Of a stretch of DNA of 64,000 nt, positions 1-64,000 are shown piece by piece. Both the position numbers and the translations under genes were made by a program. Positions within the stretch are counted from its first letter, which is position 1. Each line of letters starts with the position of its first letter. This DNA comes from Schwartzia succinivorans DSM 10502 (GTDB lineage Bacteria > Bacillota > Negativicutes > Selenomonadales > Selenomonadaceae), in contig NZ_FQUG01000002.1 of the NCBI RefSeq assembly GCF_900129225.1, positions 248,001-312,000 of the forward strand, given 5' to 3'. A model generated the notes under the pieces. The model was not told the origin of the DNA, ran no database searches, and was given only the letters and a program-made list of their open reading frames with translations.

Positions 1-882
1 GAAAAGCTGCAGCCGGGAGATGTGCTCCTTCTTGAAAATCTCCGCTTCCATGCTGAAGAAGAAAAGAACGACCCTGAATTCGCGAAGCAGCTTGCGAAGC
101 TTGCGGATATTGTAGTCGATGATGCCTTCGGATGTGCTCACCGCGGACATGCTTCCAATCAGGGAATTACGAAATACAAGGAAACTGTAGCTGGATTCCT
201 TATCGGAAAAGAGCTGCAGTTCATAGGAAAAGCTCTTGAAGCACCTGAGCGTCCGTTCGTTGCGATTCTTGGCGGTGCGAAGGTCTCGGACAAAATCAAT
301 GTTATCTCCAACATGATTGAAAAGGTTGACTCCATCATAATCGGCGGCGGTATGGCAAATACCTTCCTGGCTGCTGAGGGCAAGGCAGTAGGAAAATCCC
401 TTACCGAGCCTGACAAATATGACCTCGCAAAAGAGCTTCTTGCGAAAGCAAAGGCAAAGAATGTAAAGATGGTTCTGCCTGTAGATGTTGTTGTTGCGGA
501 TGATTTCAAGGCTGATGCTGCAAAGAAGGTAGTTTCCGCAGATGGCATAGAAGATGGTTGGCAGGCACTTGACGCAGGTCCTGAGACAATGAGGCTTTAT
601 AAGGAAGCCCTCAAGGGAGCAAAGACTATCGTCTGGAACGGGCCTATGGGCGTGTTCGAATTTGATGCTTTCGCTAAGGGTACCGAGGCCGTTGCAGAGG
701 CTGTAGCTGAGGCGACTGAAAAGGGTGCTGTAAGCATCGTCGGAGGCGGTGACTCCATTGCCGCTCTCAAAAAGACAGGGCTTTCGGATAAAATCAGCCA
801 TATTTCCACGGGCGGCGGCGCAACGCTTGAATATCTCGAGGGTAAGGAGCTGCCGGGTATAGCTGCTATTGCGGATAAATGA
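1..882 (+). CDS. pgk: Phosphoglycerate kinase, 5'-truncated by the window edge
   Basis: Glycolytic enzyme transferring phosphate from 1,3-bisphosphoglycerate to ADP in the cytoplasm. The frame is open from base 1, so about 293 C-terminal residues are visible and roughly 100 N-terminal residues lie outside (family about 395-400). Visible family motifs are [16 protein letters not shown] (usually with Thr where this has Cys), [27 protein letters not shown] and [13 protein letters not shown]. The first two belong to the end of the N-domain, the others to the nucleotide-binding C-domain. The stop overlaps the Shine-Dalgarno of tpiA, 12 bases before the tpiA start, which indicates one operon pgk-tpiA-gpmI. 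The upstream gene, often gap in Firmicutes, cannot be seen. Confidence 0.98.
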
Positions 883-894
883 GGAGGATGCATC

Positions 895-1650
895 ATGCGT
901 AAACCAATCATTGCCGGCAACTGGAAGATGAATAATACCATCGCAGAGGGCATGAAGCTTGTTAACGGGCTGACCTCTCTTGTGAAGGGTATCAAGGACA
1001 CAGAGATTGTTATCTGCCCGCCTGCTACGGCGCTTGCAGTAGTGACGACGGCACTTCACGGGAAAAATATCGCTGTGGGTGCACAGAACGTGCACTGGGA
1101 GGAAAGCGGAGCCTACACCGGTGAAATTGCCCCGGCCATGCTGGCGGAGCTTGGTGTAAAATATGCCATCATCGGACATTCGGAACGGAGACAGTACTTC
1201 GGTGAGACTGATGAAACGGTCAATAAACGTGCCCGTGCCGCACACCGTGCAGGCATCACTCCGATTATCTGCGTTGGTGAGCCGCTGGAAACCCGTGAAA
1301 AGGGGACATATAAGCGCTACGTTTCCCGTCAGGTCAGGCTTGCCCTTGCTGACAGGAAGCCGCAGTGTGTTGCGAAATTTGTCATTGCCTATGAACCGAT
1401 TTGGGCAATAGGAACAGGCAAGACAGCAACCTTCGAGCAGGCACAGGAGGTCTGTGAGCATATCCGTAAGACTATTGCAAAGCTGTATGATAAAAAGACG
1501 GCTGATTCCGTGCGTATTTTATACGGAGGCAGCGTGAAGCCTGAAACAATCAAAGGTCTCATGGAAAAACCTGACGTGGATGGCGCGCTGGTGGGAGGAG
1601 CCGCACTCAAAGCAAAGGATTTCAGCGAGATTGTGAAATTTAACCGCTGA
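895..1650 (+). CDS. tpiA: Triosephosphate isomerase
   Basis: Interconverts dihydroxyacetone phosphate and glyceraldehyde 3-phosphate. The 251-residue length is normal for the TIM barrel. The substrate-binding GNWKMN is at the N-terminus, catalytic His95 sits in IIGHSERR, catalytic Glu167 in [12 protein letters not shown], and the phosphate-binding YGGSVKP near residue 210. GGAGG just after the pgk stop supports the ATG at 895. Thirteen bases separate it from gpmI, so this is the middle gene of a three-gene glycolytic operon. Confidence 0.98.
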
Positions 1651-1663
1651 TCGGAGGATATCT

Positions 1664-3193
1664 ATGGCAAAACTCAAAAATGCACCCGTGATGCTTGTCA
1701 TCATGGACGGCTGGGGCAACGGTGAACCGCAGGACAAAAACAATGCTGTGGTTCAGGGGAATACCCCGGTCATTGACAGGCTCATGAAGGAATGTCCCGT
1801 CACCAGACTTTTCTGTTCGGGAGAGGCGGTAGGCCTTCCTGATGGACAGATGGGAAACTCCGAGGTCGGTCACACGAATATCGGAGCAGGCCGTGTCGTT
1901 TATCAGGAGCTGACACGTATCACGAAGGCAATCCGTGAGGGTGAATTTTTCAAAAATGAGGCGTTTAATGCCGTTATTGATGAAACTAAGAAGAATGACG
2001 GTGCTCTGCACCTTTTCGGACTCGTCTCCCCCGGCGGAGTACACAGTCACAGCAGCCATCTGTACGCGCTTTTGGAGCTTGCGAAGCGCAGGGGAATGAA
2101 AAAGGTTTTTGTTCATGCCTTTCTTGACGGAAGGGATGTCGCGCCATCAAGTGCCGCGGAATTTATTGCTGAACTTGAAGAAAAAATAAAAGAAATCGGC
2201 ACAGGAAAAATCGCGACTGTATCGGGACGCTATTACGCAATGGACCGTGATAAGCGCTGGGAGCGCGTGAAAAAAGCCTATGACGCCATAGCCCATGCGG
2301 AAGGAGTCCACGCTGAAAACGCAGGCGCGGCTGTAAAGGCATCATACGACGACGGGGTGACGGACGAGTTCGTTATCCCTGCGGTTATCGGAGATTACAG
2401 CGGAATGAAGGCTGAGGACGGCGTTATTTTCTTTAACTTCCGTCCTGACAGAGCCAGAGAGCTGACTCATGCATTTACTGATGAGAGCTTTGACGGCTTT
2501 GAACGCGACGAGGCTCTTAAGCCGTCCTACGTGACAATGACTCAGTACGAGGCAGGGCTTAATGTCCGCATAGCTTATCCTCCCCAGAAGCTGACGAAGA
2601 CAATGGGCGAGGTCATTGAAGCCAACGGCATGACACAGCTTCGTATCGCGGAAACAGAGAAATACGCGCATGTCACATTCTTCTTTAACGGCGGCGTGGA
2701 GGAGCTGTTTAAAGGAGAGGACAGGATTCTGGTGCCGTCGCCTGACGTTGCCACGTATGATTTGAAGCCTGAAATGAGTGCCATAGAGGTTACCAACAAG
2801 GTTGTGGAGGCAATAGGCTCAGGGAAATATGATTTCATAATACTGAACTACGCCAACGGTGATATGGTTGGCCATACCGGAGTTTTTGAAGCGGCAGTCA
2901 AGGCTGTTGAAACAGTAGATACCTGTGTCGGACGGGTTGAGGAGGCCATAAGAAAAGTTGGAGGCATCCTGTGTATCACCGCCGACCATGGAAATGCAGA
3001 GGAAATGGTAGACCGTAAAAGCGGTGAACCCTTCACCCAGCACACGACAAATCCCGTGCCGTTCATTCTTGTCGGACCGCAAAATATCTCTCTTCATGAG
3101 GGAAGACTTTGCGATATAGCACCGACGATGCTGACTCTTGCAGGACTTCCGATACCGGAGGAAATGACAGGCGAAAGCCTCATTGACGGCTGA
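1664..3193 (+). CDS. gpmI: 2,3-bisphosphoglycerate-independent phosphoglycerate mutase
   Basis: Converts 3-phosphoglycerate to 2-phosphoglycerate through a phosphoserine intermediate; a metal-dependent (usually Mn) member of the alkaline phosphatase superfamily. The 509-residue length is typical. The metal site begins with MDGWG, the phosphorylated serine is Ser66 in GNSEVGH, the ribose/phosphoglycerate-binding part contains DGRDVAP and [11 protein letters not shown], and the second metal cluster is [18 protein letters not shown] precedes the ATG. No enolase gene follows in this window; the next gene starts 38 bases downstream and is unrelated to glycolysis. Confidence 0.98.
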
Positions 3194-3231
3194 AGAGTAG
3201 GATAATTTTATGGAAAAAGAGAGGGAGTAAA

Positions 3232-3924
3232 ATGAACTATTCACAGAAGGTGCAGGAAATGACCTGCATTGCGAAGGAAGTGAACCACGGTCCTGCCCCG
3301 ATTCCGGAAGAGGGACAGTGGGTCAAGGCGAAGGACGTCTCCGATATCAGCGGCCTCACACATGGTGTCGGCTGGTGCGCTCCGCAGCAGGGCGCCTGCA
3401 AGCTGAGTCTTAACGTCAAGAACGGCGTGATTCAGGAAGCACTTATCGAGACAATCGGATGCTCGGGAATGACACATTCCGCAGCCATGGCAGCAGAAAT
3501 TCTCACGGGCAAGACAATTCTTGAAGCCCTCAACACAGACCTCGTTTGTGATGCAATCAACACGGCAATGCGTGAGCTTTTCCTACAGATTGTTTACGGA
3601 CGAACTCAGACAGCCTTTTCCGATGACGGACTTCCTGTTGGCGCAGGTCTTGATGACCTCGGCAAGGGACTCCGCAGCCAGATAGGCACAATGTACAGCA
3701 CTCTCGAAAAAGGCCCCCGTTATCTGGAGCTTACAGAAGGCTACGTAACACGTGTTGCTCTTGATAAGGAGGACCGTATCATCGGCTATGAGTTCGTGAG
3801 CCTTGGCAAGATGATGGAAATGATAAAGGACGGCACACCGGCGCAGGAGGCTCTTGAAAAGGCGACGGGAAATTACGGACGGTTTGACGAAGCGGCGCGT
3901 TATGTAGATCCGCGGAAAGAGTGA
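3232..3924 (+). CDS. NifU-N-like iron-sulfur scaffold-type protein paired with GGGtGRT protein
   Basis: A 230-residue cytosolic protein. Residues about 45-110 resemble the NifU/IscU N-terminal fold: GACKLSLNVKNGVIQEA followed by IGCSGMTHSAAM and ILTGKTILEALN, with cysteines in GWC, GAC and GCS that could hold a cluster. The C-terminal 100 residues are not recognisable as NifU C-terminal or thioredoxin-like. No cysteine desulfurase is nearby, so a housekeeping Isc/Suf role is not supported by context. It ends 12 bases before the GGGtGRT gene and the two clearly form a unit; I recall this pairing in other anaerobic Firmicutes. RBS GAGGGAG precedes the ATG. The biochemical role is not known to me. 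Confidence 0.8.
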   Translation: MNYSQKVQEMTCIAKEVNHGPAPIPEEGQWVKAKDVSDISGLTHGVGWCAPQQGACKLSLNVKNGVIQEALIETIGCSGMTHSAAMAAEILTGKTILEALNTDLVCDAINTAMRELFLQIVYGRTQTAFSDDGLPVGAGLDDLGKGLRSQIGTMYSTLEKGPRYLELTEGYVTRVALDKEDRIIGYEFVSLGKMMEMIKDGTPAQEALEKATGNYGRFDEAARYVDPRKE

Positions 3925-3936
3925 GGGGGAAGAATA

Positions 3937-4935
3937 ATGGCACTGTTTGAAGGATACGAACGCCGCATTGACCATATCAACGAAACACTGAAAAAATACG
4001 GTATGGAAAAGGTAGAGGATGCGAAGGCAATATGCGAGAGCAAGGGCCTCGATGTTGCAGGTATCGTCCGCGGAATCCAGCCGATATGCTTTGAGAACGC
4101 ATGCTGGGCATATACCCTTGGCGCGGCTATTGCAATCAAGAAGGGCTGCACAAAGGCTGCAGATGCAGCTGAGGCAATCGGCGAAGGACTTCAGGCATTC
4201 TGCGTGCCGGGTTCTGTTGCCGACCACAGAAAGGTAGGCCTTGGACACGGAAATCTCGGAGCAATGCTTTTAAGAGAAGACGCGAAATGCTTTGCGTTTC
4301 TTGCAGGACACGAATCCTTTGCGGCAGCAGAGGGAGCTATCGGTATTGCAAAAAAAGCCAACAAGGTCAGAAAGACACCGCTTAAGGTTATTCTGAATGG
4401 TCTTGGCAAGGACGCGGCGCAGATTATCTCACGCGTGAATGGCTTCACCTATGTACGTACCGAGTACGATTACAAGACAGGCAAGCTCAATATAACGGAT
4501 GAAATCAAATACTCCGACGGTGAGCGCAGCGCTATCCGCTGCTACGGTGCTGACAGCGTGCAGGAGGGTGTCGCTGTAATGGAGCATGAGGACGTGGACA
4601 TTTCCATCACAGGCAACTCCACAAATCCGACACGTTTCCAGCATCCTGTTGCGGGCTGCTACAAAAAGGAATGCTTTGAGCGCGGGAAAAAATATTTCTC
4701 TGTCGCATCAGGCGGCGGCACAGGCCGTACACTTCATCCCGACAACATGGCGGCAGGTCCTGCTTCTTACGGCATGACTGATACTATGGGACGCATGCAC
4801 GGTGACGCGCAGTTCGCAGGATCCTCATCAGTACCGGCGCATGTTGACATGATGGGACTCATCGGCATGGGCAACAATCCGATGGTAGGTGCTACAGTTG
4901 CGGTTGCAGTCAGTGTTGAACAGGCAATGGCGTAA
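3937..4935 (+). CDS. GGGtGRT family protein
   Basis: A 332-residue soluble protein with the family-defining motif SGGGTGRTLHPDNMAAGP at about residues 255-272. The C-terminus is small-residue-rich and conserved-looking (MMGLIGMGNNPMVGATVA). There are cysteines in the N-terminal third (CESKG, CFENACWAY, CTKAAD, AFCVPG, KCFAF). No signal peptide or membrane segment is seen. The function of this family is not established; the persistent partner is the NifU-like protein directly upstream, which suggests metal-cluster or cofactor chemistry. A strong terminator 21 bases after the stop closes the unit. The GGGtGRT identification is secure, the function is open. Confidence 0.85.
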   Translation: MALFEGYERRIDHINETLKKYGMEKVEDAKAICESKGLDVAGIVRGIQPICFENACWAYTLGAAIAIKKGCTKAADAAEAIGEGLQAFCVPGSVADHRKVGLGHGNLGAMLLREDAKCFAFLAGHESFAAAEGAIGIAKKANKVRKTPLKVILNGLGKDAAQIISRVNGFTYVRTEYDYKTGKLNITDEIKYSDGERSAIRCYGADSVQEGVAVMEHEDVDISITGNSTNPTRFQHPVAGCYKKECFERGKKYFSVASGGGTGRTLHPDNMAAGPASYGMTDTMGRMHGDAQFAGSSSVPAHVDMMGLIGMGNNPMVGATVAVAVSVEQAMA

Positions 4936-4956
4936 AACTGATTCGGTTATTTTCAG

Positions 4957-4984
4957 AGAGAAGGCGTGATGCCTTCTCTTTTTT
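4957..4984 (+). terminator. Intrinsic terminator after the GGGtGRT gene
   Basis: A 9-bp perfect stem (AGAGAAGGC / GCCTTCTCT) with loop GTGAT, followed by five T. It lies over the upstream part of a longer mntP reading frame and so argues against a start before 5050 for mntP. Confidence 0.9.
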
Positions 4985-4989
4985 CTTCC

Positions 4990-5021
4990 TTGACAACATT
5001 TATTAATAAATGTAGTATGAT
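4990..5021 (+). promoter_or_regulatory. mntP promoter with an 18-bp palindromic operator between -35 and -10
   Basis: A consensus TTGACA at 4990-4995 is followed directly by the perfect palindrome ACATTTATTAATAAATGT at 4996-5013. TATGAT at 5016-5021 (20-bp spacing) or TAGTAT at 5013-5018 (17-bp spacing) serves as -10. The dyad occupies the whole spacer, the classic place for a repressor. Since the gene is a manganese exporter, a metal-responsive regulator is the natural suspect, but the sequence is not a textbook MntR, Fur or PerR box. Confidence 0.7.
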
Positions 5022-5049
5022 ATTATTTGTATATGGAAGGATTGCTGAA

Positions 5050-5631
5050 ATGAATTTGTTTTTTGTTGTCAACAGCATACTGCTTGGTGTGGGCCTCGCC
5101 ATGGATGCCTTTTCTGTTTCACTGGCGAACGGACTTAATGACCCGGGGATGAATAAGGGACGCATGAGTCTTATCGCAGGTACCTTTGCCGGTTTTCAGT
5201 TTCTCATGCCGATGCTGGGATGGATTTGCGTTCATTCTATTGTAAAGGTGTTCGAAGCCTGTGAGACGTACATTCCGTGGATTGCATTTTTTCTTCTGCT
5301 GCTCATCGGAATCAATATGATAAAGGACGGTGTGTACGGCGAGGGAGAAGAGAGCAATGTGAAGACGCTGAGTCTGGGCATTCTCATGATGCAGGGGGTA
5401 GCAACATCCATTGACGCGCTCTCTGTCGGATTTACGATAGCCGGATATGCTGCGGCTGAGGCATTTATCTGCTCGCTCATAATCGCCGCGGTAACCTTTG
5501 TTATATGTGTGGCTGGACTTATTTTGGGACGGCGTTTCGGAATCCTGCTGGCAGGAAGAGCGCAGATTTTTGGGGGAGCGCTCCTGATAGCTATCGGACT
5601 TGAGATTCTGCTTTCAAAGTTTTTATTCTGA
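5050..5631 (+). CDS. mntP: Manganese efflux pump MntP
   Basis: Small integral membrane Mn(II) exporter of the MntP/YebN family, about 193 residues with six hydrophobic segments. The two family half-repeats each carry the acidic membrane motif: GLAMDAFSVSLANG near residue 17 and ATSIDALSVGF near residue 117. The frame extends upstream to 4966 but would then begin inside the terminator stem and before the promoter; ATG 5050 has GGAAGG nine bases upstream and gives the expected N-terminus. Transcribed alone, with its own promoter and palindromic operator just upstream. I see no yybP-ykoY riboswitch: the leader is only some 25-30 bases. Confidence 0.93.
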   Translation: MNLFFVVNSILLGVGLAMDAFSVSLANGLNDPGMNKGRMSLIAGTFAGFQFLMPMLGWICVHSIVKVFEACETYIPWIAFFLLLLIGINMIKDGVYGEGEESNVKTLSLGILMMQGVATSIDALSVGFTIAGYAAAEAFICSLIIAAVTFVICVAGLILGRRFGILLAGRAQIFGGALLIAIGLEILLSKFLF

Positions 5632-5729
5632 AACATAACAAAACTGACTATGGAAAAACATTCATATTAGAGTTATAATGATTAAGATTCACGGTATCTG
5701 ATGATATCGGTAAGCAGGAGAGAATGAGA

Positions 5730-6134
5730 ATGAAAAAAATATTTTATACGGTGCCGATGGCGTTTGTATTCATGCTCTTTTTAAGCGCTGTCTGCTTTGC
5801 CGAGAAGCTGGAGTTTCCCGACGCGGATTTTGTTTTTGTGGATGCCAGGAACACCACAGGCTATTATGTTGATATGAACAGCGTGAATTTTATCGGGAAT
5901 AACGAAGTTGATGCCCGGGTTGAAATCGTGAAAGCAGCTGAAAACCGCTTCTTCGTTTACAGCATTCATTTTAATCGTGAGAAACGGACGTATCAGATTA
6001 TTGATTCGCTTAACGGGCAGTACGATACAAAAGAAAAAACGGGAGGCTCGATGGTGCCGCTGCAGGTGACAGGATATGCTGCCGGTTCGCCTATGGAGTG
6101 CATCGTCGATTATATTTATTATCCGCAGCCATAA
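5730..6134 (+). CDS. Small exported protein of unknown function
   Basis: About 134 residues. The N-terminus MKKIFYTVPMAFVFMLFLSAVCFA is a standard signal peptide with cleavage expected after CFA; it has no lipobox, so a soluble exported protein is likely. The mature part is acidic to neutral, has one short domain with VFVDARNTTGYYVDMNSVNF and ends in DYIYYPQP. I do not recognise the family. ATG 5730 has CAGGAG nine bases upstream, whereas ATG 5724 would be only three bases from it. A possible promoter TGGAAA-17-TATAAT lies at 5651-5679, and a terminator follows the stop, so it is monocistronic. Confidence 0.75.
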   Translation: MKKIFYTVPMAFVFMLFLSAVCFAEKLEFPDADFVFVDARNTTGYYVDMNSVNFIGNNEVDARVEIVKAAENRFFVYSIHFNREKRTYQIIDSLNGQYDTKEKTGGSMVPLQVTGYAAGSPMECIVDYIYYPQP

Positions 6135-6146
6135 AGAAATTCAGAG

Positions 6147-6176
6147 GGGTGATGGGGCGCCATCACTCTTTTTTTA
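6147..6176 (+). terminator. Intrinsic terminator
   Basis: GTGATGG/CCATCAC stem with loop GGCG, extendable by G-T and G-C pairs, followed by a T run to 6175. It closes the small exported-protein gene. Confidence 0.9.
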
Positions 6177-6218
6177 TGCCCTTAAGAATTTTGCATTTTG
6201 TATATATGGGAAAAAAGT

Positions 6219-6248
6219 TTGATATGTAAGGGAGTTTTGGGGTATAAT
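6219..6248 (+). promoter_or_regulatory. Promoter of the diguanylate cyclase operon
   Basis: TTGATA at 6219-6224, 18-bp spacer, TATAAT at 6243-6248. Predicted transcription start is near 6255, essentially on top of the upstream ATG at 6257, which favours the GTG start at 6284. Confidence 0.7.
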
Positions 6249-6283
6249 TATCTCTAATGAGCAAAAAGAAAGGAGGCGGAGAA

Positions 6284-7645
6284 GTGCAGCAGCGTTATTA
6301 TGAATGGTTTCGCAGGACGTATCGTATGCAGGATGCCATGAGGCGGGAAGCAGGGGAAACAGTTTCCATGAAATACCGCCGCATGGTTTGTGAGCTTGCG
6401 CGGATTTATCTCGTTCAGGGCGATGTGCGTCAGGTAAATGAACTTGCAGCGCAGTTTTACAGGAAAATTGCCGGTGCATGGGATGAAAACGTTGACTGGG
6501 ATGTTGCGGTAATGTTCGCGGGGATCAGCGCTGTTAACCGTTATCTCGGCAGCGAGCCTGAATGGCAGAAAAGCTGTTTAAGGCAGCTGGAGAAAATGGT
6601 TCCCGACGGGCGCAGGAAAAAAGGGCCTGCAGGTGAATTTTCCGCCCTTATTGAAGTCATAAGGTTTCTTTTTATGCTCTCCTGTGGAGAGCATGGCAGG
6701 GAGGCCGAGCTTCTGCTGGAGGATATCAGGAAGGAATGCTCATCACGAGTAAACCTTGGTGTTCTTCATGCCGATGTATTGTTCAGACTGCTGGAAATGC
6801 GTCTTTATATTGAAAAAGAAATGTATCAGGAGGCGGAGGCTTCACTTGATGCCGCTCTGTTTTTGCTGAATACTGTTGCCGGAAGCCGGAACTATCCTCC
6901 GCGCCTTCGTTTGCTTTTATATAGAAGAAAGATGACACTTCTGGAGAAGCAGAATAAGCTTTATGCAGCGCTGCAGGCTCACAAGGACTATACCGCGCTT
7001 TACGCGCATCTTTCCAGGGAACGTGAGAGGGCGTATACCGCCTTCCTTCAGGACCTTTACGATGTAAAGGAGCAGGAGAGAAATATACTGAAGCTCCGCA
7101 TGAAAAACCGCCGACTGAGCGAACAGGCGAACGTGGACGCTCTTACAGGTCTTGGAAACCGCAAGGCGCTTATGCGAACGAGCTTTCAGATGCTTGGAAA
7201 GACTGCCGAAGGCCCTGTTTCCCTTGCGTGCATCATGGCGGATCTTGACTTTTTCAAGGCATACAACGACCATTACGGACATTTGCAGGGTGACTCAATA
7301 TTGTCCAGCGTAGGACAGGTTCTGAGGGATTTCAGAAAGAAGGGCTGGCAGGTATTCCGTTACGGAGGAGAAGAATTTTTGCTGCTCCGCAGGGACGCAG
7401 ACGAAGCGGACGCCAAAAAAGCCGCGGAGAATATACTTTCATCACTGCGCCATCGGGCTATCCCACATAAGATGAGCACTGTAGATGAGTATGTTACCAT
7501 GAGCATGGGGGTTGCTTCATCACGGTGTCATTTGTCCGAAGATATCCGAAGACTCATACGTGAAGCGGATGAGGCTTTATATTCTGCGAAAGCACGGGGA
7601 CGTGCATGCTGCGTGTGCTTCAGTGAAATGGAGGCACGGGCATGA
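6284..7645 (+). CDS. TPR-like/GGDEF diguanylate cyclase, first of a tandem pair
   Basis: Makes cyclic di-GMP from two GTP. The C-terminal GGDEF domain (about residues 275-445) is intact: DALTGLGNRKAL, MADLDFFKAYNDHYGH and the active-site RYGGEEF near residue 360. The allosteric RxxD inhibitory site is not evident just before it (the region reads LRDFRKKGWQVF). The N-terminal 260 residues are helical with TPR-like spacing and no membrane segment or PAS/GAF domain; a coiled-coil linker precedes GGDEF. GTG 6284 is chosen because AGGAGG lies seven bases upstream, while the ATG at 6257 is at the predicted transcription start. Its stop overlaps the next gene's ATG (ATGA). Confidence 0.9.
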   Translation: MQQRYYEWFRRTYRMQDAMRREAGETVSMKYRRMVCELARIYLVQGDVRQVNELAAQFYRKIAGAWDENVDWDVAVMFAGISAVNRYLGSEPEWQKSCLRQLEKMVPDGRRKKGPAGEFSALIEVIRFLFMLSCGEHGREAELLLEDIRKECSSRVNLGVLHADVLFRLLEMRLYIEKEMYQEAEASLDAALFLLNTVAGSRNYPPRLRLLLYRRKMTLLEKQNKLYAALQAHKDYTALYAHLSRERERAYTAFLQDLYDVKEQERNILKLRMKNRRLSEQANVDALTGLGNRKALMRTSFQMLGKTAEGPVSLACIMADLDFFKAYNDHYGHLQGDSILSSVGQVLRDFRKKGWQVFRYGGEEFLLLRRDADEADAKKAAENILSSLRHRAIPHKMSTVDEYVTMSMGVASSRCHLSEDIRRLIREADEALYSAKARGRACCVCFSEMEARA

Positions 7646-9486
7646 ACCCTAAGGAAATAGAAAGTATTATTTCATACCTTGAAGATACTGATACTGAATG
7701 CATGAATCTGGACATGGTGCTGGGCTGGCTCCGAAAGCTTGAAAATGCCAGCGCGGCCTCAAAAAGCGCAAATGACAGAGTACTGCTCATGTATACGGCC
7801 GGACTTGCACGTTACAGACTTGGAGAATATGACCGTGCAATAACCGTATTGGAGAAGGCACTTCGGGGGGCTGAAAGCCTCGGCCTTTTGGTGTACGCCG
7901 CTAAAATGCATTGCATTCTTTCTGTATGCTATACCCTGACAGGTGATATAAAGAAAGCCGGCAGACACTCTGAAACAGCGCTTCGCGAGTTTGGACGTCT
8001 GCGGCTTTTTGATGAGCTGTCGCTGCACTACATTCACATCATACAGCTGGGACGCCTGGCAAATGAAAAGGATGAGGTGCTGGAGTACCTGCGCCGCGCG
8101 GAGTATTTCAGTCATGGGCATACAACTTCGAAAAGCGTGTGTGTGCTCTTCGGAATAGCACAGATATATAACAATATTCTTTATGACAACATCAAAGGGA
8201 CAAAATATCTGACCCGTGGCATAGAGATATGCCGCATGAACGGTATGGTTCTTATGGAAAAGCTGGGAATGAAACGCCTTGCTGATACATATCTGATGAT
8301 GGAGAGATATTCCGATGCTGCAGATGTGTACTGCCGTATTATAGGTGATGAAAGAAAGCGCCTTCCTGATTCGGTATGCACATCCGTAAGGGTAAGCCTT
8401 GTTTTTTGTGATTTCCAGCTTGGACGTCTGATTTCGGCGGAGAAGAGAATCACTGAGCTTGAAGAATTTTTGCCGAGGCTTTGGGAAAAGGAAAGAAAGC
8501 AGTTTACCGCTGTCGCATGCTACCTCAAGGCAAGGCTTGCTCTGATACGCGATGATACCTTTGAAGAAGCTGAGGAGTTTTTGAAAAAGGCGCTGGCAAT
8601 TTTTGAAAAATACGGCAGATATGATTTCCCTGTTCCGGAGTTTGACTACATGCTTTATTCCCTCCAGGCCTCAATGCTTCTCAGGCAGGGGCGGCTTGGC
8701 GGTGCGGAGCGCGCATGCAAAAAGCTGGCCGAAACAGCAGATCATTACGGCGCACGCTGCAGGCGTGATGCCTACGCGCGGCTGTCCATGATAGCTGAGC
8801 TGAGAGGCGATTATGAGGCGGCATGCCACTACGCCCACATGGAAGACGAAGCGATAGATGCCATAGAGGCAGGAAATCTGGCCCTGAGGTTCGAGCAGCT
8901 TTGCGGAAAATTCTTCGATACCATGCGTTCACGTGAGATTACGGGTCTGAAAAAAGAAAATCAGACACTGAAAAAGAACATTGATATGGATGCTCTTACG
9001 CAGGTCTACAATAAAAAGTATTATCTGCGCTATCTTCGCCGCATACACGAAGGAGACAGAAAAGATATTCATCAGCTGACGGTTCTTATGGTCGATATTG
9101 ACCATTTTAAGGAGTATAATGATTACTACGGGCACACCGACGGCGACAAGTGTCTGAGAAGGGTTGCGGAAATTCTGACGAATGCCGCGGATTTGTTTGG
9201 TGCTTACGTCATGCGGTACGGCGGAGAAGAATTTGCTATTTTCCTTGAGAACTTTACCGAAAAGGATGGAGAGGAAACGGCACGCCTTATTATGGATGAG
9301 CTGGCAGAGGCGCATATACCGCACGAGACGTCTCCTGTGGCGGATCATCTTACCGTGAGTATCGGTATAGCATCCGAGCGGCGGAATATTCCGCGTGAAA
9401 TCAACGCGCTGATGGAGCGCGCCGACGAAGCACTGTACGAGGTGAAAAGAAGCGGAGGAAACATGTTCCGCGCTATGCAGTGGTAA
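7642..9486 (+). CDS. TPR-rich/GGDEF diguanylate cyclase, second of the pair
   Basis: A 614-residue cytosolic relative of the preceding protein. Residues 1 to about 430 are tetratricopeptide-like helical repeats (GLARYRLGEYDRAITVLEKA, a good TPR unit near residue 55). A short coiled coil (LKKENQTLKKNI) leads into the GGDEF domain from about 450. The active site is RYGGEEF near residue 526, with DIDHFKEYNDYYGH for metal and nucleotide; again no RxxD is obvious. Translation is coupled to the upstream cyclase through ATGA. The pair shares architecture but has diverged, probably a duplication with separate protein-protein inputs through the TPRs. Confidence 0.9.
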   Translation: MNPKEIESIISYLEDTDTECMNLDMVLGWLRKLENASAASKSANDRVLLMYTAGLARYRLGEYDRAITVLEKALRGAESLGLLVYAAKMHCILSVCYTLTGDIKKAGRHSETALREFGRLRLFDELSLHYIHIIQLGRLANEKDEVLEYLRRAEYFSHGHTTSKSVCVLFGIAQIYNNILYDNIKGTKYLTRGIEICRMNGMVLMEKLGMKRLADTYLMMERYSDAADVYCRIIGDERKRLPDSVCTSVRVSLVFCDFQLGRLISAEKRITELEEFLPRLWEKERKQFTAVACYLKARLALIRDDTFEEAEEFLKKALAIFEKYGRYDFPVPEFDYMLYSLQASMLLRQGRLGGAERACKKLAETADHYGARCRRDAYARLSMIAELRGDYEAACHYAHMEDEAIDAIEAGNLALRFEQLCGKFFDTMRSREITGLKKENQTLKKNIDMDALTQVYNKKYYLRYLRRIHEGDRKDIHQLTVLMVDIDHFKEYNDYYGHTDGDKCLRRVAEILTNAADLFGAYVMRYGGEEFAIFLENFTEKDGEETARLIMDELAEAHIPHETSPVADHLTVSIGIASERRNIPREINALMERADEALYEVKRSGGNMFRAMQW

Positions 9487-9496
9487 AGGAGAAATT

Positions 9497-10534
9497 ATGG
9501 AGCTTCAAAAGCTTATCGAAAAAGCGGAAACGACACATAAATTAACGAAGGAGGAGCTTACGCTCCTTCTTTCTTCATCTGAGGCAGAAGAACATCTTGC
9601 CGCAGCTGCCGACCGCGTTCGGAAGAAATACGTCGGGGACGCAGTGCATCTTCGCGGTCTTATTGAATTTTCCAGCTATTGCAGAAGAAACTGCATGTAC
9701 TGCGGCCTGCGGCGTGATAATGAAAAAGCAGGCAGATACCGTCTTTCACCTGATGAGATAAAAGCCCTTGCGGAAAAAGCAGTGGGCTACGGATATCATA
9801 CAGTCGTTCTTCAGTCGGGAGAGGATATGTGGTATACAACGGAGCGTCTTGTACCGATTATACGATTCATAAAAAATCTTGGGGCAGCCGTTACTCTTTC
9901 AATTGGGGAGCGTACGAGAGAAGAATATGCGGAGCTGAAAAAAGCAGGAGCAGACAGATTCCTGCTGCGCATAGAAACTACTGACCGCGCTCTTTATGAA
10001 AAGCTTGATCCGGGAATGTCCTATGACGAACGCTGCCGATGCCTTCATGACCTGAAGGAGCTTGGATATGAAGTGGGAACAGGCTGCCTCATCGGACTTC
10101 CGGGACAAACTGTAGAAGCCCTTGCTGAAGATATTCTTTTCTTTCAGGAAATCGACGCTGACATGGTGGGAATCGGGCCTTTGATTCCTAATCCCGATAC
10201 ACCCCTTGGCGATGAGCCGACAGGTGACATGGGGATTACACGGCGCATGGTATCCCTTATCCGACTCCTTCTTCCGGAGGCGAATATTCCCGCGACGACG
10301 GCAATGGAGACACTTATCCCGCATAAAGGCCGGGAGATAATTCTGAAATCCGGGGCAAATGTAGTAATGCCTAATGTGACAGAGGGAGAGGCAAGGGAAA
10401 AGTATGCACTCTATCCAGGCAAGGCATGTGTGTCAGATACACCTGCATACTGCCGTACATGTATGGAGACAAGGATAAATGCCATCGGCAGATTCATCGG
10501 CAGTGATGCAGGCGCAAGAAAACACCGCAGATAA
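9497..10534 (+). CDS. hydE: [FeFe]-hydrogenase maturase HydE, radical SAM
   Basis: Radical SAM enzyme for assembly of the di-iron subcluster of [FeFe]-hydrogenase, cytoplasmic. The 345-residue length fits. The SAM-cluster cysteines are Cys62, Cys66 and Cys69 (CRRNCMYC), followed by GLRRDN. Downstream are VVLQSGEDMWYT, RIETTDRALYEKLDPGMSY and GCLIGLPGQTVE, all HydE-like rather than BioB or ThiH. Cysteines near the C-terminus (YCRTCMETR) could hold the auxiliary cluster found in many HydE. It starts 10 bases after the second cyclase and may share its transcript. HydF, HydG and the hydrogenase are not in this window. HydE is more likely than PylB. Confidence 0.92.
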   Translation: MELQKLIEKAETTHKLTKEELTLLLSSSEAEEHLAAAADRVRKKYVGDAVHLRGLIEFSSYCRRNCMYCGLRRDNEKAGRYRLSPDEIKALAEKAVGYGYHTVVLQSGEDMWYTTERLVPIIRFIKNLGAAVTLSIGERTREEYAELKKAGADRFLLRIETTDRALYEKLDPGMSYDERCRCLHDLKELGYEVGTGCLIGLPGQTVEALAEDILFFQEIDADMVGIGPLIPNPDTPLGDEPTGDMGITRRMVSLIRLLLPEANIPATTAMETLIPHKGREIILKSGANVVMPNVTEGEAREKYALYPGKACVSDTPAYCRTCMETRINAIGRFIGSDAGARKHRR

Positions 10535-10607
10535 GTTTCATAATATTTACATTTTGCTTTTCTATCATGATGGAAGGCAAAAAGTCTTTTGGAGGTAACC
10601 GCAGGCT

Positions 10608-11378
10608 ATGCATACGGCTGTACTTGGAAGCGGCAGTAAAGGAAACTCAGTCTATATAGAAATGGAAGGAATGCATATTCTCGTTGACGCGGGAATCGGT
10701 GTACGTCGTGTCATGAAGGGCCTGAAGGAAATCGGGGTAACACCTGATATGCTTTCAGCGGTTTTTCTGACCCACGAGCATACAGACCATGTAAAAGGTC
10801 TTGGGCCGCTTCTTCGTGCCACGGAGGCAACGGTTTATACAAGACCGGGAACGCTTGAAGCGCTTCCCAAAAGAAAAGAGCTGCCGGAGGAACGTCTTGA
10901 AGTAATTCATGATGAAATGAAACTGGGGCCTCTTACAGTAAAGGCCTTTTCGACGCTTCATGATGCGGCTGACCCTGTGGGATACAGCTTCTATGGAGCA
11001 AATTCCAAATGCACTCTTGCAACTGATTTAGGATTCATTACTTCCTCAGTTCAGTCGGCAATAGACGGTTCTGATGTGCTGGTGCTGGAAACAAACCACG
11101 ACCCCGCAATGCTGAAAAGAGGGTCGTATCCCTGGCCGCTTAAGCAGCGGATTTTGAGCAATCGGGGGCACCTTGCAAACGAGGAGGCTGCATGGGCGCT
11201 TGTACACATGAAAAAACGCCCGAAAAAGCTCTTTCTTGCACATCTCAGCGAGGAAAACAACCGACCTGAGCTGGCGAAGGAAACAGTGGAACGGGTTTTA
11301 AGGGAACAGGGGGCAGCATCCCCGACCATGGAAATAACCGTTGCACGTCAGAATGACATGGACTTTTGGTGTGAATGA
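10608..11378 (+). CDS. MBL-fold metallo-hydrolase of the YycJ/WalJ type
   Basis: A 256-residue cytosolic metallo-beta-lactamase-fold protein. The N-terminus LGSGSKGNSVYIE, the metal motif THEHTDHVKGL near residue 60, YSFYGANSKCTLATDLG and the NHD motif are typical of YycJ (WalJ), which in low-GC Gram-positives is linked to the WalRK cell-wall operon and, in some species, DNA-repair or wall phenotypes. Here, as there, an htrA-type protease and rlmH follow, the same order as yycJ-htrA-rlmH at the end of wal operons, but the WalRK and YycHI genes are absent upstream. ATG 10608 is preceded by TTTGGAGGT at suitable distance. Confidence 0.9.
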   Translation: MHTAVLGSGSKGNSVYIEMEGMHILVDAGIGVRRVMKGLKEIGVTPDMLSAVFLTHEHTDHVKGLGPLLRATEATVYTRPGTLEALPKRKELPEERLEVIHDEMKLGPLTVKAFSTLHDAADPVGYSFYGANSKCTLATDLGFITSSVQSAIDGSDVLVLETNHDPAMLKRGSYPWPLKQRILSNRGHLANEEAAWALVHMKKRPKKLFLAHLSEENNRPELAKETVERVLREQGAASPTMEITVARQNDMDFWCE

Positions 11379-11395
11379 CAACAGGAGGGATAGAT

Positions 11396-12517
11396 ATGAA
11401 ACTCGTTGTGAAGGACTGGAAAAAATATACGACAGGCGCGCTCATGGGAATGGTTGTGACAGGCGCGGTGCTTTTCAGCGGCTGCTCAGGCCTGGGCGCG
11501 GTCGCGTCATCTGATGCGGGCATTCCCGAGACATCACGGCCTGCTGTATCAACCGGGACAGGGAATCTTTCAGATGCCCGCAACACTCCTACGGTTCGAG
11601 TAGCGAAGGCGGTGGGGCCTGCAGTAGTAGGTATCACAAACAAAGCCGTCGCAAGAGACTGGTTTAACAATCAGGTACAGGTAGAGCAGGGAGTAGGCTC
11701 GGGAGTTATTTTCAGAAGCGACGGATATATCGTCACGAATAACCATGTAATAGAGGGCGCCCGCGAAATTCTTGTATCACTTTCCGACGGCCGCAGTGTA
11801 AAGGGCAAGCTTATCGGGGCTGATGAGCTTACGGATATCGCGGTTGTAAAAATTGATGAAACAGACCTTCCCACAGCATCCTTCGGAAACTCTGACGAGA
11901 TCGTTGTAGGAGAGCCTGCCATAGCCATCGGAAATCCGATGGGACTTGAATTCCAGGGAAGTGTAACCGTCGGCGTTATTAGCGCGATGAACCGTACCCT
12001 TTCCATGGGTGGCGAACGTCAGCTCAAGCTCATTCAGACAGACGCGGCAATCAGCCCGGGCAACTCCGGTGGAGCACTTGCCAATGCTGACGGACTTGTA
12101 ATCGGAATCAACAGCGCAAAAATAGCGGCTAACGGCGTCGAGGGCATGGGCTTTTCCATTCCTATCAATACCGTCCGTGAAGTTGTATCCCAGCTTATGG
12201 AGCACGGACGTGTAATCCGTCCGTACCTCGGCGTCGGAGTATTTGATAAAGAAACGGCTGCCCGTGCAGGCTATCAGCTCAATGTAGACGCAGGTGTGTA
12301 TGTGCAGAATGTAACACTGCAGGGGCCTGCAGGGCGTGCAGGACTCCAGCGCGGCGACATCATTCTTGAGGTTGGCGGGGAAAAGACGAATACTGTCGGA
12401 GAGCTTCGTGCCGCTGTTACCGCCCATAGCGTCGGAGATACTGTCCCGGTGAAATATATCAGAGGCGACGAAACCTACACTGTAGACGTCACACTGGACG
12501 CGGCCCCGGAGCGGTAA
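11396..12517 (+). CDS. HtrA/DegP-type trypsin-like serine protease with PDZ domain
   Basis: Envelope quality-control protease, about 373 residues. The N-terminus has one hydrophobic segment (GALMGMVVTGAVLFSGC) ending in a possible lipobox, so it is membrane-anchored or a lipoprotein facing outward. The catalytic triad is His117 (TNNHVIEG), Asp147 (LTDIAVVKI) and Ser224 (SPGNSGGAL). A single PDZ domain follows from about residue 270 (RPYLGVGVF, GPAGRAGLQRGDIILEV). ATG 11396 has AGGAGGG upstream; starting at 11375 would overlap the yycJ stop and lacks such a site. The rlmH gene starts one base after its stop. Confidence 0.95.
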   Translation: MKLVVKDWKKYTTGALMGMVVTGAVLFSGCSGLGAVASSDAGIPETSRPAVSTGTGNLSDARNTPTVRVAKAVGPAVVGITNKAVARDWFNNQVQVEQGVGSGVIFRSDGYIVTNNHVIEGAREILVSLSDGRSVKGKLIGADELTDIAVVKIDETDLPTASFGNSDEIVVGEPAIAIGNPMGLEFQGSVTVGVISAMNRTLSMGGERQLKLIQTDAAISPGNSGGALANADGLVIGINSAKIAANGVEGMGFSIPINTVREVVSQLMEHGRVIRPYLGVGVFDKETAARAGYQLNVDAGVYVQNVTLQGPAGRAGLQRGDIILEVGGEKTNTVGELRAAVTAHSVGDTVPVKYIRGDETYTVDVTLDAAPER

Positions 12518-12518
12518 C

Positions 12519-12998
12519 GTGAAGATTACGATAGTTGCGGCAGGCAAGCTGAAGGAAAAATATCTTACACAGGGCATCGCGGAGTTTATGAAAAGACTTA
12601 CTCCCTTTGCCCGTGTAGAAATACGGGAAATAAACGAGGAGCACATGCCGGACGAGCCCTCTGACGCAGACCGCGAAAGGGTTCTGACAAAAGAAGGAGA
12701 GCGTCTTTTGAAACAGGTGCCCGAGGGAAGCTATCTTTTCGTGCTGGACGTATACGGAAAGCAAAAATCCTCCGAGGAGCTTGCGGAGCGTATAAATGAG
12801 CTGGGGCTTCAGGGGAAAAGCAGCATTACATTTCTTATCGGAGGAGCCTTCGGACTCTCAAAGGAAGTCCGCGCGGCGGCAGACGAGCTTTTATCCTTCT
12901 CGCGGATGACATTTACACATCAGATGGTGCGTCTTCTTCTTGTAGAGCAGATATACCGTGCATTCAAGATTAACCGCGGAGAGAAATATCACTGGTAA
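12519..12998 (+). CDS. rlmH: 23S rRNA (pseudouridine-1915-N3)-methyltransferase RlmH
   Basis: SPOUT-class methyltransferase acting on helix 69 of the assembled 70S ribosome. The 159-residue length is typical. The trefoil-knot SAM site is FLIGGAFGLSKEV near residue 107, and the C-terminus FTHQMVRLLLVEQIYRAFKI ending YHW is diagnostic. The start codon is GTG at 12519, one base after the htrA stop; the upstream CCGGAGCGG could serve as RBS. Last gene of the yycJ-htrA-rlmH group, closed by a symmetrical terminator. Confidence 0.97.
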   Translation: MKITIVAAGKLKEKYLTQGIAEFMKRLTPFARVEIREINEEHMPDEPSDADRERVLTKEGERLLKQVPEGSYLFVLDVYGKQKSSEELAERINELGLQGKSSITFLIGGAFGLSKEVRAAADELLSFSRMTFTHQMVRLLLVEQIYRAFKINRGEKYHW

Positions 12999-13006
12999 AA
13001 TAAAAA

Positions 13007-13037
13007 CGCAGCAGGGTTAACCCTGCTGCGAATTTTT
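13007..13037. terminator. Bidirectional terminator between convergent genes
   Basis: A perfect 10-bp stem CGCAGCAGGG / CCCTGCTGCG around TTAA, with T7 on the plus-strand side and an A-rich flank giving T5 on the minus side. It ends rlmH (+) and the S41 protease (-). Confidence 0.93.
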
Positions 13038-13043
13038 TTGCCG

Positions 13044-14798
13044 TTATTTACCGAGAATTTTGTTGATGTATTTGGTCAGAGCCTTTCTGTCATAGAACTG
13101 ATCCGGGGTCGGCAGAACAAAATCAGGCGTTACGCCCTTGTCTATGTCATAGAATGAACCGTTTTTTGTATAGGCGAGACGATAAGGCCCGGATATATTG
13201 AACACACACCCGTCAGCTGTTGTCATATTCTGCACAACACAGGCACCGCCGCCGGAGGTCTGACCGAGTATTGTGACACGGTTGGAGTTCTTCAGCGCGC
13301 TTGGAACAAGATTGCCGCAGGAGAAGCTGTTTGGTGAGGTCAGACAGAAAAGATTGTAATTAAGGAGATTGTCTTTGTCGTCAAACTTTCTGTCCATATT
13401 CATATCAGCCTTGAAATTCTGAGTAACGAGAGCACCTGTTAAAGGATTTGTTACACTTATGGAGCCTTCACCCAAAAACATACTGATAGTGTATGCCGCG
13501 GTGGGCGCCGCACCGCCGCCGTTGTTTGAAAGGTCAAGCACGACATTTTTTATCGGACTGTCTTTTCTCGTGATTCTGGAGAAGGAGTAGCTCATCAGAC
13601 AGATAGTGTCATCAAGATGCTCCGCTACCGTTTCCTTGTAATAGTCATCAACGGTGACGTCAAATTTGTCAAAGGTAATATACGCGGTGTTTCCTACCTC
13701 TTCATATTGGGGCACACCGTTTGGATAGCGTTTATTACGGGCTTCTGCATACCGCTTCATGTCAGCGATACTTTGTCTGCAGGAGGTTCCGTACCTGCGC
13801 TCGGGAGCCTCCTTCATCATGTAGGAACGTTTGGCAAAGGAACTGTGCAGGTCGTCAAGATGAATGAATGTTAAATCACAGAGTGCCTGTCCTGCTGTCT
13901 GTGGGTCAGGACTGAGGAGTTGCTCCTTGAGCCCGGCCTGAAGGAACATCGTATCAAAATTTTTTATGTTATGCTGTTCCTTTAACCCGTAAAGAGAGTC
14001 AAGGGCAAAACAAAGTTCGTTGTAGTTGAATTTTGCCAGTGCGTCACTTCTTTTTGCCGGGTGTGGGACATTGTAATAAAGGTCTTCGAATGGCTGGAGA
14101 TTTCCGCTCTGCAGAATGAAGACACTTGCCCCGTTATACAGAGAGTTCATCCCGTTCTGTGACAGCAGGATGTCACTGAAAAGCTGGAGAGGTACGTAAT
14201 ATTCACCGTCCTGACAGATAAGGTCGATTCCATAATCTCCGGGGTGGAAGGTAATTGATTCACCGTAGCGCTCGAAGGAAGTATTGCTTCTCTGGAAAAG
14301 CTCTGCTTCTCCCTGGTCGTTATAGCCGGAAACCGCAACAAGATCCATAAGAGTTGCGTCAGGAAGCCTGACCATAAAAGCATCATAATCCCAGAAGGAG
14401 ATAGTATCCTCGCCGCAGTCGAAGATTACAGGATAGTGTGTCTCTCTGCTGAGCATAACCCGTTCACCCTTTGACTGCATCGTCAGGTTGTACTTCGGGG
14501 CATCCATCGCTCTTACCATACGGATAAGTATATCCTTTGCAGCAGTAACAGAAATATACGGAACATCATTTACACCGTCGATAAAATAAAGGTCGATTTT
14601 GTCCTTGCTGCCTTCCTGCGCATTGCCGTAATAAATAGGTACTGTCATTTTCCCGATTTCATGGTCATAGGCGGATTCCGAGGCTTCGGTTTCAACCGCT
14701 GCTGATGGCAGACTTTCCTCTGCATGACCGTATACCGGCGAAAAAAGAATGCTGCCTGCAAGTAAAATTGATGCGAGTTTTCCTTTCGTTCCCTTCAT
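13044..14798 (-). CDS. Exported S41-family (tail-specific type) serine peptidase
   Basis: A 584-residue exported protein. A signal peptide (LASILLAGSILFSPVYGHA) begins the protein. The middle is a family-specific region of about 300 residues containing copper-amine-oxidase-N-like stretches that I cannot assign. The C-terminal 200 residues are the S41 fold: VVLDLSNNGGGAAPT, then the nucleophile region LTSPNSFSCGN with Ser near residue 492, and TSGGGAC. I do not see a PDZ domain. The usual Lys general base four residues after the Ser is not obvious (SCGNLVPSALK), so a variant dyad or a non-processive peptidase is possible. RBS GGAGGAGG precedes the start on the minus strand. A copy of the dispersed promoter-like repeat lies 45-80 bases upstream. 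Confidence 0.82.
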   Translation of the reverse strand: MKGTKGKLASILLAGSILFSPVYGHAEESLPSAAVETEASESAYDHEIGKMTVPIYYGNAQEGSKDKIDLYFIDGVNDVPYISVTAAKDILIRMVRAMDAPKYNLTMQSKGERVMLSRETHYPVIFDCGEDTISFWDYDAFMVRLPDATLMDLVAVSGYNDQGEAELFQRSNTSFERYGESITFHPGDYGIDLICQDGEYYVPLQLFSDILLSQNGMNSLYNGASVFILQSGNLQPFEDLYYNVPHPAKRSDALAKFNYNELCFALDSLYGLKEQHNIKNFDTMFLQAGLKEQLLSPDPQTAGQALCDLTFIHLDDLHSSFAKRSYMMKEAPERRYGTSCRQSIADMKRYAEARNKRYPNGVPQYEEVGNTAYITFDKFDVTVDDYYKETVAEHLDDTICLMSYSFSRITRKDSPIKNVVLDLSNNGGGAAPTAAYTISMFLGEGSISVTNPLTGALVTQNFKADMNMDRKFDDKDNLLNYNLFCLTSPNSFSCGNLVPSALKNSNRVTILGQTSGGGACVVQNMTTADGCVFNISGPYRLAYTKNGSFYDIDKGVTPDFVLPTPDQFYDRKALTKYINKILGK

Positions 14799-14842
14799 GT
14801 ATATTCCTCCTCCTGTGGAAGTGTAACTTCACTTATATTAAG

Positions 14843-14876
14843 TATAATGCCTTTAATCAAAGATTGCCATTGCTAA
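14843..14876 (-). repeat. Dispersed promoter-like repeat, copy E (degenerate)
   Basis: Read on the minus strand it ends GGCAATCTTTGATTAAAGGC then ATTATACT, matching copies at 19155 and 25522. The left arm of the palindrome is eroded (TTAGCAAT instead of GTTTTGCC). It points at the S41 peptidase gene and offers TATACT as -10. Confidence 0.75.
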
Positions 14877-14901
14877 ATTTCCTCCGGGGCAGACCGTTTT
14901 C

Positions 14902-14940
14902 TAAAAAGAATCCCGCCTGCAAACTGCACGACGGGATTCT
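14902..14940 (-). terminator. Terminator of the C39-like gene (minus strand)
   Basis: A 9-bp stem AGAATCCCG / CGGGATTCT with a 16-base loop; on the minus strand it is followed by five T. It lies immediately after the stop at 14942. Confidence 0.85.
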
Positions 14941-14941
14941 C

Positions 14942-15568
14942 TTATATGAAGTATTCTATTGTCTTGTCTTCTGTTAGCTTTGTATTGTTGTTGAACAGGA
15001 GCATTGCCTCGCGGTCTGCTTCGGGGCCGAAAGCATACAGACTGTCGGTTTCACTTTCAAAATAATGAAGCGGCACGATGCGGTTGTGGGTGAATGGCGC
15101 GTCATTCACGATTTTTATATCGGTGGCATCTCCTATGTCCGGCACTGTTTCGTAATAGGGGTCGAACATCATGATGCCATCGGAGGTGATTCCCGTGAGA
15201 AGCGCGTAGTGCTCTACCTCGAACCACAGCCTTACAACCACGGCACCGCCCCGGTGCAGGGCATCAATTATAAGTCCGCCGTTTTTTACGTTTACCGACG
15301 AGCCCGAAAGGTAACGGCTTGATACGGGGATTGAACCGACCCGTCCGTAGCCGTCAAGCCAGTTGGCAAGAAACATCATGGCCGAGCGGGATGTTCCGCG
15401 TTTCCCCGGGACTCCGCCGTCTCCGTAGCAGTCGAGACAATAAAGAGTGATGTTTCTTATGATTTCAGGAGGTATGTCTTCACGCTCAAAAAGAAAGCGT
15501 ATCGCATTGTCAAGGGTTGTGGGCCCGCAGTCGTATTCGGATATTTGATACTGAAGAGGTGTCTTCAT
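14942..15568 (-). CDS. C39-like papain-fold cysteine peptidase domain protein
   Basis: A 208-residue protein made of a single C39-like domain: Cys14 in EYDCGPTTLDNAIRF, His120 in VEHYALLTG and Asp136 in MFDPYY form a complete papain-like triad. There is no signal peptide and no attached ABC exporter, unlike bacteriocin-processing C39 peptidases, so it probably acts in the cytosol. Substrate unknown. Neighbours on the same strand are the S41 peptidase downstream and a MocR regulator upstream, each with its own signals; a functional link is not shown. Bases 15569-15644 to the next gene hold no clear terminator. Confidence 0.78.
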   Translation of the reverse strand: MKTPLQYQISEYDCGPTTLDNAIRFLFEREDIPPEIIRNITLYCLDCYGDGGVPGKRGTSRSAMMFLANWLDGYGRVGSIPVSSRYLSGSSVNVKNGGLIIDALHRGGAVVVRLWFEVEHYALLTGITSDGIMMFDPYYETVPDIGDATDIKIVNDAPFTHNRIVPLHYFESETDSLYAFGPEADREAMLLFNNNTKLTEDKTIEYFI

Positions 15569-15644
15569 GGAAATTCACCATTTTCTTTAGGGATTTCCTA
15601 TCATTTTAATAAAAACGGTATGAAAGTGCAAGAACCCCGAAGGC

Positions 15645-17036
15645 TCAGCGGAATATTTCCGCAAGACGCGAGACTGCTCCGTCAATTTTTTCCTTTGGAA
15701 TACCGGCGTAGTTTATGACAAGCTGAACATTTTTTTCACAGCAGGGCGCGTGACGGTAATCGTCAAAGAAGGACAGATGCAGCCCTGTTTTTTTAGCACG
15801 TTTTTTTATGCATTCCTTTGAAAGCGCGGTGTTAACCGTGAGAAGGAAATGAGTTCCTGCCTTGCGCTCTGTAACCAGGGAAAAATCATTAAGCGGAGAC
15901 CGTCTGATGGCATCGAGGATTGCCGTCCGCTGCATCCGGTAGTATTTTTTCATGCGGTTTATGTGTCTTTCGAAATATCCCCGTTTCAAAAACAGCGCCA
16001 GAGTGTACTGCTCAAAGCTGGAAACTGTGCAGGAATAAAAGCTTTGAGTTTTTTTGTATCTTTCCAAAAGCTTTTTGGGAAGCACCATGTAGCTGATCCG
16101 AAGCGACGGCACAAGCGTCTTGGAAAAGGTGTTAAGGTATATTACCCGGTTTTGTGTGTCCTGAGCGTACAGAGGAAGAATAAATTTTCCTGTGTAGCGG
16201 AACTCGCTGTCGTAATCGTCTTCGATAATGTAGCGTTTGCTTATGCGGTTAACCCATCTGAAAAGCTCTATGCGCCGCCCTACAGGCATGACGATACCCG
16301 TGGGGAAGTGATTGGCCGGGGAGACATGAACCACATCGGCTCCGCTTTCCTCCAGGGCATCAATGCAGAGTCCTGCATCGTCAATGGGAACATACTTCCA
16401 CGGGTTGCCGAAGCTCTGGGAAATCTCTCCGAATTTTTTATATCCGGGGTCTTCAATTGCGAAGGTTGTCGCAGGTCCGAAAAGCTGTAAAAGACGGCTG
16501 TAGAGATATTCTGTTCCTGCGCCTATGATAATCTGCTCAGGATCTACGTTCATGGCGCGGTTTGTGCGAAGATAGTCCGCGATTGCCCGGCGGAGAATAA
16601 AGAGACCATTCCATGGTATTGTCTGCCAAAGCTCCCTTTTGGATATGGAAAGAGTTTCTCTCATCAGCCGTGTCCACGCCGTCATAGGAAAGCTCTTGAG
16701 ACTGATGCGGTTGGCCTTAAAGTCCGCGAAGTAATCTGGTTCTGTTTTATCCTTTGCGGGAGCAGGTGCGGAGCTTTTTGGTATGCGGTAGCTGCTGACA
16801 TCCGCGGCGAAATAACCCTTCTTTTCCACGGAGGTTATGTAGCCCTCTGTGAGGAGCTGGGCGTACGCATTGGTCACGGTTATGACACCTATATTAAGAT
16901 GGCGGGCCAGTGTACGCTTGGATGGAAGACGTTCTCCCGAGCGTATTGCCCCGGTGATGATGTCTTCCCTGATGCACTGGTATAAATAATCATAAAGCGG
17001 TGCTTTGCCACGCTTTGAAAGGTCATAGGTAAGCAT
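15645..17036 (-). CDS. MocR/GabR-type PLP-dependent transcriptional regulator
   Basis: A 463-residue fusion of a GntR winged helix (about residues 1-75, YQCIREDIITGAIRSGERLPSKRTLA) with a fold-I aminotransferase-like domain (about 110-460). The PLP lysine is in YLNTFSKTLVPSLR and the cofactor-binding Asp/Tyr in IIEDDYDSEF. Such proteins bind PLP and sense amines or amino acids instead of catalysing transamination. It is divergent from an aldehyde dehydrogenase with a 105-base shared intergenic region carrying an inverted repeat. This parallels GabR, which activates genes for 4-aminobutyrate catabolism, though no gabT-like aminotransferase is adjacent. PdxR-like regulation of PLP synthesis is less likely here because no pdxST is present. 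Confidence 0.9.
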   Translation of the reverse strand: MLTYDLSKRGKAPLYDYLYQCIREDIITGAIRSGERLPSKRTLARHLNIGVITVTNAYAQLLTEGYITSVEKKGYFAADVSSYRIPKSSAPAPAKDKTEPDYFADFKANRISLKSFPMTAWTRLMRETLSISKRELWQTIPWNGLFILRRAIADYLRTNRAMNVDPEQIIIGAGTEYLYSRLLQLFGPATTFAIEDPGYKKFGEISQSFGNPWKYVPIDDAGLCIDALEESGADVVHVSPANHFPTGIVMPVGRRIELFRWVNRISKRYIIEDDYDSEFRYTGKFILPLYAQDTQNRVIYLNTFSKTLVPSLRISYMVLPKKLLERYKKTQSFYSCTVSSFEQYTLALFLKRGYFERHINRMKKYYRMQRTAILDAIRRSPLNDFSLVTERKAGTHFLLTVNTALSKECIKKRAKKTGLHLSFFDDYRHAPCCEKNVQLVINYAGIPKEKIDGAVSRLAEIFR

Positions 17037-17073
17037 GTGCGACTCCTTTTGGTGCTATGAAAATAATATTTAT

Positions 17074-17093
17074 TGGTTCTTTTGAGAGAACCA
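17074..17093. promoter_or_regulatory. Inverted repeat in the MocR/aldehyde dehydrogenase intergenic region
   Basis: TGGTTCT - 6 bases - AGAACCA, perfect arms. It lies upstream of the TATAAA (17101) that could be the -10 of the dehydrogenase and over the likely minus-strand promoter of the regulator, so one bound regulator could control both directions. Confidence 0.6.
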
Positions 17094-17141
17094 GAATCAT
17101 TATAAAATAAATGCCGTAAGCAAACAAGAGGAGGAATAATG

Positions 17142-18629
17142 ATGGCAAAAACAGAAATTCAGGAAAGATACGGTCTTTTTTATGATGGAGGCTGGCATGA
17201 TGCGTCGAACGGCGCGGTATTTGATTCAATAAATCCTGCAGACGGCTCAAAGCTGGCGCAGTGTGCGGAAGCAACAAAGGATGATGTGGAGGCGGCTGTA
17301 AAGAGTGCGTGGAAGGCCTTTAAGACGTGGAAGCATACCACTCCTGCGGAGCGTGCGGCACTTTTGAATAAGATTGCTGATATCATTGACGATAACGCAG
17401 AGCATCTTGCAATGGTTGAGACGCTGGATAACGGCAAGCCAATCCGTGAGACGATGAATGTTGATGTTCCTATGGCATCCGCGCATTTCAGATATTTTGC
17501 CGCATGTGTGGTATCCGACGAGGATAAGGCATCTGTACTCAATGAGCAGTTCCTTTCTATTATTCTCCGCGAGCCGATTGGAGTCGTTGGACAGATTGTT
17601 CCGTGGAATTTCCCGTTCCTTATGGCGGCATGGAAGCTTGCTCCTGTATTGGCTGCAGGTGACTGCACGGTACTGAAGCCGTCTAAGGAGACAAGTCTTT
17701 CGGTGCTGGAATTTGCGCGCCTTATCAAGGACGTTCTTCCGCCGGGAGTATTTAATGTTATCACCGGCGCAGGCTCACGGGCAGGACAGTATATGCTTGA
17801 GAATCCCGGCTTCAGCAAGCTGGCATTTACAGGCTCCACAGAGGTAGGAAGAAGCATCGGACTGGCTGCGGCGGAGCGGATTATTCCTGCAACGCTGGAG
17901 CTTGGCGGAAAGAGTGCTAATATTTTCTTCGATGACTGCAATTTTGAGCAGGCAGTTGACGGCGCGCAGCTTGGTATTCTTTTCAATCAGGGACAGGTTT
18001 GCTGTGCAGGTAGCCGTATTTTCGTGCAGGATACGCTGTACGATAAGTTTGTTCCTGCTCTCGTTGATGCCTTCAACAAGGTACAGGTCGGACTCCCCTG
18101 GGAGGACGGTACTCAGATGGGAGCGCAGATAAGTGAGGTTCAGCTTAAAAAGATTCTTGGTTATATCGAGCTGGCAAAGGAAGAAGGCGCAGAGGTTGCA
18201 TGCGGAGGAGAACGCTTCGCAGATGGTCCGCTTTCCAAGGGCTGCTTCATGCGTCCGACGCTTTTGACGAATGTGACAAATAATATGCGTGTGGCTCAGG
18301 AGGAAATTTTCGGACCTGTGGCATGTGTAATTAAATTCCACAGCGAGGACGAGGTCATCGCAATGGCAAACGACAGCGTGTACGGCCTTGGCGGTGCAGT
18401 GTGGACTAAGGATATAAACCGCGCCATCCGTGTGGCACGCAGCATAGAAACAGGACGTATGTGGGTAAATACCTACAATCAGATTCCCGAAGGCGCGCCA
18501 TTCGGCGGCTACAAGCAGAGCGGTATCGGCCGTGAAACTCACAAGGTTATGCTGGACCACTACACACAGATGAAGAATATAATGATAAATTTATCGGAGA
18601 AGCCGTCAGGCTTTTATCCGAATAAGTAA
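17142..18629 (+). CDS. NAD(P)-dependent aldehyde dehydrogenase
   Basis: Oxidises an aldehyde to a carboxylate. About 495 residues, the standard ALDH length. Glu253 in LELGGKSANI and the nucleophile Cys287 (GQVCCAGSR, next to a second Cys) are present, as are VPWNFPFLM, GSTEVGR, EEIFGPVACV and the C-terminal PFGGYKQSGIGRE. ATG 17142 is seven bases from GAGGAGG; ATG 17139 is only four away, and either may be used. The substrate is not evident; the divergent GabR-like regulator suggests an amine- or amino-acid-derived semialdehyde. Closed by a terminator shared with lrp. Confidence 0.93.
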   Translation: MAKTEIQERYGLFYDGGWHDASNGAVFDSINPADGSKLAQCAEATKDDVEAAVKSAWKAFKTWKHTTPAERAALLNKIADIIDDNAEHLAMVETLDNGKPIRETMNVDVPMASAHFRYFAACVVSDEDKASVLNEQFLSIILREPIGVVGQIVPWNFPFLMAAWKLAPVLAAGDCTVLKPSKETSLSVLEFARLIKDVLPPGVFNVITGAGSRAGQYMLENPGFSKLAFTGSTEVGRSIGLAAAERIIPATLELGGKSANIFFDDCNFEQAVDGAQLGILFNQGQVCCAGSRIFVQDTLYDKFVPALVDAFNKVQVGLPWEDGTQMGAQISEVQLKKILGYIELAKEEGAEVACGGERFADGPLSKGCFMRPTLLTNVTNNMRVAQEEIFGPVACVIKFHSEDEVIAMANDSVYGLGGAVWTKDINRAIRVARSIETGRMWVNTYNQIPEGAPFGGYKQSGIGRETHKVMLDHYTQMKNIMINLSEKPSGFYPNK

Positions 18630-18630
18630 A

Positions 18631-18665
18631 AAGAAAGCCCTGCATGAGCGGGGCTTTCTTTTTTA
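18631..18665. terminator. Bidirectional terminator between aldehyde dehydrogenase and lrp
   Basis: A 10-bp stem AAGAAAGCCC / GGGCTTTCTT with T tracts on both sides. It overlaps the last codon region of the minus-strand Lrp gene. Confidence 0.9.
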
Positions 18666-19109
18666 ATCAGGCTGTACGGACGGGCTGTCCGTTATTGTCG
18701 ATAGAATAACAATGGTCTGCGTTTTTACGACGCCGGGAGCATTTTTTATCCTTGTCAGAAGCTTTTCCAGTGTTCCGGTGTTTTCTGTCAGGATTTTCAG
18801 TGAGTAATCGAAATCTCCTGTTATGTAGTAGCATTCCTTTATCTCAGGCTCTGCCTTTGAAAGCTCCGCGAAACGGTCTCCGTGCTTCGGATTGTCGAAG
18901 CGGAGGAACATGAGTGCCATGAGGTGCTTGTTGAGCTTTGCGGGATCAAGTATTGTTGTATACTGCCTGATTACTCCCGAGGCCTCCAGCTTTTTCAGAC
19001 GTTCGCTGATTGCCGGAAGCGACAGGGCAATTTCTCCGGCAAGCTCGGAAAGGGTAGCCCGTGCATTTGCGGAAAGCAGTTTGAGTATTTTTTTATCAAT
19101 GTCGTCCAT
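18663..19109 (-). CDS. Lrp/AsnC family transcriptional regulator
   Basis: A 148-residue DNA-binding feast/famine regulator. The N-terminal HTH is DIDKKILKLLSANARATLSELA followed by the recognition helix ALSLPAISERLKKLEASGVI. The C-terminal RAM domain, which binds amino acids and mediates octamerisation, contains ALMFLRFDNP and ECYYITGDFDY. Convergent with the aldehyde dehydrogenase and divergent from the PBP gene. Its promoter region coincides with repeat copy D, whose TATAAT lies 45-50 bases upstream of the ATG. Confidence 0.93.
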   Translation of the reverse strand: MDDIDKKILKLLSANARATLSELAGEIALSLPAISERLKKLEASGVIRQYTTILDPAKLNKHLMALMFLRFDNPKHGDRFAELSKAEPEIKECYYITGDFDYSLKILTENTGTLEKLLTRIKNAPGVVKTQTIVILSTITDSPSVQPD

Positions 19110-19154
19110 GTTTTACGCCGCCCTTCATTGATGATATACTTATATCATATGTAA

Positions 19155-19194
19155 TTATAATGCCTTCAATCAGAGTTTGCCATAGGCAGACTCT
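19155..19194 (-). repeat. Dispersed promoter-like repeat, copy D
   Basis: Minus-strand reading: AGAGTCTGCC-TAT-GGCAAACTCT followed by GATTGAAGGCATTATAA. The imperfect palindrome and the tail match copy A almost base for base in the tail. The TATAAT-like end points at the Lrp gene. Confidence 0.85.
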
Positions 19195-19256
19195 TTACTG
19201 CGGCAAAATGCCGCGGGCAAATCCAAAACCGTTTTTGATGAAGGAGAGCAATACTA

Positions 19257-21242
19257 ATGGATATGGAGCGCCGCAGAGAGCTTGGAAAAGCGGAGCAAAA
19301 AAAGGTCAGCGCGCACATCGGTATAGGGGCCTTTATTCTCTGGTTGGGCTTGTTTGTTATTACGGTGCGCTACGGATGGCTGCAGCTGGTGCAGGGCGAT
19401 GCCATGGAGACAAGAATAAGGATGGAGTCAGGCGAGGAGCTGGTCAATCCTACGCCGAGGGGCCCGATTCTTGACAGAAACGGCCGCGAGCTGGCTGTAT
19501 CCCTGATGCTGAAATCACTCTTTGTAGACCCGAACAATGTACAGAACCCACAGGAGCTGGCGTCAAAGCTGGCACCACTGATAAATCTTCCCGAGCAGAA
19601 GATTCTTGATGCCGTAGCACAGGGCGGCGGCTTTGTCTGGGTAAAGCATTATCTTTCGACCGACGAGGTACAGGCGGTTAAAAAGTTAATACGTGATGAG
19701 GGATACAACTGCCTTGGGTTCAACGATGAGCTGAAGCGGTCATATCCGAACAATCTTCTGGCCGCAAATGTTCTGGGATTTGTGGGAACCGATGATGTTG
19801 GACTCGATGGTATCGAGCAGGCTTTTGATAAGCTCATAAAGGGAAGCCGTGAGGAGACCTTTGTTCAGACGGACAACTATCACGGTTTCCCAATACTCAG
19901 CTCTATTTTCTCCAAGAGAAGATACGAGGGGGATCAGTGCAAGACAATTCAGCTTACAATTGACAGTACCGCGCAGTTCATTGTGGAGCAGGCACTTGAT
20001 GAGGCAATGCTGGAAACCAGTCCGGAAAGTGTTACCGCAATCGTCATGAGGCCGAAGACTGGAGAGATTCTCGCCATGGCGTCAAGACCATCCTATGATC
20101 CGAACAAATTCGATGAGTATCCTGCGGAGGTCTGGAAAAATCATGCGGTGTCAGTGATTTATGAGCCGGGTTCAACATTCAAGTCGATAGTTGCGGCTGC
20201 AGCGCTGCAGGAAAAAATTGTCACACCTAATCAGGTATTTCATGACCCGGGATATGTAATGGTGTCTGAGCGCCGTATCCAAAACTGGAACGGTGAAAGC
20301 TTCGGCATGGTTACGTTTACGGACATAGTCAAGCATTCGCTTAATACGGGCTTTGCACAGGTCGGTCTTGACCTCGGAAGCAACAAGCTCACGGAATATG
20401 CGAAGCTTTTCGGATTCGGTGAGCCGACGGGAATAGAGCTTCCCGGTGAGGAAAGCGGTATTCTTTTTGACCCCGATGATATGCGTGATTCGGATATGGC
20501 AACGATGGCAATTGGGCAGTCAATAGCTGTTACGCCGCTGCAGCTTGTAACAGCAATGTCTGCCATAGCAAATGACGGTATTCTCATGAAGCCCCATATA
20601 GTGAAAAGCGTGTACAACGCGGATGGCTCTGTTTATTCAGAGACGAAGCCGCAGCAGGTACGCCGCGCCATAGAGTCTGTTACCGATAAGACACTGGTGG
20701 GACTCTTGGAGCAGGTTGTCGCAACAGGAGGCGGTGCAAAAGCACAGGTAAAGGGCTACCGTATTGCAGGCAAGACAGGTACTGCCGAGAAAGCACGTCA
20801 TGACGGCGCGGGCTATATGGACGGTCACTACATCGCATCCTTCTGCGGCTTTGCGCCTGTAGAGGATCCTGAGATATGTCTTCTGGTAGTTATTGATGAT
20901 CCGCTTGGTATCTATTACGGCGGACAGATTGCAGCGCCTGTGGCAAGCCGTATTTTCTCACAGCTTCTGCGGCATCTGCAGATTGAACCATCCAGCGACC
21001 CGTTCCAGGGCAGCGAAAAGGACAATGTAAAATCTGACGGAAGTCAGTCAGCTGAAATGCAGCGCGTAGTCGTACCTGAGGTTTCGGGGCTTGATGCCGC
21101 GGAAGCGTCGTTGCAGCTCGAGGCGGCAGGGCTTAAAATGCGCGCGGACGGTCACGGAATAGCCGTTGGACAGGACGTAGAACCGAATACGGTTGTCCCG
21201 CGGGGGAGTGTTGTGGTGGTAAAATTCGAGCCTAAAGGATGA
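19257..21242 (+). CDS. High-molecular-weight class B penicillin-binding protein with PASTA domain (FtsI/SpoVD type)
   Basis: Peptidoglycan transpeptidase, 661 residues. One membrane anchor at about residues 20-42 (ALFILWLG-type hydrophobic stretch) is followed by the PBP dimerisation domain with RGPILDRNG. The transpeptidase motifs are Ser306 in GSTFKS, SLN in HSLNTGF and Lys506 in KTGTAEK. A single PASTA domain ends the protein (VPEVSGLDAAEASLQLEAAG). The architecture is that of SpoVD or PBP2B-like cell-division transpeptidases; with no mra/mur cluster here it is probably an additional copy. AAGGAG precedes ATG 19257. Confidence 0.93.
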   Translation: MDMERRRELGKAEQKKVSAHIGIGAFILWLGLFVITVRYGWLQLVQGDAMETRIRMESGEELVNPTPRGPILDRNGRELAVSLMLKSLFVDPNNVQNPQELASKLAPLINLPEQKILDAVAQGGGFVWVKHYLSTDEVQAVKKLIRDEGYNCLGFNDELKRSYPNNLLAANVLGFVGTDDVGLDGIEQAFDKLIKGSREETFVQTDNYHGFPILSSIFSKRRYEGDQCKTIQLTIDSTAQFIVEQALDEAMLETSPESVTAIVMRPKTGEILAMASRPSYDPNKFDEYPAEVWKNHAVSVIYEPGSTFKSIVAAAALQEKIVTPNQVFHDPGYVMVSERRIQNWNGESFGMVTFTDIVKHSLNTGFAQVGLDLGSNKLTEYAKLFGFGEPTGIELPGEESGILFDPDDMRDSDMATMAIGQSIAVTPLQLVTAMSAIANDGILMKPHIVKSVYNADGSVYSETKPQQVRRAIESVTDKTLVGLLEQVVATGGGAKAQVKGYRIAGKTGTAEKARHDGAGYMDGHYIASFCGFAPVEDPEICLLVVIDDPLGIYYGGQIAAPVASRIFSQLLRHLQIEPSSDPFQGSEKDNVKSDGSQSAEMQRVVVPEVSGLDAAEASLQLEAAGLKMRADGHGIAVGQDVEPNTVVPRGSVVVVKFEPKG

Positions 21243-21327
21243 TATGCCGAGCCTTTTTCCGTCATGCTTTGTCAGCTGACGCTTGACGCAGGGATATTTT
21301 TCAAAAGAAGGAATAAGTATACAAAAT

Positions 21328-21369
21328 ACACCGCATGATTTCATTAAAATGGAAATGTGCGGTGTTTTT
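21328..21369 (+). terminator. Intrinsic terminator after the PBP gene
   Basis: Stem ACACCGCA / TGCGGTGT with a 22-base AT-rich loop, followed by T4. It separates the PBP gene from the dehydrogenase trio. Confidence 0.75.
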
Positions 21370-21408
21370 GTATGTGACTTGAGTCCTTTTGTCCCTGCCT
21401 CGTGTCTC

Positions 21409-21437
21409 TTGAAAAACAACATTTGACTCGTTACAAT
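21409..21437 (+). promoter_or_regulatory. Promoter of the FAD dehydrogenase trio
   Basis: TTGAAA at 21409-21414, 17-bp spacer, TACAAT at 21432-21437. The leader to the first ATG (21525) is about 80 bases and shows no riboswitch-like fold that I recognise. Confidence 0.65.
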
Positions 21438-21524
21438 ATATTTCGGAGCAAGACGCCCCGTGTTAAGCGGAGCATAGATAGTTATGGTTTTGTGGAAAAA
21501 TTACAAATGAAGGGGATTTACAGC

Positions 21525-22973
21525 ATGGAAAGACAGGCAGATGTTGTCGTCATCGGCGGCGGCATTACCGGAACAGCAATTCTTTCAGAGCTTGCGCGTT
21601 ATAATCTGCGCTGCGTTCTGGTGGAAAAGGAGCCGGATATTGCGGCAGGCACGACGAAGGCGAACAGTGCAATTCTGCATGCAGGATTTGATGCACCTAC
21701 GGGAAGCTTCAAGGCGAAAATGAATGTGAAGGGCAATGCTCTTTATCATGAGCTGGAAAAGGAGCTTAACCTTGATATTAAATGGACGGGTTCCTTTGTC
21801 GTTGCATTTGATGATGACGGAGTCGAAACGCTGAAGGAGCTCAAGACGCGCGGCGAGGCGAACGGCGTTCCGGGGCTTGAAATCTGGGACGGTGCCAAGG
21901 TGCGCGAAAAGGAGCCGAATCTCAGCAAGGATATCAAGGCAGCTCTTTGGGCACCGACTGCAGGAATCTGCTGGCCCTTCGGTGCGGCACAGGCTTTTGC
22001 CGAGAATGCTGTTATTAACGGGGCAGAGGTGCTCCGCGACTGTGAGGTTACAGGGATTACTGTTAAGGACGGTCGTGTGGAGGCTGTTGAGACCTCCGAG
22101 GGACCAATCAAAGCAAAGTATGTTGTTAACGCCGCAGGCGTTTATGCTGATAAAATTTCTGCGATGGCAGGCGATAACAGCTTTACCGTCAAACCGCGCA
22201 AGGGCGAATACGTGCTCTTCGACAAAACTGCGCAGAAATCAATGGTAAGCGGAATAGTTTTCCCTGTTCCGACGAAAACCTCCAAAGGTATTCTCGTCTG
22301 CGCGACGACGCATGGCAATGTCTTTATCGGACCTAACGCACAGGAGCTTGATGATAAAGAGGATTTGTCTGTTACAAGCGCAGGTATGGATGAGATTTTT
22401 GCAGGCGCGAGAAAGCTTTGCCCTGAGATTCCGGGCGGTGCGGCTATCACAGAATTTGCAGGACTTCGTGCCGCATCATCGACAGGGGATTTTGTGCTTG
22501 GCAAGTCAAAGGTAGAGGGACTGCTGCAGGCAGCAGGAATACAGTCACCGGGGCTCACCTCTGCTCCCGCAATCGCTCAGTATATTGCTGAAATCATTGT
22601 CGGAGAGACAGGCGCTGAAAAGCGCGGTGATTACAAAAAAGGCCGTCCTGAGGAGCCTGTATTCCGTGAACTGGATGATGAGGCAAAGGCTGCGCTCATT
22701 AAGAAGGATTCCCACTACGGACGTATCATCTGCCGCTGTGAGACAATCACTGAGGGAGAGATTGTAGACGCAATCAACCGCCCCTGCGGCGCGCGTACGG
22801 TAGACGGAGTAAAACGCCGCACACGCGCAGGTATGGGCCGCTGCCAGGGTGGCTTCTGCGGACCGCGCGTAATTGAAATTCTTTCACGCGAGCTCGGTAT
22901 TTCTGTGCCTGAGGTGCGGAAGGACGGCGTGAAATCATATATGTACTATGAGAAGGAAGGTGCGGCAGAATGA
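21525..22973 (+). CDS. FAD-dependent glycerol-3-phosphate dehydrogenase-like oxidoreductase with BFD [2Fe-2S] domain
   Basis: About 482 residues. The DAO-type FAD domain begins ADVVVIGGGITGTAILSELA, with further family motifs GTTKANSAILHAGFD, NAAGVYADKIS and TEFAGLRAAS. After about residue 390 comes a BFD-like ferredoxin domain with four cysteines (ICRCETITEGEIVDAI and GRCQGGFCGPR). This matches the GlpA-like subunit of the three-gene anaerobic dehydrogenases found in Firmicutes and Thermotogae. ATG 21525 has AAGGGGA eight bases upstream; the frame is open to 21402 but that overlaps the promoter. Stop and next start overlap (ATGA). Confidence 0.9.
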   Translation: MERQADVVVIGGGITGTAILSELARYNLRCVLVEKEPDIAAGTTKANSAILHAGFDAPTGSFKAKMNVKGNALYHELEKELNLDIKWTGSFVVAFDDDGVETLKELKTRGEANGVPGLEIWDGAKVREKEPNLSKDIKAALWAPTAGICWPFGAAQAFAENAVINGAEVLRDCEVTGITVKDGRVEAVETSEGPIKAKYVVNAAGVYADKISAMAGDNSFTVKPRKGEYVLFDKTAQKSMVSGIVFPVPTKTSKGILVCATTHGNVFIGPNAQELDDKEDLSVTSAGMDEIFAGARKLCPEIPGGAAITEFAGLRAASSTGDFVLGKSKVEGLLQAAGIQSPGLTSAPAIAQYIAEIIVGETGAEKRGDYKKGRPEEPVFRELDDEAKAALIKKDSHYGRIICRCETITEGEIVDAINRPCGARTVDGVKRRTRAGMGRCQGGFCGPRVIEILSRELGISVPEVRKDGVKSYMYYEKEGAAE

Positions 22974-24232
22974 GCGAAATGTATGACATTATAATAGTCG
23001 GAGGCGGCCCTGCAGGGCTTTCTGCCGCTCACAGCGCTGTAAAGAACGGCGCGAAAAAAATTATTGTGCTTGAGCGTGACCGTGAGGCAGGTGGAATCCT
23101 GCAGCAGTGTGTCCATAACGGCTTCGGCCTTCATCACTTCAAGGAGGAGCTTACGGGCCCGGGCTATGCGCAGCGCTGCTACGACCTCATCAAGGACTGC
23201 CCTGAGGTTGAGGTTCTCGTTGATACAATGGTTCTTGAGGTGCATGACAACAAAGAGGTCATTGCCGTGAATCCTGAGCGCGGCCTTATGAAGCTTCAGG
23301 CAAAGACAGTCATCCTCACCATGGGCTGCCGTGAGCGTACCCGCGGTGCAATCCGTATCCCGGGCTATCGTCCGGCGGGTGTTTATACCGCAGGCGCGGC
23401 ACAGCGTATGGTCAACATGGAAGGCTATATTCCGGGACACAAGATTGTCATTCTTGGCTCAGGTGATATCGGACTTATCATGGCACGCCGTATGTCCCTT
23501 GAGGGCTGCAAGGTACAGGCAGTTCTTGAAATCTGCCCGTTCTCCAACGGTCTTACGAGAAATATTGTTCAGTGCCTGAACGATTACGATATTCCTCTTT
23601 ACCTTTCTCATACGATTACAGGCATCAAAGGAAAGGACCGCGTAGAGGGAATTACGGTTTCCAAGGTGGACGACAAAATGCGTCCGATTCCGGGAACGGA
23701 ATTTGATATCGAATGCGATACGGTGCTTCTGTCCGTCGGACTTATCCCTGAGAATGAGATTTCCAGAGAGCTTGGCATTGAACTGCATCCGCGGACGAAT
23801 GGCCCTGTTGTTGACCAGCACCGTGAAACCAGCATGACGGGAATTTTTGCTGCAGGCAATGTTGTTCACGTACACGACCTTGTGGATTTTGTTTCCGATG
23901 AAGCTGAGATTGCGGGAAAATACGCGGCACTTACGGCACTTGGCAAAAATGCGGCTTCTGACCGTGATCTGGCTGTTACGCCGGGTGCGGGCGTCAATAC
24001 CTGTGTTCCGCAGCATCTCCGCCTGAGCAGTGAGAGCGAAGCCGTCCGTCTTTTTATGCGTGCTGCACAGCCTAAGCGCAAGGTGAAGCTCTCTATTATG
24101 AGCGGCGGCCAGGAAGTAATGAAAAAAATTCTTCCCGTTGTTAAGCCGAGTGAAATGATTTCCGTAGAAATTCCTGCGGAAAAAACTGCCGCGCTGTCGG
24201 ATGATATCACGGTTTCGATTGAGGAGGCATAA
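22970..24232 (+). CDS. FAD/NAD-dependent oxidoreductase, second subunit of the trio (GlpB-like)
   Basis: A 420-residue pyridine-nucleotide-disulfide-oxidoreductase-fold protein. The FAD motif is IIVGGGPAGLSAAHSAV, the NAD-binding motif ILGSGDIGLIMARR is near residue 160, and GIFAAGNVVHVHDLVDFVS closes the FAD site. A CxxC-type redox pair is not visible at the usual place, but GILQQCVHNGFG and MGCRERTRGA are family signatures. Coupled to the GlpA-like gene by ATGA and three bases from DUF1667. The likely role is to pass electrons between NAD(H) and the dehydrogenase subunit. Confidence 0.88.
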   Translation: MSEMYDIIIVGGGPAGLSAAHSAVKNGAKKIIVLERDREAGGILQQCVHNGFGLHHFKEELTGPGYAQRCYDLIKDCPEVEVLVDTMVLEVHDNKEVIAVNPERGLMKLQAKTVILTMGCRERTRGAIRIPGYRPAGVYTAGAAQRMVNMEGYIPGHKIVILGSGDIGLIMARRMSLEGCKVQAVLEICPFSNGLTRNIVQCLNDYDIPLYLSHTITGIKGKDRVEGITVSKVDDKMRPIPGTEFDIECDTVLLSVGLIPENEISRELGIELHPRTNGPVVDQHRETSMTGIFAAGNVVHVHDLVDFVSDEAEIAGKYAALTALGKNAASDRDLAVTPGAGVNTCVPQHLRLSSESEAVRLFMRAAQPKRKVKLSIMSGGQEVMKKILPVVKPSEMISVEIPAEKTAALSDDITVSIEEA

Positions 24233-24234
24233 GC

Positions 24235-24606
24235 ATGGCAACAGAGAAAAAAATGCTTAACTGCATCATGTGTCCGATGGGCTGCGAGCTCACTGTGACA
24301 ATAGAGGACGGAGCTGTTACGGAGGTCACGGGCAATACATGCCCGCGCGGAGCAAAATACGGACATGATGAAATAATGTCACCGACGCGTATGCTTACCA
24401 CTACAGTAAAAGTTGAAGGCGGACAGCTTGCGCTGCTGCCTGTAGTATCAAAGAGCGTCCTTCCAAAGGGGAAAATCCTCGACTGTGCCAAGGAGCTTAA
24501 AAAGGTAACCGTAAAGGCTCCTGTAAAGGCCGGCGACGTTGTGGCTGCAGATATTCTCGGACTTGGTATTGATATCGTAGCAAGCCGGGATATGGCCGCA
24601 GTCTGA
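24235..24606 (+). CDS. DUF1667 protein, small Cys-containing subunit of the trio
   Basis: A 123-residue cytosolic protein. Four cysteines at the N-terminus (LNCIMCPMGCELTV and TCPRGAKYG) resemble a molybdopterin-oxidoreductase-type cluster motif and are the hallmark of DUF1667. The rest is a small beta-rich domain ending in DIVASRDMAAV. Its invariable association with the two FAD subunits indicates the electron-transfer third subunit of the dehydrogenase. GAGGAGG before the ATG is in the end of the previous gene. Confidence 0.9.
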   Translation: MATEKKMLNCIMCPMGCELTVTIEDGAVTEVTGNTCPRGAKYGHDEIMSPTRMLTTTVKVEGGQLALLPVVSKSVLPKGKILDCAKELKKVTVKAPVKAGDVVAADILGLGIDIVASRDMAAV

Positions 24607-24640
24607 AAGAATATTTCAGTATAACCCTGAACAGATACAT

Positions 24641-24695
24641 AGCTCCTTTTCTATCTGTGTTACAATATTAGTAACAGATAGAAAAGGAGCTTTTT
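24641..24695 (+). terminator. Long terminator hairpin containing the Shine-Dalgarno of the next gene
   Basis: Arms 24641-24663 and 24671-24691 pair over 21 bp with a two-base bulge, around ATATTA-type loop sequence; T5 follows. The right arm contains AAAAGGAG, which sits eight bases before ATG 24698. Folding therefore both ends transcription of the dehydrogenase trio and hides the ribosome-binding site of the HAD gene in any read-through transcript. Confidence 0.85.
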
Positions 24696-24697
24696 AT

Positions 24698-25507
24698 ATG
24701 CATAAAAAAATCCGTATGATTGTATCAGACCTTGACGGGACGATGCTGAATGCCGCGTTTCAGATACCTGAGGAAAATATCGAGGCAGTGAAGGAAGCAG
24801 CGGGAAAGGGCGTGCTTGTAACCATCGCTACGGGACGTATGTACCGCTCCGCGCTTCCGTACGCCAAGGAACTCGGGATTGATGTTCCTCTTATCGCGTA
24901 TAACGGAGCAATTGTAAAGACGGTCGGAGGAGAAAGAATAGAAACCTCTTTCCTTCCTCCTGATGTAGTACGTAAGGTTTTGAAATTTGTTTTTTCAAAT
25001 GGCTGGTACGTGCAGCTGTACAGAGACGGAAATTTATATTACGAAGTGGTGAAGGAGACGGCACGGGCTTATGAAAAGGCATCAGGCGTGCCAGGAGAGG
25101 CTGTTGGAAAGGAAGGCCTTTTGGAGCGTGCCGATGAGGTACCGAAGCTTCTGGTCGTGACAAAGGACGGCCCTTCAGGAGATGAGGCACTCAGACTTCT
25201 TGCGGAAGCATTTCCTGATGAAATAATGGTGATGAAATCCACCGATACGTACATTGAGGTTGTAAGCCCTGGTGTTTCAAAAGCAAAGGCTGTGCTGTCC
25301 CTTGCAAAAAGCAGGGGAATAGAAGCGGACGAGATTATGGCTTTGGGGGATTCAGGGAATGATGTATCAATGCTCAAGGCATGCGGTCTGGGGATAGCAA
25401 TGGGTAACGCTTCTGAAAATGTAAAAGCCGAGGCTGATGCGGTAACGGGCAGCTGTGAGAATGGCGGAGTTGCCGAGGCCATACGCAGATACGTGCTGGA
25501 GGCATGA
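24698..25507 (+). CDS. Cof-type HAD-IIB phosphatase
   Basis: A 269-residue cytosolic HAD hydrolase acting on small phosphorylated metabolites. Motif I is SDLDGTMLN, motif II IATGRM, and motif III/IV the GDSGNDVSMLKACGLGIAMGNA block near residue 215; the cap is of the IIB type. Substrate cannot be told from sequence. The gene follows a terminator whose stem includes its RBS, and no promoter is obvious between the hairpin and the ATG, so its expression may depend on partial read-through. Two repeat copies lie between it and rapZ. Confidence 0.92.
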   Translation: MHKKIRMIVSDLDGTMLNAAFQIPEENIEAVKEAAGKGVLVTIATGRMYRSALPYAKELGIDVPLIAYNGAIVKTVGGERIETSFLPPDVVRKVLKFVFSNGWYVQLYRDGNLYYEVVKETARAYEKASGVPGEAVGKEGLLERADEVPKLLVVTKDGPSGDEALRLLAEAFPDEIMVMKSTDTYIEVVSPGVSKAKAVLSLAKSRGIEADEIMALGDSGNDVSMLKACGLGIAMGNASENVKAEADAVTGSCENGGVAEAIRRYVLEA

Positions 25508-25521
25508 AGGATTTCTGTTCA

Positions 25522-25560
25522 AGTTTTGCCTGTGGCAAACTTTGATTGAAGGCATTATAA
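25522..25560 (+). repeat. Dispersed promoter-like repeat, copy A
   Basis: AGTTTTGCC-TGT-GGCAAACTTTG followed by ATTGAAGGC and ATTATAA. An imperfect palindrome plus an AT-rich -10-like tail, oriented toward rapZ. Confidence 0.88.
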
Positions 25561-25596
25561 CTCGGCAATATGCCTCGTTGAAACGCTTACATATGA

Positions 25597-25637
25597 AGTT
25601 TTGCCTTTGGCAAAACTGTAACAAAGGCGTTATAATA
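25597..25637 (+). repeat. Dispersed promoter-like repeat, copy B (best palindrome)
   Basis: AGTTTTGCC-TTT-GGCAAAACT is a perfect 9-bp-arm palindrome; it is followed by GTAACAAAGGCG and TTATAATAA. TATAAT at 25631-25636 stands 17 bases after TGGCAA. It lies 45 bases upstream of the rapZ ATG and is likely its promoter. Confidence 0.88.
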
Positions 25638-25681
25638 AACATATTGATGAAATGGATGTTTCCCGGAGGGAGGAAACGAGT

Positions 25682-26656
25682 ATGGAAAGAGAAAATGACA
25701 GAAAGGCACTGGAGGAAGAACGGAACGATACAATGCCACATGGCGCGGCAGAAAAGGGAGCTCCGCATCCTTACCGCCTTGTAATAGTCACGGGTATGTC
25801 CGGCGGCGGCAAGACACAGGCATGCCGCTTCCTGGAGGATTTAGGCTATTTCTGTGTGGATAATCTGCCACCGGTCTTTATACCGAAATTTGCGGAGCTT
25901 TGCGCTCATTCAGCGGGGCATATCGCAAATGTCGTGCTTGTCGTTGATACCAGAAGCCGTGAATTTTTTGACACATTTGTTCATGTGCTTGAGGATATGG
26001 ACCGCGACGGACAGAAATACGAGCTTTTATTCATGGATGCCACGGATGCTGCCATTATACGCCGCTACAAGGAGACGCGCCGCCGTCATCCCATGGCCCC
26101 CAGCTCAAGGCTTTCCGAAGGCATTGCAAAGGAACGTGCGCAGCTTGCGCCTGTACGGCAGAAGGCGACTTATATCGTTGACACCTCAGAGCTGAGAAAG
26201 GCTGAGCTGAAGACAAAAATAATTCAGCTCTTCGGGAATCCCGACGGAGTGAAGATGAATATAAATGTTCTCTCCTTCGGCTTCAAGTTCGGAGTACCGA
26301 TGGATGCGGACATGGTTCTGGATGTACGTTTCCTGCCGAATCCATTCTATATTGATTCGTTGCGCCACAAAAGCGGCGCTGTTCCCGATGTTTCCGAGTA
26401 TATTTCAAAATGGCCGGTTACTCAGGAATTTTTGACGAAGCTGGATGATATGCTGACCTTTCTTATGCCGCAGTATATCAAGGAAGGCAAAAATCAGTTC
26501 GTTATTGCCTGCGGCTGTACGGGTGGAATGCACCGCTCTGTATTTGTGGCTAAGCATATTTATGATTTTTTGGGCGCGAGAGGCTTCCAGACAACACTGG
26601 AGCATCGCGACCTTATGAAAAACGACGTGCGTGAGCATGTACGTGAAGAGGTTTAA
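25682..26656 (+). CDS. rapZ: RNase adapter protein / nucleotide-binding protein RapZ (YvcJ)
   Basis: P-loop protein, about 324 residues, that binds nucleotides and, in Enterobacteria, glucosamine-6-phosphate and sRNA; in Bacillus the homologue YvcJ affects competence. Walker A is VTGMSGGGKTQA, followed by LEDLGYFCVDNLPP; the C-terminal domain has SFGFKFGVPMDADMVLDVRFLPNPFY and ACGCTGGMHRSVF. ATG 25682 is eight bases from GGAGGGAGG; the ATG at 25652 lacks this. The N-terminal 30 residues before the P-loop are charged and unusual for the family. First of the conserved rapZ-yvcK-whiA group. Confidence 0.95.
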   Translation: MERENDRKALEEERNDTMPHGAAEKGAPHPYRLVIVTGMSGGGKTQACRFLEDLGYFCVDNLPPVFIPKFAELCAHSAGHIANVVLVVDTRSREFFDTFVHVLEDMDRDGQKYELLFMDATDAAIIRRYKETRRRHPMAPSSRLSEGIAKERAQLAPVRQKATYIVDTSELRKAELKTKIIQLFGNPDGVKMNINVLSFGFKFGVPMDADMVLDVRFLPNPFYIDSLRHKSGAVPDVSEYISKWPVTQEFLTKLDDMLTFLMPQYIKEGKNQFVIACGCTGGMHRSVFVAKHIYDFLGARGFQTTLEHRDLMKNDVREHVREEV

Positions 26657-26667
26657 GAGGGTATCTC

Positions 26668-27993
26668 ATGCATCTTCTGAAATGGTTGTACCCGGGCATG
26701 AAATTCAAGCGCTGGCTGCTGCTTTTTGCGGCAGGCGTTATGCTTGTAAGCCTTGGGCTGGCACTTATTTTTAACTATGAATATCTTGATTACATAGAGG
26801 AAGCAATCTTCCGATTTGTTTACAACTGGCGCGGCTCCTATGACTATACGGCAACTGCGCTGGCAGGGACACTTATTGTGCTTCTTGGAGTCGGGATTAT
26901 GCTTTTCGCGACGAGGCGTGTTATTCGTTCACTAATTACGGTTCTTCTTCCTGAGGATTCCGGACGTCTTGTGGATTTAATCTATGAGAAGCGAAAGCTT
27001 GAAAGCGGCCCCAATATCGTTGTCATAGGCGGCGGACATGGACTTTCTGTGCTTTTGCGCGGTCTTAAGCAGGCCACCAGCAATGTCACTGCGGTGGTGA
27101 CTGTAGCGGATGATGGCGGCTCGTCGGGAAGACTTCGCGAGGAGCTGGGGATTATTCCCCCGGGAGATCTCAGAAACTGTCTCGTTGCTTTAGCTGATAC
27201 AGAGCCTCTGATGGAAAAGCTTTTCCAGTACCGCTTCAGCGGAACCAGTGAGCTTGCCGGACACAGCTTCGGAAATCTGTTTATCGCTGCAATGAATGAG
27301 GTAACGGGAGATATGGAGACCGCGCTTCGCGAGTCCTCAAAGGTTCTTGCGGTAAAAGGCCGTGTCCTTCCTGCCAGCAACGCCCGTGTCCGCCTTGATG
27401 CCTATATGGATGATGGGACAGTGGTGGAGGGAGAATCCCACATCCCTGAGGCACATAAGAGAATTGAACATGTACAGCTTTACCCGGAGCATGTTGAGGC
27501 CGTTGACTCGGCTCTTGAGGCGATTGAAAATGCCGATGCGGTAATTCTTGGGCCTGGAAGCCTTTATACAAGTGTAATGCCGAATCTCCTGGTTGACGGA
27601 ATTGCTGATGCCCTTCGGAAAAGCCGGGCACTTAAAATTTATATCTGCAATGTCATGACTCAGCCGGGAGAGACTGATGATTATACGGCATCAATGCATG
27701 TCAAGGCAATTCTTTCCCACGCCGGAAAGGGTGCAGTGGACTATGTGCTGGTAAATTCCGCGAAGCTCGCTGATGAACAGATCCAGGTATACAGTGCCCA
27801 GGGCTCAAAGCCTGTCCACGTTGACAGAGATGAGCTTAATCGTCTGGGAGTAGGCTTTGTGCAGGCAGATATTACCAGTGAGACTGACGCAGGACATCAT
27901 GATCCTGCGAAGCTTACAAAAAATATCATGAAGATGATTTACGGTCTTTCGTCCGGTGAAATCCGCCATGGTGATAAGAAAAAGACAAAATAG
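26668..27993 (+). CDS. yvcK: YvcK/CofD-like protein (gluconeogenesis factor) with N-terminal membrane segments
   Basis: A 441-residue protein. Residues about 15-35 and 62-82 are hydrophobic and form two membrane segments, followed by the CofD-like UDP-sugar-binding domain: VVIGGGHGLSVLLRGLK, TVADDGGSSGRLR and GDLRNCLVAL. YvcK of Bacillus lacks the membrane part and is needed for growth on gluconeogenic carbon and for wall synthesis; the membrane-anchored version is seen in other Firmicutes. Eleven bases after rapZ, RBS GAGGG. It ends 12 bases before whiA. Confidence 0.94.
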   Translation: MHLLKWLYPGMKFKRWLLLFAAGVMLVSLGLALIFNYEYLDYIEEAIFRFVYNWRGSYDYTATALAGTLIVLLGVGIMLFATRRVIRSLITVLLPEDSGRLVDLIYEKRKLESGPNIVVIGGGHGLSVLLRGLKQATSNVTAVVTVADDGGSSGRLREELGIIPPGDLRNCLVALADTEPLMEKLFQYRFSGTSELAGHSFGNLFIAAMNEVTGDMETALRESSKVLAVKGRVLPASNARVRLDAYMDDGTVVEGESHIPEAHKRIEHVQLYPEHVEAVDSALEAIENADAVILGPGSLYTSVMPNLLVDGIADALRKSRALKIYICNVMTQPGETDDYTASMHVKAILSHAGKGAVDYVLVNSAKLADEQIQVYSAQGSKPVHVDRDELNRLGVGFVQADITSETDAGHHDPAKLTKNIMKMIYGLSSGEIRHGDKKKTK

Positions 27994-28005
27994 GAGGGAA
28001 GCTTG

Positions 28006-28941
28006 ATGCCTTCATTTGCAGGCGATGTAAAAAATGAGCTGGCCCGTCTTAACTATAAAAAAGACTGCGACAGGCGTGCGGAGCTTTCAGGGCTTCTGCG
28101 CATGGGTGCCGTTATGACGCTTGGTATGCGGCATACAGTAGGCTTGACATTTACAACAGAAAATGCCGCTGTCGCGAGAAAGGTGCTTGTGCTTTTGAAG
28201 GAGGCAGGAAAGGTAAACACAGAAATTACCGTCCGCCGGTTCAGAAGGCTCAAGCAGCATAATTCCTACACAGTGCGCGTGCTCCCTGAAAGCGGCGGAG
28301 AGACATTTCTTTCTGAAATAGGACTTCTTCCGGGTACTATGCCCACCGCATCAAACGGCGGCACACTTCTAAGACGCCCCTGCTGCAGAATTGCCTACCT
28401 TCGCGGCGCGTTTCAGGCAGGCGGCAGCGTGAACCGGCCTGAGGCTTCCTATCATCTGGAATTTGTCACGGCGAACTATCAGTTTGCTGACCTTCTGCTG
28501 TCCCTCATGAGAAGGATGGACATGCCTGCAGGTATTACTGACAGAAAAGACGCGTACATTGTTTACCTGAAGGAAAGCGATGCCATTGTAGACCTTCTGG
28601 CATACATGGAAGCCGAGGAGGCTGTGGAGGCCTTCGAAATATCCCGTAATGTTAAGGAAGTAAGGAATCAGGTAAACCGCATAGTAAACTGCGAGACGGC
28701 AAATCTTAATAAAACCGCGGACGCAGCCGCCAGGCAGACTGCCGCTATACAACGGCTTGAAGAAAAAGGTGTATTAAAGGATTTGCCGCTTCAGCTCAGG
28801 AAAACAGCAGAGGCAAGGCTTGAGCATCCTGATGCCGCTCTTGCTGAGCTTGCTGAGCTTCTTGGTGTCGGTAAGTCAGGAGTGAACCATAGAATGAGAA
28901 AGCTTATACAGCTTGCAGAGATGGGAGAGGAAGAACACTGA
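28006..28941 (+). CDS. whiA: DNA-binding protein WhiA
   Basis: A 311-residue WhiA: N-terminal LAGLIDADG-like fold (SFAGDVKNELARL, then LRGAFQAGGSVNRPEASYHLEF), and a C-terminal helix-turn-helix (LAELAELLGVGKSGVNHRMRKL). In Bacillus WhiA affects division and chromosome segregation; in Streptomyces it drives sporulation septation. ATG 28006 is seven bases from AGGAGGG; the TTG at 28003 is an alternative. Third in the rapZ-yvcK-whiA operon. Confidence 0.95.
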   Translation: MPSFAGDVKNELARLNYKKDCDRRAELSGLLRMGAVMTLGMRHTVGLTFTTENAAVARKVLVLLKEAGKVNTEITVRRFRRLKQHNSYTVRVLPESGGETFLSEIGLLPGTMPTASNGGTLLRRPCCRIAYLRGAFQAGGSVNRPEASYHLEFVTANYQFADLLLSLMRRMDMPAGITDRKDAYIVYLKESDAIVDLLAYMEAEEAVEAFEISRNVKEVRNQVNRIVNCETANLNKTADAAARQTAAIQRLEEKGVLKDLPLQLRKTAEARLEHPDAALAELAELLGVGKSGVNHRMRKLIQLAEMGEEEH

Positions 28942-28943
28942 GC

Positions 28944-29771
28944 ATGTACATATCGCGTTACGACAGACCTAAACGAAAAAGCAGTAACTGGCTGGGACGT
29001 ATTTTTGGAGCTGCTGCCGTATTAGTAATCCTTGCAGCTGCGGTCTTCGGGGTCACGGCTGCTTTTCCGCCTGAGGGAGTTTTGATTCTTGAATACCACA
29101 AGGTAAACGACTGGAGTGAAGACTCCTATACTGTGAAGCCTGAGGATTTTGCCGCACAGATGGATGAGCTTCGCGCCCAGGGCTATGAAACAATATCTAT
29201 TTTGGATTTTCTGCGTGCAAAAAAGGGAAAGCAGACACTGCCGGAAAAAGCAGTCATAGTTACCCTTGATGACGGGTACAAGGACAATTATACGGATATG
29301 CTGCCAATCATGGAGAGCCGCGGCATGAAGGCTACGGTATTTATGGTCACAAATGACATAGGACTCCCCGGATACCTTACATGGGATATGCTGCGTGATA
29401 TGCAGAACCGTGGCATCGAAATAGGAAGCCACACGGCTAATCACCTTCCGCTGACAGAAATGTCGCCGGCGGATGCCCGTGAGGAAGTGCAGCTTTCAAA
29501 GACACTGCTGGAATGGAACGGAATCAAAACGATATTCGGATTATCCTATCCAAACGGGAAATATAAGGACTTCATGCCGCAGATGCTGAAGGAATCTGAA
29601 TATCTGGCGGCTGTAACGGGGGATGCAGGACTTAACACCTTCGAAACAAATCCGTATCTCCTGCATCGTATTAATATTCCACGTCCTCACTTTGGAATCG
29701 AAGAATTCAGACTTCGTATATGGAAGGCGAAAATTTTTGCCAGATTAGGGTTGTTTCAGAATAAGGGATAA
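28944..29771 (+). CDS. Membrane-anchored polysaccharide deacetylase family protein
   Basis: A 275-residue NodB-type carbohydrate esterase (CE4). One N-terminal membrane segment (about residues 19-42) places the domain outside. Motif 1 VTLDDGYKDNY carries the catalytic Asp pair, motif 2 is SHTANH (metal His residues), and LSYPNGKY corresponds to motif 3. A YHKVND-type beginning is common to the PgaB-like group. Substrate may be peptidoglycan or exopolysaccharide. It begins two bases after the whiA stop, with GGAGAGGAAG as RBS within whiA. Confidence 0.9.
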   Translation: MYISRYDRPKRKSSNWLGRIFGAAAVLVILAAAVFGVTAAFPPEGVLILEYHKVNDWSEDSYTVKPEDFAAQMDELRAQGYETISILDFLRAKKGKQTLPEKAVIVTLDDGYKDNYTDMLPIMESRGMKATVFMVTNDIGLPGYLTWDMLRDMQNRGIEIGSHTANHLPLTEMSPADAREEVQLSKTLLEWNGIKTIFGLSYPNGKYKDFMPQMLKESEYLAAVTGDAGLNTFETNPYLLHRINIPRPHFGIEEFRLRIWKAKIFARLGLFQNKG

Positions 29772-29803
29772 ATGAGAGCTAATCACTCAACGGGGGAAAG
29801 TGA

Positions 29804-31414
29804 ATGAAAGGAAAGATTTTGACAGCCTGTCTTCTGACAGGAATGCTTCTTTTCGGTACGGGAGCAGATGTCATGGCGCGTCACGCCGCAGAGGAATACG
29901 GAGAACGGCGCCGTCTGGAACGTGCTGAACGTATGGAAAGAGAGCAGGCAGCAAGAGCCGCGGAGCAGGAGGCAAGGAGAAAGCAGGAAGAGCTGGCTGA
30001 AAAGCAGGCGGCGGAGGCTGCTCGCATAGAAGCGGAAAGAAAGCGCGCTGAGGCTGAGGCAAAGGCTGAGGAAGAAAGAATCCGCGCCGAAGAAGAACGG
30101 GCAAGAGCAGAAGCTGAGGCTGAGGAACGTGAGGCGAGGGAAGCTGAGGCTGCGGCGCAGTTGGCTGCAGAACGGGAAAAGGAGCATACTCAGCAGGCCA
30201 AGGAAGAAAATAAAAGCACTGCAAACACTGAAACCCATGTGAGCATGGATGTTCCCGGAAACAAAACGGAATCCGCAAAGCAGGATGACGGGGAAAGCGT
30301 TCTGGGCAGATATCTCCGCAGACATGCTGACAAGCCTGCCGATGGAAAAACGGCAGCCCCGGAGCAGAAAAAGCCTGTAAGCTATCTTTCCACGAAGGAA
30401 ATGGAGCTTCAAAGACTTGAGGTTGATACCCTTGATGTGGGCGGTACGCTGCTTTTCTCCGACAGTCCCGAATACGTAAGTCAGCCGGGCATACTTTATT
30501 CTGATGTGATAAAGGGCGATGCGCGTATTCTTTACTACCACGTGAATAAGATGCCTGTGCCTGCAAAGGTTGCAGTGGTTCTTGAGAATACAAGCGACCA
30601 GTATGCGGTTGTCCATATAACGCGCGGAGGACGAAGCGCCCCTGACGCCGATTATCTGAAGGTGGGGCGTGAGACGCAGCGCCAGTATTTCTCGGAGAAG
30701 CAGCTTCAAAGCTCAATATATCTTGAAGGGCATCAGAGCCGTGTCATGCTTGAAAGCATGGACGAAACGCTGATGCTGACAGAGCAGCTTGTCTACGGAG
30801 TATATGATTTCAGCTCCAATGTTCCCATCAGGGTTACCGTTATAATGTATCCGTCTTCGGCAAAGCCTCTGGAATTTGTAAAATCTGCACCTGTCCTTCC
30901 AAAGGATAAGGCACGTCTGCGGGGAACCTTCACAGGCATGGACCGCATAATGAAGGCACGGGAGGAATATAATCCATCTGACGGTGCAGCCTACATTACC
31001 TTCTGCAATGATAAAGAGGACTTGTATAAAAAAGGAATCGATGCTACTGACGGAAGCCTTGCGGAAAACAATGGTAATTACGGCGTGTTGTATCACATTG
31101 AGATACCTGTAAGAAGGCGCAAAAAGGTTGAGCTTTTTGCAAACCCGATGGGAGGAGTCTTTACCGGAGCTGTCCGCGTGAATACCGACGGACCTGCCGG
31201 AGCATGGATGAGAATGATTCCTGAGGGTGCTCCCTTCTTTGGCGATAATGCAAAAGCCATCATAACGCTTCCTTCTAAGGATGGAAGTCTGTTCCTTCCG
31301 AAGGGTACGGAGATTTTCAGCTTGGGAGCCTTCAAGGGTGATACGATTCATGTTGAAATGAGTCCTCCGGGCGCCAGCAACCTTCCATACCGTTTGATTC
31401 TTTCAGAGCCGTAA
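29804..31414 (+). CDS. Exported protein with long charged coiled coil and unknown C-terminal domain
   Basis: A 536-residue exported protein. After a signal peptide (ILTACLLTGMLLFGTGADVMA) come about 120 residues of Ala/Glu/Arg-rich heptad-like sequence (repeats of EAEAKAEEERIRAEEERARA type), predicted to be a long single helix or coiled coil. A polar linker (about 145-190) follows, then a beta-rich domain of about 340 residues with no family I recognise. It contains YVSQPGILYSDVIKGDARILYYH-like and NPMGGVFTGAV segments. Last gene of the rapZ-whiA group, 32 bases after the deacetylase, and closed by a strong terminator. A wall- or surface-associated structural role is plausible. Confidence 0.75.
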   Translation: MKGKILTACLLTGMLLFGTGADVMARHAAEEYGERRRLERAERMEREQAARAAEQEARRKQEELAEKQAAEAARIEAERKRAEAEAKAEEERIRAEEERARAEAEAEEREAREAEAAAQLAAEREKEHTQQAKEENKSTANTETHVSMDVPGNKTESAKQDDGESVLGRYLRRHADKPADGKTAAPEQKKPVSYLSTKEMELQRLEVDTLDVGGTLLFSDSPEYVSQPGILYSDVIKGDARILYYHVNKMPVPAKVAVVLENTSDQYAVVHITRGGRSAPDADYLKVGRETQRQYFSEKQLQSSIYLEGHQSRVMLESMDETLMLTEQLVYGVYDFSSNVPIRVTVIMYPSSAKPLEFVKSAPVLPKDKARLRGTFTGMDRIMKAREEYNPSDGAAYITFCNDKEDLYKKGIDATDGSLAENNGNYGVLYHIEIPVRRRKKVELFANPMGGVFTGAVRVNTDGPAGAWMRMIPEGAPFFGDNAKAIITLPSKDGSLFLPKGTEIFSLGAFKGDTIHVEMSPPGASNLPYRLILSEP

Positions 31415-31426
31415 AGCATAAACAGA

Positions 31427-31458
31427 AAGACAGACACTTTTTAGTGTCTGTCTTTTTT
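31427..31458. terminator. Bidirectional terminator between convergent genes
   Basis: A perfect 12-bp stem AAGACAGACACT / AGTGTCTGTCTT with loop TTTT and T6 on the plus side. Confidence 0.93.
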
Positions 31459-31488
31459 GTCTGCAGATTTAATTGCAAAGGGTCCGAT

Positions 31489-32769
31489 TTACTCGCCGAC
31501 CATCATTTTGATGATTTCCTTGTCTGTTTCAGCCATGCCGATACGGCCAAGGCGGCTGATGTTTCTTATGGTGTTCTCTACACCCTTCAGTACGAGTCCG
31601 TCGCCACCGTAGAACTGCTGTCCATTTCGGTACATTTCAAATCCCATTATTCCGGCGTCAACGGCAGCAGAAATTTTTGCTGCACAGGATGCCTTTGCAC
31701 CGTCGCAGACAATGCCTGAGGTGATAGCGAGGGCGTTTACTATGGTATGTATGATTGATTTGTAGTCGCCGTCTGTTACAAGGTAGGCAATTCCGGCGCC
31801 AGCGCCAGCGCCTGCGCTGACTGCTCCGCAGTAGGCGGAAAGACGTCCTATGCCCTCCTTCTCGTGGAGTGTAACGAGATTAGATATCAAAAGCGCGCGG
31901 TAAAGCTGTTCCCTGCTTGACCCCAGTTCCTTTGCATATTCGATAACTGGAAGTGATACTGTCATTCCCTGATTGCCGCTGCCGGAATTGATTACGACAG
32001 GCATGTCGCAGCCGTTCATTCTGGCGTCAGAGCCTGCGGCAGCGCGGGCACGGGCTCGTATGCGTACGTCATTGCCGTATGCTTTAAGGAGAACCTTTCC
32101 TATATTTGCGCCATAGCTTTTGCGAAGCCCCTCGTCTGCTATTGCTGTATTGTATTCAATCTGACGGTCGAGAAGCTCCTTCACGTCATTAAGGTCTGCG
32201 GTGGTGGCAAAATCGTAGATGTCCTCAATGGTCATGCATTCGTAATCAGGCTTGCCCGGGTCTGCTTTTTCTTCGGCTTCCTTGTGAAGGAGAATTTCTC
32301 CGTTCTTTTCGATTTGGACGATGTTGGTGTGTTCGTTTGCAACGCGTATAGTAGCGGAATCATTTCCTTTAGAGGCAGTGACGATTATATCAAGGACGTG
32401 ATTAGTCTCAGCCGCGCTGACGGTAATTTCCGTTTTCTCCATGTACCTGCCGAGACCTGCACGCTGCTCCTGTGTGGTATGGGCTATAACCTCAAGGGCG
32501 GCATCCTCGTCACCCATGAAGGCACCTGCGGCACAGGCTGCTTCTATACCGCGTCTTCCCTCGGTGTTGGGAACGATGACGCTCTTTACATTTTTTATGA
32601 TATTTCCGCTGGCCGCGACATGCAGCTTATCCGGCATACAGCCAAGTACTGAGCGCGCCTTTGCTGCGGCATATGCTATCGCAATCGGTTCAGTGCATCC
32701 CATTGCAGGAATAAGCTCCCTGGAAAGAATTGATAGATATGTTTGATAGATATGATTGTCTTTTTTCAC
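31489..32769 (-). CDS. L-cysteine desulfidase / serine-dehydratase-alpha-like protein (CyuA/YhaM family)
   Basis: A 426-residue [4Fe-4S] enzyme predicted to break L-cysteine into pyruvate, ammonia and sulfide. Family signatures are IPAMGCTEPIAIAYA near residue 20 (a cluster Cys), PNTEGRRGIEAACAAGA, and NSGSGNQGMTVSLPVI, plus a C-terminal CDGAKASCAAKISAAV with the remaining cluster cysteines. This is the UPF0597/YhaM group, not the two-subunit SdaAA. The start lies 16 bases after GGAG-type sequence on the minus strand. Its upstream neighbour on the same strand is the YgbA-like gene, separated by a weak hairpin. Confidence 0.9.
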   Translation of the reverse strand: MKKDNHIYQTYLSILSRELIPAMGCTEPIAIAYAAAKARSVLGCMPDKLHVAASGNIIKNVKSVIVPNTEGRRGIEAACAAGAFMGDEDAALEVIAHTTQEQRAGLGRYMEKTEITVSAAETNHVLDIIVTASKGNDSATIRVANEHTNIVQIEKNGEILLHKEAEEKADPGKPDYECMTIEDIYDFATTADLNDVKELLDRQIEYNTAIADEGLRKSYGANIGKVLLKAYGNDVRIRARARAAAGSDARMNGCDMPVVINSGSGNQGMTVSLPVIEYAKELGSSREQLYRALLISNLVTLHEKEGIGRLSAYCGAVSAGAGAGAGIAYLVTDGDYKSIIHTIVNALAITSGIVCDGAKASCAAKISAAVDAGIMGFEMYRNGQQFYGGDGLVLKGVENTIRNISRLGRIGMAETDKEIIKMMVGE

Positions 32770-32821
32770 CGGAACTCTCCTTTATCTATAGAATTTGTCT
32801 TCTTTGGGTGGACATACGAAA

Positions 32822-32846
32822 GGCCTCCCTCTGTGTGAAGGAGGCC
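32822..32846 (-). terminator. Weak hairpin between the YgbA-like gene and cysteine desulfidase
   Basis: GGCCTCC / GGAGGCC with an 11-base loop. On the minus strand it is followed by only TTTCGT, so termination may be partial. Confidence 0.5.
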
Positions 32847-32871
32847 GGCAGCCTTTAAGAGTGCAGCCGCG

Positions 32872-33351
32872 TTATTTGTCGGCATTCTCTCTGCGTGCTT
32901 TTTTTTCTTTTTTTGCCTTGCGCTTGCTTGCCAGCTTCTCGGCAGCGGCTTCGTTCTGCTTCTGCTTAGCGTAATCAACGCCCATTTTCATAATCTTATG
33001 GCGTACCGTCATTACAGGATGGCGGACAAGCATTCCTTTGCGGGAGCCTTCCATGATTTCCATGAAGGCTTCATTATGGCCTTCGCCGAAGCACATCATG
33101 TCGCATTTGTCGCAGACAGGCTTCGTTACACCGTAGCGGCAGCGGTTCATCTTCGGGAAGATTATGGAGAGCAGAGCGTTGCATTTCGGGCAGAGCTTGC
33201 CGTCCTTTGTGCCGTGGTTGGAGTTGCAGTAGGTTGCGAAGGACTGCTTTATGTTAGCCTTTTCCTTCGGAAGATTTTGCTTCAGATCCTCGACCGGGTC
33301 CTTTTCCTTTTTGCGGAAGCGCTCCGGAATCAGATTCGATAAAAAACTCAT
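32872..33351 (-). CDS. Nitrous oxide-stimulated promoter / YgbA family protein
   Basis: A 159-residue basic cytosolic protein. The core has an array of cysteines suited to metal binding: YCNSNHG, LCPKCNALL, RCRYG and VCDKCDMMCFG, all typical of the YgbA family, whose E. coli member is under NsrR control and aids recovery from nitrosative stress. Unusual here are the charged N-terminal 30 residues and a Lys/Arg-rich coiled C-terminal tail of about 35 residues. The minus-strand promoter region includes a GTAAA-T-TTTAC dyad at 33385-33395 of unknown meaning. Confidence 0.82.
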   Translation of the reverse strand: MSFLSNLIPERFRKKEKDPVEDLKQNLPKEKANIKQSFATYCNSNHGTKDGKLCPKCNALLSIIFPKMNRCRYGVTKPVCDKCDMMCFGEGHNEAFMEIMEGSRKGMLVRHPVMTVRHKIMKMGVDYAKQKQNEAAAEKLASKRKAKKEKKARRENADK

Positions 33352-33462
33352 TGGATATCACCCTTATAAAAAATTTGCATATACGTAAATTTTACTTGTA
33401 ATAGGAAAGAAAAGCAAGGATTTTTAATGGGGAAGGATTTTGGGATTTTTGTGCGAATATAT

Positions 33463-33475
33463 ATTGTCAGACAAT
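33463..33475 (+). promoter_or_regulatory. GntR/FadR-type palindrome upstream of the transporter-HyuA operon
   Basis: ATTGTC-A-GACAAT, a perfect 13-base dyad of the kind bound by FadR-subfamily GntR regulators (TTGTCNGACAA core). It lies just after a TATATT -10 candidate (33460), over the expected transcription start and 20 bases before the ATG, as for a repressor. No GntR gene is in the window. Confidence 0.65.
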
Positions 33476-33495
33476 GTGATTAGGAGAGTATTGAT

Positions 33496-34869
33496 ATGAC
33501 GACAGGTGTGTTGATAATTTTAGGATTTGTTGTTTTTGCGGCGCTTATGGCAACCAAGAAGCTGCAGACTCTTTTGGCGCTTCCACTGATGGCGGCGTGG
33601 GTATCTGCTGTGTCGGGACTTTCACTGCCGGTGTATCTCAATAATGTGCTGCTTGGCGGAGCAATGAAACTGGGAAGTGCCATGGCTGTTGTCATTTTCG
33701 GCGCGATGTTCGCCCGTGTCATTATGAAGACAGGAATTGCCGATGCACTTATAAAGACCGCTGCCGAGCTTGCAGGAGATCATCCTGTGACCATTGCGCT
33801 TGTTATGTCCCTTGCAACGGTATTCGTGTTCCTGGGAGTAAGCGGTCTTGGCGCGGTGATAATGGTGGGTTCGATTGCTATACCGATTATGACGGGAGCA
33901 GGAATAAAACCTGTGGATGCGGTAGTTCTTCAGCTTTTGGCTATGGGGGTAGGGTTGGCGGCGAATACTGCCAGCTATGGAATCTGGATTGGAATTTTTG
34001 GCGGAGCTGTGATACCGTCATACTATTTGCCGATGTTCACGGCGTCGATTCTTCTGCTTCTTTCGTACCTGTTTATTTATGTGCGTAAGCCGGGGAGCGG
34101 CTCCTTCGGGAATTTCATTATCGGAGTTTTGAAGGGAATTATTTCTCTGCCGTGCAGCTTGTACGGAGCTGTTGTACGTGCGCTCAGACGGAAGCCTTCT
34201 TCGCTGCTCAAAGAAAAAAGATCTGTTCCGGGAGCGGCTTTTCTTGCTCCGCTTATTCCGGTTGTTATTGTGTTCGGCTCAAAAGCTGTATTCGGCTTCG
34301 GCAAGGCTGAGGACGGAATGGTGGACCCCGTTGCCGCGGCAGTTTTCGGTTTTATTTGTGCGTCTCTGTACGCGGCTGTTGTGGTTAGGCCGGAGCAGCT
34401 GGTACAGGTTTTTACAGGAGCGCTGGTTGACGGTATAAAGGATGTGGCGGGAGTTGTTTTTCTGTTCATGGGAATCGGCATGCTGGTGGCGTCTGTTATG
34501 CATCCGCAGGTTGCTGCGGTACTTAATCCTCTTCTGAAATCAGTCGTACCTGAGTCACACTGGGCACTGTTTTTCTTTTTTGCGGTGCTTGCACCTGCGG
34601 CACTTTATCGCGGCCCGCTTAACATGTTCGGAATGGGGGCAGGAATCGCGGTGCTTTTTGTGTCTCTTGGCACGATTCCGGGAGTAGTGCTCTGCGGTAT
34701 TTTCCTTTCGGTAGGAGCAATTCAGGGAGCTGACCCGACGAACTCGCAGAATGTGTGGCTTAGCGGTTTTGCAAATGTCGATGTCAATGATGTGCTGAAA
34801 AGAATGCTGCCCTTCGTGTGGCTGGAGTGCTGCGTCATGCTTCTTTATGTGACACTTACACAATGGTGA
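33496..34869 (+). CDS. Multi-spanning permease (ion transporter superfamily, GntP/CitMHS-like)
   Basis: A 457-residue membrane protein with about 12 hydrophobic segments. Conserved-looking stretches are FLGVSGLGAVIMVGSIAIPIMTGAGI, MGVGLAANTASYGIWIG and QGADPTNSQNVWLSGFANVD. The organisation into two halves with a central cytoplasmic loop (around residues 225-250) suits the ion-transporter superfamily of carboxylate permeases. It is 13 bases from a hydantoinase/oxoprolinase gene, so uptake of 5-oxoproline, a hydantoin or a related cyclic amide is a reasonable inference. AGGAGAG is seven bases before ATG 33496. Confidence 0.78.
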   Translation: MTTGVLIILGFVVFAALMATKKLQTLLALPLMAAWVSAVSGLSLPVYLNNVLLGGAMKLGSAMAVVIFGAMFARVIMKTGIADALIKTAAELAGDHPVTIALVMSLATVFVFLGVSGLGAVIMVGSIAIPIMTGAGIKPVDAVVLQLLAMGVGLAANTASYGIWIGIFGGAVIPSYYLPMFTASILLLLSYLFIYVRKPGSGSFGNFIIGVLKGIISLPCSLYGAVVRALRRKPSSLLKEKRSVPGAAFLAPLIPVVIVFGSKAVFGFGKAEDGMVDPVAAAVFGFICASLYAAVVVRPEQLVQVFTGALVDGIKDVAGVVFLFMGIGMLVASVMHPQVAAVLNPLLKSVVPESHWALFFFFAVLAPAALYRGPLNMFGMGAGIAVLFVSLGTIPGVVLCGIFLSVGAIQGADPTNSQNVWLSGFANVDVNDVLKRMLPFVWLECCVMLLYVTLTQW

Positions 34870-34882
34870 GGAGGGCTGCAGC

Positions 34883-37018
34883 ATGAGACGTGTAAGAATC
34901 GGAATTGATGTTGGCGGTACCTTTACCGATGCCGTGGCAATAGATGATGCAACGCAGGAAATAATCGCAAAGGCGAAGCGCCCCACAACCCATGACGCTA
35001 AGGAAGGCGTCGCGGAAGGAATCATAGAAATCCTGAGAGATATTCTGACGGAGAATAATATTGCTCCCGAGGAGGTTGTGTTTATCGCCCACGGCACCAC
35101 TCAGGCAACGAATGCTCTTTTGGAGGGCGACGTGGCGAAGGTCGGTGTCATAGGCATGGGAAGCGGTTTCTTCGCAGGACGTGCCGCCTCCGATACGGAT
35201 GTGGGAGACATTACACTTGCCCCGGGAAAGTATTTGCGGACGGCACATGCTTTCATCGAGACGGATGAGGCGGAGCCTATGCGTGCGGAAATTTCAAGGC
35301 GTATTGATGAGCTGGCTGAAAAAGGGGCTGCGGTTATAGTTGCCAGCGAGGCCTTTGGCGTTGACCATCCGGAGTCGGAAAGGCTGGTAATGGAGCTTGC
35401 AGGAGAGAAGGGACTGCCGTCGACAGGCGGCCACGAGGTATCCCATCTATACGGGCTCAAGGTCAGAACGCGCACAGCTGTAATAAACGGAAGTCTTATC
35501 CCACGTATGATGGAGACGGCGGACATGACCGAGGAATGTGTCAAGCGCATAAATATCGGAGCACCGCTTATGATAATGCGCTGTGACGGCGGGGTAATGA
35601 CAGCCGATGAGGTGAGAAGACGCCCTATTCTTACTATGCTTTCCGGTCTTGCGGCAGGCGTTGCAGGCGCTCTTATGTATGAAAAACTGTCCAACGGAAT
35701 TTTTCTCGAGGCGGGGGGGACATCTACGGATATTTCTGCCGTACGTGACGGGCGTGTTATGGTAAGGTCGGGAGAGCTTGGCGGGCATAAGATGTATCTT
35801 CGCTCTCTGGATGTAAGAACTCTGGGAGTTGCCGGCGGAAGTATGATACGAGTGGAAAACGGGAAAATTACCGATGCAGGTCCGAGAAGCGCTCATATCG
35901 CAGGCCTTCCTTACGAGGTTTTTTCTCCTAAGCTGAAAAATCCGAGACTTGTCCTGATATCACCATGTGGGGATGATGAGCCGGTTTTCGCGGCGGCAGA
36001 AGGCGCAGATGGACGGCGCGTGTCACTGACTCTCGCGGGAGCAGCGAATCTTCTGGGCAGCGTGCCTGACGGAGACTACGCAAGTGGAGACAGAGAAGCC
36101 GCACTGGCGGCGTGGAGGGTGCTTGGAGATGCGCTGGGAATATCCGCGGAGGAAGCTGCAAAACAGGCGATGGATATTGCAGCATCAAAGGTGCGTGCTA
36201 TAGTGGATGCCCTCGTGCAGGATTATGAAATACCGAAGGATGCGGTGATGCTTGCGGGAGGCGGAGGAAGTGCCGGCGTAATAGTGCCTTACCTGGGAAA
36301 GGTCATGGGTGTGCCGTGGCGGGAGGTGAAAAATGCCCCCATTATTTCAACTATAGGCGTTGCGATGGCTATGGTTACGGAATCTGTAGAGCGTACTGTC
36401 GTGCAGCCTAAGGGCGAGGATGTAAAATCCATTCGGCGTGAAGCAATAGAGCGAGTTATGAAGTCGGGAGCAAAGGAGGAAACTGTCGAGGTCTCCGTAG
36501 AGGTAGACCAGAAGGCAAATATCCTCCGTGCTGTTGCAACAGGCGCAGCGGAGCTTCGTCAGGGAAAGGAAAACGGGACTCTTCCAAGTAAGGCGGAGCT
36601 TTTGGAGACAGCAGCCAAATCAATAGGTGTTCCGTCGGAACAGGTACAGGAAATCGCAGCTCTCGGGCGCTGGCATATTTTTGACGGAATCAGGAGCACG
36701 AAGACCTTCGGCTTTGAAAAATATCATCATGCCGTGCGTGTTATTGACAGAGACGGCGTTGTGCGCCTGCAGCGCGAGGGAATAGGCGCGGTTCTTTCAA
36801 CAAAGGAAAAATTGCAGGAAAGCCTTGATATCCTTCTTGAAGAAACGACGGAATACGGCACCGTCGGCAGTCAGCTGCCGTCACTCTTTGCCTATTATGG
36901 AGAAAAGCAGCTTGACCTTTCGGGACTTGCGACACGTGAGCAGGTAGATGAGGTGCTTGATATGGAGATGGACGGCAGGGAAAAGGATGAGCCTGTAGCA
37001 GTGCTTGCGGTCCTTTGA
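34883..37018 (+). CDS. Hydantoinase/oxoprolinase family protein (HyuA-type)
   Basis: A 711-residue ATP-dependent cyclic-amide hydrolase family member. The N-terminal acetate kinase/Hsp70-like fold begins RIGIDVGGTFTDAVAIDD; AHGTTQATNALLEG and LEAGGTSTDISAVRDGR are the ATPase-type loops, and MLAGGGGSAGVIVPYLG closes the catalytic core near residue 460. The last 200 residues differ from classical HyuA and I cannot assign them. No HyuB partner is present, so this may be a single-subunit form. It follows the permease in an operon under the GntR-type palindrome. Confidence 0.88.
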   Translation: MRRVRIGIDVGGTFTDAVAIDDATQEIIAKAKRPTTHDAKEGVAEGIIEILRDILTENNIAPEEVVFIAHGTTQATNALLEGDVAKVGVIGMGSGFFAGRAASDTDVGDITLAPGKYLRTAHAFIETDEAEPMRAEISRRIDELAEKGAAVIVASEAFGVDHPESERLVMELAGEKGLPSTGGHEVSHLYGLKVRTRTAVINGSLIPRMMETADMTEECVKRINIGAPLMIMRCDGGVMTADEVRRRPILTMLSGLAAGVAGALMYEKLSNGIFLEAGGTSTDISAVRDGRVMVRSGELGGHKMYLRSLDVRTLGVAGGSMIRVENGKITDAGPRSAHIAGLPYEVFSPKLKNPRLVLISPCGDDEPVFAAAEGADGRRVSLTLAGAANLLGSVPDGDYASGDREAALAAWRVLGDALGISAEEAAKQAMDIAASKVRAIVDALVQDYEIPKDAVMLAGGGGSAGVIVPYLGKVMGVPWREVKNAPIISTIGVAMAMVTESVERTVVQPKGEDVKSIRREAIERVMKSGAKEETVEVSVEVDQKANILRAVATGAAELRQGKENGTLPSKAELLETAAKSIGVPSEQVQEIAALGRWHIFDGIRSTKTFGFEKYHHAVRVIDRDGVVRLQREGIGAVLSTKEKLQESLDILLEETTEYGTVGSQLPSLFAYYGEKQLDLSGLATREQVDEVLDMEMDGREKDEPVAVLAVL

Positions 37019-37069
37019 AATACAACAAAATGAAATTTTCAGAGAGATTTTAAAATAGCTTAAATACTA

Positions 37070-37098
37070 TTGCCAAAAGGAAACACAGGGGGTACAAT
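37070..37098 (+). promoter_or_regulatory. Promoter of the fold-III decarboxylase gene
   Basis: TTGCCA at 37070-37075, 17-bp spacer, TACAAT at 37093-37098. The leader of about 75 bases precedes ATG 37180; no terminator separates HyuA from this promoter. Confidence 0.7.
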
Positions 37099-37179
37099 GA
37101 ACGCAAAATAAAGACAAACCGGCATGATGTCCATCGTCAAAAAGCAGTGCCGGGGAGTCCTGCGGAATGGGAGAGTGTT

Positions 37180-38358
37180 ATGAAAAGCTTTCGTCTCACT
37201 GAAAAAGAAATGGTCAGCCTCGCAAAAAAATATCCGACGCCCTTCGTTGTGGTGTCGCTGGAACAGGTTGCTTATAATTACCGCTTTATGCGGGAGCACA
37301 TGCCGATGGTAAATGTTTTTTACGCCATGAAAGCAAATCCGTCCCAAAAAATTCTTGATACAATGGTTGAGCTTGGGGCATCCTTTGATACAGCCTCCGC
37401 AGGGGAGATTGAGACTCTGCACCAAATGGGCGTGCCGGGAGAGCGTATGATTTATGCAAACCCGGTGAAAACAATCGGGGGACTTAAAACTGCCTCACAG
37501 TGCGGAGTACGGAAATTTATCTTTGATGACGCGAGTGAAATAGCAAAGATGGCAGAGCATGTACCGGGGGCAGAGGTTTTGGTGCGTATCCGTGTAAAGA
37601 ATGCAAAGGCACTTGTTGATTTGAACGCGAAATTCGGGGCTGACCCTTCTGAGGCTGTAGAGCTTTTAAGCATGGCAAAAAAAGCAGGACTCAGTCCTGT
37701 GGGAATTGCCTTTCATGTAGGAAGTCAGTCACTTTCCTCGGAGGCGTATATTGAGGCATTGCTTCTTACGCGCCGTCTTTTTGATGAAGCGGAGAAGGCA
37801 GGGATGCACCTCACGATGCTGGACATCGGCGGGGGTTTTCCAATCCCGGGAGAGGACGGAACAGATCCTCATGCCGGGGATATAATGGACGCGGTGGCAC
37901 GGCAGCTTGAGCGGCTGTTCTCCGGGGTTTCCATATGGTCCGAGCCGGGACGCTTTATCTGCGGTACGGCGGTGAATCTTGTTACGTCGGTTATCGGAGA
38001 AAAGGTGCGGAACGGGCAGCAGTGGTATGTTCTTGACGAAGGACTTTACGGAACTTTTTCCGGAGCAATGTACGACCACTGGAAATTTGAGATATGCTCC
38101 TTTAATAAAGGTGAAGCACAAAAAACAACTCTCTTAGGGCCGAGCTGTGATTCCATTGATTTTGTAAAACGCGATGTGATGCTTCCAAGGCATTCCATCG
38201 GAGACCTTATGCTTATCCCGAACTGCGGCTCGTATACCACGGCAAGCGCGACTACATTCAACGGCTTTGCCTTTGCACAGACTGTGTACCGTGAGGATGA
38301 GCCGGAAATATTTGCAATAGGAATGGAGCCTGTACGAAAGCATCTGGCTTATGCCTGA
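37180..38358 (+). CDS. Fold-III PLP-dependent lysine/ornithine decarboxylase
   Basis: About 392 residues, an alanine-racemase-fold decarboxylase of the eukaryotic ODC type. PLP Lys51 is in FYAMKANPS; HVGSQS, DIGGGFPIPG and EPGRFICGTAVNLV bind PLP phosphate; GPSCDSIDF carries the active-site Cys, and DEGLYGTFSGAMYDHW is family-specific. By memory it resembles the Selenomonas ruminantium LDC/ODC (393 residues), which makes the cadaverine that is attached to peptidoglycan and links it to the outer membrane. That would explain a dedicated gene here. It is distinct from diaminopimelate decarboxylase. ATG 37180 has GGGAGAG upstream. No terminator follows, so read-through into the RsbW-like gene is possible. 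Confidence 0.88.
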   Translation: MKSFRLTEKEMVSLAKKYPTPFVVVSLEQVAYNYRFMREHMPMVNVFYAMKANPSQKILDTMVELGASFDTASAGEIETLHQMGVPGERMIYANPVKTIGGLKTASQCGVRKFIFDDASEIAKMAEHVPGAEVLVRIRVKNAKALVDLNAKFGADPSEAVELLSMAKKAGLSPVGIAFHVGSQSLSSEAYIEALLLTRRLFDEAEKAGMHLTMLDIGGGFPIPGEDGTDPHAGDIMDAVARQLERLFSGVSIWSEPGRFICGTAVNLVTSVIGEKVRNGQQWYVLDEGLYGTFSGAMYDHWKFEICSFNKGEAQKTTLLGPSCDSIDFVKRDVMLPRHSIGDLMLIPNCGSYTTASATTFNGFAFAQTVYREDEPEIFAIGMEPVRKHLAYA

Positions 38359-38399
38359 GTATTATTCAAGGCAGGAGCTGATTAGCTGGGGGAATTGAT

Positions 38400-38834
38400 A
38401 TGGCGGACAAAAATTGTATCGAAGGATGGCGTCAGTATAACGCGGATATGAGTGCTTATGAAGAGCTTCGCGATGATGTTCTGAAGGATGCTGAAAAAGC
38501 GGGGCTGAGCGCAAAACGTTTGAACACTCTTGAGCTTGGAGTAGAGGAGATTGCTGTCAATATTATTTCCTACGCATATGAAAACGGTGGCTCTCTTTGG
38601 GTGCGGACATCCAAGGAGGACGGCTTCTTTAAGCTGGAATTTGTCGACCACGGCAAACCCTTTAATCCTCTTGCTGAGGATATGCGTCCCACTGACGGTG
38701 TTCCGTCGGTGGAGCAGGAGGAGGGCGGCTACGGCATTTTTCTCGTGAAGCAGTTTTTCGCCTCGGTGAGCTACACGCACGAGGAAATGTTCGGTAAGAT
38801 GTCAAATCACCTGACAATGGAGCTCTCTGTATGA
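38400..38834 (+). CDS. RsbW-like anti-sigma factor serine kinase / ATP-binding protein
   Basis: A 144-residue GHKL ATPase of the anti-sigma type. The N-box is LGVEEIAVNIISYAY, followed by EFVDHGKPFNPL (G1) and GGYGIFLVKQFF (G2). It lacks dimerisation and sensor domains. In partner switching such kinases bind either a sigma factor or an unphosphorylated STAS antagonist, and phosphorylate the latter. The stop overlaps the ATG of the SpoIIE-type phosphatase, and a STAS protein follows, so the full set is present. No sigma factor gene is visible here. Confidence 0.9.
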   Translation: MADKNCIEGWRQYNADMSAYEELRDDVLKDAEKAGLSAKRLNTLELGVEEIAVNIISYAYENGGSLWVRTSKEDGFFKLEFVDHGKPFNPLAEDMRPTDGVPSVEQEEGGYGIFLVKQFFASVSYTHEEMFGKMSNHLTMELSV

Positions 38835-41020
38835 ATATTAAAAAGATGGGAATCCAAAAACGAATTTTATTTTTACTGCTGGCAACGGGACTGGCAACCT
38901 TTTTGGTTATTTCCGCTGTCTCCTTGGTGAGCCTTTACCAAAGCCGTTCCGATTCACTGGAAACAGGAAGAAACATGGGAGAGACCGTTGCGTCCTTTAC
39001 AGAGGATTTTGCCGCAAGGCAGGCAAAAAAACGTCTCTCGGATGAGGCGGAGGATAAAGCCGAAACCGTTGAGCATATAGTAAAGAGCATCTTGCAGGAT
39101 GCGGACAATCTTGCACGGTCCATGACCGGGATTATGTCGGATAAGGAAACCTATCCGGCGCGGGTGCTCACGACCCCGACGGAAGAAAAAATCCCCGGAA
39201 ATATTGCTTATGTTTATAAGACGACGGGATTTGCTGAGAGATTTCCTTATGATCCGCTGCTTCAGAAGGAACTTGGTACAGCAGCTAATATAGCTGAAAT
39301 ACTGGAATTTATATCCCGGGAATATCAGACAGATACCTCCTGCTACGTTGCGTCAGAGAACGGCTATATGATTTGGGCGGACGGCCTTTCGAAGGGAGAT
39401 ACTCATGCGGATTTGCCCGATGTTTATCTGAAACGTGAATTTAATGCGTTGGTACGCCCGTGGTATATTGCCGCAAAAGAAAAAGGAAAACCTGTCGTCA
39501 CAGATGTTTATGTGTCGGTAGAGGGTGACCTTGAGGTTACATGCGCCGCACCGTATTATGATGGCGGTGAATTTGCCGGAGTTGCAGGAATAAGCACGCC
39601 GCTTGATTCTCTTTATGCACTGGTTCAGGAAAAAAACATGGGAAAGGACAGCATCAATTTCGCTCTGAACCGGAAGGGCTGTGTAGTATTATCTACGCAG
39701 AAAACGGGAACGCTGGCGGTATCTGCAGACACGGATCTGCGCCTTTCGGGTGAGCAGAGTCTGGCCATGGAGGCTGCTTCTATGGCCGCAGGCAAACGGG
39801 ATGTTGCTCTGGTTACTGTTGACGGGGAAGAATATTATCTCGCATACGCTCCAATGCCTTCCATAGGATGGAGCTTCGGCACACTGGTCAAACGTGACGC
39901 AGTGGTCGGCCCTGCAAAGGAGATAAGACACACTGTCATGAGCGAGGCGAAAAAATTCGCTGCCGTTCTGGATGATTTTTTCTTTGGGAATTTTATCCGC
40001 ATGGCTGTGCTGATGCTTTTCATTCTGGCAGTGCTTGTCTACGTCAGCCGCAGGGCTGCGCGGCGTTTTGTTGAGCCGGTTCTTGCACTTTCTGCCGGGG
40101 TAAAGGACATCGCAAAGGGTAATCTAGACAGGAAGCTGGATATAAAAACAGGGGATGAGATAGAAGGTCTCGCCGACAGCGTCAATGAAATGACCGATGA
40201 CCTGAAAAAATACATGGATAATCTTGCGACGGCAACTGCGGATAAGGAACGTATTGCTACGGAGCTTTCACTGGCACAGGGAATACAGGAGGGTATGCTG
40301 CCTCAGATTTTCCCGAAGTTTTCAAACAACCCTCATTTTGACCTCTTTGCCAGCATGGAGCCCGCACGTGAGGTGGGCGGAGATTTCTATGATTTCTACA
40401 GCCTTGATGACGATCATCTGGCTTTGACTATTGCCGATGTTTCAGGCAAAGGTGTTCCTGCGTCGCTATTCATGGTTATCTCGAAAACTATTCTGAAAAA
40501 CGCGGCCCTTTCCATGGGGCAGGCAGCTGACCTGGGACACATGATGGAAATATCGAACCGTCAACTCTGCGAAAATAATGAAGAAATGATGTTTGTCACG
40601 GTGTTTTTCGGGGTTCTGGACGTAAAAACAGGGGAATTTTCCTATGTAAATGCCGGACATAATGCACCATATATAGGCCGTACCGAAGACGGACACACAG
40701 AATGGAGCTCACTTAGTGATGAAAAGAAAAATTACATGGTGGGCGCAGTTGAAAATGCTGTTTACGACGAAAGGAAAATCACGCTGAAGCCTGGAGACAT
40801 GCTTTTCGTATATACAGACGGCGTAACCGAGGCAATGAATGAAAACGGAGAATTGTACACAGACGAGCGCCTTGAAGCAACACTTGGGCGCGTGGCGACA
40901 CCGGATAAAAATGCGGAGACAATTCTTGCCGAAGTCCGTGCGGATGTAGCCGAACACGTAGGTGAGGCGGAGTCTTCGGACGATGTGACGATGCTTGGTA
41001 TAAGATATCTTGGAGCGTGA
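38831..41020 (+). CDS. Cache-HAMP-SpoIIE/RsbU-type PP2C phosphatase
   Basis: A 729-residue membrane sensor phosphatase. TM1 is at about residues 14-34. A large extracellular region (about 40-370) is of the double-Cache type, with RPWYIAAKEKGKPVVTDVY and GVAGISTPLDSLY as its signature. TM2 is near 390-408, then HAMP (VEPVLALSAGVKDIAKGN), a short coiled coil, and the PP2C domain (about 490-729) with EVGGDFYDFY, DVSGKGVPASLFM and SSDDVTMLGI metal-binding motifs. It likely dephosphorylates the STAS antagonist in response to an external small molecule. Coupled to the RsbW-like gene by ATGA. Confidence 0.92.
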   Translation: MNIKKMGIQKRILFLLLATGLATFLVISAVSLVSLYQSRSDSLETGRNMGETVASFTEDFAARQAKKRLSDEAEDKAETVEHIVKSILQDADNLARSMTGIMSDKETYPARVLTTPTEEKIPGNIAYVYKTTGFAERFPYDPLLQKELGTAANIAEILEFISREYQTDTSCYVASENGYMIWADGLSKGDTHADLPDVYLKREFNALVRPWYIAAKEKGKPVVTDVYVSVEGDLEVTCAAPYYDGGEFAGVAGISTPLDSLYALVQEKNMGKDSINFALNRKGCVVLSTQKTGTLAVSADTDLRLSGEQSLAMEAASMAAGKRDVALVTVDGEEYYLAYAPMPSIGWSFGTLVKRDAVVGPAKEIRHTVMSEAKKFAAVLDDFFFGNFIRMAVLMLFILAVLVYVSRRAARRFVEPVLALSAGVKDIAKGNLDRKLDIKTGDEIEGLADSVNEMTDDLKKYMDNLATATADKERIATELSLAQGIQEGMLPQIFPKFSNNPHFDLFASMEPAREVGGDFYDFYSLDDDHLALTIADVSGKGVPASLFMVISKTILKNAALSMGQAADLGHMMEISNRQLCENNEEMMFVTVFFGVLDVKTGEFSYVNAGHNAPYIGRTEDGHTEWSSLSDEKKNYMVGAVENAVYDERKITLKPGDMLFVYTDGVTEAMNENGELYTDERLEATLGRVATPDKNAETILAEVRADVAEHVGEAESSDDVTMLGIRYLGA

Positions 41021-41101
41021 TGATAGTTGCAAAAATATTTGAGCCTCCAACAAAAATTGTTCTGCAACTGCAAATAGCGGTGTGAAAGAGAGGAATTTAG
41101 G

Positions 41102-41437
41102 ATGGCCGGAGAACTGATACAGGAAGAAAGAAAACTGGAGAACGGCTGGACTGTCTGGATGGTCAGAAGCCGTATTGATTTGAAGACAGCTGATGAGGTA
41201 TATAAGCGCGGAGAGGAAATAATAGCGAAGTCGGATAAGACTGCCCTCGACATGTCGGGAGTAGAATATCTTTCCAGCGCCGGAATCCGTGCTATGCTCC
41301 GCCTGAACAAGCTGGCACGTAAAAGCTCAAAGGAGTTTACGGTGGTCGGAGCTAATGGCATGCCCAAGGCTGTGCTTGAGGACAGCGGGATGGATGTGCT
41401 TTTGAAGGCAAAGGAATCTGTTGATGAATTAATTTGA
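41102..41437 (+). CDS. STAS-domain anti-sigma factor antagonist (RsbV/SpoIIAA-like)
   Basis: A 111-residue single STAS domain. The predicted phosphorylation region is ALDMSGVEYLSSAGIRAMLR with Ser in SSAG. Located 82 bases after the phosphatase gene, with a separate RBS (GAGAGGAATT-like) and no terminator in between, so it belongs to the same partner-switching set. The second STAS protein of the window (46539) is more distant. Confidence 0.9.
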   Translation: MAGELIQEERKLENGWTVWMVRSRIDLKTADEVYKRGEEIIAKSDKTALDMSGVEYLSSAGIRAMLRLNKLARKSSKEFTVVGANGMPKAVLEDSGMDVLLKAKESVDELI

Positions 41438-41478
41438 GGCATTACAAAGTCCTGAATACGTTTCGTTTTATCTGTAGA

Positions 41479-41510
41479 AAAGCGGGAGAGTTTGCTTTCC
41501 CGCTTTATAT
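41479..41510 (+). terminator. Terminator after the partner-switching genes
   Basis: Stem AAAGCGGGA / TCCCGCTTT with a 10-base loop and an AT-rich tail (ATATAAT) in place of a full T run. Confidence 0.7.
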
Positions 41511-41626
41511 AATGTAGAATATCTACATAATTATTTTTTATCTTTTACATTTGACAGACTGACTGTTGTAAAAGAACTTGCAGCAGTATGCATATATTTG
41601 CATGTTGTTTTGAGGGAGTGTATTAA

Positions 41627-42862
41627 ATGGCCGAGCTTGAGAATTTGCCGGAGGAGGAGCTCTTCGATGAGCTTGGAGACCCGTCTCTTCGACGAATCCT
41701 GGATACGATGGTCAAATCAATAGAGGTTAGCAAGTCACAGCTTTATGATGTTTATGAAGCCGCGCATTCCGAAGTGGAGCAGAGCAAGAAAAATCTTGAG
41801 TCGGCAAAACGGCAGACGAGGGAAATCATTGATGAGGTTGATGCACTTGTACAGCTTGAGCAGCGGGAAAAACAAAAGCTCGTGCGTGTAAGCTCCAGCT
41901 TTTCCGATTATTCTGAGGAAAAGATACAGGAGGCTTATGAGGCTGTAAAGAACGTACAGGTTCAGCTTGGCATTGCACGGGAAAAGGAGCAGCAGCTCAG
42001 GAATCAGCGCAATCAGCTGGAGCGCAGACTTGCCCGTCTGCAGAAAACAGTGGGAGCCGCACAGCGTCTGGCGATGAGAATAAGCTCAATGCTCAGCTAC
42101 CTTAGTGTGCAGATAAGCGACGTAGTGCTGCAGCTTGAAGCGGCATCAAAAAATAAATACCTGAGTGCGGCAATAATCCGCGCCCAGGAGGACGAGCGGC
42201 TGCGCGTCTCAAGAGAGATTCATGACGGACCGGCTCAGGATGTCGCGAATATCATGCTGGAAGCATCAATAGTGGAACGCCTTGTGGACATTGACAAGGA
42301 CGAAGCAAAGATGAGCCTTAAGGAGCTGAGAAAGCATCTTCGGGAGTGTCTCAAGGATATCCGTCAGATTATTTTCGACATGCGTCCAATGTCTCTTGAT
42401 GATCTTGGACTTGTGGCTGCACTTCAGGCAGTTTCCCGCAAATTTCGTGAAAGAGATATGCTGGTGGTGCATTTCTCCGTGGACGGAGATGAGGTTCAGC
42501 TTGAAGAACACGTAAAGACAGGTCTTTTCCGTATAGTACAGGAATCACTGAACAACGTGCTGCATCATTCCGGAGTCAAGGAAGCCGTGCTGCGCATGCT
42601 GTATACGGATGCCGCAGTTTCCATCCTCATTGAGGATAAGGGTAAGGGCTTTGACGTAGATGCCTTTGAGGAGCAGAACAAGAGCGATGATGCTGAAAAG
42701 AAGCATTTCGGTATTCTCGGAATGAAGGAGCGTGCGACTATAATAGGCGCTCAGTTCAGTGTCACCTCGAAGCCTGGAGAAGGTACGCGGGTTCATATCC
42801 GTTTCCCGTTAAAGGTGGAAAATCAGCAGGCACTAAAGGATGAACAGGGGAAGCAGGCATGA
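41627..42862 (+). CDS. DegS-like cytoplasmic sensor histidine kinase
   Basis: A 411-residue soluble two-component kinase. Residues about 25-165 form a long coiled coil like the signal-transducing part of DegS. HisKA_3 follows with the phospho-acceptor His in SREIHDGPAQDVAN and the HATPase has QESLNNVLHHSG (N-box), EDKGKGFDVDAF and LGMKERATIIGAQ. No membrane segment. No response regulator is adjacent; the next gene is a decarboxylase that overlaps by ATGA. The upstream intergenic region includes TTGACA (41551) and a GTAGA-ATA-TCTAC dyad at 41514-41526. Confidence 0.9.
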   Translation: MAELENLPEEELFDELGDPSLRRILDTMVKSIEVSKSQLYDVYEAAHSEVEQSKKNLESAKRQTREIIDEVDALVQLEQREKQKLVRVSSSFSDYSEEKIQEAYEAVKNVQVQLGIAREKEQQLRNQRNQLERRLARLQKTVGAAQRLAMRISSMLSYLSVQISDVVLQLEAASKNKYLSAAIIRAQEDERLRVSREIHDGPAQDVANIMLEASIVERLVDIDKDEAKMSLKELRKHLRECLKDIRQIIFDMRPMSLDDLGLVAALQAVSRKFRERDMLVVHFSVDGDEVQLEEHVKTGLFRIVQESLNNVLHHSGVKEAVLRMLYTDAAVSILIEDKGKGFDVDAFEEQNKSDDAEKKHFGILGMKERATIIGAQFSVTSKPGEGTRVHIRFPLKVENQQALKDEQGKQA

Positions 42863-44316
42863 AAAAAGAACAGCGGCGGGCGCCGCTGGCGGCTGCAATG
42901 GAAGCATATGCCGCCGGCGGCGCTCTTGCTTTTCATACACCGGGACATAAACAGGGGCTGGGGGCAGATCCGCTGTTAAAAAAATTAATAACTGAGGAAG
43001 GCCTGAAGCAGGAGGTCTCACTGATGGCCGAGCTTGATGACCTGAATCATCCGGAGGGCTGTATCCGTGAGGCTGAGGAGCTTGCTGCTGAGCTTTGGGA
43101 TGCTGATTCGGCATTCTTCATGGTAAACGGAACAACAGGCGCTATTCATACCATGATTATGGCGGCGCTTTCTCCGGGGGATGAGGTGCTGGTACCTAGA
43201 AACGCGCACCGCTCAATAATGGGAGGCATCGTTCTTTCCGGTGCCTGTCCTGTCTATATGCAGCCAACAGTTGATGAACGTCTTGGAATAGCCATGGGGC
43301 TCACGACAGAGTGTGTGGAGGAAACTATCCGCAGACATCCAACCGCAAAGGCTGTTGTAGTCGTTTATCCTACATATTACGGAGTTGCGTGTGACCTTTC
43401 TTCAATCGTGAGAACAGCGCATGCTCATGGAATGACGGTTCTTGTTGATGAGGCTCATGGAGCGCATCTGCATTTTTCGGAGGCGCTTCCGCCGGACGCT
43501 GTTTCCTGCGGAGCGGATTTAGTTGCGCAGAGCACTCATAAGACACTTGGCTCGATGACTCAGACCTCAATGCTGTTTTTGAAGGGCGGCAGGATTGAAC
43601 CTGAGCGTGTTCGCCGCACGATGTCCCTTTTGACCTCAACCAGTCCGAACTATCTTTTGATGGCATCGCTGGATATTGCGAGATATCAGATGGCGGCAGA
43701 GGGACGGGAGCGTGTCGGACGTGCCGTATGGCTCTCATCTATTGTCCGCTCGGAGGTCAACCGCATGGACGGTCTGTGGTGCTTCGGGAAGGAATACATG
43801 GGAGCACCGGGAGCCGAGGCGCTGGATACCGCGAAGCTGACTGTACAGGTGGCAGGGCTTGGTATGACAGGAGCCGAAGCGGAGCAGATTCTCCGATGGA
43901 AATATAAGCTTCAATGCGAGCTCGCAGATACCAAAAACGTACTTTTCATCCTGTCCATGGCAGATACGGAGGAAACAGCTGACAGGCTTACTGAAGCGCT
44001 TAGGGATTTTTCGCGCACAGAGAAAAAAGGAGACGCGGCTCCGGCTGTGCCTCTCCAGGCAACAACGCTTCCTGCCGTGGTATATACACCCCGCGAGGCA
44101 ATGTTCCGTGAATCTGAGCGTATTGTATTCGAGGCGGCAGAGGGACGGATTAGCGCTGAGGAAATCGCGTTTTACCCGCCCGGGATTCCGGTTATTCTGC
44201 CGGGGGAACGCATTACAAGAGAATTGATTGACTACATAAAGGAAACGGCAGCGCTTGGACTGCGTGTTACAGGACCGCAGGATACAAGTCTCAAGACACT
44301 GCGTGTACTTCGCTGA
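42859..44316 (+). CDS. Fold-I Orn/Lys/Arg decarboxylase family protein (YaaO-like)
   Basis: A 485-residue PLP enzyme of the SpeA/YaaO group (short form, without the N-terminal wing domain of inducible CadA-type enzymes). AFHTPGHKQG starts the protein, PLP-stacking and phosphate sites are VNGTTGAIHTMI and LVDEAHGAHLHF, and the PLP Lys is in STHKTLGSMTQT. In Bacillus and relatives the yaaO homologue stands just before tmk, as here, so the position is conserved. Whether it uses arginine, lysine or ornithine cannot be told. ATGA overlap with the kinase gene. Confidence 0.9.
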   Translation: MKKEQRRAPLAAAMEAYAAGGALAFHTPGHKQGLGADPLLKKLITEEGLKQEVSLMAELDDLNHPEGCIREAEELAAELWDADSAFFMVNGTTGAIHTMIMAALSPGDEVLVPRNAHRSIMGGIVLSGACPVYMQPTVDERLGIAMGLTTECVEETIRRHPTAKAVVVVYPTYYGVACDLSSIVRTAHAHGMTVLVDEAHGAHLHFSEALPPDAVSCGADLVAQSTHKTLGSMTQTSMLFLKGGRIEPERVRRTMSLLTSTSPNYLLMASLDIARYQMAAEGRERVGRAVWLSSIVRSEVNRMDGLWCFGKEYMGAPGAEALDTAKLTVQVAGLGMTGAEAEQILRWKYKLQCELADTKNVLFILSMADTEETADRLTEALRDFSRTEKKGDAAPAVPLQATTLPAVVYTPREAMFRESERIVFEAAEGRISAEEIAFYPPGIPVILPGERITRELIDYIKETAALGLRVTGPQDTSLKTLRVLR

Positions 44317-44329
44317 CGGAGGCAGAGGA

Positions 44330-45007
44330 ATGGGAGATAAAAAAGGAAAGCTTATAATAATCGAGGCAGGAGACGCCTCGGGAAAAGAAACGCAGACGCG
44401 TCTTCTTTATGAAAAACTGAATGCAGAGGGGAAAAACGTAAAACGTGTAGAGTTCCCTGATTACGAAGCGGAGTCCTCGGTGCTTGTCCGCATGTATCTT
44501 TCCGGGAAATTCGGAAAGCAGGCAGAGGATGTTGACGCATATGCCGCATCTACATTTTTCGCCGTTGACCGTTACGCGTCCTATCGGATGAAATGGAAAA
44601 AGGATTACGAGGCAGGCACGATTATCCTGTCTGACAGATATACGACATCAAATCTCATTCATCAGGCAATCAAGCTGAAGGATGAAACGGAGCGTGAAAA
44701 GTACACGGAGTGGCTGCAGGACCTTGAGTACGAAAAGCTTGGACTGCCGCGCCCTGACTGCGTGGTTTTTCTGGATATGGCACCTGCCGTGAGCGACAAG
44801 CTTTTGGCGGCACGGGCCAAGGAAACAGGAGTCAGCGAGGATATTCACGAAAAAGACAAGGCATATCTTCACCGCTGCTACGAAGCCTACTGCGCCGCGG
44901 CAGAAAAATTCGGATGGAAGCATGTTGTATGCAGCGATGGTGTAAATCCCCGTCCGCCCAAGGAGATTGCAGAAGACGTGTGGAACGCTGTACGCGATTA
45001 TATTTAA
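44330..45007 (+). CDS. Thymidylate kinase-family protein
   Basis: About 225 residues. The P-loop is EAGDASGKETQTRLL (classical Tmk has DGSGKTT or DGAGKTT), followed by the DRY-type motif LSDRYTTSNLIHQ and CVVFLDMAP; the lid has LLAARAK. It phosphorylates dTMP to dTDP if it is a true Tmk; the DASGKET variant leaves room for another deoxynucleotide kinase. ATG 44330 is seven bases from GGAGG; an earlier start would overlap the decarboxylase by 60 bases. Its place between yaaO-like and rnmV-rsmA supports the Tmk call. Confidence 0.85.
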   Translation: MGDKKGKLIIIEAGDASGKETQTRLLYEKLNAEGKNVKRVEFPDYEAESSVLVRMYLSGKFGKQAEDVDAYAASTFFAVDRYASYRMKWKKDYEAGTIILSDRYTTSNLIHQAIKLKDETEREKYTEWLQDLEYEKLGLPRPDCVVFLDMAPAVSDKLLAARAKETGVSEDIHEKDKAYLHRCYEAYCAAAEKFGWKHVVCSDGVNPRPPKEIAEDVWNAVRDYI

Positions 45008-45016
45008 GGAGTTTGT

Positions 45017-45568
45017 ATGATAAAAGAAGTTCTTGTAGTTGAAGGGAAAATGGACGTTGTCGCCATTGACAAGGCTGTCGAGGCAGACTGCATAACAACG
45101 GGAGGCTTTACGCTTAGTAAGCGCTCCCTCAATGATATTGCCGAGGCGTATAAAAAGCGCGGCATAATAATTCTGACTGATCCGGACGGAGCCGGAGAAA
45201 GGATACGCAGATTTCTTTCAAAAAGATTTCCGGAGGCCAAGCATGCTTTTATTCCAAGAGAAGAAGCAACAGCCCATGATGATGTGGGTGTGGAGCAGGC
45301 GTCCCCGGAATCTATCCGAAAGGCACTGGAAAAGGTGCATACACTTCAGTGGAATCCGACAGAGATTTTCACGATGACTGAGCTGATAGTCAACCGCCTA
45401 AGCGGAGGAGCGGAAGCATCAGACCGCAGGGCAAAGCTGGGAGCGGCACTGGGGATTGGCTGGGCAAATGCAAAAACCTTTTTGAAGCGTCTCAACCACT
45501 ACGGTGTAACACGTGAGGAATTCGAAGCGGCAGTTGCCGCGCTGGACAAAGGGGGCGATGTGGAGTGA
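45017..45568 (+). CDS. rnmV: Ribonuclease M5
   Basis: A 183-residue Toprim-domain endonuclease that matures 5S rRNA. The Toprim motifs are VVEGKMDVVAIDKAV and LTDPDGAGERIRRFL, followed by HDDVGVEQASPESI and a C-terminal helical domain. It is immediately upstream of rsmA, the conserved order in Firmicutes, and the stop codon overlaps the GTG start of rsmA. Confidence 0.95.
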   Translation: MIKEVLVVEGKMDVVAIDKAVEADCITTGGFTLSKRSLNDIAEAYKKRGIIILTDPDGAGERIRRFLSKRFPEAKHAFIPREEATAHDDVGVEQASPESIRKALEKVHTLQWNPTEIFTMTELIVNRLSGGAEASDRRAKLGAALGIGWANAKTFLKRLNHYGVTREEFEAAVAALDKGGDVE

Positions 45569-46422
45569 AAATGCCAAGAATTGCAGACCGTGGAGTTACA
45601 AATCACATACTGAAGGCGTTTAACCTGCACGCCAGCAAACGTCTTGGACAGAATTTTCTTATTGATGCGGGAGTAGTCAATGGAATTGTGGCAACGGCCG
45701 AAATTGGACCGGGTGACCGTGTATTGGAAATCGGCCCGGGTATCGGTACACTTACCCAGGCACTTGCAGAGGCAGGTGCTGATGTGACAGCAGTAGAGCT
45801 GGATAAAAAACTGCCTGCTGTCCTGGCTGAAACACTCAAAGAATACGACAACGTGCGCATAGTTCCGGGAGACATCCTGAAAACAGACATATCGGCACTT
45901 ATGGGAGAGGAGCCATTTAAGGTGGTCGCAAATCTTCCTTACTACATAACGACGCCGATTATCATGGCGCTGCTTGAACAGAAGCTTCCAATAACGAGAA
46001 TCGTTACAATGGTGCAGAAGGAAGTGGCGGAGCGCATGATTGCCGAGCCGGGCGGAAAAGATTACGGTGCTCTTTCTGTTGCCGTTCAGTATTATACACA
46101 GCCGGAATTTGCGCTTAACGTGCCGCCGCGCTGCTTCATGCCGGCTCCTGCCGTTGAATCAGCTGTTATGGACTGTGTTGTGAGGAAGGAAGCACCTGTG
46201 GACGTTAAGGATGAAAAAATGTTCTTCCGCGTTGTTAAAGCATCCTTTGGGCAGCGCAGGAAAACTCTTAGCAATGCGCTTACAGGAGTGGGAATATCCA
46301 AGGACGATGTAAAGAATGTATTGAACACTGCGGGCGTAGACGGCACACGCCGCGGAGAAACCCTTACACTTCGTGAGTTCGCCGCCTTGGCAGATGCAGT
46401 AACTGCACTGAATGAAAAATAA
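45565..46422 (+). CDS. rsmA: 16S rRNA (adenine-1518/1519-N6)-dimethyltransferase
   Basis: KsgA, dimethylates two adenines near the 3' end of 16S rRNA. 285 residues from GTG 45565; ATG 45571 is equally possible (TGGAG five bases upstream). Motifs are SKRLGQNFLID, VLEIGPGIGTLTQAL, the catalytic NLPYYITTPI and SFGQRRKTLSNAL. Last gene of the yaaO-tmk-rnmV-rsmA run, ended by a strong hairpin ten bases after the stop. Confidence 0.97.
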   Translation: MKMPRIADRGVTNHILKAFNLHASKRLGQNFLIDAGVVNGIVATAEIGPGDRVLEIGPGIGTLTQALAEAGADVTAVELDKKLPAVLAETLKEYDNVRIVPGDILKTDISALMGEEPFKVVANLPYYITTPIIMALLEQKLPITRIVTMVQKEVAERMIAEPGGKDYGALSVAVQYYTQPEFALNVPPRCFMPAPAVESAVMDCVVRKEAPVDVKDEKMFFRVVKASFGQRRKTLSNALTGVGISKDDVKNVLNTAGVDGTRRGETLTLREFAALADAVTALNEK

Positions 46423-46432
46423 TGTATTAAGA

Positions 46433-46475
46433 AAAGAGACGTGAAAATTTTTTATATTTTTCACGTCTCTTTTTA
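46433..46475 (+). terminator. Intrinsic terminator after rsmA
   Basis: Long stem AAAAGAGACGTGAAAA with its complement ending ACGTCTCTTTTT; T5 tail. Possibly works in both directions. Confidence 0.93.
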
Positions 46476-46538
46476 CTTTTGCATATTTCTAGTATTATAA
46501 TATTTATATCAAACAAAAAATCCGAGAGGGGTTTCAAT

Positions 46539-46838
46539 ATGGACATAAAACAGGAGACAAACGGTACAGAGCTTACGATGTTTCTTTCAGGGCGTCTGGA
46601 TACAGTCGCGGCCGTTGACTTTGAAAAGGCACTGGATGCGGTATCGAAGGATGTGACGCTTCTTATCGTTGACTGCGCTGAGCTCTCTTACGTTGCATCC
46701 TCAGGACTTCGCATGTTCCTGAGAGCACAGAAGCGCATGAATGCGCAGGGGAAGCTCGTCGTGCGTCATGTGCAGGAGAGTGTCATGGAGGTTTTCTCAA
46801 TGACCGGATTTGATTCACTGCTTCAGATAGAAAACTAA
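46539..46838 (+). CDS. Second STAS-domain anti-sigma factor antagonist
   Basis: About 99 residues, one STAS domain; the phosphorylatable Ser is in SYVASSGLRMFLRAQ. It is preceded by its own promoter (TTTACT-18-TATAAT at 46472-46501) and by GAGAGGGG as RBS eight bases before ATG 46539. The longer frame from 46479 would start inside that promoter. It stands next to the condensation/cNMP gene, 54 bases away with a weak hairpin (46837-46860) between them. Its kinase is probably the RsbW-like protein at 38400, or one outside the window. Confidence 0.9.
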   Translation: MDIKQETNGTELTMFLSGRLDTVAAVDFEKALDAVSKDVTLLIVDCAELSYVASSGLRMFLRAQKRMNAQGKLVVRHVQESVMEVFSMTGFDSLLQIEN

Positions 46839-46892
46839 AACGAAAAACTACAATCGTTTTGATGTCTGCCGGATGAGTATAGGAGAATAGCT

Positions 46893-48746
46893 ATGCAGGA
46901 AAACAGAATTAGCTTTGAAGATCTTCCGAAAAAAGATCAGGTGCGGCTTTGCGCAGTTTACGGGTCGCAGCCGAAAAACGGATATACGGCGTACAGGATA
47001 GAATACGTCCGTGAACTGACTCCTTATGAAGCATGGTTTTTCGGCCGTGGGAACTTTTTGTCCCCCAGCTTTTTGACACAGACACTCTACAAGCTGAAGG
47101 GAACACTTTCCCCGCTTTTATTCAACCGTATCCTCAGAGATTATGAGGCGCAGGAGGATGTGCTTCGGACGAATTACTGCGATATTGGCGACCGTGTGCT
47201 GGCTGTGGTGACAAAGGAACGCAAAAATACAGAGCCTGTTATTTACAACAATCTGCAGGGACGCGAGCCGGAAGAAATAGATGAAATGCTTTCCAAGTTT
47301 TCGGCAGCGGAGATTCGTTATCCCTTTGATGTAGAAAAGGGTGGACTGCACAGAATTTTTGTTTTTCACACAGGGCCTGATGAATATGCCGTACTTGTTA
47401 CAGCCGCGCAGATTATTCTTGACCGCTTCGACATCAGAAAGATTTTCAGCCAGCTGCTGAATTTGCCTGAGGTCGAATATTCCGAAGTGAAGCCTGTTTT
47501 ACAGAGCGGGCACATGGAATCCAAGATGCACGAATATTGGAAGAAGCTTTTGGCCGCTCCGCCGCAGTCCAATGCCCTGCCATGGGAGCTTGAGAACGCG
47601 CCGCAGCATTCGTACAAGCAGAGAGCGCGAAACATCGTTCTCTCCGGCGAGCTCTTTTCAAGCCTGGTGGAGGAATCTAAGGGCAACCGCATGATGATGA
47701 TGGCAATACTGGCCTCCACATGGGGACTTCTTCTGCAGACAGAGGGACGTTTAAAGGATTTGTGCATCTGCCTGCTCGTTCCGAATCAGAACATGCAGAA
47801 GGAGGAAGCATGGCGCCCGTTCAGCATGGTGCCTGTACGGCAGACACTGGCAAAGGATGATACAATAGACAGCCTGCTGAAGCGGCAGTTCCAGCAGATG
47901 CTTGTATCAAGACCTTATGCATGCCTTGACTGGGAAAGCTTTGAAACCTTCCTTGGAAAGGGAAAGAAGCCCTTCAATCATTTTCTTGATTTTTATGACT
48001 TTCTTTCGGAAGAAAAGCCATATTCCCAGCAGTCTGCGGAAGCAAATGGCGGCGTGGTTTCAAGGCGTTCATGGGATTCCAGAAGTACGAAGCTGAGTCT
48101 CTATTTCCAGTACACAAAAACGAAAGCTTCCATCATAATGCTTTACGACGAAGCTTCATTTCCACCGGGGATTGGAGACCGCATAGCGAAAACCTACACC
48201 TTGCTGCTGCAGCAGATGCTCACGGATATTCATAAGCCTGTTGATGTGATTCAGGAGAATCTTCTTGCACGTCTTCATTCCGAAAAATCGATGCAGGCCG
48301 TTTACAAGGAGGAAGAAAAGGCACGCCTGCAGCACGCTGTATCCACAGTGCAGATTCTGCAGGGCGCAAGCTCCGGAACAACGCAGCATTTTGTACAGGC
48401 AGGAACGCTTCGCACGTACTTCGAGGGAGACCGCATAGAAGGCACGGACAGAGACTTCCTTTTCGTTGCAGAAGGAAAACTGGCACGCAGTATCGAGGAC
48501 GGCGAAGGCTGGTACTGCACGCTGGATATCGTAAAGGATGGCGCATGGATTAACGAGACTGTCACGCTTGAAGAACGCAAAGCCACACTCTCAGTTGAGG
48601 TTCTTTCCGAGCGCGCTGAGATTTTGGTCGTATCGAAGGAAGCTATGGAAAACATCCTTACCCAGCATCCAAGTCTTTATAAAAAAATCATTACCTACGC
48701 TGTCTCACAGCTTGAAAAATATCAAAGACTCTGGGCACAGTCATAA
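46893..48746 (+). CDS. Degenerate condensation-domain protein fused to a cNMP-binding-like domain
   Basis: A 617-residue cytosolic protein. Residues about 40-470 resemble a nonribosomal-peptide condensation domain: LTPYEAWFFGRG and KLKGTLSPLLFNRILRDYE fit the C-domain start, and VLVTAAQIILDRFDIRKIF occupies the place of the HHxxxDG motif. There both His are replaced (AQ) and the Gly is Arg, so acyl condensation is unlikely. Residues about 485-615 look like a Crp-type cyclic-nucleotide-binding beta-barrel (FLFVAEGKLARSI, then INETVTLEERKATLSVEV and VVSKEAMENILTQHPSLYKKI), without a DNA-binding helix-turn-helix. No adenylation or carrier domain is nearby. It lies between a STAS protein and flagellin and ends at its own terminator. 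Confidence 0.7.
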   Translation: MQENRISFEDLPKKDQVRLCAVYGSQPKNGYTAYRIEYVRELTPYEAWFFGRGNFLSPSFLTQTLYKLKGTLSPLLFNRILRDYEAQEDVLRTNYCDIGDRVLAVVTKERKNTEPVIYNNLQGREPEEIDEMLSKFSAAEIRYPFDVEKGGLHRIFVFHTGPDEYAVLVTAAQIILDRFDIRKIFSQLLNLPEVEYSEVKPVLQSGHMESKMHEYWKKLLAAPPQSNALPWELENAPQHSYKQRARNIVLSGELFSSLVEESKGNRMMMMAILASTWGLLLQTEGRLKDLCICLLVPNQNMQKEEAWRPFSMVPVRQTLAKDDTIDSLLKRQFQQMLVSRPYACLDWESFETFLGKGKKPFNHFLDFYDFLSEEKPYSQQSAEANGGVVSRRSWDSRSTKLSLYFQYTKTKASIIMLYDEASFPPGIGDRIAKTYTLLLQQMLTDIHKPVDVIQENLLARLHSEKSMQAVYKEEEKARLQHAVSTVQILQGASSGTTQHFVQAGTLRTYFEGDRIEGTDRDFLFVAEGKLARSIEDGEGWYCTLDIVKDGAWINETVTLEERKATLSVEVLSERAEILVVSKEAMENILTQHPSLYKKIITYAVSQLEKYQRLWAQS

Positions 48747-48760
48747 AAGAAAATATCAGA

Positions 48761-48795
48761 GGGACTATGGAAAATCTTTTTCATAGTCCCTTTTT
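48761..48795 (+). terminator. Intrinsic terminator
   Basis: GGGACTATG / CATAGTCCC with a 12-base loop and T5. It separates the condensation/cNMP gene from the flagellin promoter. Confidence 0.93.
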
Positions 48796-48803
48796 GTGTG
48801 CTG

Positions 48804-48831
48804 TTAAGTTTGGGGAGGAAAAGAACGATAA
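48804..48831 (+). promoter_or_regulatory. Sigma-28 (FliA/SigD)-type promoter of flagellin
   Basis: TTAAGTTT, 12-base spacer, AACGATAA. This matches the flagellar consensus TAAAGTTT - 11 - GCCGATAA in 7 of 8 and 6 of 8 positions. Leader to ATG 48901 is about 60 bases. Confidence 0.75.
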
Positions 48832-48900
48832 TATATATAACAGAGTTTATTCGATGATGATTTTATTGCGGATAATTTGCTTAAAGGACTGATATCTCAA

Positions 48901-51807
48901 ATGGCAATGATGATTATGAACAACGCTGCGGCGGCAATGACGCTGGGCGAACTCAATAAAAATATTTCTCAGATCGGCAAGCAGCTTAAAAAGCTCTCGT
49001 CCGGACAGCGTATTGTTGGTGCCGGGGATGATGCTTCGGGCTACAGCATTTCGGAGAAGATGCGGGTACGTATACGTGCGCTTGGACAGAATGAGCGGAA
49101 CGTGCAAAACGGTTCGGCTCTTCTTCGTGTTGCCGAGGGCGGCGTGCAGTCTCAACTTGATATTATGAGAACTATCAAGGAAAAGGTCATTGACGCAGAT
49201 AACGATACGAATACTGACATTGATCGTGCGACAATACAAAAGGAAATAGATCATGGCTTCCGTCAGATTGAAAATATTGCCCGGGAAACCACCTACAACG
49301 GAAAACGCCTGCTTGTTGGGGACAAAGTGGGTGAAAAGGTGTACAGCTGGGTGGTTGATGATAAATCCAGCCTGCTCCCAGGCAGCGATGAGATGCGTAT
49401 GATTGACATGAATATGATTGACGATAAATACGAAAGCCTAAACGGCATCGTCGGTCCTTTTGATTTGTTTAAAAAGTCGAAGATTGAGAGCGCAACCTTG
49501 GATAAACTGGGATTCTCGCCAACAATTCAGCTTGAAGGCGGCGATGATAATATATATACATTTGACAGTTCTTTCAAAACAGTGGATGATTTCGACGGGG
49601 CGGCTCTGGCGGAATCGTATTCAGATACGGCAATCGTATTGAAAAAAGGTTCTAATGCAGAAAATAAATATGGTGGTTATGTCAATTACTGTAACGTAAG
49701 GCTTAATAATAATGTCAAAGAAGTTGATATTAGTGGTTGTAGTTCGGTAGAAGAGGTTATGGAAGTCATTCAGGCCAAATTGCCGAATATAGTTAAAGGA
49801 TATGGTGTGGACGAAAATGGCGCCTATTATTTAAAAACTGTCAGAACGCTTGGTGGAAGAATGTACAGATACTCTTCAGCCCAAATGGAAGAGGTTGGTA
49901 AGACTGGTCTTTTTAATGGGCCGTCGTATTTTTCGGGGGGAGAAGAAGCTTCAGGTGCTATCGATGATGATCCAGATTCAGTAGAGCCGAATCCGGGCAA
50001 AAAGGCAACGTGGAGCCTTTCTGATATGCAAGCAAACACTGGTATCACGATATACCAGGATTATGGTAAATCTATAGCTGGTCTGAAGTTTGTTGATGGG
50101 AATGGAGCTCCGTCTCCGTATAACCCATATAACGGAATGCAGACTGTTGGAATAGATTATGAAGGAACTATTTTATTTGGTGATTGTACAGGGGAATTAA
50201 AAAATGGGACATTGGAAATTACGGCTTTGAGAGAGGGTATATACGGAAATACTTCTTACTATGTGAAAGACGGAATTGAAAAGGAAAAATATGAGTTTTT
50301 GGCGACAAAATCATTGAGTGGCACAAATGACCAACCTTGGGCATATGGAACTGTAGATGTGTCGGCATATGATGATGTGGAAACGTTAATTGATGATTTA
50401 AAAGGAAAAGCTATTACATTTAGTTATTCAAATGGGTACGCACAAGATAGCTATTATGAAAATGGATATCCATACGATTTTTCTACCCGAAACGAGTATT
50501 CTAACTCAGATGCGCCATACTTTTATGTTGAGTTTATTGATACTGGCTCAAGTAATCCTGTGGATGGAATGTATAAGTTTCCACATAGTATATTTGGCGA
50601 TGGAGTGGTGGATTTGGATGCTCTGCGCTCTGCTGTTGCGGGCGGAAAGACAATCGCAGAAGCTTTTTATGATTGCTGCAAGAGTTCGACTGCCAGAGAA
50701 GTTCAGGGTAGAATTGAAGAAGCTACAAGTGATGGAGGTCAGGTTATTGGCCTGAAAATTAGAGCCGGAAATTTCGGAGTTGGGACTGCCGGCAACAAAG
50801 AGAAACTTTTTTTGACACAAAATCAGTTGCGCTCCTACACTTTGGATTATGGTAAGTGGTTTAATGAAAACCCTGACAAGACTATTCCTGATTTTCTTAA
50901 TAACAAAGGATTTCGTTTTTACTGTGCCAGCTGTGATAATCAATGGTTTAATATTCATTTCATTACAGAAGAATTGCCGGGTGGCAGGCCACAAAATTCG
51001 GATCCCGGTGCTGAGGATATCAAACACCTTTATGTCGATGTGTCAGGCGTGACGGATGCGGAATCTTTGGTAAAGGCAATTTATGATCAGGCTATGCCTC
51101 AACTTACCGGTTCGGATCCGGATTTGAATCACTTTATGCGTTTGGTTGCGGATGGAGATAAGTTGATTATCTATGATGAACGTAGACTTACTGATTCGTA
51201 TCTAAGGAATGCTAAGGACAAAAAAGGTAATTACCTTTATGAATACCAGTGGGACGATGCGGAAAATGTTGGCGGCGCAAAAATAGCTGACGGCGTTTGG
51301 GATAATGTTTCCATAGGTGAGCGCGATGTGTATGTCCGTGACCTCATAATTCAGGACACTGACCATGCCAGCATGAATATCCGCCTGAGGATTCCTCAGA
51401 CCACAATGGACCATCTTTTCGGATATCAGGCAGGTACAAGGGATTTGTCGGAGTTTAATGTGCTTACTGCAAAAAGCCGCGAGGAGCTTTTAGGCAATAA
51501 GGCAGGCAAATCCCGCAGCGGAAGAATTATCCCGAAGGACGAAAAGGGACTTCTTGACACGGCGATTGATTATCTTACAAACGCAAATACTCTTATTGGT
51601 GCGCAGAACATGCGTCTCGGTATGACAGAGTCAAATATAGTAGTTCAGCAGGAGAATACTACTGCATCCGAGTCAACAATCCGCGATGCGGATATGGCGA
51701 AAGAAATGGCGGAGTATACGAAAGCGAGCGTGCTTTCACAGGCATCGCAGTCCATGTTGGCGCAGGCCAATCAGAATGGTTCTGCAATATTGAGCCTTCT
51801 TCAATAA
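48901..51807 (+). CDS. Flagellin with an exceptionally large central domain
   Basis: Filament subunit, about 968 residues, roughly double to triple a usual flagellin. D0/D1 at the N-terminus is clear (TLGELNKNISQIGKQLKKLS and GAGDDASGYSISEKMR, to about residue 150) and at the C-terminus (AIDYLTNANTLIGAQNMRLG and STIRDADMAKEM, ending NQNGSAILSLLQ, last 90 residues). The 700 residues between are a variable, presumably surface-exposed insertion. ATG 48901 is chosen because flagellins start MAM-; the TTG at 48877 would add eight unusual residues; AAAGGA is 12 bases upstream, a little far. DNA of the central part is visibly AT-richer than both ends. The gene has its own promoter and terminator. 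Confidence 0.92.
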   Translation: MAMMIMNNAAAAMTLGELNKNISQIGKQLKKLSSGQRIVGAGDDASGYSISEKMRVRIRALGQNERNVQNGSALLRVAEGGVQSQLDIMRTIKEKVIDADNDTNTDIDRATIQKEIDHGFRQIENIARETTYNGKRLLVGDKVGEKVYSWVVDDKSSLLPGSDEMRMIDMNMIDDKYESLNGIVGPFDLFKKSKIESATLDKLGFSPTIQLEGGDDNIYTFDSSFKTVDDFDGAALAESYSDTAIVLKKGSNAENKYGGYVNYCNVRLNNNVKEVDISGCSSVEEVMEVIQAKLPNIVKGYGVDENGAYYLKTVRTLGGRMYRYSSAQMEEVGKTGLFNGPSYFSGGEEASGAIDDDPDSVEPNPGKKATWSLSDMQANTGITIYQDYGKSIAGLKFVDGNGAPSPYNPYNGMQTVGIDYEGTILFGDCTGELKNGTLEITALREGIYGNTSYYVKDGIEKEKYEFLATKSLSGTNDQPWAYGTVDVSAYDDVETLIDDLKGKAITFSYSNGYAQDSYYENGYPYDFSTRNEYSNSDAPYFYVEFIDTGSSNPVDGMYKFPHSIFGDGVVDLDALRSAVAGGKTIAEAFYDCCKSSTAREVQGRIEEATSDGGQVIGLKIRAGNFGVGTAGNKEKLFLTQNQLRSYTLDYGKWFNENPDKTIPDFLNNKGFRFYCASCDNQWFNIHFITEELPGGRPQNSDPGAEDIKHLYVDVSGVTDAESLVKAIYDQAMPQLTGSDPDLNHFMRLVADGDKLIIYDERRLTDSYLRNAKDKKGNYLYEYQWDDAENVGGAKIADGVWDNVSIGERDVYVRDLIIQDTDHASMNIRLRIPQTTMDHLFGYQAGTRDLSEFNVLTAKSREELLGNKAGKSRSGRIIPKDEKGLLDTAIDYLTNANTLIGAQNMRLGMTESNIVVQQENTTASESTIRDADMAKEMAEYTKASVLSQASQSMLAQANQNGSAILSLLQ

Positions 51808-51820
51808 TGCATATCGGATG

Positions 51821-51865
51821 AAAAAGGGCTTCAGCGCTTAATTGTCAGCGCTGAAGCCCTTTTTT
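51821..51865 (+). terminator. Flagellin terminator
   Basis: A 13-bp stem GGGCTTCAGCGCT / AGCGCTGAAGCCC with an 8-base loop and T6. Confidence 0.95.
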
Positions 51866-51876
51866 ACAAAGTGAAA

Positions 51877-51909
51877 GGCCGGCAGATTTAGGGGAGGCTG
51901 CCGGCCTTT
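51877..51909 (+). terminator. Second hairpin behind flagellin
   Basis: GGCCGGCAG / CTGCCGGCC with a 12-base loop followed by TTTC. A second, back-up terminator, suited to a highly expressed gene. Confidence 0.75.
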
Positions 51910-52122
51910 CAGGGAGATAGAGAATGAAAATGAAAATGTGTTGTATATAATTCACCGATTTCTCGGAGAGGGGTTTTAAGAAACCAGCGGATTATATTCT
52001 TTTTGCTCGGGGTTCGTGTCCCCCTTGCTTGATACATAATATACAGGAGGTTTATGAAAAGAAACTGACAAATTGGATGAAATTTAGCTGAAAATAAGGG
52101 ATTGAGGGTTTGCTGCAAAGAA
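51910..52122. other. Non-coding spacer between flagellin and DUF2156 gene
   Basis: No reading frame of note; GGAGG at about 52047 is followed by an ATG with only four codons before a stop. There are short local dyads (GGTTT-AAACC near 51973) but no RNA family or terminator that I recognise. The flagellin hairpins precede it and repeat copy C follows it. Confidence 0.5.
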
Positions 52123-52162
52123 GATTTTGCCTGTGGCAAAACTGGAACGAAGGCGTTATAAT
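52123..52162 (+). repeat. Dispersed promoter-like repeat, copy C
   Basis: AGATTTTGCC-TGT-GGCAAACTGG followed by AACGAAGGCG and TTATAAT. Closest to copy B in its tail. TATAAT at 52157-52162 stands about 36 bases before the start of the DUF2156 gene, to which it points. Confidence 0.88.
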
Positions 52163-52197
52163 ATATATTATTTCAATAGGTAAAAGGGAGGTAATTT

Positions 52198-53097
52198 ATT
52201 ATAGAATTTCAACCTGTGCGTAAGGAAGACAAGGCAGTTCTCGACCCGTTCTTCCGGGCACAATACTATGAGAACTCTCATTATAATTTCACGACGGTTT
52301 ATATCTGGCGAAATCCGTTTCACATGCAGTGGGCCATCGAAGACGGGGTGCTTTTCATGAAAGCGGAGTGGCAGGGGAAAAAGATGCTGCTAAATCCTTT
52401 CGGCCCCGCGGATAAGATGGCAGAGGCTGTGCAAAAGCAGATTGAGTGGGCAAAGTCCAATGATGTTCCGTTCTATGCCTATGGCATAGAGGAAAAGATG
52501 GTGCCTGTATATGAGGCTGCATCGGGGATAAAGCTCACGGCCCGTGCAAACCGCGATGAGGCGGATTATTTGTACAATACGCAGGATCTTATTAAGCTTT
52601 CGGGACGCAAGTATCATTCGAAGAAGAATCACCTGAATGCTTTTTGGCGTCAGTACCCTGAGGCAGAATATCTTCCTATTACAGAGGATATAGTTCCAGA
52701 GTGCAAGCTGAACATGAACGGCTGGTACAAGGAGCTTCAGCAGGAGACTCCTGATGATCCTTATATTGCAACTGAGCGTGAGTCCGTCATGGAAATTTTG
52801 AGTGATTTGGAGTATTTCAAGCTCAAGGGTGCTGCTATCCGCATCGGAAAGCGTATTGTTGCTTTTACTCTTGGGGAACAGCTTAATAAGGATACTGTTG
52901 TCGTTCATATCGAAAAGGGTGCTCCGGATATCCGTGGCGCGTACACTGTAATCAACCAGTCTTTTTTGGAGCATGAGTGGTCTGAGTTTCCTTATGTGAA
53001 CCGTCAGGAGGATATGGGACTCGAAGGTCTCAGAACAGCAAAGGAATCGTATCGTCCTGTAAGGATGATACAAAAATATATCATTGAGCCCGCGTAA
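52198..53097 (+). CDS. DUF2156 (phosphatidylglycerol-lysyltransferase C-domain-like) protein with apparent ATT or ATA start
   Basis: About 299 residues of the GNAT-like DUF2156 family: RKYHSKKNHLNAFWRQYPE, the LNxWY-type NGWYKELQ, and IEKGAPDIRGAYTVINQSF and NRQEDMGLEGLRTAKESY. The normal family N-terminus is M-hydrophobic-E/K-F-x-P-V. The codons ATT-ATA-GAA-TTT-CAA-CCT-GTG at 52198 onward would give exactly M/I-I-E-F-Q-P-V. GGGAGG at 52186-52191 is six bases before ATT 52198 (nine before ATA 52201) and 24 before the first canonical codon, GTG 52216, so the latter is badly placed. An in-frame stop is at 52192. Single-domain cytosolic version, no membrane MprF part; substrate unknown. Confidence 0.8.
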   Translation: MIEFQPVRKEDKAVLDPFFRAQYYENSHYNFTTVYIWRNPFHMQWAIEDGVLFMKAEWQGKKMLLNPFGPADKMAEAVQKQIEWAKSNDVPFYAYGIEEKMVPVYEAASGIKLTARANRDEADYLYNTQDLIKLSGRKYHSKKNHLNAFWRQYPEAEYLPITEDIVPECKLNMNGWYKELQQETPDDPYIATERESVMEILSDLEYFKLKGAAIRIGKRIVAFTLGEQLNKDTVVVHIEKGAPDIRGAYTVINQSFLEHEWSEFPYVNRQEDMGLEGLRTAKESYRPVRMIQKYIIEPA

Positions 53098-53118
53098 GGG
53101 CAGGAGGAAAAGTTTTTC

Positions 53119-54450
53119 ATGGCAACCCAATCACAGGGCGGTATGCTGAACCGTCTTTTTCATCTTAATGAAAAGAAGACCAATGTTCAGACAGAAATGA
53201 TCGCCGGCTTTACGACATTTATTTCAGTAGCGTACATTTTGTTTGTTAACCCTAATATCCTTGCGGATGCAGGAATACCGAAGGAAGCTGCTATCGCGGC
53301 GACAATCTGGGTGGCGGCACTCACAACGACATTCATGGGCCTCTATGCGAATTATCCTGTGGCACTGGCCCCGGGAATGGGACTTAACGCGTTCTTCACG
53401 TACTATGTTGTTGGGACACTGCACCTTCCCTGGCAGGTAGCACTGGGAGCTGTTTTTTTCTCAGGCGTGTTTTTCTTCATCCTTACTGTCGGAGGAGTCA
53501 GGCAGGCGATTATAAGAGCCGTGCCTGAGAATCTGAAGCACGCGATTACCGTCGGTATCGGTATGTTTATTGCGTTTATCGGCTTTCGCGGGACAGGTCT
53601 TATTGTGGCAGATAAGGCAACGTATATAACTCTCGGTCATGTTGCTGAACCGACGACGCTTCTCGCACTTGTAGGGCTCCTGTTGACGGGTGTTCTCATT
53701 GTGCGCGGAGTCAAAGGTTCGATTTTGATTGGTATTGCTGTGATTACACTCGCAAGCATGTTCATGGGACTTTCTCCTGTGCCGCACGGTATTGGGGATA
53801 TCATGAGCTTTGATATTCCTTCGATGGAAGCGACATTTGGTCAGTTTGATATCCGCGGCGCGTGGGAGTTCGGTATTTTCTCCATCATTTTCACGTTCAC
53901 GGTTGTTGAACTCTTTGACAATATGGGTACACTCATAGGTCTTACAACAAAAGCGAACCTTGTAAAGGAAGACGGGGAAATCGAAAATCTTGACCGCGCT
54001 CTGACAACTGACGCTATAGGTACAATGCTCAGTGCGCTTTTCGGTACTTCAACTGTTACATCTTATCTGGAAAGTGCTGCAGGTATCGCCGAGGGTGGTA
54101 AGACAGGCCTTACCGCCGTGACGGTTGCTGTGCTCTTTGTTGTTTCGCTTGTGTTTGCACCGCTTATCGGACTGGTTCCGGCATTTGCCACCAGCCCTGC
54201 ACTTATCATTGTCGGTGCTCTGATGATATCTGAGGTTCGAAATGTGAGCTTTGGCGCGTTCGATGATGCGCTTCCGGCTTTTCTTACAATCATCATGATG
54301 CCTCTGACCTCCAGCATTGCCAACGGCTTTGCTTTCGGTTTTGTCAGCTATGTTGTCATGAAAGTAGGTGCTGGAAAGATAAAGGAAATCAGCCCGATTA
54401 TGTGGATAATCGCGCTTGCATTCCTTGTCAACCTGGAGCTCCGGGGATAA
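53119..54450 (+). CDS. NCS2-family purine permease (AzgA/PbuG-like)
   Basis: A 443-residue proton-coupled nucleobase transporter with about 12-14 transmembrane segments. The N-terminus has ETEMIAGFTTFISVAYILFVNP-type sequence, the substrate motif includes GMGLNAFFTYYVV and GTLIGLTTKANLVKEDGEIEN, and GTSTVTSYLESAAGIAEGGKTGLTA is the second signature. All are of the adenine/guanine/hypoxanthine subgroup rather than UraA. It begins 21 bases after the DUF2156 stop, with GGAGG upstream, so may share its promoter; a terminator follows. Confidence 0.93.
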   Translation: MATQSQGGMLNRLFHLNEKKTNVQTEMIAGFTTFISVAYILFVNPNILADAGIPKEAAIAATIWVAALTTTFMGLYANYPVALAPGMGLNAFFTYYVVGTLHLPWQVALGAVFFSGVFFFILTVGGVRQAIIRAVPENLKHAITVGIGMFIAFIGFRGTGLIVADKATYITLGHVAEPTTLLALVGLLLTGVLIVRGVKGSILIGIAVITLASMFMGLSPVPHGIGDIMSFDIPSMEATFGQFDIRGAWEFGIFSIIFTFTVVELFDNMGTLIGLTTKANLVKEDGEIENLDRALTTDAIGTMLSALFGTSTVTSYLESAAGIAEGGKTGLTAVTVAVLFVVSLVFAPLIGLVPAFATSPALIIVGALMISEVRNVSFGAFDDALPAFLTIIMMPLTSSIANGFAFGFVSYVVMKVGAGKIKEISPIMWIIALAFLVNLELRG

Positions 54451-54473
54451 TTTCATATTAAGAATTGGTACAG

Positions 54474-54519
54474 AATTACTGCCGTGCGAAAAAAAGTACG
54501 GCAGTAATTTATTTTTTTT
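54474..54519 (+). terminator. Terminator after the NCS2 permease
   Basis: A 12-bp stem AATTACTGCCGT / ACGGCAGTAATT, 12-base loop, then a T-rich tail. Confidence 0.92.
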
Positions 54520-54530
54520 ACAAAATTTAC

Positions 54531-54559
54531 TTGCAATTGAGAATCATTCGCTATATAAT
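54531..54559 (+). promoter_or_regulatory. Promoter of the DUF3793-flavodoxin unit with Fur-like half box
   Basis: TTGCAA at 54531-54536, 17-bp spacer, TATAAT at 54554-54559. The spacer contains TGAGAATCATT at 54538-54548, which resembles the Fur box TGATAATNATTATCA in its left half. The identical 11 bases occur at the same offset from -35 in the feoA promoter. Confidence 0.75.
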
Positions 54560-54599
54560 AAGCCTATCGTAATTGATAGAGATTCTCATTGAGGAAGTG

Positions 54600-55172
54600 A
54601 TGCGGTTGGCAAAGGATGATTTCGAGTATGTGCTGGGCTATCACGCCGCACCGATGCTGCTGGGGTTTAAAACAGCCAATCTTATCACCTTCAGGAAAAG
54701 CAGGTTCGCCGACTTCGACGGAATGCTTGAATCTTATACGCCATGTTTTAACTGCAAAGGAATTTCGGTTTTCAGAGTTTCCGAAAAGAATGGTCTTGTT
54801 GTCATTATGTTTTACCGTGTGGATGCGATGGAACGTGATTTGAACCGCAAAGAGGCCCGGGAAATTTTGAGACGGTGTGGTTATCCCATGAACGGAAGCA
54901 TTTTTGAGATGCTGGAGCACCTCAGGGAAAGAGTAGAGAGCGAGAAGACTTTTCCACACGAAATAGGACTTTTTCTGGGCTATCCTCCCGGTGACGTTGA
55001 AGGGTTTATACGTCACAAGGGAAGGGACTACTGCTGCTGTGGATACTGGAAGGTATATGAGAATGAAAGCGACGCGCGCAGGCTGTTTGGAATCTATGAC
55101 AGCTGTTCAAGACATTTTTGCCGTGAGCTTGAATGCGGAAAAGAGTTTGCTGAGCTCGTGCGTGCGGTTTGA
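54600..55172 (+). CDS. DUF3793 family protein
   Basis: A cytosolic protein of about 190 residues, of a family commonly encoded beside flavodoxins and feo genes. Conserved-looking parts are YHAAPMLLGFKTANL, CPCFNCKG-like cysteines (TPCFNCKG), LRRCGYP, EIGLFLGYPPGDVEGFI and the cysteine cluster DYCCCGYWKVY near residue 145, which could bind a metal or a cluster. ATG 54600 is five bases from GAGG; TTG 54606 is an alternative with a longer spacing. The earlier frame start (54573) lies too near the predicted transcription start. Eighteen bases separate it from the flavodoxin. Function not established; Fur-like control suggests iron starvation. Confidence 0.82.
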   Translation: MRLAKDDFEYVLGYHAAPMLLGFKTANLITFRKSRFADFDGMLESYTPCFNCKGISVFRVSEKNGLVVIMFYRVDAMERDLNRKEAREILRRCGYPMNGSIFEMLEHLRERVESEKTFPHEIGLFLGYPPGDVEGFIRHKGRDYCCCGYWKVYENESDARRLFGIYDSCSRHFCRELECGKEFAELVRAV

Positions 55173-55189
55173 AAAAGGAGGATATTATC

Positions 55190-55621
55190 ATGAGTAAGAT
55201 TGCTGTTGTATATTGGTCAGGTACAGGAAATACCGAGATGATGGCTGAGGCATGTGCCGAGGGAGTCAAGGAAAGCGGAAGCGAGGTAACTCTCGCTGAG
55301 GTGAGCAGCTTCACGGCAGCCGACACTGCAAATTATGATGGAGTAATGTTCGGATGTCCTGCAATGGGTGCAGAGGTTCTTGAAGAAAGTGTTTTTGAAC
55401 CGTTCTTCACTGAGGCAGAGGCTTTCCTTGAAAATAAACCGGTAGCGCTTTTCGGTTCCTATGGATGGGGCGGAGGCGCCTGGATGAATGACTGGGCAGA
55501 GCGCACCAGAAATGACGGCGCAAAGCTTTTCGGAAACGGACTTGCTGTAGAGAATACGCCTGATAATGATGCGCTTGCAGAGTGCAGGAAGCTTGGCAAG
55601 GATTTCGCGGCACAGATTTGA
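55190..55621 (+). CDS. Flavodoxin
   Basis: A 143-residue FMN-binding electron carrier. The phosphate-binding loop is YWSGTGNTEMMA at the N-terminus, and the second and third FMN loops are GCPAMGAEVLEES and FGSYGWGGGAWMNDW. Short-chain flavodoxin. It replaces ferredoxin when iron is limiting, in accordance with its place between DUF3793 and feoAB and the Fur-like promoter. ATG 55190 has AAAGGAGG at ideal spacing; the longer frame from 55169 overlaps the upstream gene. Confidence 0.95.
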   Translation: MSKIAVVYWSGTGNTEMMAEACAEGVKESGSEVTLAEVSSFTAADTANYDGVMFGCPAMGAEVLEESVFEPFFTEAEAFLENKPVALFGSYGWGGGAWMNDWAERTRNDGAKLFGNGLAVENTPDNDALAECRKLGKDFAAQI

Positions 55622-55696
55622 TTTTGATTTCCGCATCGTTGTTTGGCCGCAGCGGTGTTGAAATATAGCTTTTTCCACAACATAATACTCCTACCT

Positions 55697-55731
55697 CAAA
55701 AGAGCACTCATCTGCGGAGTGCTCTTTTGAC
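55697..55731. terminator. Terminator after flavodoxin
   Basis: A 12-bp AAAAGAGCACTC / GAGTGCTCTTTT stem with a 7-base loop. Symmetrical, ends with T4. Confidence 0.88.
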
Positions 55732-55762
55732 ATTCAGTCAGGTAAGTGAAAATAATAATAAG

Positions 55763-55781
55763 AATGATATGTACTATCATT
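55763..55781 (+). promoter_or_regulatory. Fur-box-like palindrome upstream of feoA
   Basis: AATGATA-TGTAC-TATCATT, perfect 7-bp arms, 19 bases in total, the length and TGATA/TATCA half sites of a Fur box. It lies just upstream of the -35 of feoA. Confidence 0.75.
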
Positions 55782-55785
55782 ACCC

Positions 55786-55814
55786 TTGACAGTGAGAATC
55801 ATTACTGCTATCAT
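55786..55814 (+). promoter_or_regulatory. feoA promoter with Fur-like half box in the spacer
   Basis: TTGACA at 55786-55791, exactly 17-bp spacer, TATCAT at 55809-55814; the spacer holds TGAGAATCATT at 55793-55803, same offset as in the DUF3793 promoter. A leader of about 50 bases precedes the ATG. Confidence 0.8.
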
Positions 55815-55870
55815 TAAAGCGCATTTAAGGCTACGTTATACGCAGAAAAATTTATGATGGAGGGAAAAGC

Positions 55871-56092
55871 ATGACTTTGAAGGAAGGAAAGACCGGCATG
55901 AATCTCAGGATTGTGTCTCTTGAGGATTCGCCGCTGAAAACCCGTTTGATGACGATGGGGCTTATTCCGGGAACTAAAGTGACCGTGCTGCGTTCTGCAC
56001 CCTTTGGTGACCCGATGGCACTTCGTATTCGTTCTTACAACCTCGCACTGCGCCGTGAAGATGCGGGAAAAATTACGGTCGAGGCAGTGTAA
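55871..56092 (+). CDS. feoA: Ferrous iron transport protein FeoA
   Basis: A 73-residue SH3-like cytosolic partner of FeoB. LKTRLMTMGLIPGTKVTVL and PMALRIRSYNLALRREDAGKI are standard for FeoA. RBS GGAGGG. Sixteen bases before feoB, first gene of a three-gene unit with Fur-like control. Confidence 0.95.
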   Translation: MTLKEGKTGMNLRIVSLEDSPLKTRLMTMGLIPGTKVTVLRSAPFGDPMALRIRSYNLALRREDAGKITVEAV

Positions 56093-56107
56093 AGGAAGGA
56101 GAAGAAT

Positions 56108-58003
56108 ATGTCAACATTAGCAGTAGCATTAACGGGTAATCCTAATACAGGAAAATCTACAATTTTTAACGAGCTTACAGGCGCCCGTCAAAAGATCGGA
56201 AACTGGCCGGGCGTTACGGTAGACAAGAAGGTCGGCTATGTAAACCATAATGACCGTGCTATTTCTATCGTGGATTTGCCGGGAACCTACAGCATCAGCG
56301 CACGTTCCCCGGAGGAGAAAATCGTTATCGATTATCTCATGAACAACAAGCTGGATCTTGTCATGGATGTCGTCGATTCATCAAATCTTGAGAGAAATCT
56401 TTTCCTTACGGTTCAGCTTCTGGAGCAGGGTGTTCCGCTTCTTATTGATCTCAACATGCAGGACGAGGCTTCTGCGCATGGTATTCATGTGGATATGAAA
56501 AAGCTGGAGGAGCTTCTCGGTATGCCGGTTGTTGAGACGGTTGGTCGTTCAAGCAAGAGCACGAAGAAGCTTCTTGATGTATTTACATCGACCGTTATGT
56601 CCCAGTATCATCCAAGCGAGATTCTTGAGGAGCATATTGCAAAGATAAAGGAAATCCGTCAGAACGCGGCATCTGCTGATGCGGCTGAGGAGGCCGTCAT
56701 TGAGGCGCGTTATGCTTTCATCGACCGCATTATGTCCGAGGCTGTTACGATGGATAATGCCGGTCTTACAAAATCCGAAAAGATTGATAAGGTTTTGGCA
56801 AACGGCGTCCTTGCGCTCCCGATTTTCCTTGCGATTATGTATGGGGTATTCCAGATTACATTTGAGTGGATTGGTCAGCCCTTGGCTGATGCTCTTGATG
56901 GACTTATCAATGAAGATTTCATTGAGTTCGCCAAGGAAGCCCTTGAGGGAATGGGCGTTGCTGACTGGATGGTATCACTTGTGACTGACGGTATAATCGC
57001 CGGTGTTGGTGCGGTGCTTACCTTTGTTCCGCTGATTTTCGTATTGTTCTTCTGCCTGTCCTTCCTGGATGGTACAGGTTACATGGCGCGTATTGCTTTC
57101 ATTACGGATCCGATTATGCGCCGCTGCGGTCTCACCGGTAAGGGTATCATGCCTCTTATGATGGCGCATGGCTGCGCTGTCCCTGCTGTCATGGGCGCGC
57201 GTGCTCTTGATTCTGAAAAGGACCGTCTCGTTTCGATTCTTGTTACACCGTTTTTGACATGCGGCGCAAAGCTTCCTATTATGGCGCTTTTTGCTGCGAT
57301 GTTCTTCCCGGATAATGCCGGTGATGTTGTTTTCGGCATGTATATTATCGGTGTTGTTATGGCTATTATTGCCGCAAAGATTCTCGGTGCTACTACCTTT
57401 AAGGGCGAGGGTTCTACGTTCCTTTTGGAGCTTCCGCCGTACCGCATGCCGGATATGAAGACTGTTCTTCTCGAGACATGGGATAAAGGTAAAGGCTACC
57501 TTATTAAAGCCGGAACGATTATCTTTGCTGCGTCGGTGCTTCTCTGGGTTATGTCCAACTATAATTTCAGCGGCCCGTGCGAGATTGACGAGTCGATTTT
57601 GGCTACTCTCGGCAGCTGGATGTCCACGCTCTTTGTTTTCCATGGCTTCGCAACATGGGAAGCAGGTGCTGCTCTTCTTTCGGGTATCATGGCTAAAGAA
57701 ACGGTTGTTGCTACGATGGGCGTTCTTTACGGAGCTGCTGATGTTTCTACGGAAGCTGATGAGGCTCTGGAGGCTGCCAAGACAATGCTGGGTACGGGAA
57801 TGGCTACAAGCTTTACAACGCTTTCGGCCTTTGCGTTTATGGTATTCTCTCAGCTGTATACTCCGTGTGTGACCGCACTCGGTACAATCAAGAAGGAAAC
57901 AAATTCCTGGAAATGGATGGGCTTCTCGGCAGTATACATGTTTGCTATTGCATGGGTTGTTTCGCTCATCGTTTACCAGGGCGGTAAGCTGATGGGCTTC
58001 TAA
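56108..58003 (+). CDS. feoB: Ferrous iron transporter FeoB
   Basis: A 631-residue Fe(II) uptake GTPase permease. The N-terminal G domain has GNPNTGKST (G1), the Thr of GVTVDKK (G2), DLPGTYS (G3) and LNMQD (G4). A helical GDI region (about 165-215) precedes the membrane part with two Gate motifs, including MAHGCAVPAVMGARAL and LTPFLTCGAKLPIM-type sequence (VTPFLTCGAKLPIMALF). The C-terminus ends at the last membrane segment without a FeoC-like wing. RBS AAGGAG; followed in 12 bases by the Cys-rich small gene. Confidence 0.97.
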   Translation: MSTLAVALTGNPNTGKSTIFNELTGARQKIGNWPGVTVDKKVGYVNHNDRAISIVDLPGTYSISARSPEEKIVIDYLMNNKLDLVMDVVDSSNLERNLFLTVQLLEQGVPLLIDLNMQDEASAHGIHVDMKKLEELLGMPVVETVGRSSKSTKKLLDVFTSTVMSQYHPSEILEEHIAKIKEIRQNAASADAAEEAVIEARYAFIDRIMSEAVTMDNAGLTKSEKIDKVLANGVLALPIFLAIMYGVFQITFEWIGQPLADALDGLINEDFIEFAKEALEGMGVADWMVSLVTDGIIAGVGAVLTFVPLIFVLFFCLSFLDGTGYMARIAFITDPIMRRCGLTGKGIMPLMMAHGCAVPAVMGARALDSEKDRLVSILVTPFLTCGAKLPIMALFAAMFFPDNAGDVVFGMYIIGVVMAIIAAKILGATTFKGEGSTFLLELPPYRMPDMKTVLLETWDKGKGYLIKAGTIIFAASVLLWVMSNYNFSGPCEIDESILATLGSWMSTLFVFHGFATWEAGAALLSGIMAKETVVATMGVLYGAADVSTEADEALEAAKTMLGTGMATSFTTLSAFAFMVFSQLYTPCVTALGTIKKETNSWKWMGFSAVYMFAIAWVVSLIVYQGGKLMGF

Positions 58004-58015
58004 GGAGGAAATATT

Positions 58016-58180
58016 ATGGCTACGTTTGTATGTGCTGTGCTGGTAGCGGCTGCGTTGTTCTTTGCGCTGCGGCATATATACCGTAACTTTATAAAGGGTG
58101 AATCTGACTGCTGCGGGACGAGTGGATGCTCCTGCGGAGATTCGTGCGGCGGATGCAGTTCGTGCCATCCTCAGAAATAA
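58016..58180 (+). CDS. FeoB-associated Cys-rich membrane peptide
   Basis: A 54-residue protein, too small for most gene calls. One N-terminal membrane segment (CAVLVAAALFFALRHIY), then a short linker and a Cys/Gly/Ser-rich tail with eight cysteines (DCCGTSGCSCGDSC followed by GGCSSC). Small Cys-rich membrane proteins of this type regularly follow feoB in Firmicutes and are thought to assist or regulate Fe(II) transport. TAAGGAGG overlaps the feoB stop and serves as RBS; a GNRA-loop terminator comes directly after. Confidence 0.92.
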   Translation: MATFVCAVLVAAALFFALRHIYRNFIKGESDCCGTSGCSCGDSCGGCSSCHPQK

Positions 58181-58196
58181 TATGGAACATCTGCGT

Positions 58197-58227
58197 CGGC
58201 AGGGGAGAAATCCTCTGCCGATTTTTT
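58197..58227 (+). terminator. Terminator of the feo operon
   Basis: CGGCAGGGGA with loop GAAA and TCCTCTGCCG (one G-T pair), followed by T6. Confidence 0.93.
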
Positions 58228-58288
58228 ATATGGAAAATTATTCTATGCCAACAGGTGCAAAAAAATATGGAAAATATTGGCGATTTGA

Positions 58289-58317
58289 TTGACAGGCAGA
58301 GATTGATGTGTTATCCT
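58289..58317 (+). promoter_or_regulatory. Promoter of tRNA-Ser
   Basis: TTGACA at 58289-58294, 17-bp spacer, TATCCT at 58312-58317. A dyad TATCGTC / GACGATA at 58321-58342 with an 8-base loop lies just after the start. Confidence 0.7.
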
Positions 58318-58373
58318 ATATATCGTCGTGAATGAGACGATACAATTTAATATCATTTATTGGTAGAGCATTT

Positions 58374-58465
58374 GGAGAGTTGTCCGAGTGGTTGAAGGAG
58401 CACGCCTGGAAAGCGTGTATACGGTGAACGCTGTATCGAGAGTTCGAATCTCTCACTCTCCGCCA
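58374..58465 (+). tRNA. tRNA-Ser (anticodon GGA)
   Basis: A 92-base class II tRNA with the CCA encoded. The acceptor stem is GGAGAGT / ACTCTCC with discriminator G. The anticodon stem CACGC / GCGTG encloses the loop CTGGAAA, with anticodon GGA reading UCC and UCU. A long variable arm follows (TATACGGTGAACGCTGTATC), and the T arm contains GTTCGAATC. SRP RNA starts just behind it. Confidence 0.96.
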
Positions 58466-58479
58466 TTTTACTTATCATT

Positions 58480-58622
58480 CCTTTTCCAGGTCGGACCGCA
58501 GCGCTTTGGTCTCGCGCAATGGGGCCCCATGAATCCCGTCAGGTCCGGAAGGAAGCAGCGGTAAGTGGTCAGTCACATGTGCCGCGAGGGTGCCTGAGGG
58601 CTGTGGCCCGACGTTGAAAAGG
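58480..58622 (+). ncRNA. ffs: Signal recognition particle RNA (small bacterial type)
   Basis: The conserved Ffh-binding domain GTCAGGTCCGGAAGGAAGCAGC lies at about 58539-58560, with the GGAA tetraloop. Flanking sequences pair progressively: CTCGCG with CGCGAG, and the outer ends CCTTTTCCAGGTCGG (58480) with the complementary end near 58622 (CCGACGTTGAAAAGG). The ends are therefore an estimate from pairing; the mature RNA may be shorter. It lacks the Alu domain of the long Bacillus form as far as I can tell. tRNA-Ser directly upstream is a known arrangement in Firmicutes. Confidence 0.9.
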
Positions 58623-58634
58623 ATCATCATATAT

Positions 58635-58658
58635 GCAGCCGTAAGGGCTGCTTTTTTT
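58635..58658 (+). terminator. SRP RNA terminator
   Basis: GCAGCC / GGGCTGC stem around GTAA followed by T7. Confidence 0.9.
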
Positions 58659-58697
58659 GTATAGATTTTTGTGTATTGCGCTTTTCGGGGTGAGTTT

Positions 58698-59387
58698 ATG
58701 GCAAAAAAAATATACGCGGTAAAGCGTGGAAGAAAAACAGGGCTGTTTAATACATGGGACGAATGCAAGGCGCAGGTTGCAGGGTTTCAGGGGGCTGTTT
58801 ACAAGGGCTTTATGGATATAGACGAGGCCAATGCATGGCTTTCGGGAAGCACGGCGGCTTCGGTTGCTGTGAAGGGTACGCCTGTAAGAACAGGCGAGCA
58901 GACATCGCTTTTCGGAGAAGAGAAGGATGCTCCGATTAATGAGGATTATGTTATTTATACAGACGGTTCCTGTCTCAGGAATCCTGATGGCCCCGGAGGC
59001 TGGGCGGCTGTTATAACAAAGACCGCTACAGGGGAAAAGCAGGAAATAAGCGGAGGAGAAGCTTCGACTACAAATAACCGCATGGAGCTTACGGCCGGAA
59101 TCATGGCTCTCAGGGCTTTGCCGGAGGGAGCTTCTACAGCCTTTTTCGCTGACAGCCAGTACCTGCAGAATGCATTTGTTAAAAGATGGCTGGTGTCGTG
59201 GAAACGGCGCGGCTGGATTACATCAACGGGAACTCCTGTTAAAAATCAGGACTTGTGGATGGCACTGGATGCGGAGGTATCATGCCATGAGGTGCATTTC
59301 CACTGGGTAAAGGGCCATGCAGGAAATGAGGATAATGAACGGTGCGACAGGCTTGCAAAGGCCGAGGCGATGAAGTTTGCTGATTAA
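58698..59387 (+). CDS. rnhA: Ribonuclease HI with N-terminal hybrid-binding (viroplasmin-like) domain
   Basis: A 229-residue enzyme that removes RNA from RNA-DNA hybrids. The N-terminal 45 residues are the small RNase H1 N domain (YAVKRGRKTGLFNTWDECKAQV, GFQGAVYKGFMD), as in eukaryotic RNase H1 and some Clostridia. Residues 85-229 form the catalytic domain with DGSCLRNPDGPGGWA, NNRMELTAGIMAL, FADSQYL and HWVKGHAGNEDNERCDRLA containing the four acidic catalytic residues. ATG 58698 has GGGGTGAG upstream. Confidence 0.95.
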   Translation: MAKKIYAVKRGRKTGLFNTWDECKAQVAGFQGAVYKGFMDIDEANAWLSGSTAASVAVKGTPVRTGEQTSLFGEEKDAPINEDYVIYTDGSCLRNPDGPGGWAAVITKTATGEKQEISGGEASTTNNRMELTAGIMALRALPEGASTAFFADSQYLQNAFVKRWLVSWKRRGWITSTGTPVKNQDLWMALDAEVSCHEVHFHWVKGHAGNEDNERCDRLAKAEAMKFAD

Positions 59388-59401
59388 AGGAGACTGACAT
59401 T

Positions 59402-60169
59402 ATGTTAGGAAGATTTTCACGTACAGAGCTTTTGCTGGGAGAAGCGGCCATGAAAAAGCTGGCAGACAGCAGAGTTGCAATTTTCGGCGTTGGCGGTGTC
59501 GGCTCTTTTGTTGCGGAAGGACTTGTACGGGCAGGAGTGGGACATTTTCTTCTAGTTGATAATGATTTGGTGTGTCTCACGAATCTTAACAGGCAGATTC
59601 ACGCGACAATGAAGACTGTTGGCAAATCCAAGACGGAAGTAATGAAGGAAAGAATGCTCTCAATAAATCCTGAGGCAGAGATTGAAACTGTGGACGAATT
59701 TTTCCTGCCGGAGACGGCGGACAAATTCTTTGATAAACCGCTGTATTATATTGTCGATGCCGTGGATACGGTTACGGCAAAGATTGGGCTCGTGATGGAG
59801 GGCGAAAAGAGAGGCATTCCTGTCATGAGCAGTATGGGAGCAGGAAACAAGCTTGATCCATCGGCTTTTCGTGTGGCAGATATATATGAAACCAGGGTAT
59901 GTCCTCTTGCCAAGGTGATGAGGAAGGAGCTGCGGGCGCGCGGCATAAAAAAACTCAAGGTAGTTTATTCCGAGGAACAGCCGATAAAGCCTGCCGTTTC
60001 GGGATGCGGAGCGAATTGTATATGTCCGCCGGGGAGCGCAAGGAACTGTGATGTCCGCAGGGCTGTTCCGGGAAGTGTTTCTTTTGTGCCGTCAGTGGCG
60101 GGGCTTATAATTGCCGGTGAGGTTGTGAAGGATTTGACAGCAGGTGTCCGTCGGGAGGTCGGGGTATGA
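59402..60169 (+). CDS. tcdA: tRNA threonylcarbamoyladenosine dehydratase TcdA
   Basis: A 255-residue E1-like (ThiF) enzyme that cyclises t6A to ct6A in tRNA using ATP. The nucleotide motif is IFGVGGVGSFVAEGLVRAG, followed by DNDLVCLTNLNRQIHAT, and the later SMGAGNKLDPSAFRVADIYET. The C-terminal cysteine-bearing stretch CGANCICPPGSARNCDVR is present in many TcdA. No csdE or desulfurase adjacent. It overlaps gpsA by four bases (ATGA). Confidence 0.93.
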   Translation: MLGRFSRTELLLGEAAMKKLADSRVAIFGVGGVGSFVAEGLVRAGVGHFLLVDNDLVCLTNLNRQIHATMKTVGKSKTEVMKERMLSINPEAEIETVDEFFLPETADKFFDKPLYYIVDAVDTVTAKIGLVMEGEKRGIPVMSSMGAGNKLDPSAFRVADIYETRVCPLAKVMRKELRARGIKKLKVVYSEEQPIKPAVSGCGANCICPPGSARNCDVRRAVPGSVSFVPSVAGLIIAGEVVKDLTAGVRREVGV

Positions 60170-61122
60170 ATATTTCTGTTTTGGGCTGCGGCCGCTGGGG
60201 TTCTTTTCACGCGTGGTATGCGGATAAAATCGGTCATGACGTTGTTCTCTGGGGCCGCCCGGGTTCAAAGAATCTTGCGGAGCTTCGTGACAGGCATGCG
60301 AACGAATATCTTCAGATGCCTGAGTCTGTTGAGCTTTCTGACGATCTTTCCTATGCGGTGGAGCGTGCGGATATTATCATAATTTCAATCGGCGCGCAGC
60401 AGCTTCGGTCCTTCGCGGGACAGCTGGCTGAGCTCCCGATTAAGAATAAAACCTTTGTGCTTTGCATGAAAGGACTTGAAATCGGCACGGGAAAGAGGCT
60501 TTCTGTTGTGATGCGCGAGGAGGTCGGCCCTGAGCCTGATATAGCGGTATGGGTTGGCCCGGGACATGTGCAGGATTTTCTTAAGGGGATTCCAAACTGC
60601 ATGATTCTTGCTTCTGATTCCGATGAGGTAACAGCAAGGCTTGTTCCGATTTTTCACGGGCCTCTTATCCGTTTTTATTATGGAAAGGATTTGCTTGGTA
60701 CTGAGATTGGTGCAGCTGCGAAAAATGTAGTAGGACTGGCTGCGGGAATGCTTGACGGAGTGCATTACGGAAGCCTCAAGGGAGCGCTTATGGCACGGGG
60801 AACAAAGGAGCTTTCACGCCTGATTGATGCCATGGGCGGTGATGCTATGACTGTCTACGGGCTGTCGCATCTTGGTGATTATGAAGCAACGCTTTTTTCG
60901 CCGCACAGCAACAACCGCCGTTATGGAGAAAATCTCATGCTGGGCAAGCCTTCGACGAAGCTGGCGGAGGGTGTTTACACCGCTGAGGCTCTCATGGCAC
61001 TCTCGAAGGAGTATAATGTGGAGCTTCCCATAAGCCGTTCGGTATATGAAATAGTATGCTGCCATAAAGAACCGAAGGCAGAGCTCGAGAGACTTTTTTT
61101 GCGTTCTGAAAAAGAAGAATAA
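60166..61122 (+). CDS. gpsA: NAD(P)-dependent glycerol-3-phosphate dehydrogenase GpsA-like
   Basis: Reduces dihydroxyacetone phosphate to sn-glycerol 3-phosphate for phospholipid synthesis. 318 residues, slightly short for the family. The dinucleotide motif is VLGCGRWGSFHAW, with IIIISIGAQQLRSF, the catalytic Lys in GAAAKNVVGLAAGM and NRRYGENL near the C-terminus. The first region has GCGRWG where typical GpsA has GAGSWG. Closed by a terminator, and translation is coupled to TcdA. Confidence 0.92.
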   Translation: MNISVLGCGRWGSFHAWYADKIGHDVVLWGRPGSKNLAELRDRHANEYLQMPESVELSDDLSYAVERADIIIISIGAQQLRSFAGQLAELPIKNKTFVLCMKGLEIGTGKRLSVVMREEVGPEPDIAVWVGPGHVQDFLKGIPNCMILASDSDEVTARLVPIFHGPLIRFYYGKDLLGTEIGAAAKNVVGLAAGMLDGVHYGSLKGALMARGTKELSRLIDAMGGDAMTVYGLSHLGDYEATLFSPHSNNRRYGENLMLGKPSTKLAEGVYTAEALMALSKEYNVELPISRSVYEIVCCHKEPKAELERLFLRSEKEE

Positions 61123-61138
61123 AGGTGAATGTATGTAC

Positions 61139-61172
61139 AGCCCCGGGGTTAATCTGCTGCCCCGGGGCTTTT
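61139..61172 (+). terminator. Terminator after gpsA
   Basis: AGCCCCGGGG / CCCCGGGGCT with an 11-base loop and T4. Confidence 0.9.
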
Positions 61173-61250
61173 GCGCATATGGGCTGACGGCTGATGTTTT
61201 GCTGTAAGCGGAAAATGTTTTTTGTATTTTTTGTTCTATGTATAGAAATT

Positions 61251-61271
61251 GCATACCTTGTATGCTATAAT
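61251..61271 (+). promoter_or_regulatory. Extended -10 promoter with adjoining palindrome for the TAXI operon
   Basis: GCATAC-CTT-GTATGC (61251-61265) is a perfect dyad that ends directly at TATAAT (61266-61271). TGC before the -10 makes it an extended -10 promoter; no -35 at the proper distance is convincing. The dyad overlaps the -35/-10 interval, as for a repressor or MerR-like activator. Confidence 0.65.
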
Positions 61272-61308
61272 GATATACATATTTGAGATTTCAAAAGGGG
61301 GAATCACT

Positions 61309-62280
61309 ATGAGGTTGGGGAAATGGAGCAGATTTGCAGTGCTCGGAGTGCTGCTTGCGTTTGCTGCCGTGATTTTTGCAGGATGCGGCGGAGGAGACGG
61401 CAAGAGTGCCGAGAAGAAGTTCCTGAATATTGCCACGGGCGGTACGGCAGGAACGTATTATCCGATTGGCGGCGCTATGGCTGAAATTCTGAACAAGAAG
61501 ATTCCGGGTATGAACGCAAGCGCTCAGAGTACAGGAGCTTCCGTTGCTAATATCAATATGCTGAAGGACGGCTCAGTGGATTTGGCAATCGTTCAGAATG
61601 ATATTACGTACTATGCTATGAACGGCACGGAAATGTTTAAGGATAAGAAGGTAGAAAACCTTCGCGGTATCGCAACTCTCTATCCTGAGACGTGCCAGAT
61701 TGTTACGCTTGAGAAAAACGGTATCAAATCAATCGCAGACCTCAAGGGCAAACGCGTTGCGGTAGGTGCCAGCGGAAGCGGTGCTGAGGCTAATGCACGT
61801 CAGATTCTGGCTGTGTATGGAATCACCTATGATGATATCCAGGTGCAGTACCTCTCCTTCGGTGAGGCATCCAATGCTCTGAAGGACGGCAATGTTGATG
61901 CCGCATTCGTTACGGCAGGCTATCCAACGGCGGCTATTCAGGATATTGCATCCCAGCATCCGGTTCGTCTGCTGGCGGTAGATGCTGCAGCTGCTGACAA
62001 GCTCATCGCAAAATATCCGTTCTATACAAAGACAAAAATTCCGGCAGGCACTTACGCAGGCTTCAATGAAGAGGTCGAGGCTGTCTCCGTTATGGCAATG
62101 CTTGTTGCTACGGATAAGCTGAACGATTCGCTGGGATACGAGGTTACGAAGGCGCTCTTCACAACACTCGACCGCATTCAGTCGGCTCATTCGGTAGGCA
62201 AGCTCATCACAAAGGAAGGCGCTATGAAGGGCATGCCGATTAAGATGAATGCAGGCGCTGAGAAATTCTTCAAGGAATAA
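61309..62280 (+). CDS. TAXI-family TRAP transporter solute-binding lipoprotein
   Basis: About 323 residues. The N-terminus is a lipoprotein signal with lipobox (LLAFAAVIFAGC); the mature protein starts at that Cys and is followed by a GGG linker. The TAXI fold is recognisable from NIATGGTAGTYYPIGGAMAEIL, and AQSTGASVANINMLKDGSVD, GKRVAVGASGSGAEANARQIL and DAAFVTAGYPTAAIQDIA. TAXI proteins bind glutamate, 2-oxoglutarate or related acids in known examples; the actual ligand is not evident. ATG 61309 is well spaced from AGGGGGA. Confidence 0.95.
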   Translation: MRLGKWSRFAVLGVLLAFAAVIFAGCGGGDGKSAEKKFLNIATGGTAGTYYPIGGAMAEILNKKIPGMNASAQSTGASVANINMLKDGSVDLAIVQNDITYYAMNGTEMFKDKKVENLRGIATLYPETCQIVTLEKNGIKSIADLKGKRVAVGASGSGAEANARQILAVYGITYDDIQVQYLSFGEASNALKDGNVDAAFVTAGYPTAAIQDIASQHPVRLLAVDAAAADKLIAKYPFYTKTKIPAGTYAGFNEEVEAVSVMAMLVATDKLNDSLGYEVTKALFTTLDRIQSAHSVGKLITKEGAMKGMPIKMNAGAEKFFKE

Positions 62281-62305
62281 CTTGAAAAGATTCGGCTAAA
62301 ATTTG

Positions 62306-62329
62306 AACGGGCGCGGCTGCGCCCGTTTT
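62306..62329 (+). terminator. Internal hairpin between binding protein and DUF1850
   Basis: AACGGGCGC / GCGCCCGTT with tetraloop GGCT and T4. Probably attenuates the downstream permease genes so that the binding protein is made in excess. Confidence 0.8.
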
Positions 62330-62352
62330 CTCTGTGAAAGGCGTACGGGATT

Positions 62353-62838
62353 ATGAAACGAAGAATGACAGTATTGCTTTTGGCTTTGGTGTTTGTTGGA
62401 GTCGGATGCTATATTTTTTGCCCGCGTCTTGTGGTGTCTTCGGATGAAAAGATTTTGTTTTCCGTTCCGGCGGAGAAGGGACTTGCCTTTTCAACGCGGT
62501 TTATCCATTCCGTGCAAAAGACACCTGTAGAAGAGTACTTCACGGTAAACGAGAGAATAGACGGAGTTGTGCTTCACTCGACGAGATATCAGTCCTTTGG
62601 CGTCGGTCTGCCGTTTCTTTCAACGGACGGTAATTTCAGGCGTGATGGAGACTGGTTCGTAATGGAGGGCATGGAGAGAAAGCTTTCTTCGGTTGTCCTT
62701 CGTCCCGGTGTTGGTACAGAGCTTACACTGAGAATTAAAGATAAGATTTTCCCTTTATATGAAATGGTTCCCCTGGGGACACCGATTACTGTTCAGGTCG
62801 TCCCAAGGTATAAAATATGGTCCGGGCTCGACGGCTGA
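62353..62838 (+). CDS. DUF1850 protein of TAXI-TRAP operons
   Basis: A 161-residue protein with one N-terminal hydrophobic segment (TVLLLALVFVGVGCYIFCPRL), probably membrane-anchored and facing outward. RFIHSVQKTPVEEYF, RYQSFGVGLPF and GDWFVMEGMERKL are the family signature. It stands between the TAXI binding protein and the fused permease, as in many TAXI operons. Its role is not established. The terminator before it may lower its expression. Confidence 0.88.
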   Translation: MKRRMTVLLLALVFVGVGCYIFCPRLVVSSDEKILFSVPAEKGLAFSTRFIHSVQKTPVEEYFTVNERIDGVVLHSTRYQSFGVGLPFLSTDGNFRRDGDWFVMEGMERKLSSVVLRPGVGTELTLRIKDKIFPLYEMVPLGTPITVQVVPRYKIWSGLDG

Positions 62839-62862
62839 GCTCATGGAAAGGTTGATGGATTC

Positions 62863-64000
62863 ATGGCAGATGAAAAAAACGAAAAGCTTGCCAAGGATGT
62901 GCTGAAAAAATATGATAAGGAATCGAACGCGGCAGCACATAAAGGTCTCCTGGCAAAGTTTGTGTCCGCGCTTGCTATAGCATTTTCAGTATTTCAGCTG
63001 TACACGGCTGTTTTCGGGGTTCTTGACGCGCAGCTGCAGCGTGCGGTACATCTGGGATTCGGTCTCGCACTGGTATTCCTTCTTTTTCCTACAAGGAGAA
63101 AGCATGGGCCTGAGCTTCATATTGAGGATTATATTCTTGCGTTTTTGGGAGCGGCTGCACCGGCGTATATTTTCATTGAATATCAGCAGCTTGTACTGCG
63201 CGCAGGCACAGTGACAACGATGGATTTTGCTGTCGGGGCTGTGGGACTTCTGCTTGTTATTGAGGCAACGCGCCGTGTGGTAGGAATCCCGATGCTTGTG
63301 GTGGTGACGGCGTTTCTTGCCTATGCCTTCGCAGGTCCTTATATGCCGGGCATGCTTGCGCACCGCGGACTTACTCCGCAGCAGCTCATAGGGCATCTGT
63401 TCTTCACGACAGAGGGTATTTTCGGTATTCCTCTTGGCGTATCGTCAACGTTTATTTTCCTGTTCATTCTGTTTGGCGCATATCTTGAATCAACAGGGCT
63501 TGGACGATTTTTCATTGATCTGGCAAACGCTATTGCGGGCTGGGCAAGCGGCGGTCCTGCAAAGGTGGCTGTTCTTTCCTCGGGACTCATGGGTACAGTA
63601 TCCGGAAGCTCCGTTGCAAACGTCGTTGGCACAGGAAGCTTTACTATACCTATGATGAAAAAGCTTGGCTATGATAAAGAATTTGCCGGTGCCGTAGAGG
63701 CGGCCGCATCTACAGGCGGACAGCTGATGCCGCCTGTTATGGGGGCCGCGGCGTTTCTTATGGCTGAGTTCGTGGGTGTTCCTTATATTGACGTCGTAAA
63801 GGCTGCCATCATTCCGGCTGTTTTGTATTTCGCAGGAGTATGGCTTGGCGTTCACTTTGAGGCAAAGCGCAAAAATCTTAAAGGCGTCCCCAGAGAGGAG
63901 CTGCCGAAGGCAAGCGTGATTTTGAAGGAGCGGGGTCATCTTGCAATTCCTCTCGTTGTAATAATTTATCTGCTTGTCAGTGGTTATACACCGATGCGTG
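62863..64000 (+). CDS. TRAP transporter permease, fused DctQM type, 3'-truncated by the window edge
   Basis: Open to the end of the window, about 379 residues visible of a family of about 640. An N-terminal region with about four membrane segments (small subunit-like) precedes the DctM-like part: PMLVVVTAFLAYAFAGPYMPG, LGVSSTFIFLFILFGAYLE, SGLMGTVSGSSVANVVGTGSFTIPMMK and AAASTGGQLMPPVMGAAAF. Together with the TAXI binding protein it forms a sodium-driven tripartite carboxylate/amino-acid uptake system. ATG 62863 gives MADEKNEKLAKDVLKKYD, preceded by GAAAGG; no other start is better. Confidence 0.93.
   Translation, partial: MADEKNEKLAKDVLKKYDKESNAAAHKGLLAKFVSALAIAFSVFQLYTAVFGVLDAQLQRAVHLGFGLALVFLLFPTRRKHGPELHIEDYILAFLGAAAPAYIFIEYQQLVLRAGTVTTMDFAVGAVGLLLVIEATRRVVGIPMLVVVTAFLAYAFAGPYMPGMLAHRGLTPQQLIGHLFFTTEGIFGIPLGVSSTFIFLFILFGAYLESTGLGRFFIDLANAIAGWASGGPAKVAVLSSGLMGTVSGSSVANVVGTGSFTIPMMKKLGYDKEFAGAVEAAASTGGQLMPPVMGAAAFLMAEFVGVPYIDVVKAAIIPAVLYFAGVWLGVHFEAKRKNLKGVPREELPKASVILKERGHLAIPLVVIIYLLVSGYTPMR

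Follow-up and report, generated by a model that had tools for sequence, protein, structure and literature searches.

A gene of the window, the whole stretch of 64,000 nucleotides of Schwartzia succinivorans DNA analyzed here, encodes a fusion protein in which a condensation (C) domain of the type found in non-ribosomal peptide synthetases (NRPSs) is followed by a CNBD/Crp-type barrel, both folds being present in the predicted structure. Across the family of such proteins the active-site motif of the C domain has been lost, and their genes are both linked to, and co-occur across genomes with, genes for RsbU-RsbV-RsbW-type partner switches. The genomic link between the fusion gene and the switch genes is strong. 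We consider it an evenly balanced proposition that this dead C domain and its barrel form a dedicated part of the switch, placed most likely on its output side, and the best reading of the partner switch with the fusion protein is that it operates independently of a sigma factor.

The fusion gene and its surroundings in the window

The original prediction had placed an open reading frame at this locus, next to a STAS gene and a flagellin gene, with two GGDEF proteins elsewhere in the window. Its coordinates are borne out, the neighbors are as described, with the STAS gene 54 bp upstream and flagellin downstream, and the GGDEF matches were located at G000:C13:255127 and 256983, which corresponds to roughly 7.1 and 9.0 kb into the window. 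The start of the STAS gene was set at the ATG at 46539, and its product keeps the Ser within ASSGLR, as seen in both the sequence and the alignment. Terminator-like inverted repeats and a promoter-like pair flank the STAS and fusion genes (Table 1), which therefore look like a two-gene unit. The repeats and the promoter-like pair are offered as suggestions of where the unit's borders lie: both repeats were seen by eye and are absent from the list of the automated site scan, and the promoter scan of the region returned 3 sites against a shuffled mean of 3.0.

A cluster overlooked by the original prediction, at 38400-41437, encodes an RsbW-type kinase, a Cache-HAMP-PP2C phosphatase and a second STAS protein. 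It lies 5–8 kb upstream of the STAS/fusion unit, so that in the window only a STAS gene is adjacent to the fusion gene. The RsbW protein is probably the kinase of the switch and the dCache-HAMP-PP2C protein its input, and both would presumably serve the STAS protein encoded beside the fusion gene.

Table 1. Positions of the features discussed in the text, in window coordinates
Feature	Position	Strand	Basis or remark
RsbW-type serine kinase gene (HATPase_c_2)	38400..38834	+	Pfam PF13581 E 5.5e-18
RsbU/SpoIIE-type PP2C phosphatase gene with dCache and HAMP	38831..41020	+	PF07228 E 5.1e-44; dCache_1 E 2.1e-19; HAMP E 2.1e-11
Second STAS gene	41102..41437	+	Pfam STAS E 3.3e-12
Terminator-like inverted repeat and T run, between ksgA and STAS	46432..46474	+	read by eye
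Sigma-70-like promoter TTTACT-18-TATAAT 5′ of STAS	46472..46501	+	10/12 positions
STAS gene (RsbV/SpoIIAA-like, 99 aa)	46539..46838	+	Pfam STAS E 3e-13; NCBIfam ant_ant_sig E 8.6e-16
C-CNBD fusion gene	46893..48746	+	617 aa, ATG start; RBS-like AGGAG directly 5′
Condensation-type domain, residues 47-452	47031..48248	+	Pfam PF00668 E 1.2e-19; Foldseek and VIA matches to NRPS C domains
Degenerate HHxxxDG site AQIILDR, residues 172-178 (A172, Q173, D177, R178)	47406..47426	+	alignment
C-terminal barrel of CNBD/Crp type with its terminal helix (residues 468-617), phosphate-binding cassette altered	48294..48743	+	profile, model, column counts
Terminator-like inverted repeat and T run, 3′ of fusion gene	48760..48795	+	read by eye
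Sigma-28-like site 5′ of flagellin	48804..48831	+	relaxed consensus pattern
Flagellin gene	48901..51807	+	Pfam Flagellin_N/C

Distribution of the family

A profile search at E 0.001 gave matches in 154 of the 380 genomes of the class, the low end of the list being NRPS C domains in long frames. Full-length matches fall mostly in the window's family, Selenomonadaceae (f1), with a few in f2, f13 and f30. No full-length member was found outside Negativicutes among the best three candidates per genome from 398 genomes sampled from the phylum, a depth of scoring, common to our alignment searches, that fusions in NRPS-rich genomes could escape; matches at E 1e-30 outside f1 in this sample cover the C domain only and lie in long frames of at least 1277 aa. 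Many carriers are rumen assemblies; the carriers include a Schwartzia assembly and Selenomonas ruminantium ATCC 12561, which has two copies.

The counts given below refer to 88 stretches (the window and 87 relatives), in which genes were called by a simple in-house script and which hold 89 family genes in the chosen length range; a 183 aa fragment (L053), the long NRPS ORF of L104 and three L105 ORFs were left out of them. In the open-access literature, judged mostly from the highest-ranking results, we found no description of a fusion between a condensation domain and a CNBD, in line with the original prediction, which knew of no system of this form. We have thus not seen described this combination of known folds with a known signaling logic.

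Predicted folds of the two domains

The Pfam Condensation model scores 70.8 bits on the fusion protein against a cut-off of 30.6, and a profile of the fusion family reaches bacitracin synthase 3 at E 3.7e-57. The AlphaFold model of the whole protein, made from an 84-row alignment (pLDDT 87.3, pTM 0.87), displays a two-lobed condensation fold. It is matched by Foldseek to a tyrocidine synthetase chain (E 3.7e-25) and by VIA to McyB-C1A1 (Z 23.3 over 362 residues) with an rmsd of 10.0, which in such a model may stem from the orientation of the lobes.

The C-terminal part gives a weaker Pfam signal, with cNMP_binding matching residues 520-592 at E 6.5e-5 and 23.3 bits, under the cut-off of 27.5, and exceeding that cut-off in the relatives L104 (31.4) and L050 (36.0). 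When a profile was built from the last 150 aa of the family, its best match (E 5.3e-16) was a CNBD-bearing chain with several weak repeats; 2pqq, a regulator with a single such domain, was recovered at E 4e-12. Modeled alone, these 150 residues attain a pLDDT of 93.4 and superpose by VIA on the Crp/Fnr regulator 3e97 with Z 17.1 and an rmsd of 1.7 over 137 residues. Profile and predicted structure thus agree on a CNBD fold. In both models the chain stops after the C-terminal helix, with no HTH or further domain following the barrel.

Accordingly, the structure prediction and Foldseek comparison that had been proposed as a check of the original prediction recover both of its folds in the models: the NRPS-type C domain at the N-terminus, on which Pfam, Foldseek and VIA agree, and the tail described as a Crp-type barrel without a DNA-binding helix.

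The barrel and its possible ligands

Classic cNMP domains require a phosphate-binding cassette of the form Gly-Glu...Arg. In the fusion family, the cassette Gly column holds Asn in 81 of the 89 sequences and Gly in one, while the Glu column keeps Glu in 56. Basic residues are common near the place of the cassette Arg (R in 45/89 at position 562; K or R in 69/89 at 563), the exact column being blurred by the HMMER alignment to 2pqq, which shifts the Arg of the latter to a neighboring column. Because the cassette Gly is mostly replaced by Asn, cyclic-nucleotide binding by the barrel lacks support from its sequence; given the frequent basic residues around the expected site of the cassette Arg, such binding is still conceivable, and another ligand is possible. 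The original prediction had raised c-di-nucleotide sensing on account of the GGDEF proteins. The sensing of cNMP or c-di-GMP was set aside as the leading idea, with the cassette Gly lost and GGDEF neighbors noticed for only 3 of the 89 family genes.

These residues bear on a different placement of the protein, on the input or modulator side of the switch, where the barrel would bind a small molecule and the protein would tune the phosphatase or the kinase. We regard this as doubtful. The barrel (residues 506-600) is conserved as well as the C domain, with a mean column conservation of 0.51 against 0.44-0.51, and G539, W540, N554 and W614 of the barrel and tail are kept; the basic residues at the Arg place speak for it as well. 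Signaling genes also adjoin some family genes, namely a response regulator-GGDEF (L036, L043), a Cache-HAMP-GGDEF (L065) and a hybrid His kinase (L054; an assignment of this upstream gene as GGDEF was rejected). However, the PP2C protein already has its own dCache-HAMP sensor, the cassette Gly substitution speaks against this placement too, and the three GGDEF neighbors are to be set against a background of 15-31 GGDEF matches per genome.

Loss of the condensation active site

Across the 89 family genes, the columns of the HHxxxDG motif hold the first His in none, the second His in five (L040, L057, L103, L104 and L117), the Asp in 35 and the Gly in five. In contrast, R92, W216, W277, F367 and Y418 are conserved at 98–100% across the family alignment. 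As these scaffold residues are kept while the HHxxxDG columns are lost, the scaffold is under constraint and the catalytic motif is not. The window protein itself lacks both His, as the original prediction had read from its AQIILDR.

Nor were partner domains for peptide synthesis seen at the locus. No NRPS-type ORF was seen by eye among the window ORFs of at least 250 aa, and with all three candidates scored the fusion gene is the sole match in the window's genome to the family profile, a profile that in other genomes matches NRPS C domains too. This is in line with the earlier statement that no adenylation, carrier or release domain lies nearby. When every ORF of the 88 stretches was compared with the family profile, long NRPS-type ORFs were matched in L104 and L105 only. 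The distant homologue L104 has the motif PHITFDG, thus retaining the second His and the DG, and its gene stands 3′ of those for an NRPS of 2398 aa and for a carrier protein. The combination of these features fits an enzymatic origin, and we read L104 as a relic of the origin of the fusion family. A homologue with a near-intact motif and NRPS partner genes, which would run counter to the original prediction, is thereby found at the edge of the family only.

Such a relic, along with the retention of the fold and its scaffold residues and of the second His in five sequences, might be taken to mean that the fusion protein continues to transfer acyl, aminoacyl or peptidyl groups by means of an unusual active site, its partners perhaps being the carrier proteins of primary metabolism. 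We consider this quite improbable, given that the first His is gone from all 89 sequences and the second from 84, that a single profile match exists in the window's genome, that long NRPS-type ORFs are confined to two of the 88 stretches, and that the recurrent gene context is instead a regulatory one.

Flagellin and motility

The flagellin gene downstream looks like a separate sigma-28 transcription unit, because the stretch between it and the fusion gene contains a sigma-28-like site preceded by a terminator-like repeat. The window's genome has seven flagellin-type genes, and flagellin is present in 13 of 13 family-positive and 10 of 13 family-negative genomes tested. The link to flagellin drawn in the original prediction was set aside on account of the intervening sites and of the frequency of flagellin in negative genomes. 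In other stretches, a divergent flagellin gene stands beside L103, and FlbD, FliL and FliM follow 3′ of L042; such flagellar neighbors were noticed case by case. Although these neighbors, together with the flagellin of the window, could point to a role of the fusion protein in motility or flagellin control, the separating sites, the multiplicity of flagellin genes and their presence in negative genomes as well render this very improbable.

Linkage to partner-switch genes

The survey of homologues for conserved neighbors that the original prediction had suggested uncovered the partner-switch context. An immediate co-oriented neighbor within 200 bp is a STAS, RsbW or PP2C gene for 23 of the 89 family genes; a switch gene lies somewhere in the stretch for 26 and is absent for 63, many stretches being short contigs. 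Basal members and a large g13 clade, with every one of its 27 genes, belong to the switch-free set, and the three g13 genomes tested have a stand-alone RsbW elsewhere in the genome. Gene orders vary: PP2C-STAS-RsbW-fusion (L046, L100), RsbW-STAS-PP2C-fusion (L037, L071, L077, L079, L106), PP2C-RsbW-fusion-STAS (L073), fusion-STAS (L040, L103) and fusion-STAS-RsbW (L086, and L041 with a degenerate-type kinase-like gene). All three components, PP2C, STAS and HATPase_c_2 kinase, are thus encoded together in operons of relatives and, in the window, at 38400-41437 and 46539-46838. SbmA neighbors were also noticed in some stretches.

The phosphorylatable serine is kept in all 25 aligned STAS proteins (a 26th, from L075, was dropped by the gene caller and is outside the alignment), and the Asn of the EE...N motif in 16 of 21 aligned RsbW-like proteins. 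The other five form a second type without the Asn (L041, L064, L066 and the second copies of L073 and L075).

Mapped onto a tree, the linked state requires at least 10 changes, at least 8 of them forced by starred branches, on what is a quick LG+G4 reconstruction with long-branch warnings; it is nevertheless clustered relative to a shuffled mean of 22.7 changes. Hence, it is neither a single inherited block nor randomly distributed. Since the HMMs for STAS, RsbW and PP2C had been seeded from genes near the family, the test was repeated with Pfam scans. Of the 19 stand-alone HATPase_c_2 kinases of 13 genomes (over cut-off, in frames below 200 aa), five are found no more than 3 kb from a family gene, as against 0.08 expected under random placement, and four against 0.075 without G261, which shares its genus with G258. 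SpoIIE-type matches at that distance show a modest excess (4 of 79 in 16 genomes versus 0.63 expected; P 0.004). These random-placement estimates treat as independent a sample of genomes that are related.

It is scarcely credible that chance, or a single arrangement passed on vertically, accounts for the neighborhood and that the protein has an unrelated role: while 63 of 89 copies have no switch gene in their stretch and near-identical genomes have common arrangements, the linked state changed at least eight times on the tree, the gene orders differ, and the co-occurrence holds inside genera (see below).

Co-occurrence across genomes and the sigma factor question

Taking a PF13581 match above 50 bits in a frame of less than 200 aa as a stand-alone RsbW, we found one in 23 of 24 family-positive (11 + 13 from two scan rounds) and 4 of 27 family-negative (13 + 14) genomes of the window's family (Fisher 2.3e-9). 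The sole positive genome without one, G270, has the PF13581 domain only in longer frames (868 and 594 aa), and the negative genomes with one are G146, G272, G274 and G284. Inside genera g3, g17 and g21, the corresponding figures are 14 of 15 positive versus 3 of 9 negative genomes (stratified p 0.006). On recheck with a larger profile, 11 of the 13 first-round negatives gave no match and two gave weak matches to the CNBD part alone, while for the 14 second-round genomes negative status means absence from the match list of the family profile. G003 was counted as negative despite weak profile matches (best 1.6e-27); without it the negatives stand at 4/26, and g3 is left with no negative genome.

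No SigB/F/G-type sigma factor exceeded the TIGR02980 cut-off in 12 of the 13 genomes tested, 11 of which are family-positive members of the window's family; the exception is the distant G304, with two such matches. Since weaker sigma matches occur in all 13, a cognate sigma factor of another class could be present.

A candidate output component and its precedents

The absence of SigB/F/G-type sigma matches above cut-off, combined with the repeated presence in the operon of a protein that is not a sigma factor, makes it the simplest model that the fusion protein sits in the output slot. In this proposal the Cache-HAMP-PP2C phosphatase would sense an outside signal and dephosphorylate the STAS protein at its conserved serine, and the RsbW-type kinase would rephosphorylate it. 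The fusion protein would occupy the slot that elsewhere belongs to a sigma factor; either the kinase or the STAS protein would bind or release it, and it would act through binding rather than catalysis. Its C-domain scaffold would serve as a protein-binding platform, comparable to the X-domain found in glycopeptide NRPSs, while the barrel, together with the conserved tail, would relay the state of the switch. The direct binding, output direction and scaffold role are what we infer. Against this output-side reading stand the 63 copies without a switch gene in their stretch, the distance of the window's kinase and phosphatase, the four negative genomes with RsbW and the positive one without a stand-alone copy. 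The regulatory or scaffold function first suggested for the protein thus survives as a dead C domain and CNBD-type barrel in a partner-switch context, backed by 89 genes, operon recurrence and co-occurrence, whereas its flagellin element is dropped and its cyclic (di)nucleotide element lacks support.

As to origin, we tentatively suggest, slightly short of an even prospect, that a CNBD-tailed condensation enzyme of NRPS origin, of which a near-intact form still neighbors an NRPS in a single relative from Negativicutes, gave up catalysis and was exapted to be the sigma-replacing output protein of partner switches across Selenomonadaceae.

The RsbU/RsbV/RsbW and SpoIIAA/SpoIIAB systems of Bacillus similarly bring together, within a single operon or genome, a PP2C, a serine-bearing STAS protein and a small kinase of the HATPase_c_2 type. 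However, in the 11 family-positive genomes tested from the window's family no SigB/F/G-type sigma factor passes the cut-off and a C-CNBD fusion is found in the operon instead. Several partner switches have no known target, and switches with unknown targets or with non-SigB sigma factors include SypA, BtrUVW and RbaV (PMC8256260); the HsbR-HsbA switch is described as acting with RpoS and FlgM (PMC6482189). These resemble the present case in being STAS-centered with an output other than SigB release, but the portions of the sources used here name no condensation-domain or CNBD fusion.

For the two halves of the protein, the C domains of the bacitracin, tyrocidine and surfactin synthetases share fold and scaffold with the window protein, while the latter has lost HHxxxDG, and neither an adenylation nor a carrier partner was observed for it. 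In glycopeptide antibiotic NRPSs, a modified C domain known as the X-domain recruits P450s within the NRPS (PMC6333238), offering a precedent for a recruitment platform of the kind we propose. Its structures (PDB 4tx2/4tx3) match the fusion model by VIA with Z 20.4 and 20.7, but the fusion protein is stand-alone, with a CNBD-type tail and signaling neighbors. The Crp/Fnr effector domains and CNBDs share the barrel and helices and differ from the fusion protein, which has no HTH, an altered cassette and a position behind a C domain. A further match is that of positions 64-200 of the Family 2B encapsulin model (NCBIfam NF041163), which we take to be its CNBD-type insert, to residues 474-606 at E 3.7e-4; an encapsulin relationship was rejected, as only these positions of 450 are involved, the score is 19.7 bits against a cut-off of 400, and the rest of the fusion protein is a C domain.

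A dead biosynthetic domain genomically tied to partner switches would represent a concrete candidate for a non-sigma target. If this is true, the C-domain fold would function in signaling outside any assembly line, and if the exaptation reading is also true, a pseudoenzyme family would constitute a new kind of partner-switch target. The fusion genes may be annotated as non-ribosomal peptide synthetases even where the genome yielded no further C domain, which calls for caution in annotation. The cultured S. ruminantium ATCC 12561, with its two copies, makes the family experimentally tractable.

Distant and shorter relatives

The C–CNBD fusion of a distant Negativicutes genome (G304; stretch L104) retains the second histidine and the DG of the HHxxxDG motif and is possibly an ancestral, active form. 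Three further relatives (L052, L055 and L056) are of reduced length (489–550 aa); in L052, the one of these tested, Pfam matches the C domain with no match to the CNBD.

Genomic neighborhoods

In L104:1-10343, the gene order runs from an NRPS with C, A and carrier domains via a carrier protein to the fusion. Elsewhere, the neighbors include signaling genes (see table), with two PP2C genes in tandem downstream of the fusion–STAS pair in L115:10357-14761. At three loci, SbmA/BacA-like ABC transporter genes adjoin the family gene or its STAS gene. The MatE–HATPase_c_2 fusions adjoin the PP2C gene or lie close to it. The genome of the window itself codes for seven flagellin-type genes, spread over five contigs, with frames of 286–988 aa.

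Features in the stretches around family genes (L-numbers, stretches of relatives' genomes)
Feature	Location	Setting	Basis
Response regulator-GGDEF	L036:4585-5889	directly upstream of family gene	
Response regulator-GGDEF	L043:1431-2843	directly upstream of family gene	
Cache-HAMP-GGDEF	L065:5524-8115	directly upstream of family gene	
Hybrid His kinase	L054:6295-8415	directly upstream of family gene	
DegS-like sensor kinase (DegS, HisKA_3, HATPase_c)	window 41627-42862	between the window's two STAS genes	
SbmA/BacA-like ABC transporter	L103:10540-12261		
SbmA/BacA-like ABC transporter	L070:8590-10299		
SbmA/BacA-like ABC transporter	L110:10449-12161		
MatE transporter-type + RsbW-like HATPase_c_2 domain fusion	L075:3803-5545		Pfam
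MatE transporter-type + RsbW-like HATPase_c_2 domain fusion	L088:9896-11713		Pfam, kinase part below cut-off
MatE transporter-type + RsbW-like HATPase_c_2 domain fusion	L073:13001-14755		predicted from similarity
RsbW-like, without N-box Asn	L041:11037-11702	adjoining STAS gene	no HATPase match in Pfam
RsbW-like, without N-box Asn	L064:7368-7988	adjoining STAS gene	
RsbW-like, without N-box Asn	L066:7556-8176	adjoining STAS gene	
RsbW-like, without N-box Asn	L073:7505-8128	adjoining STAS gene	
RsbW-like, without N-box Asn	L075:10407-11027	adjoining STAS gene
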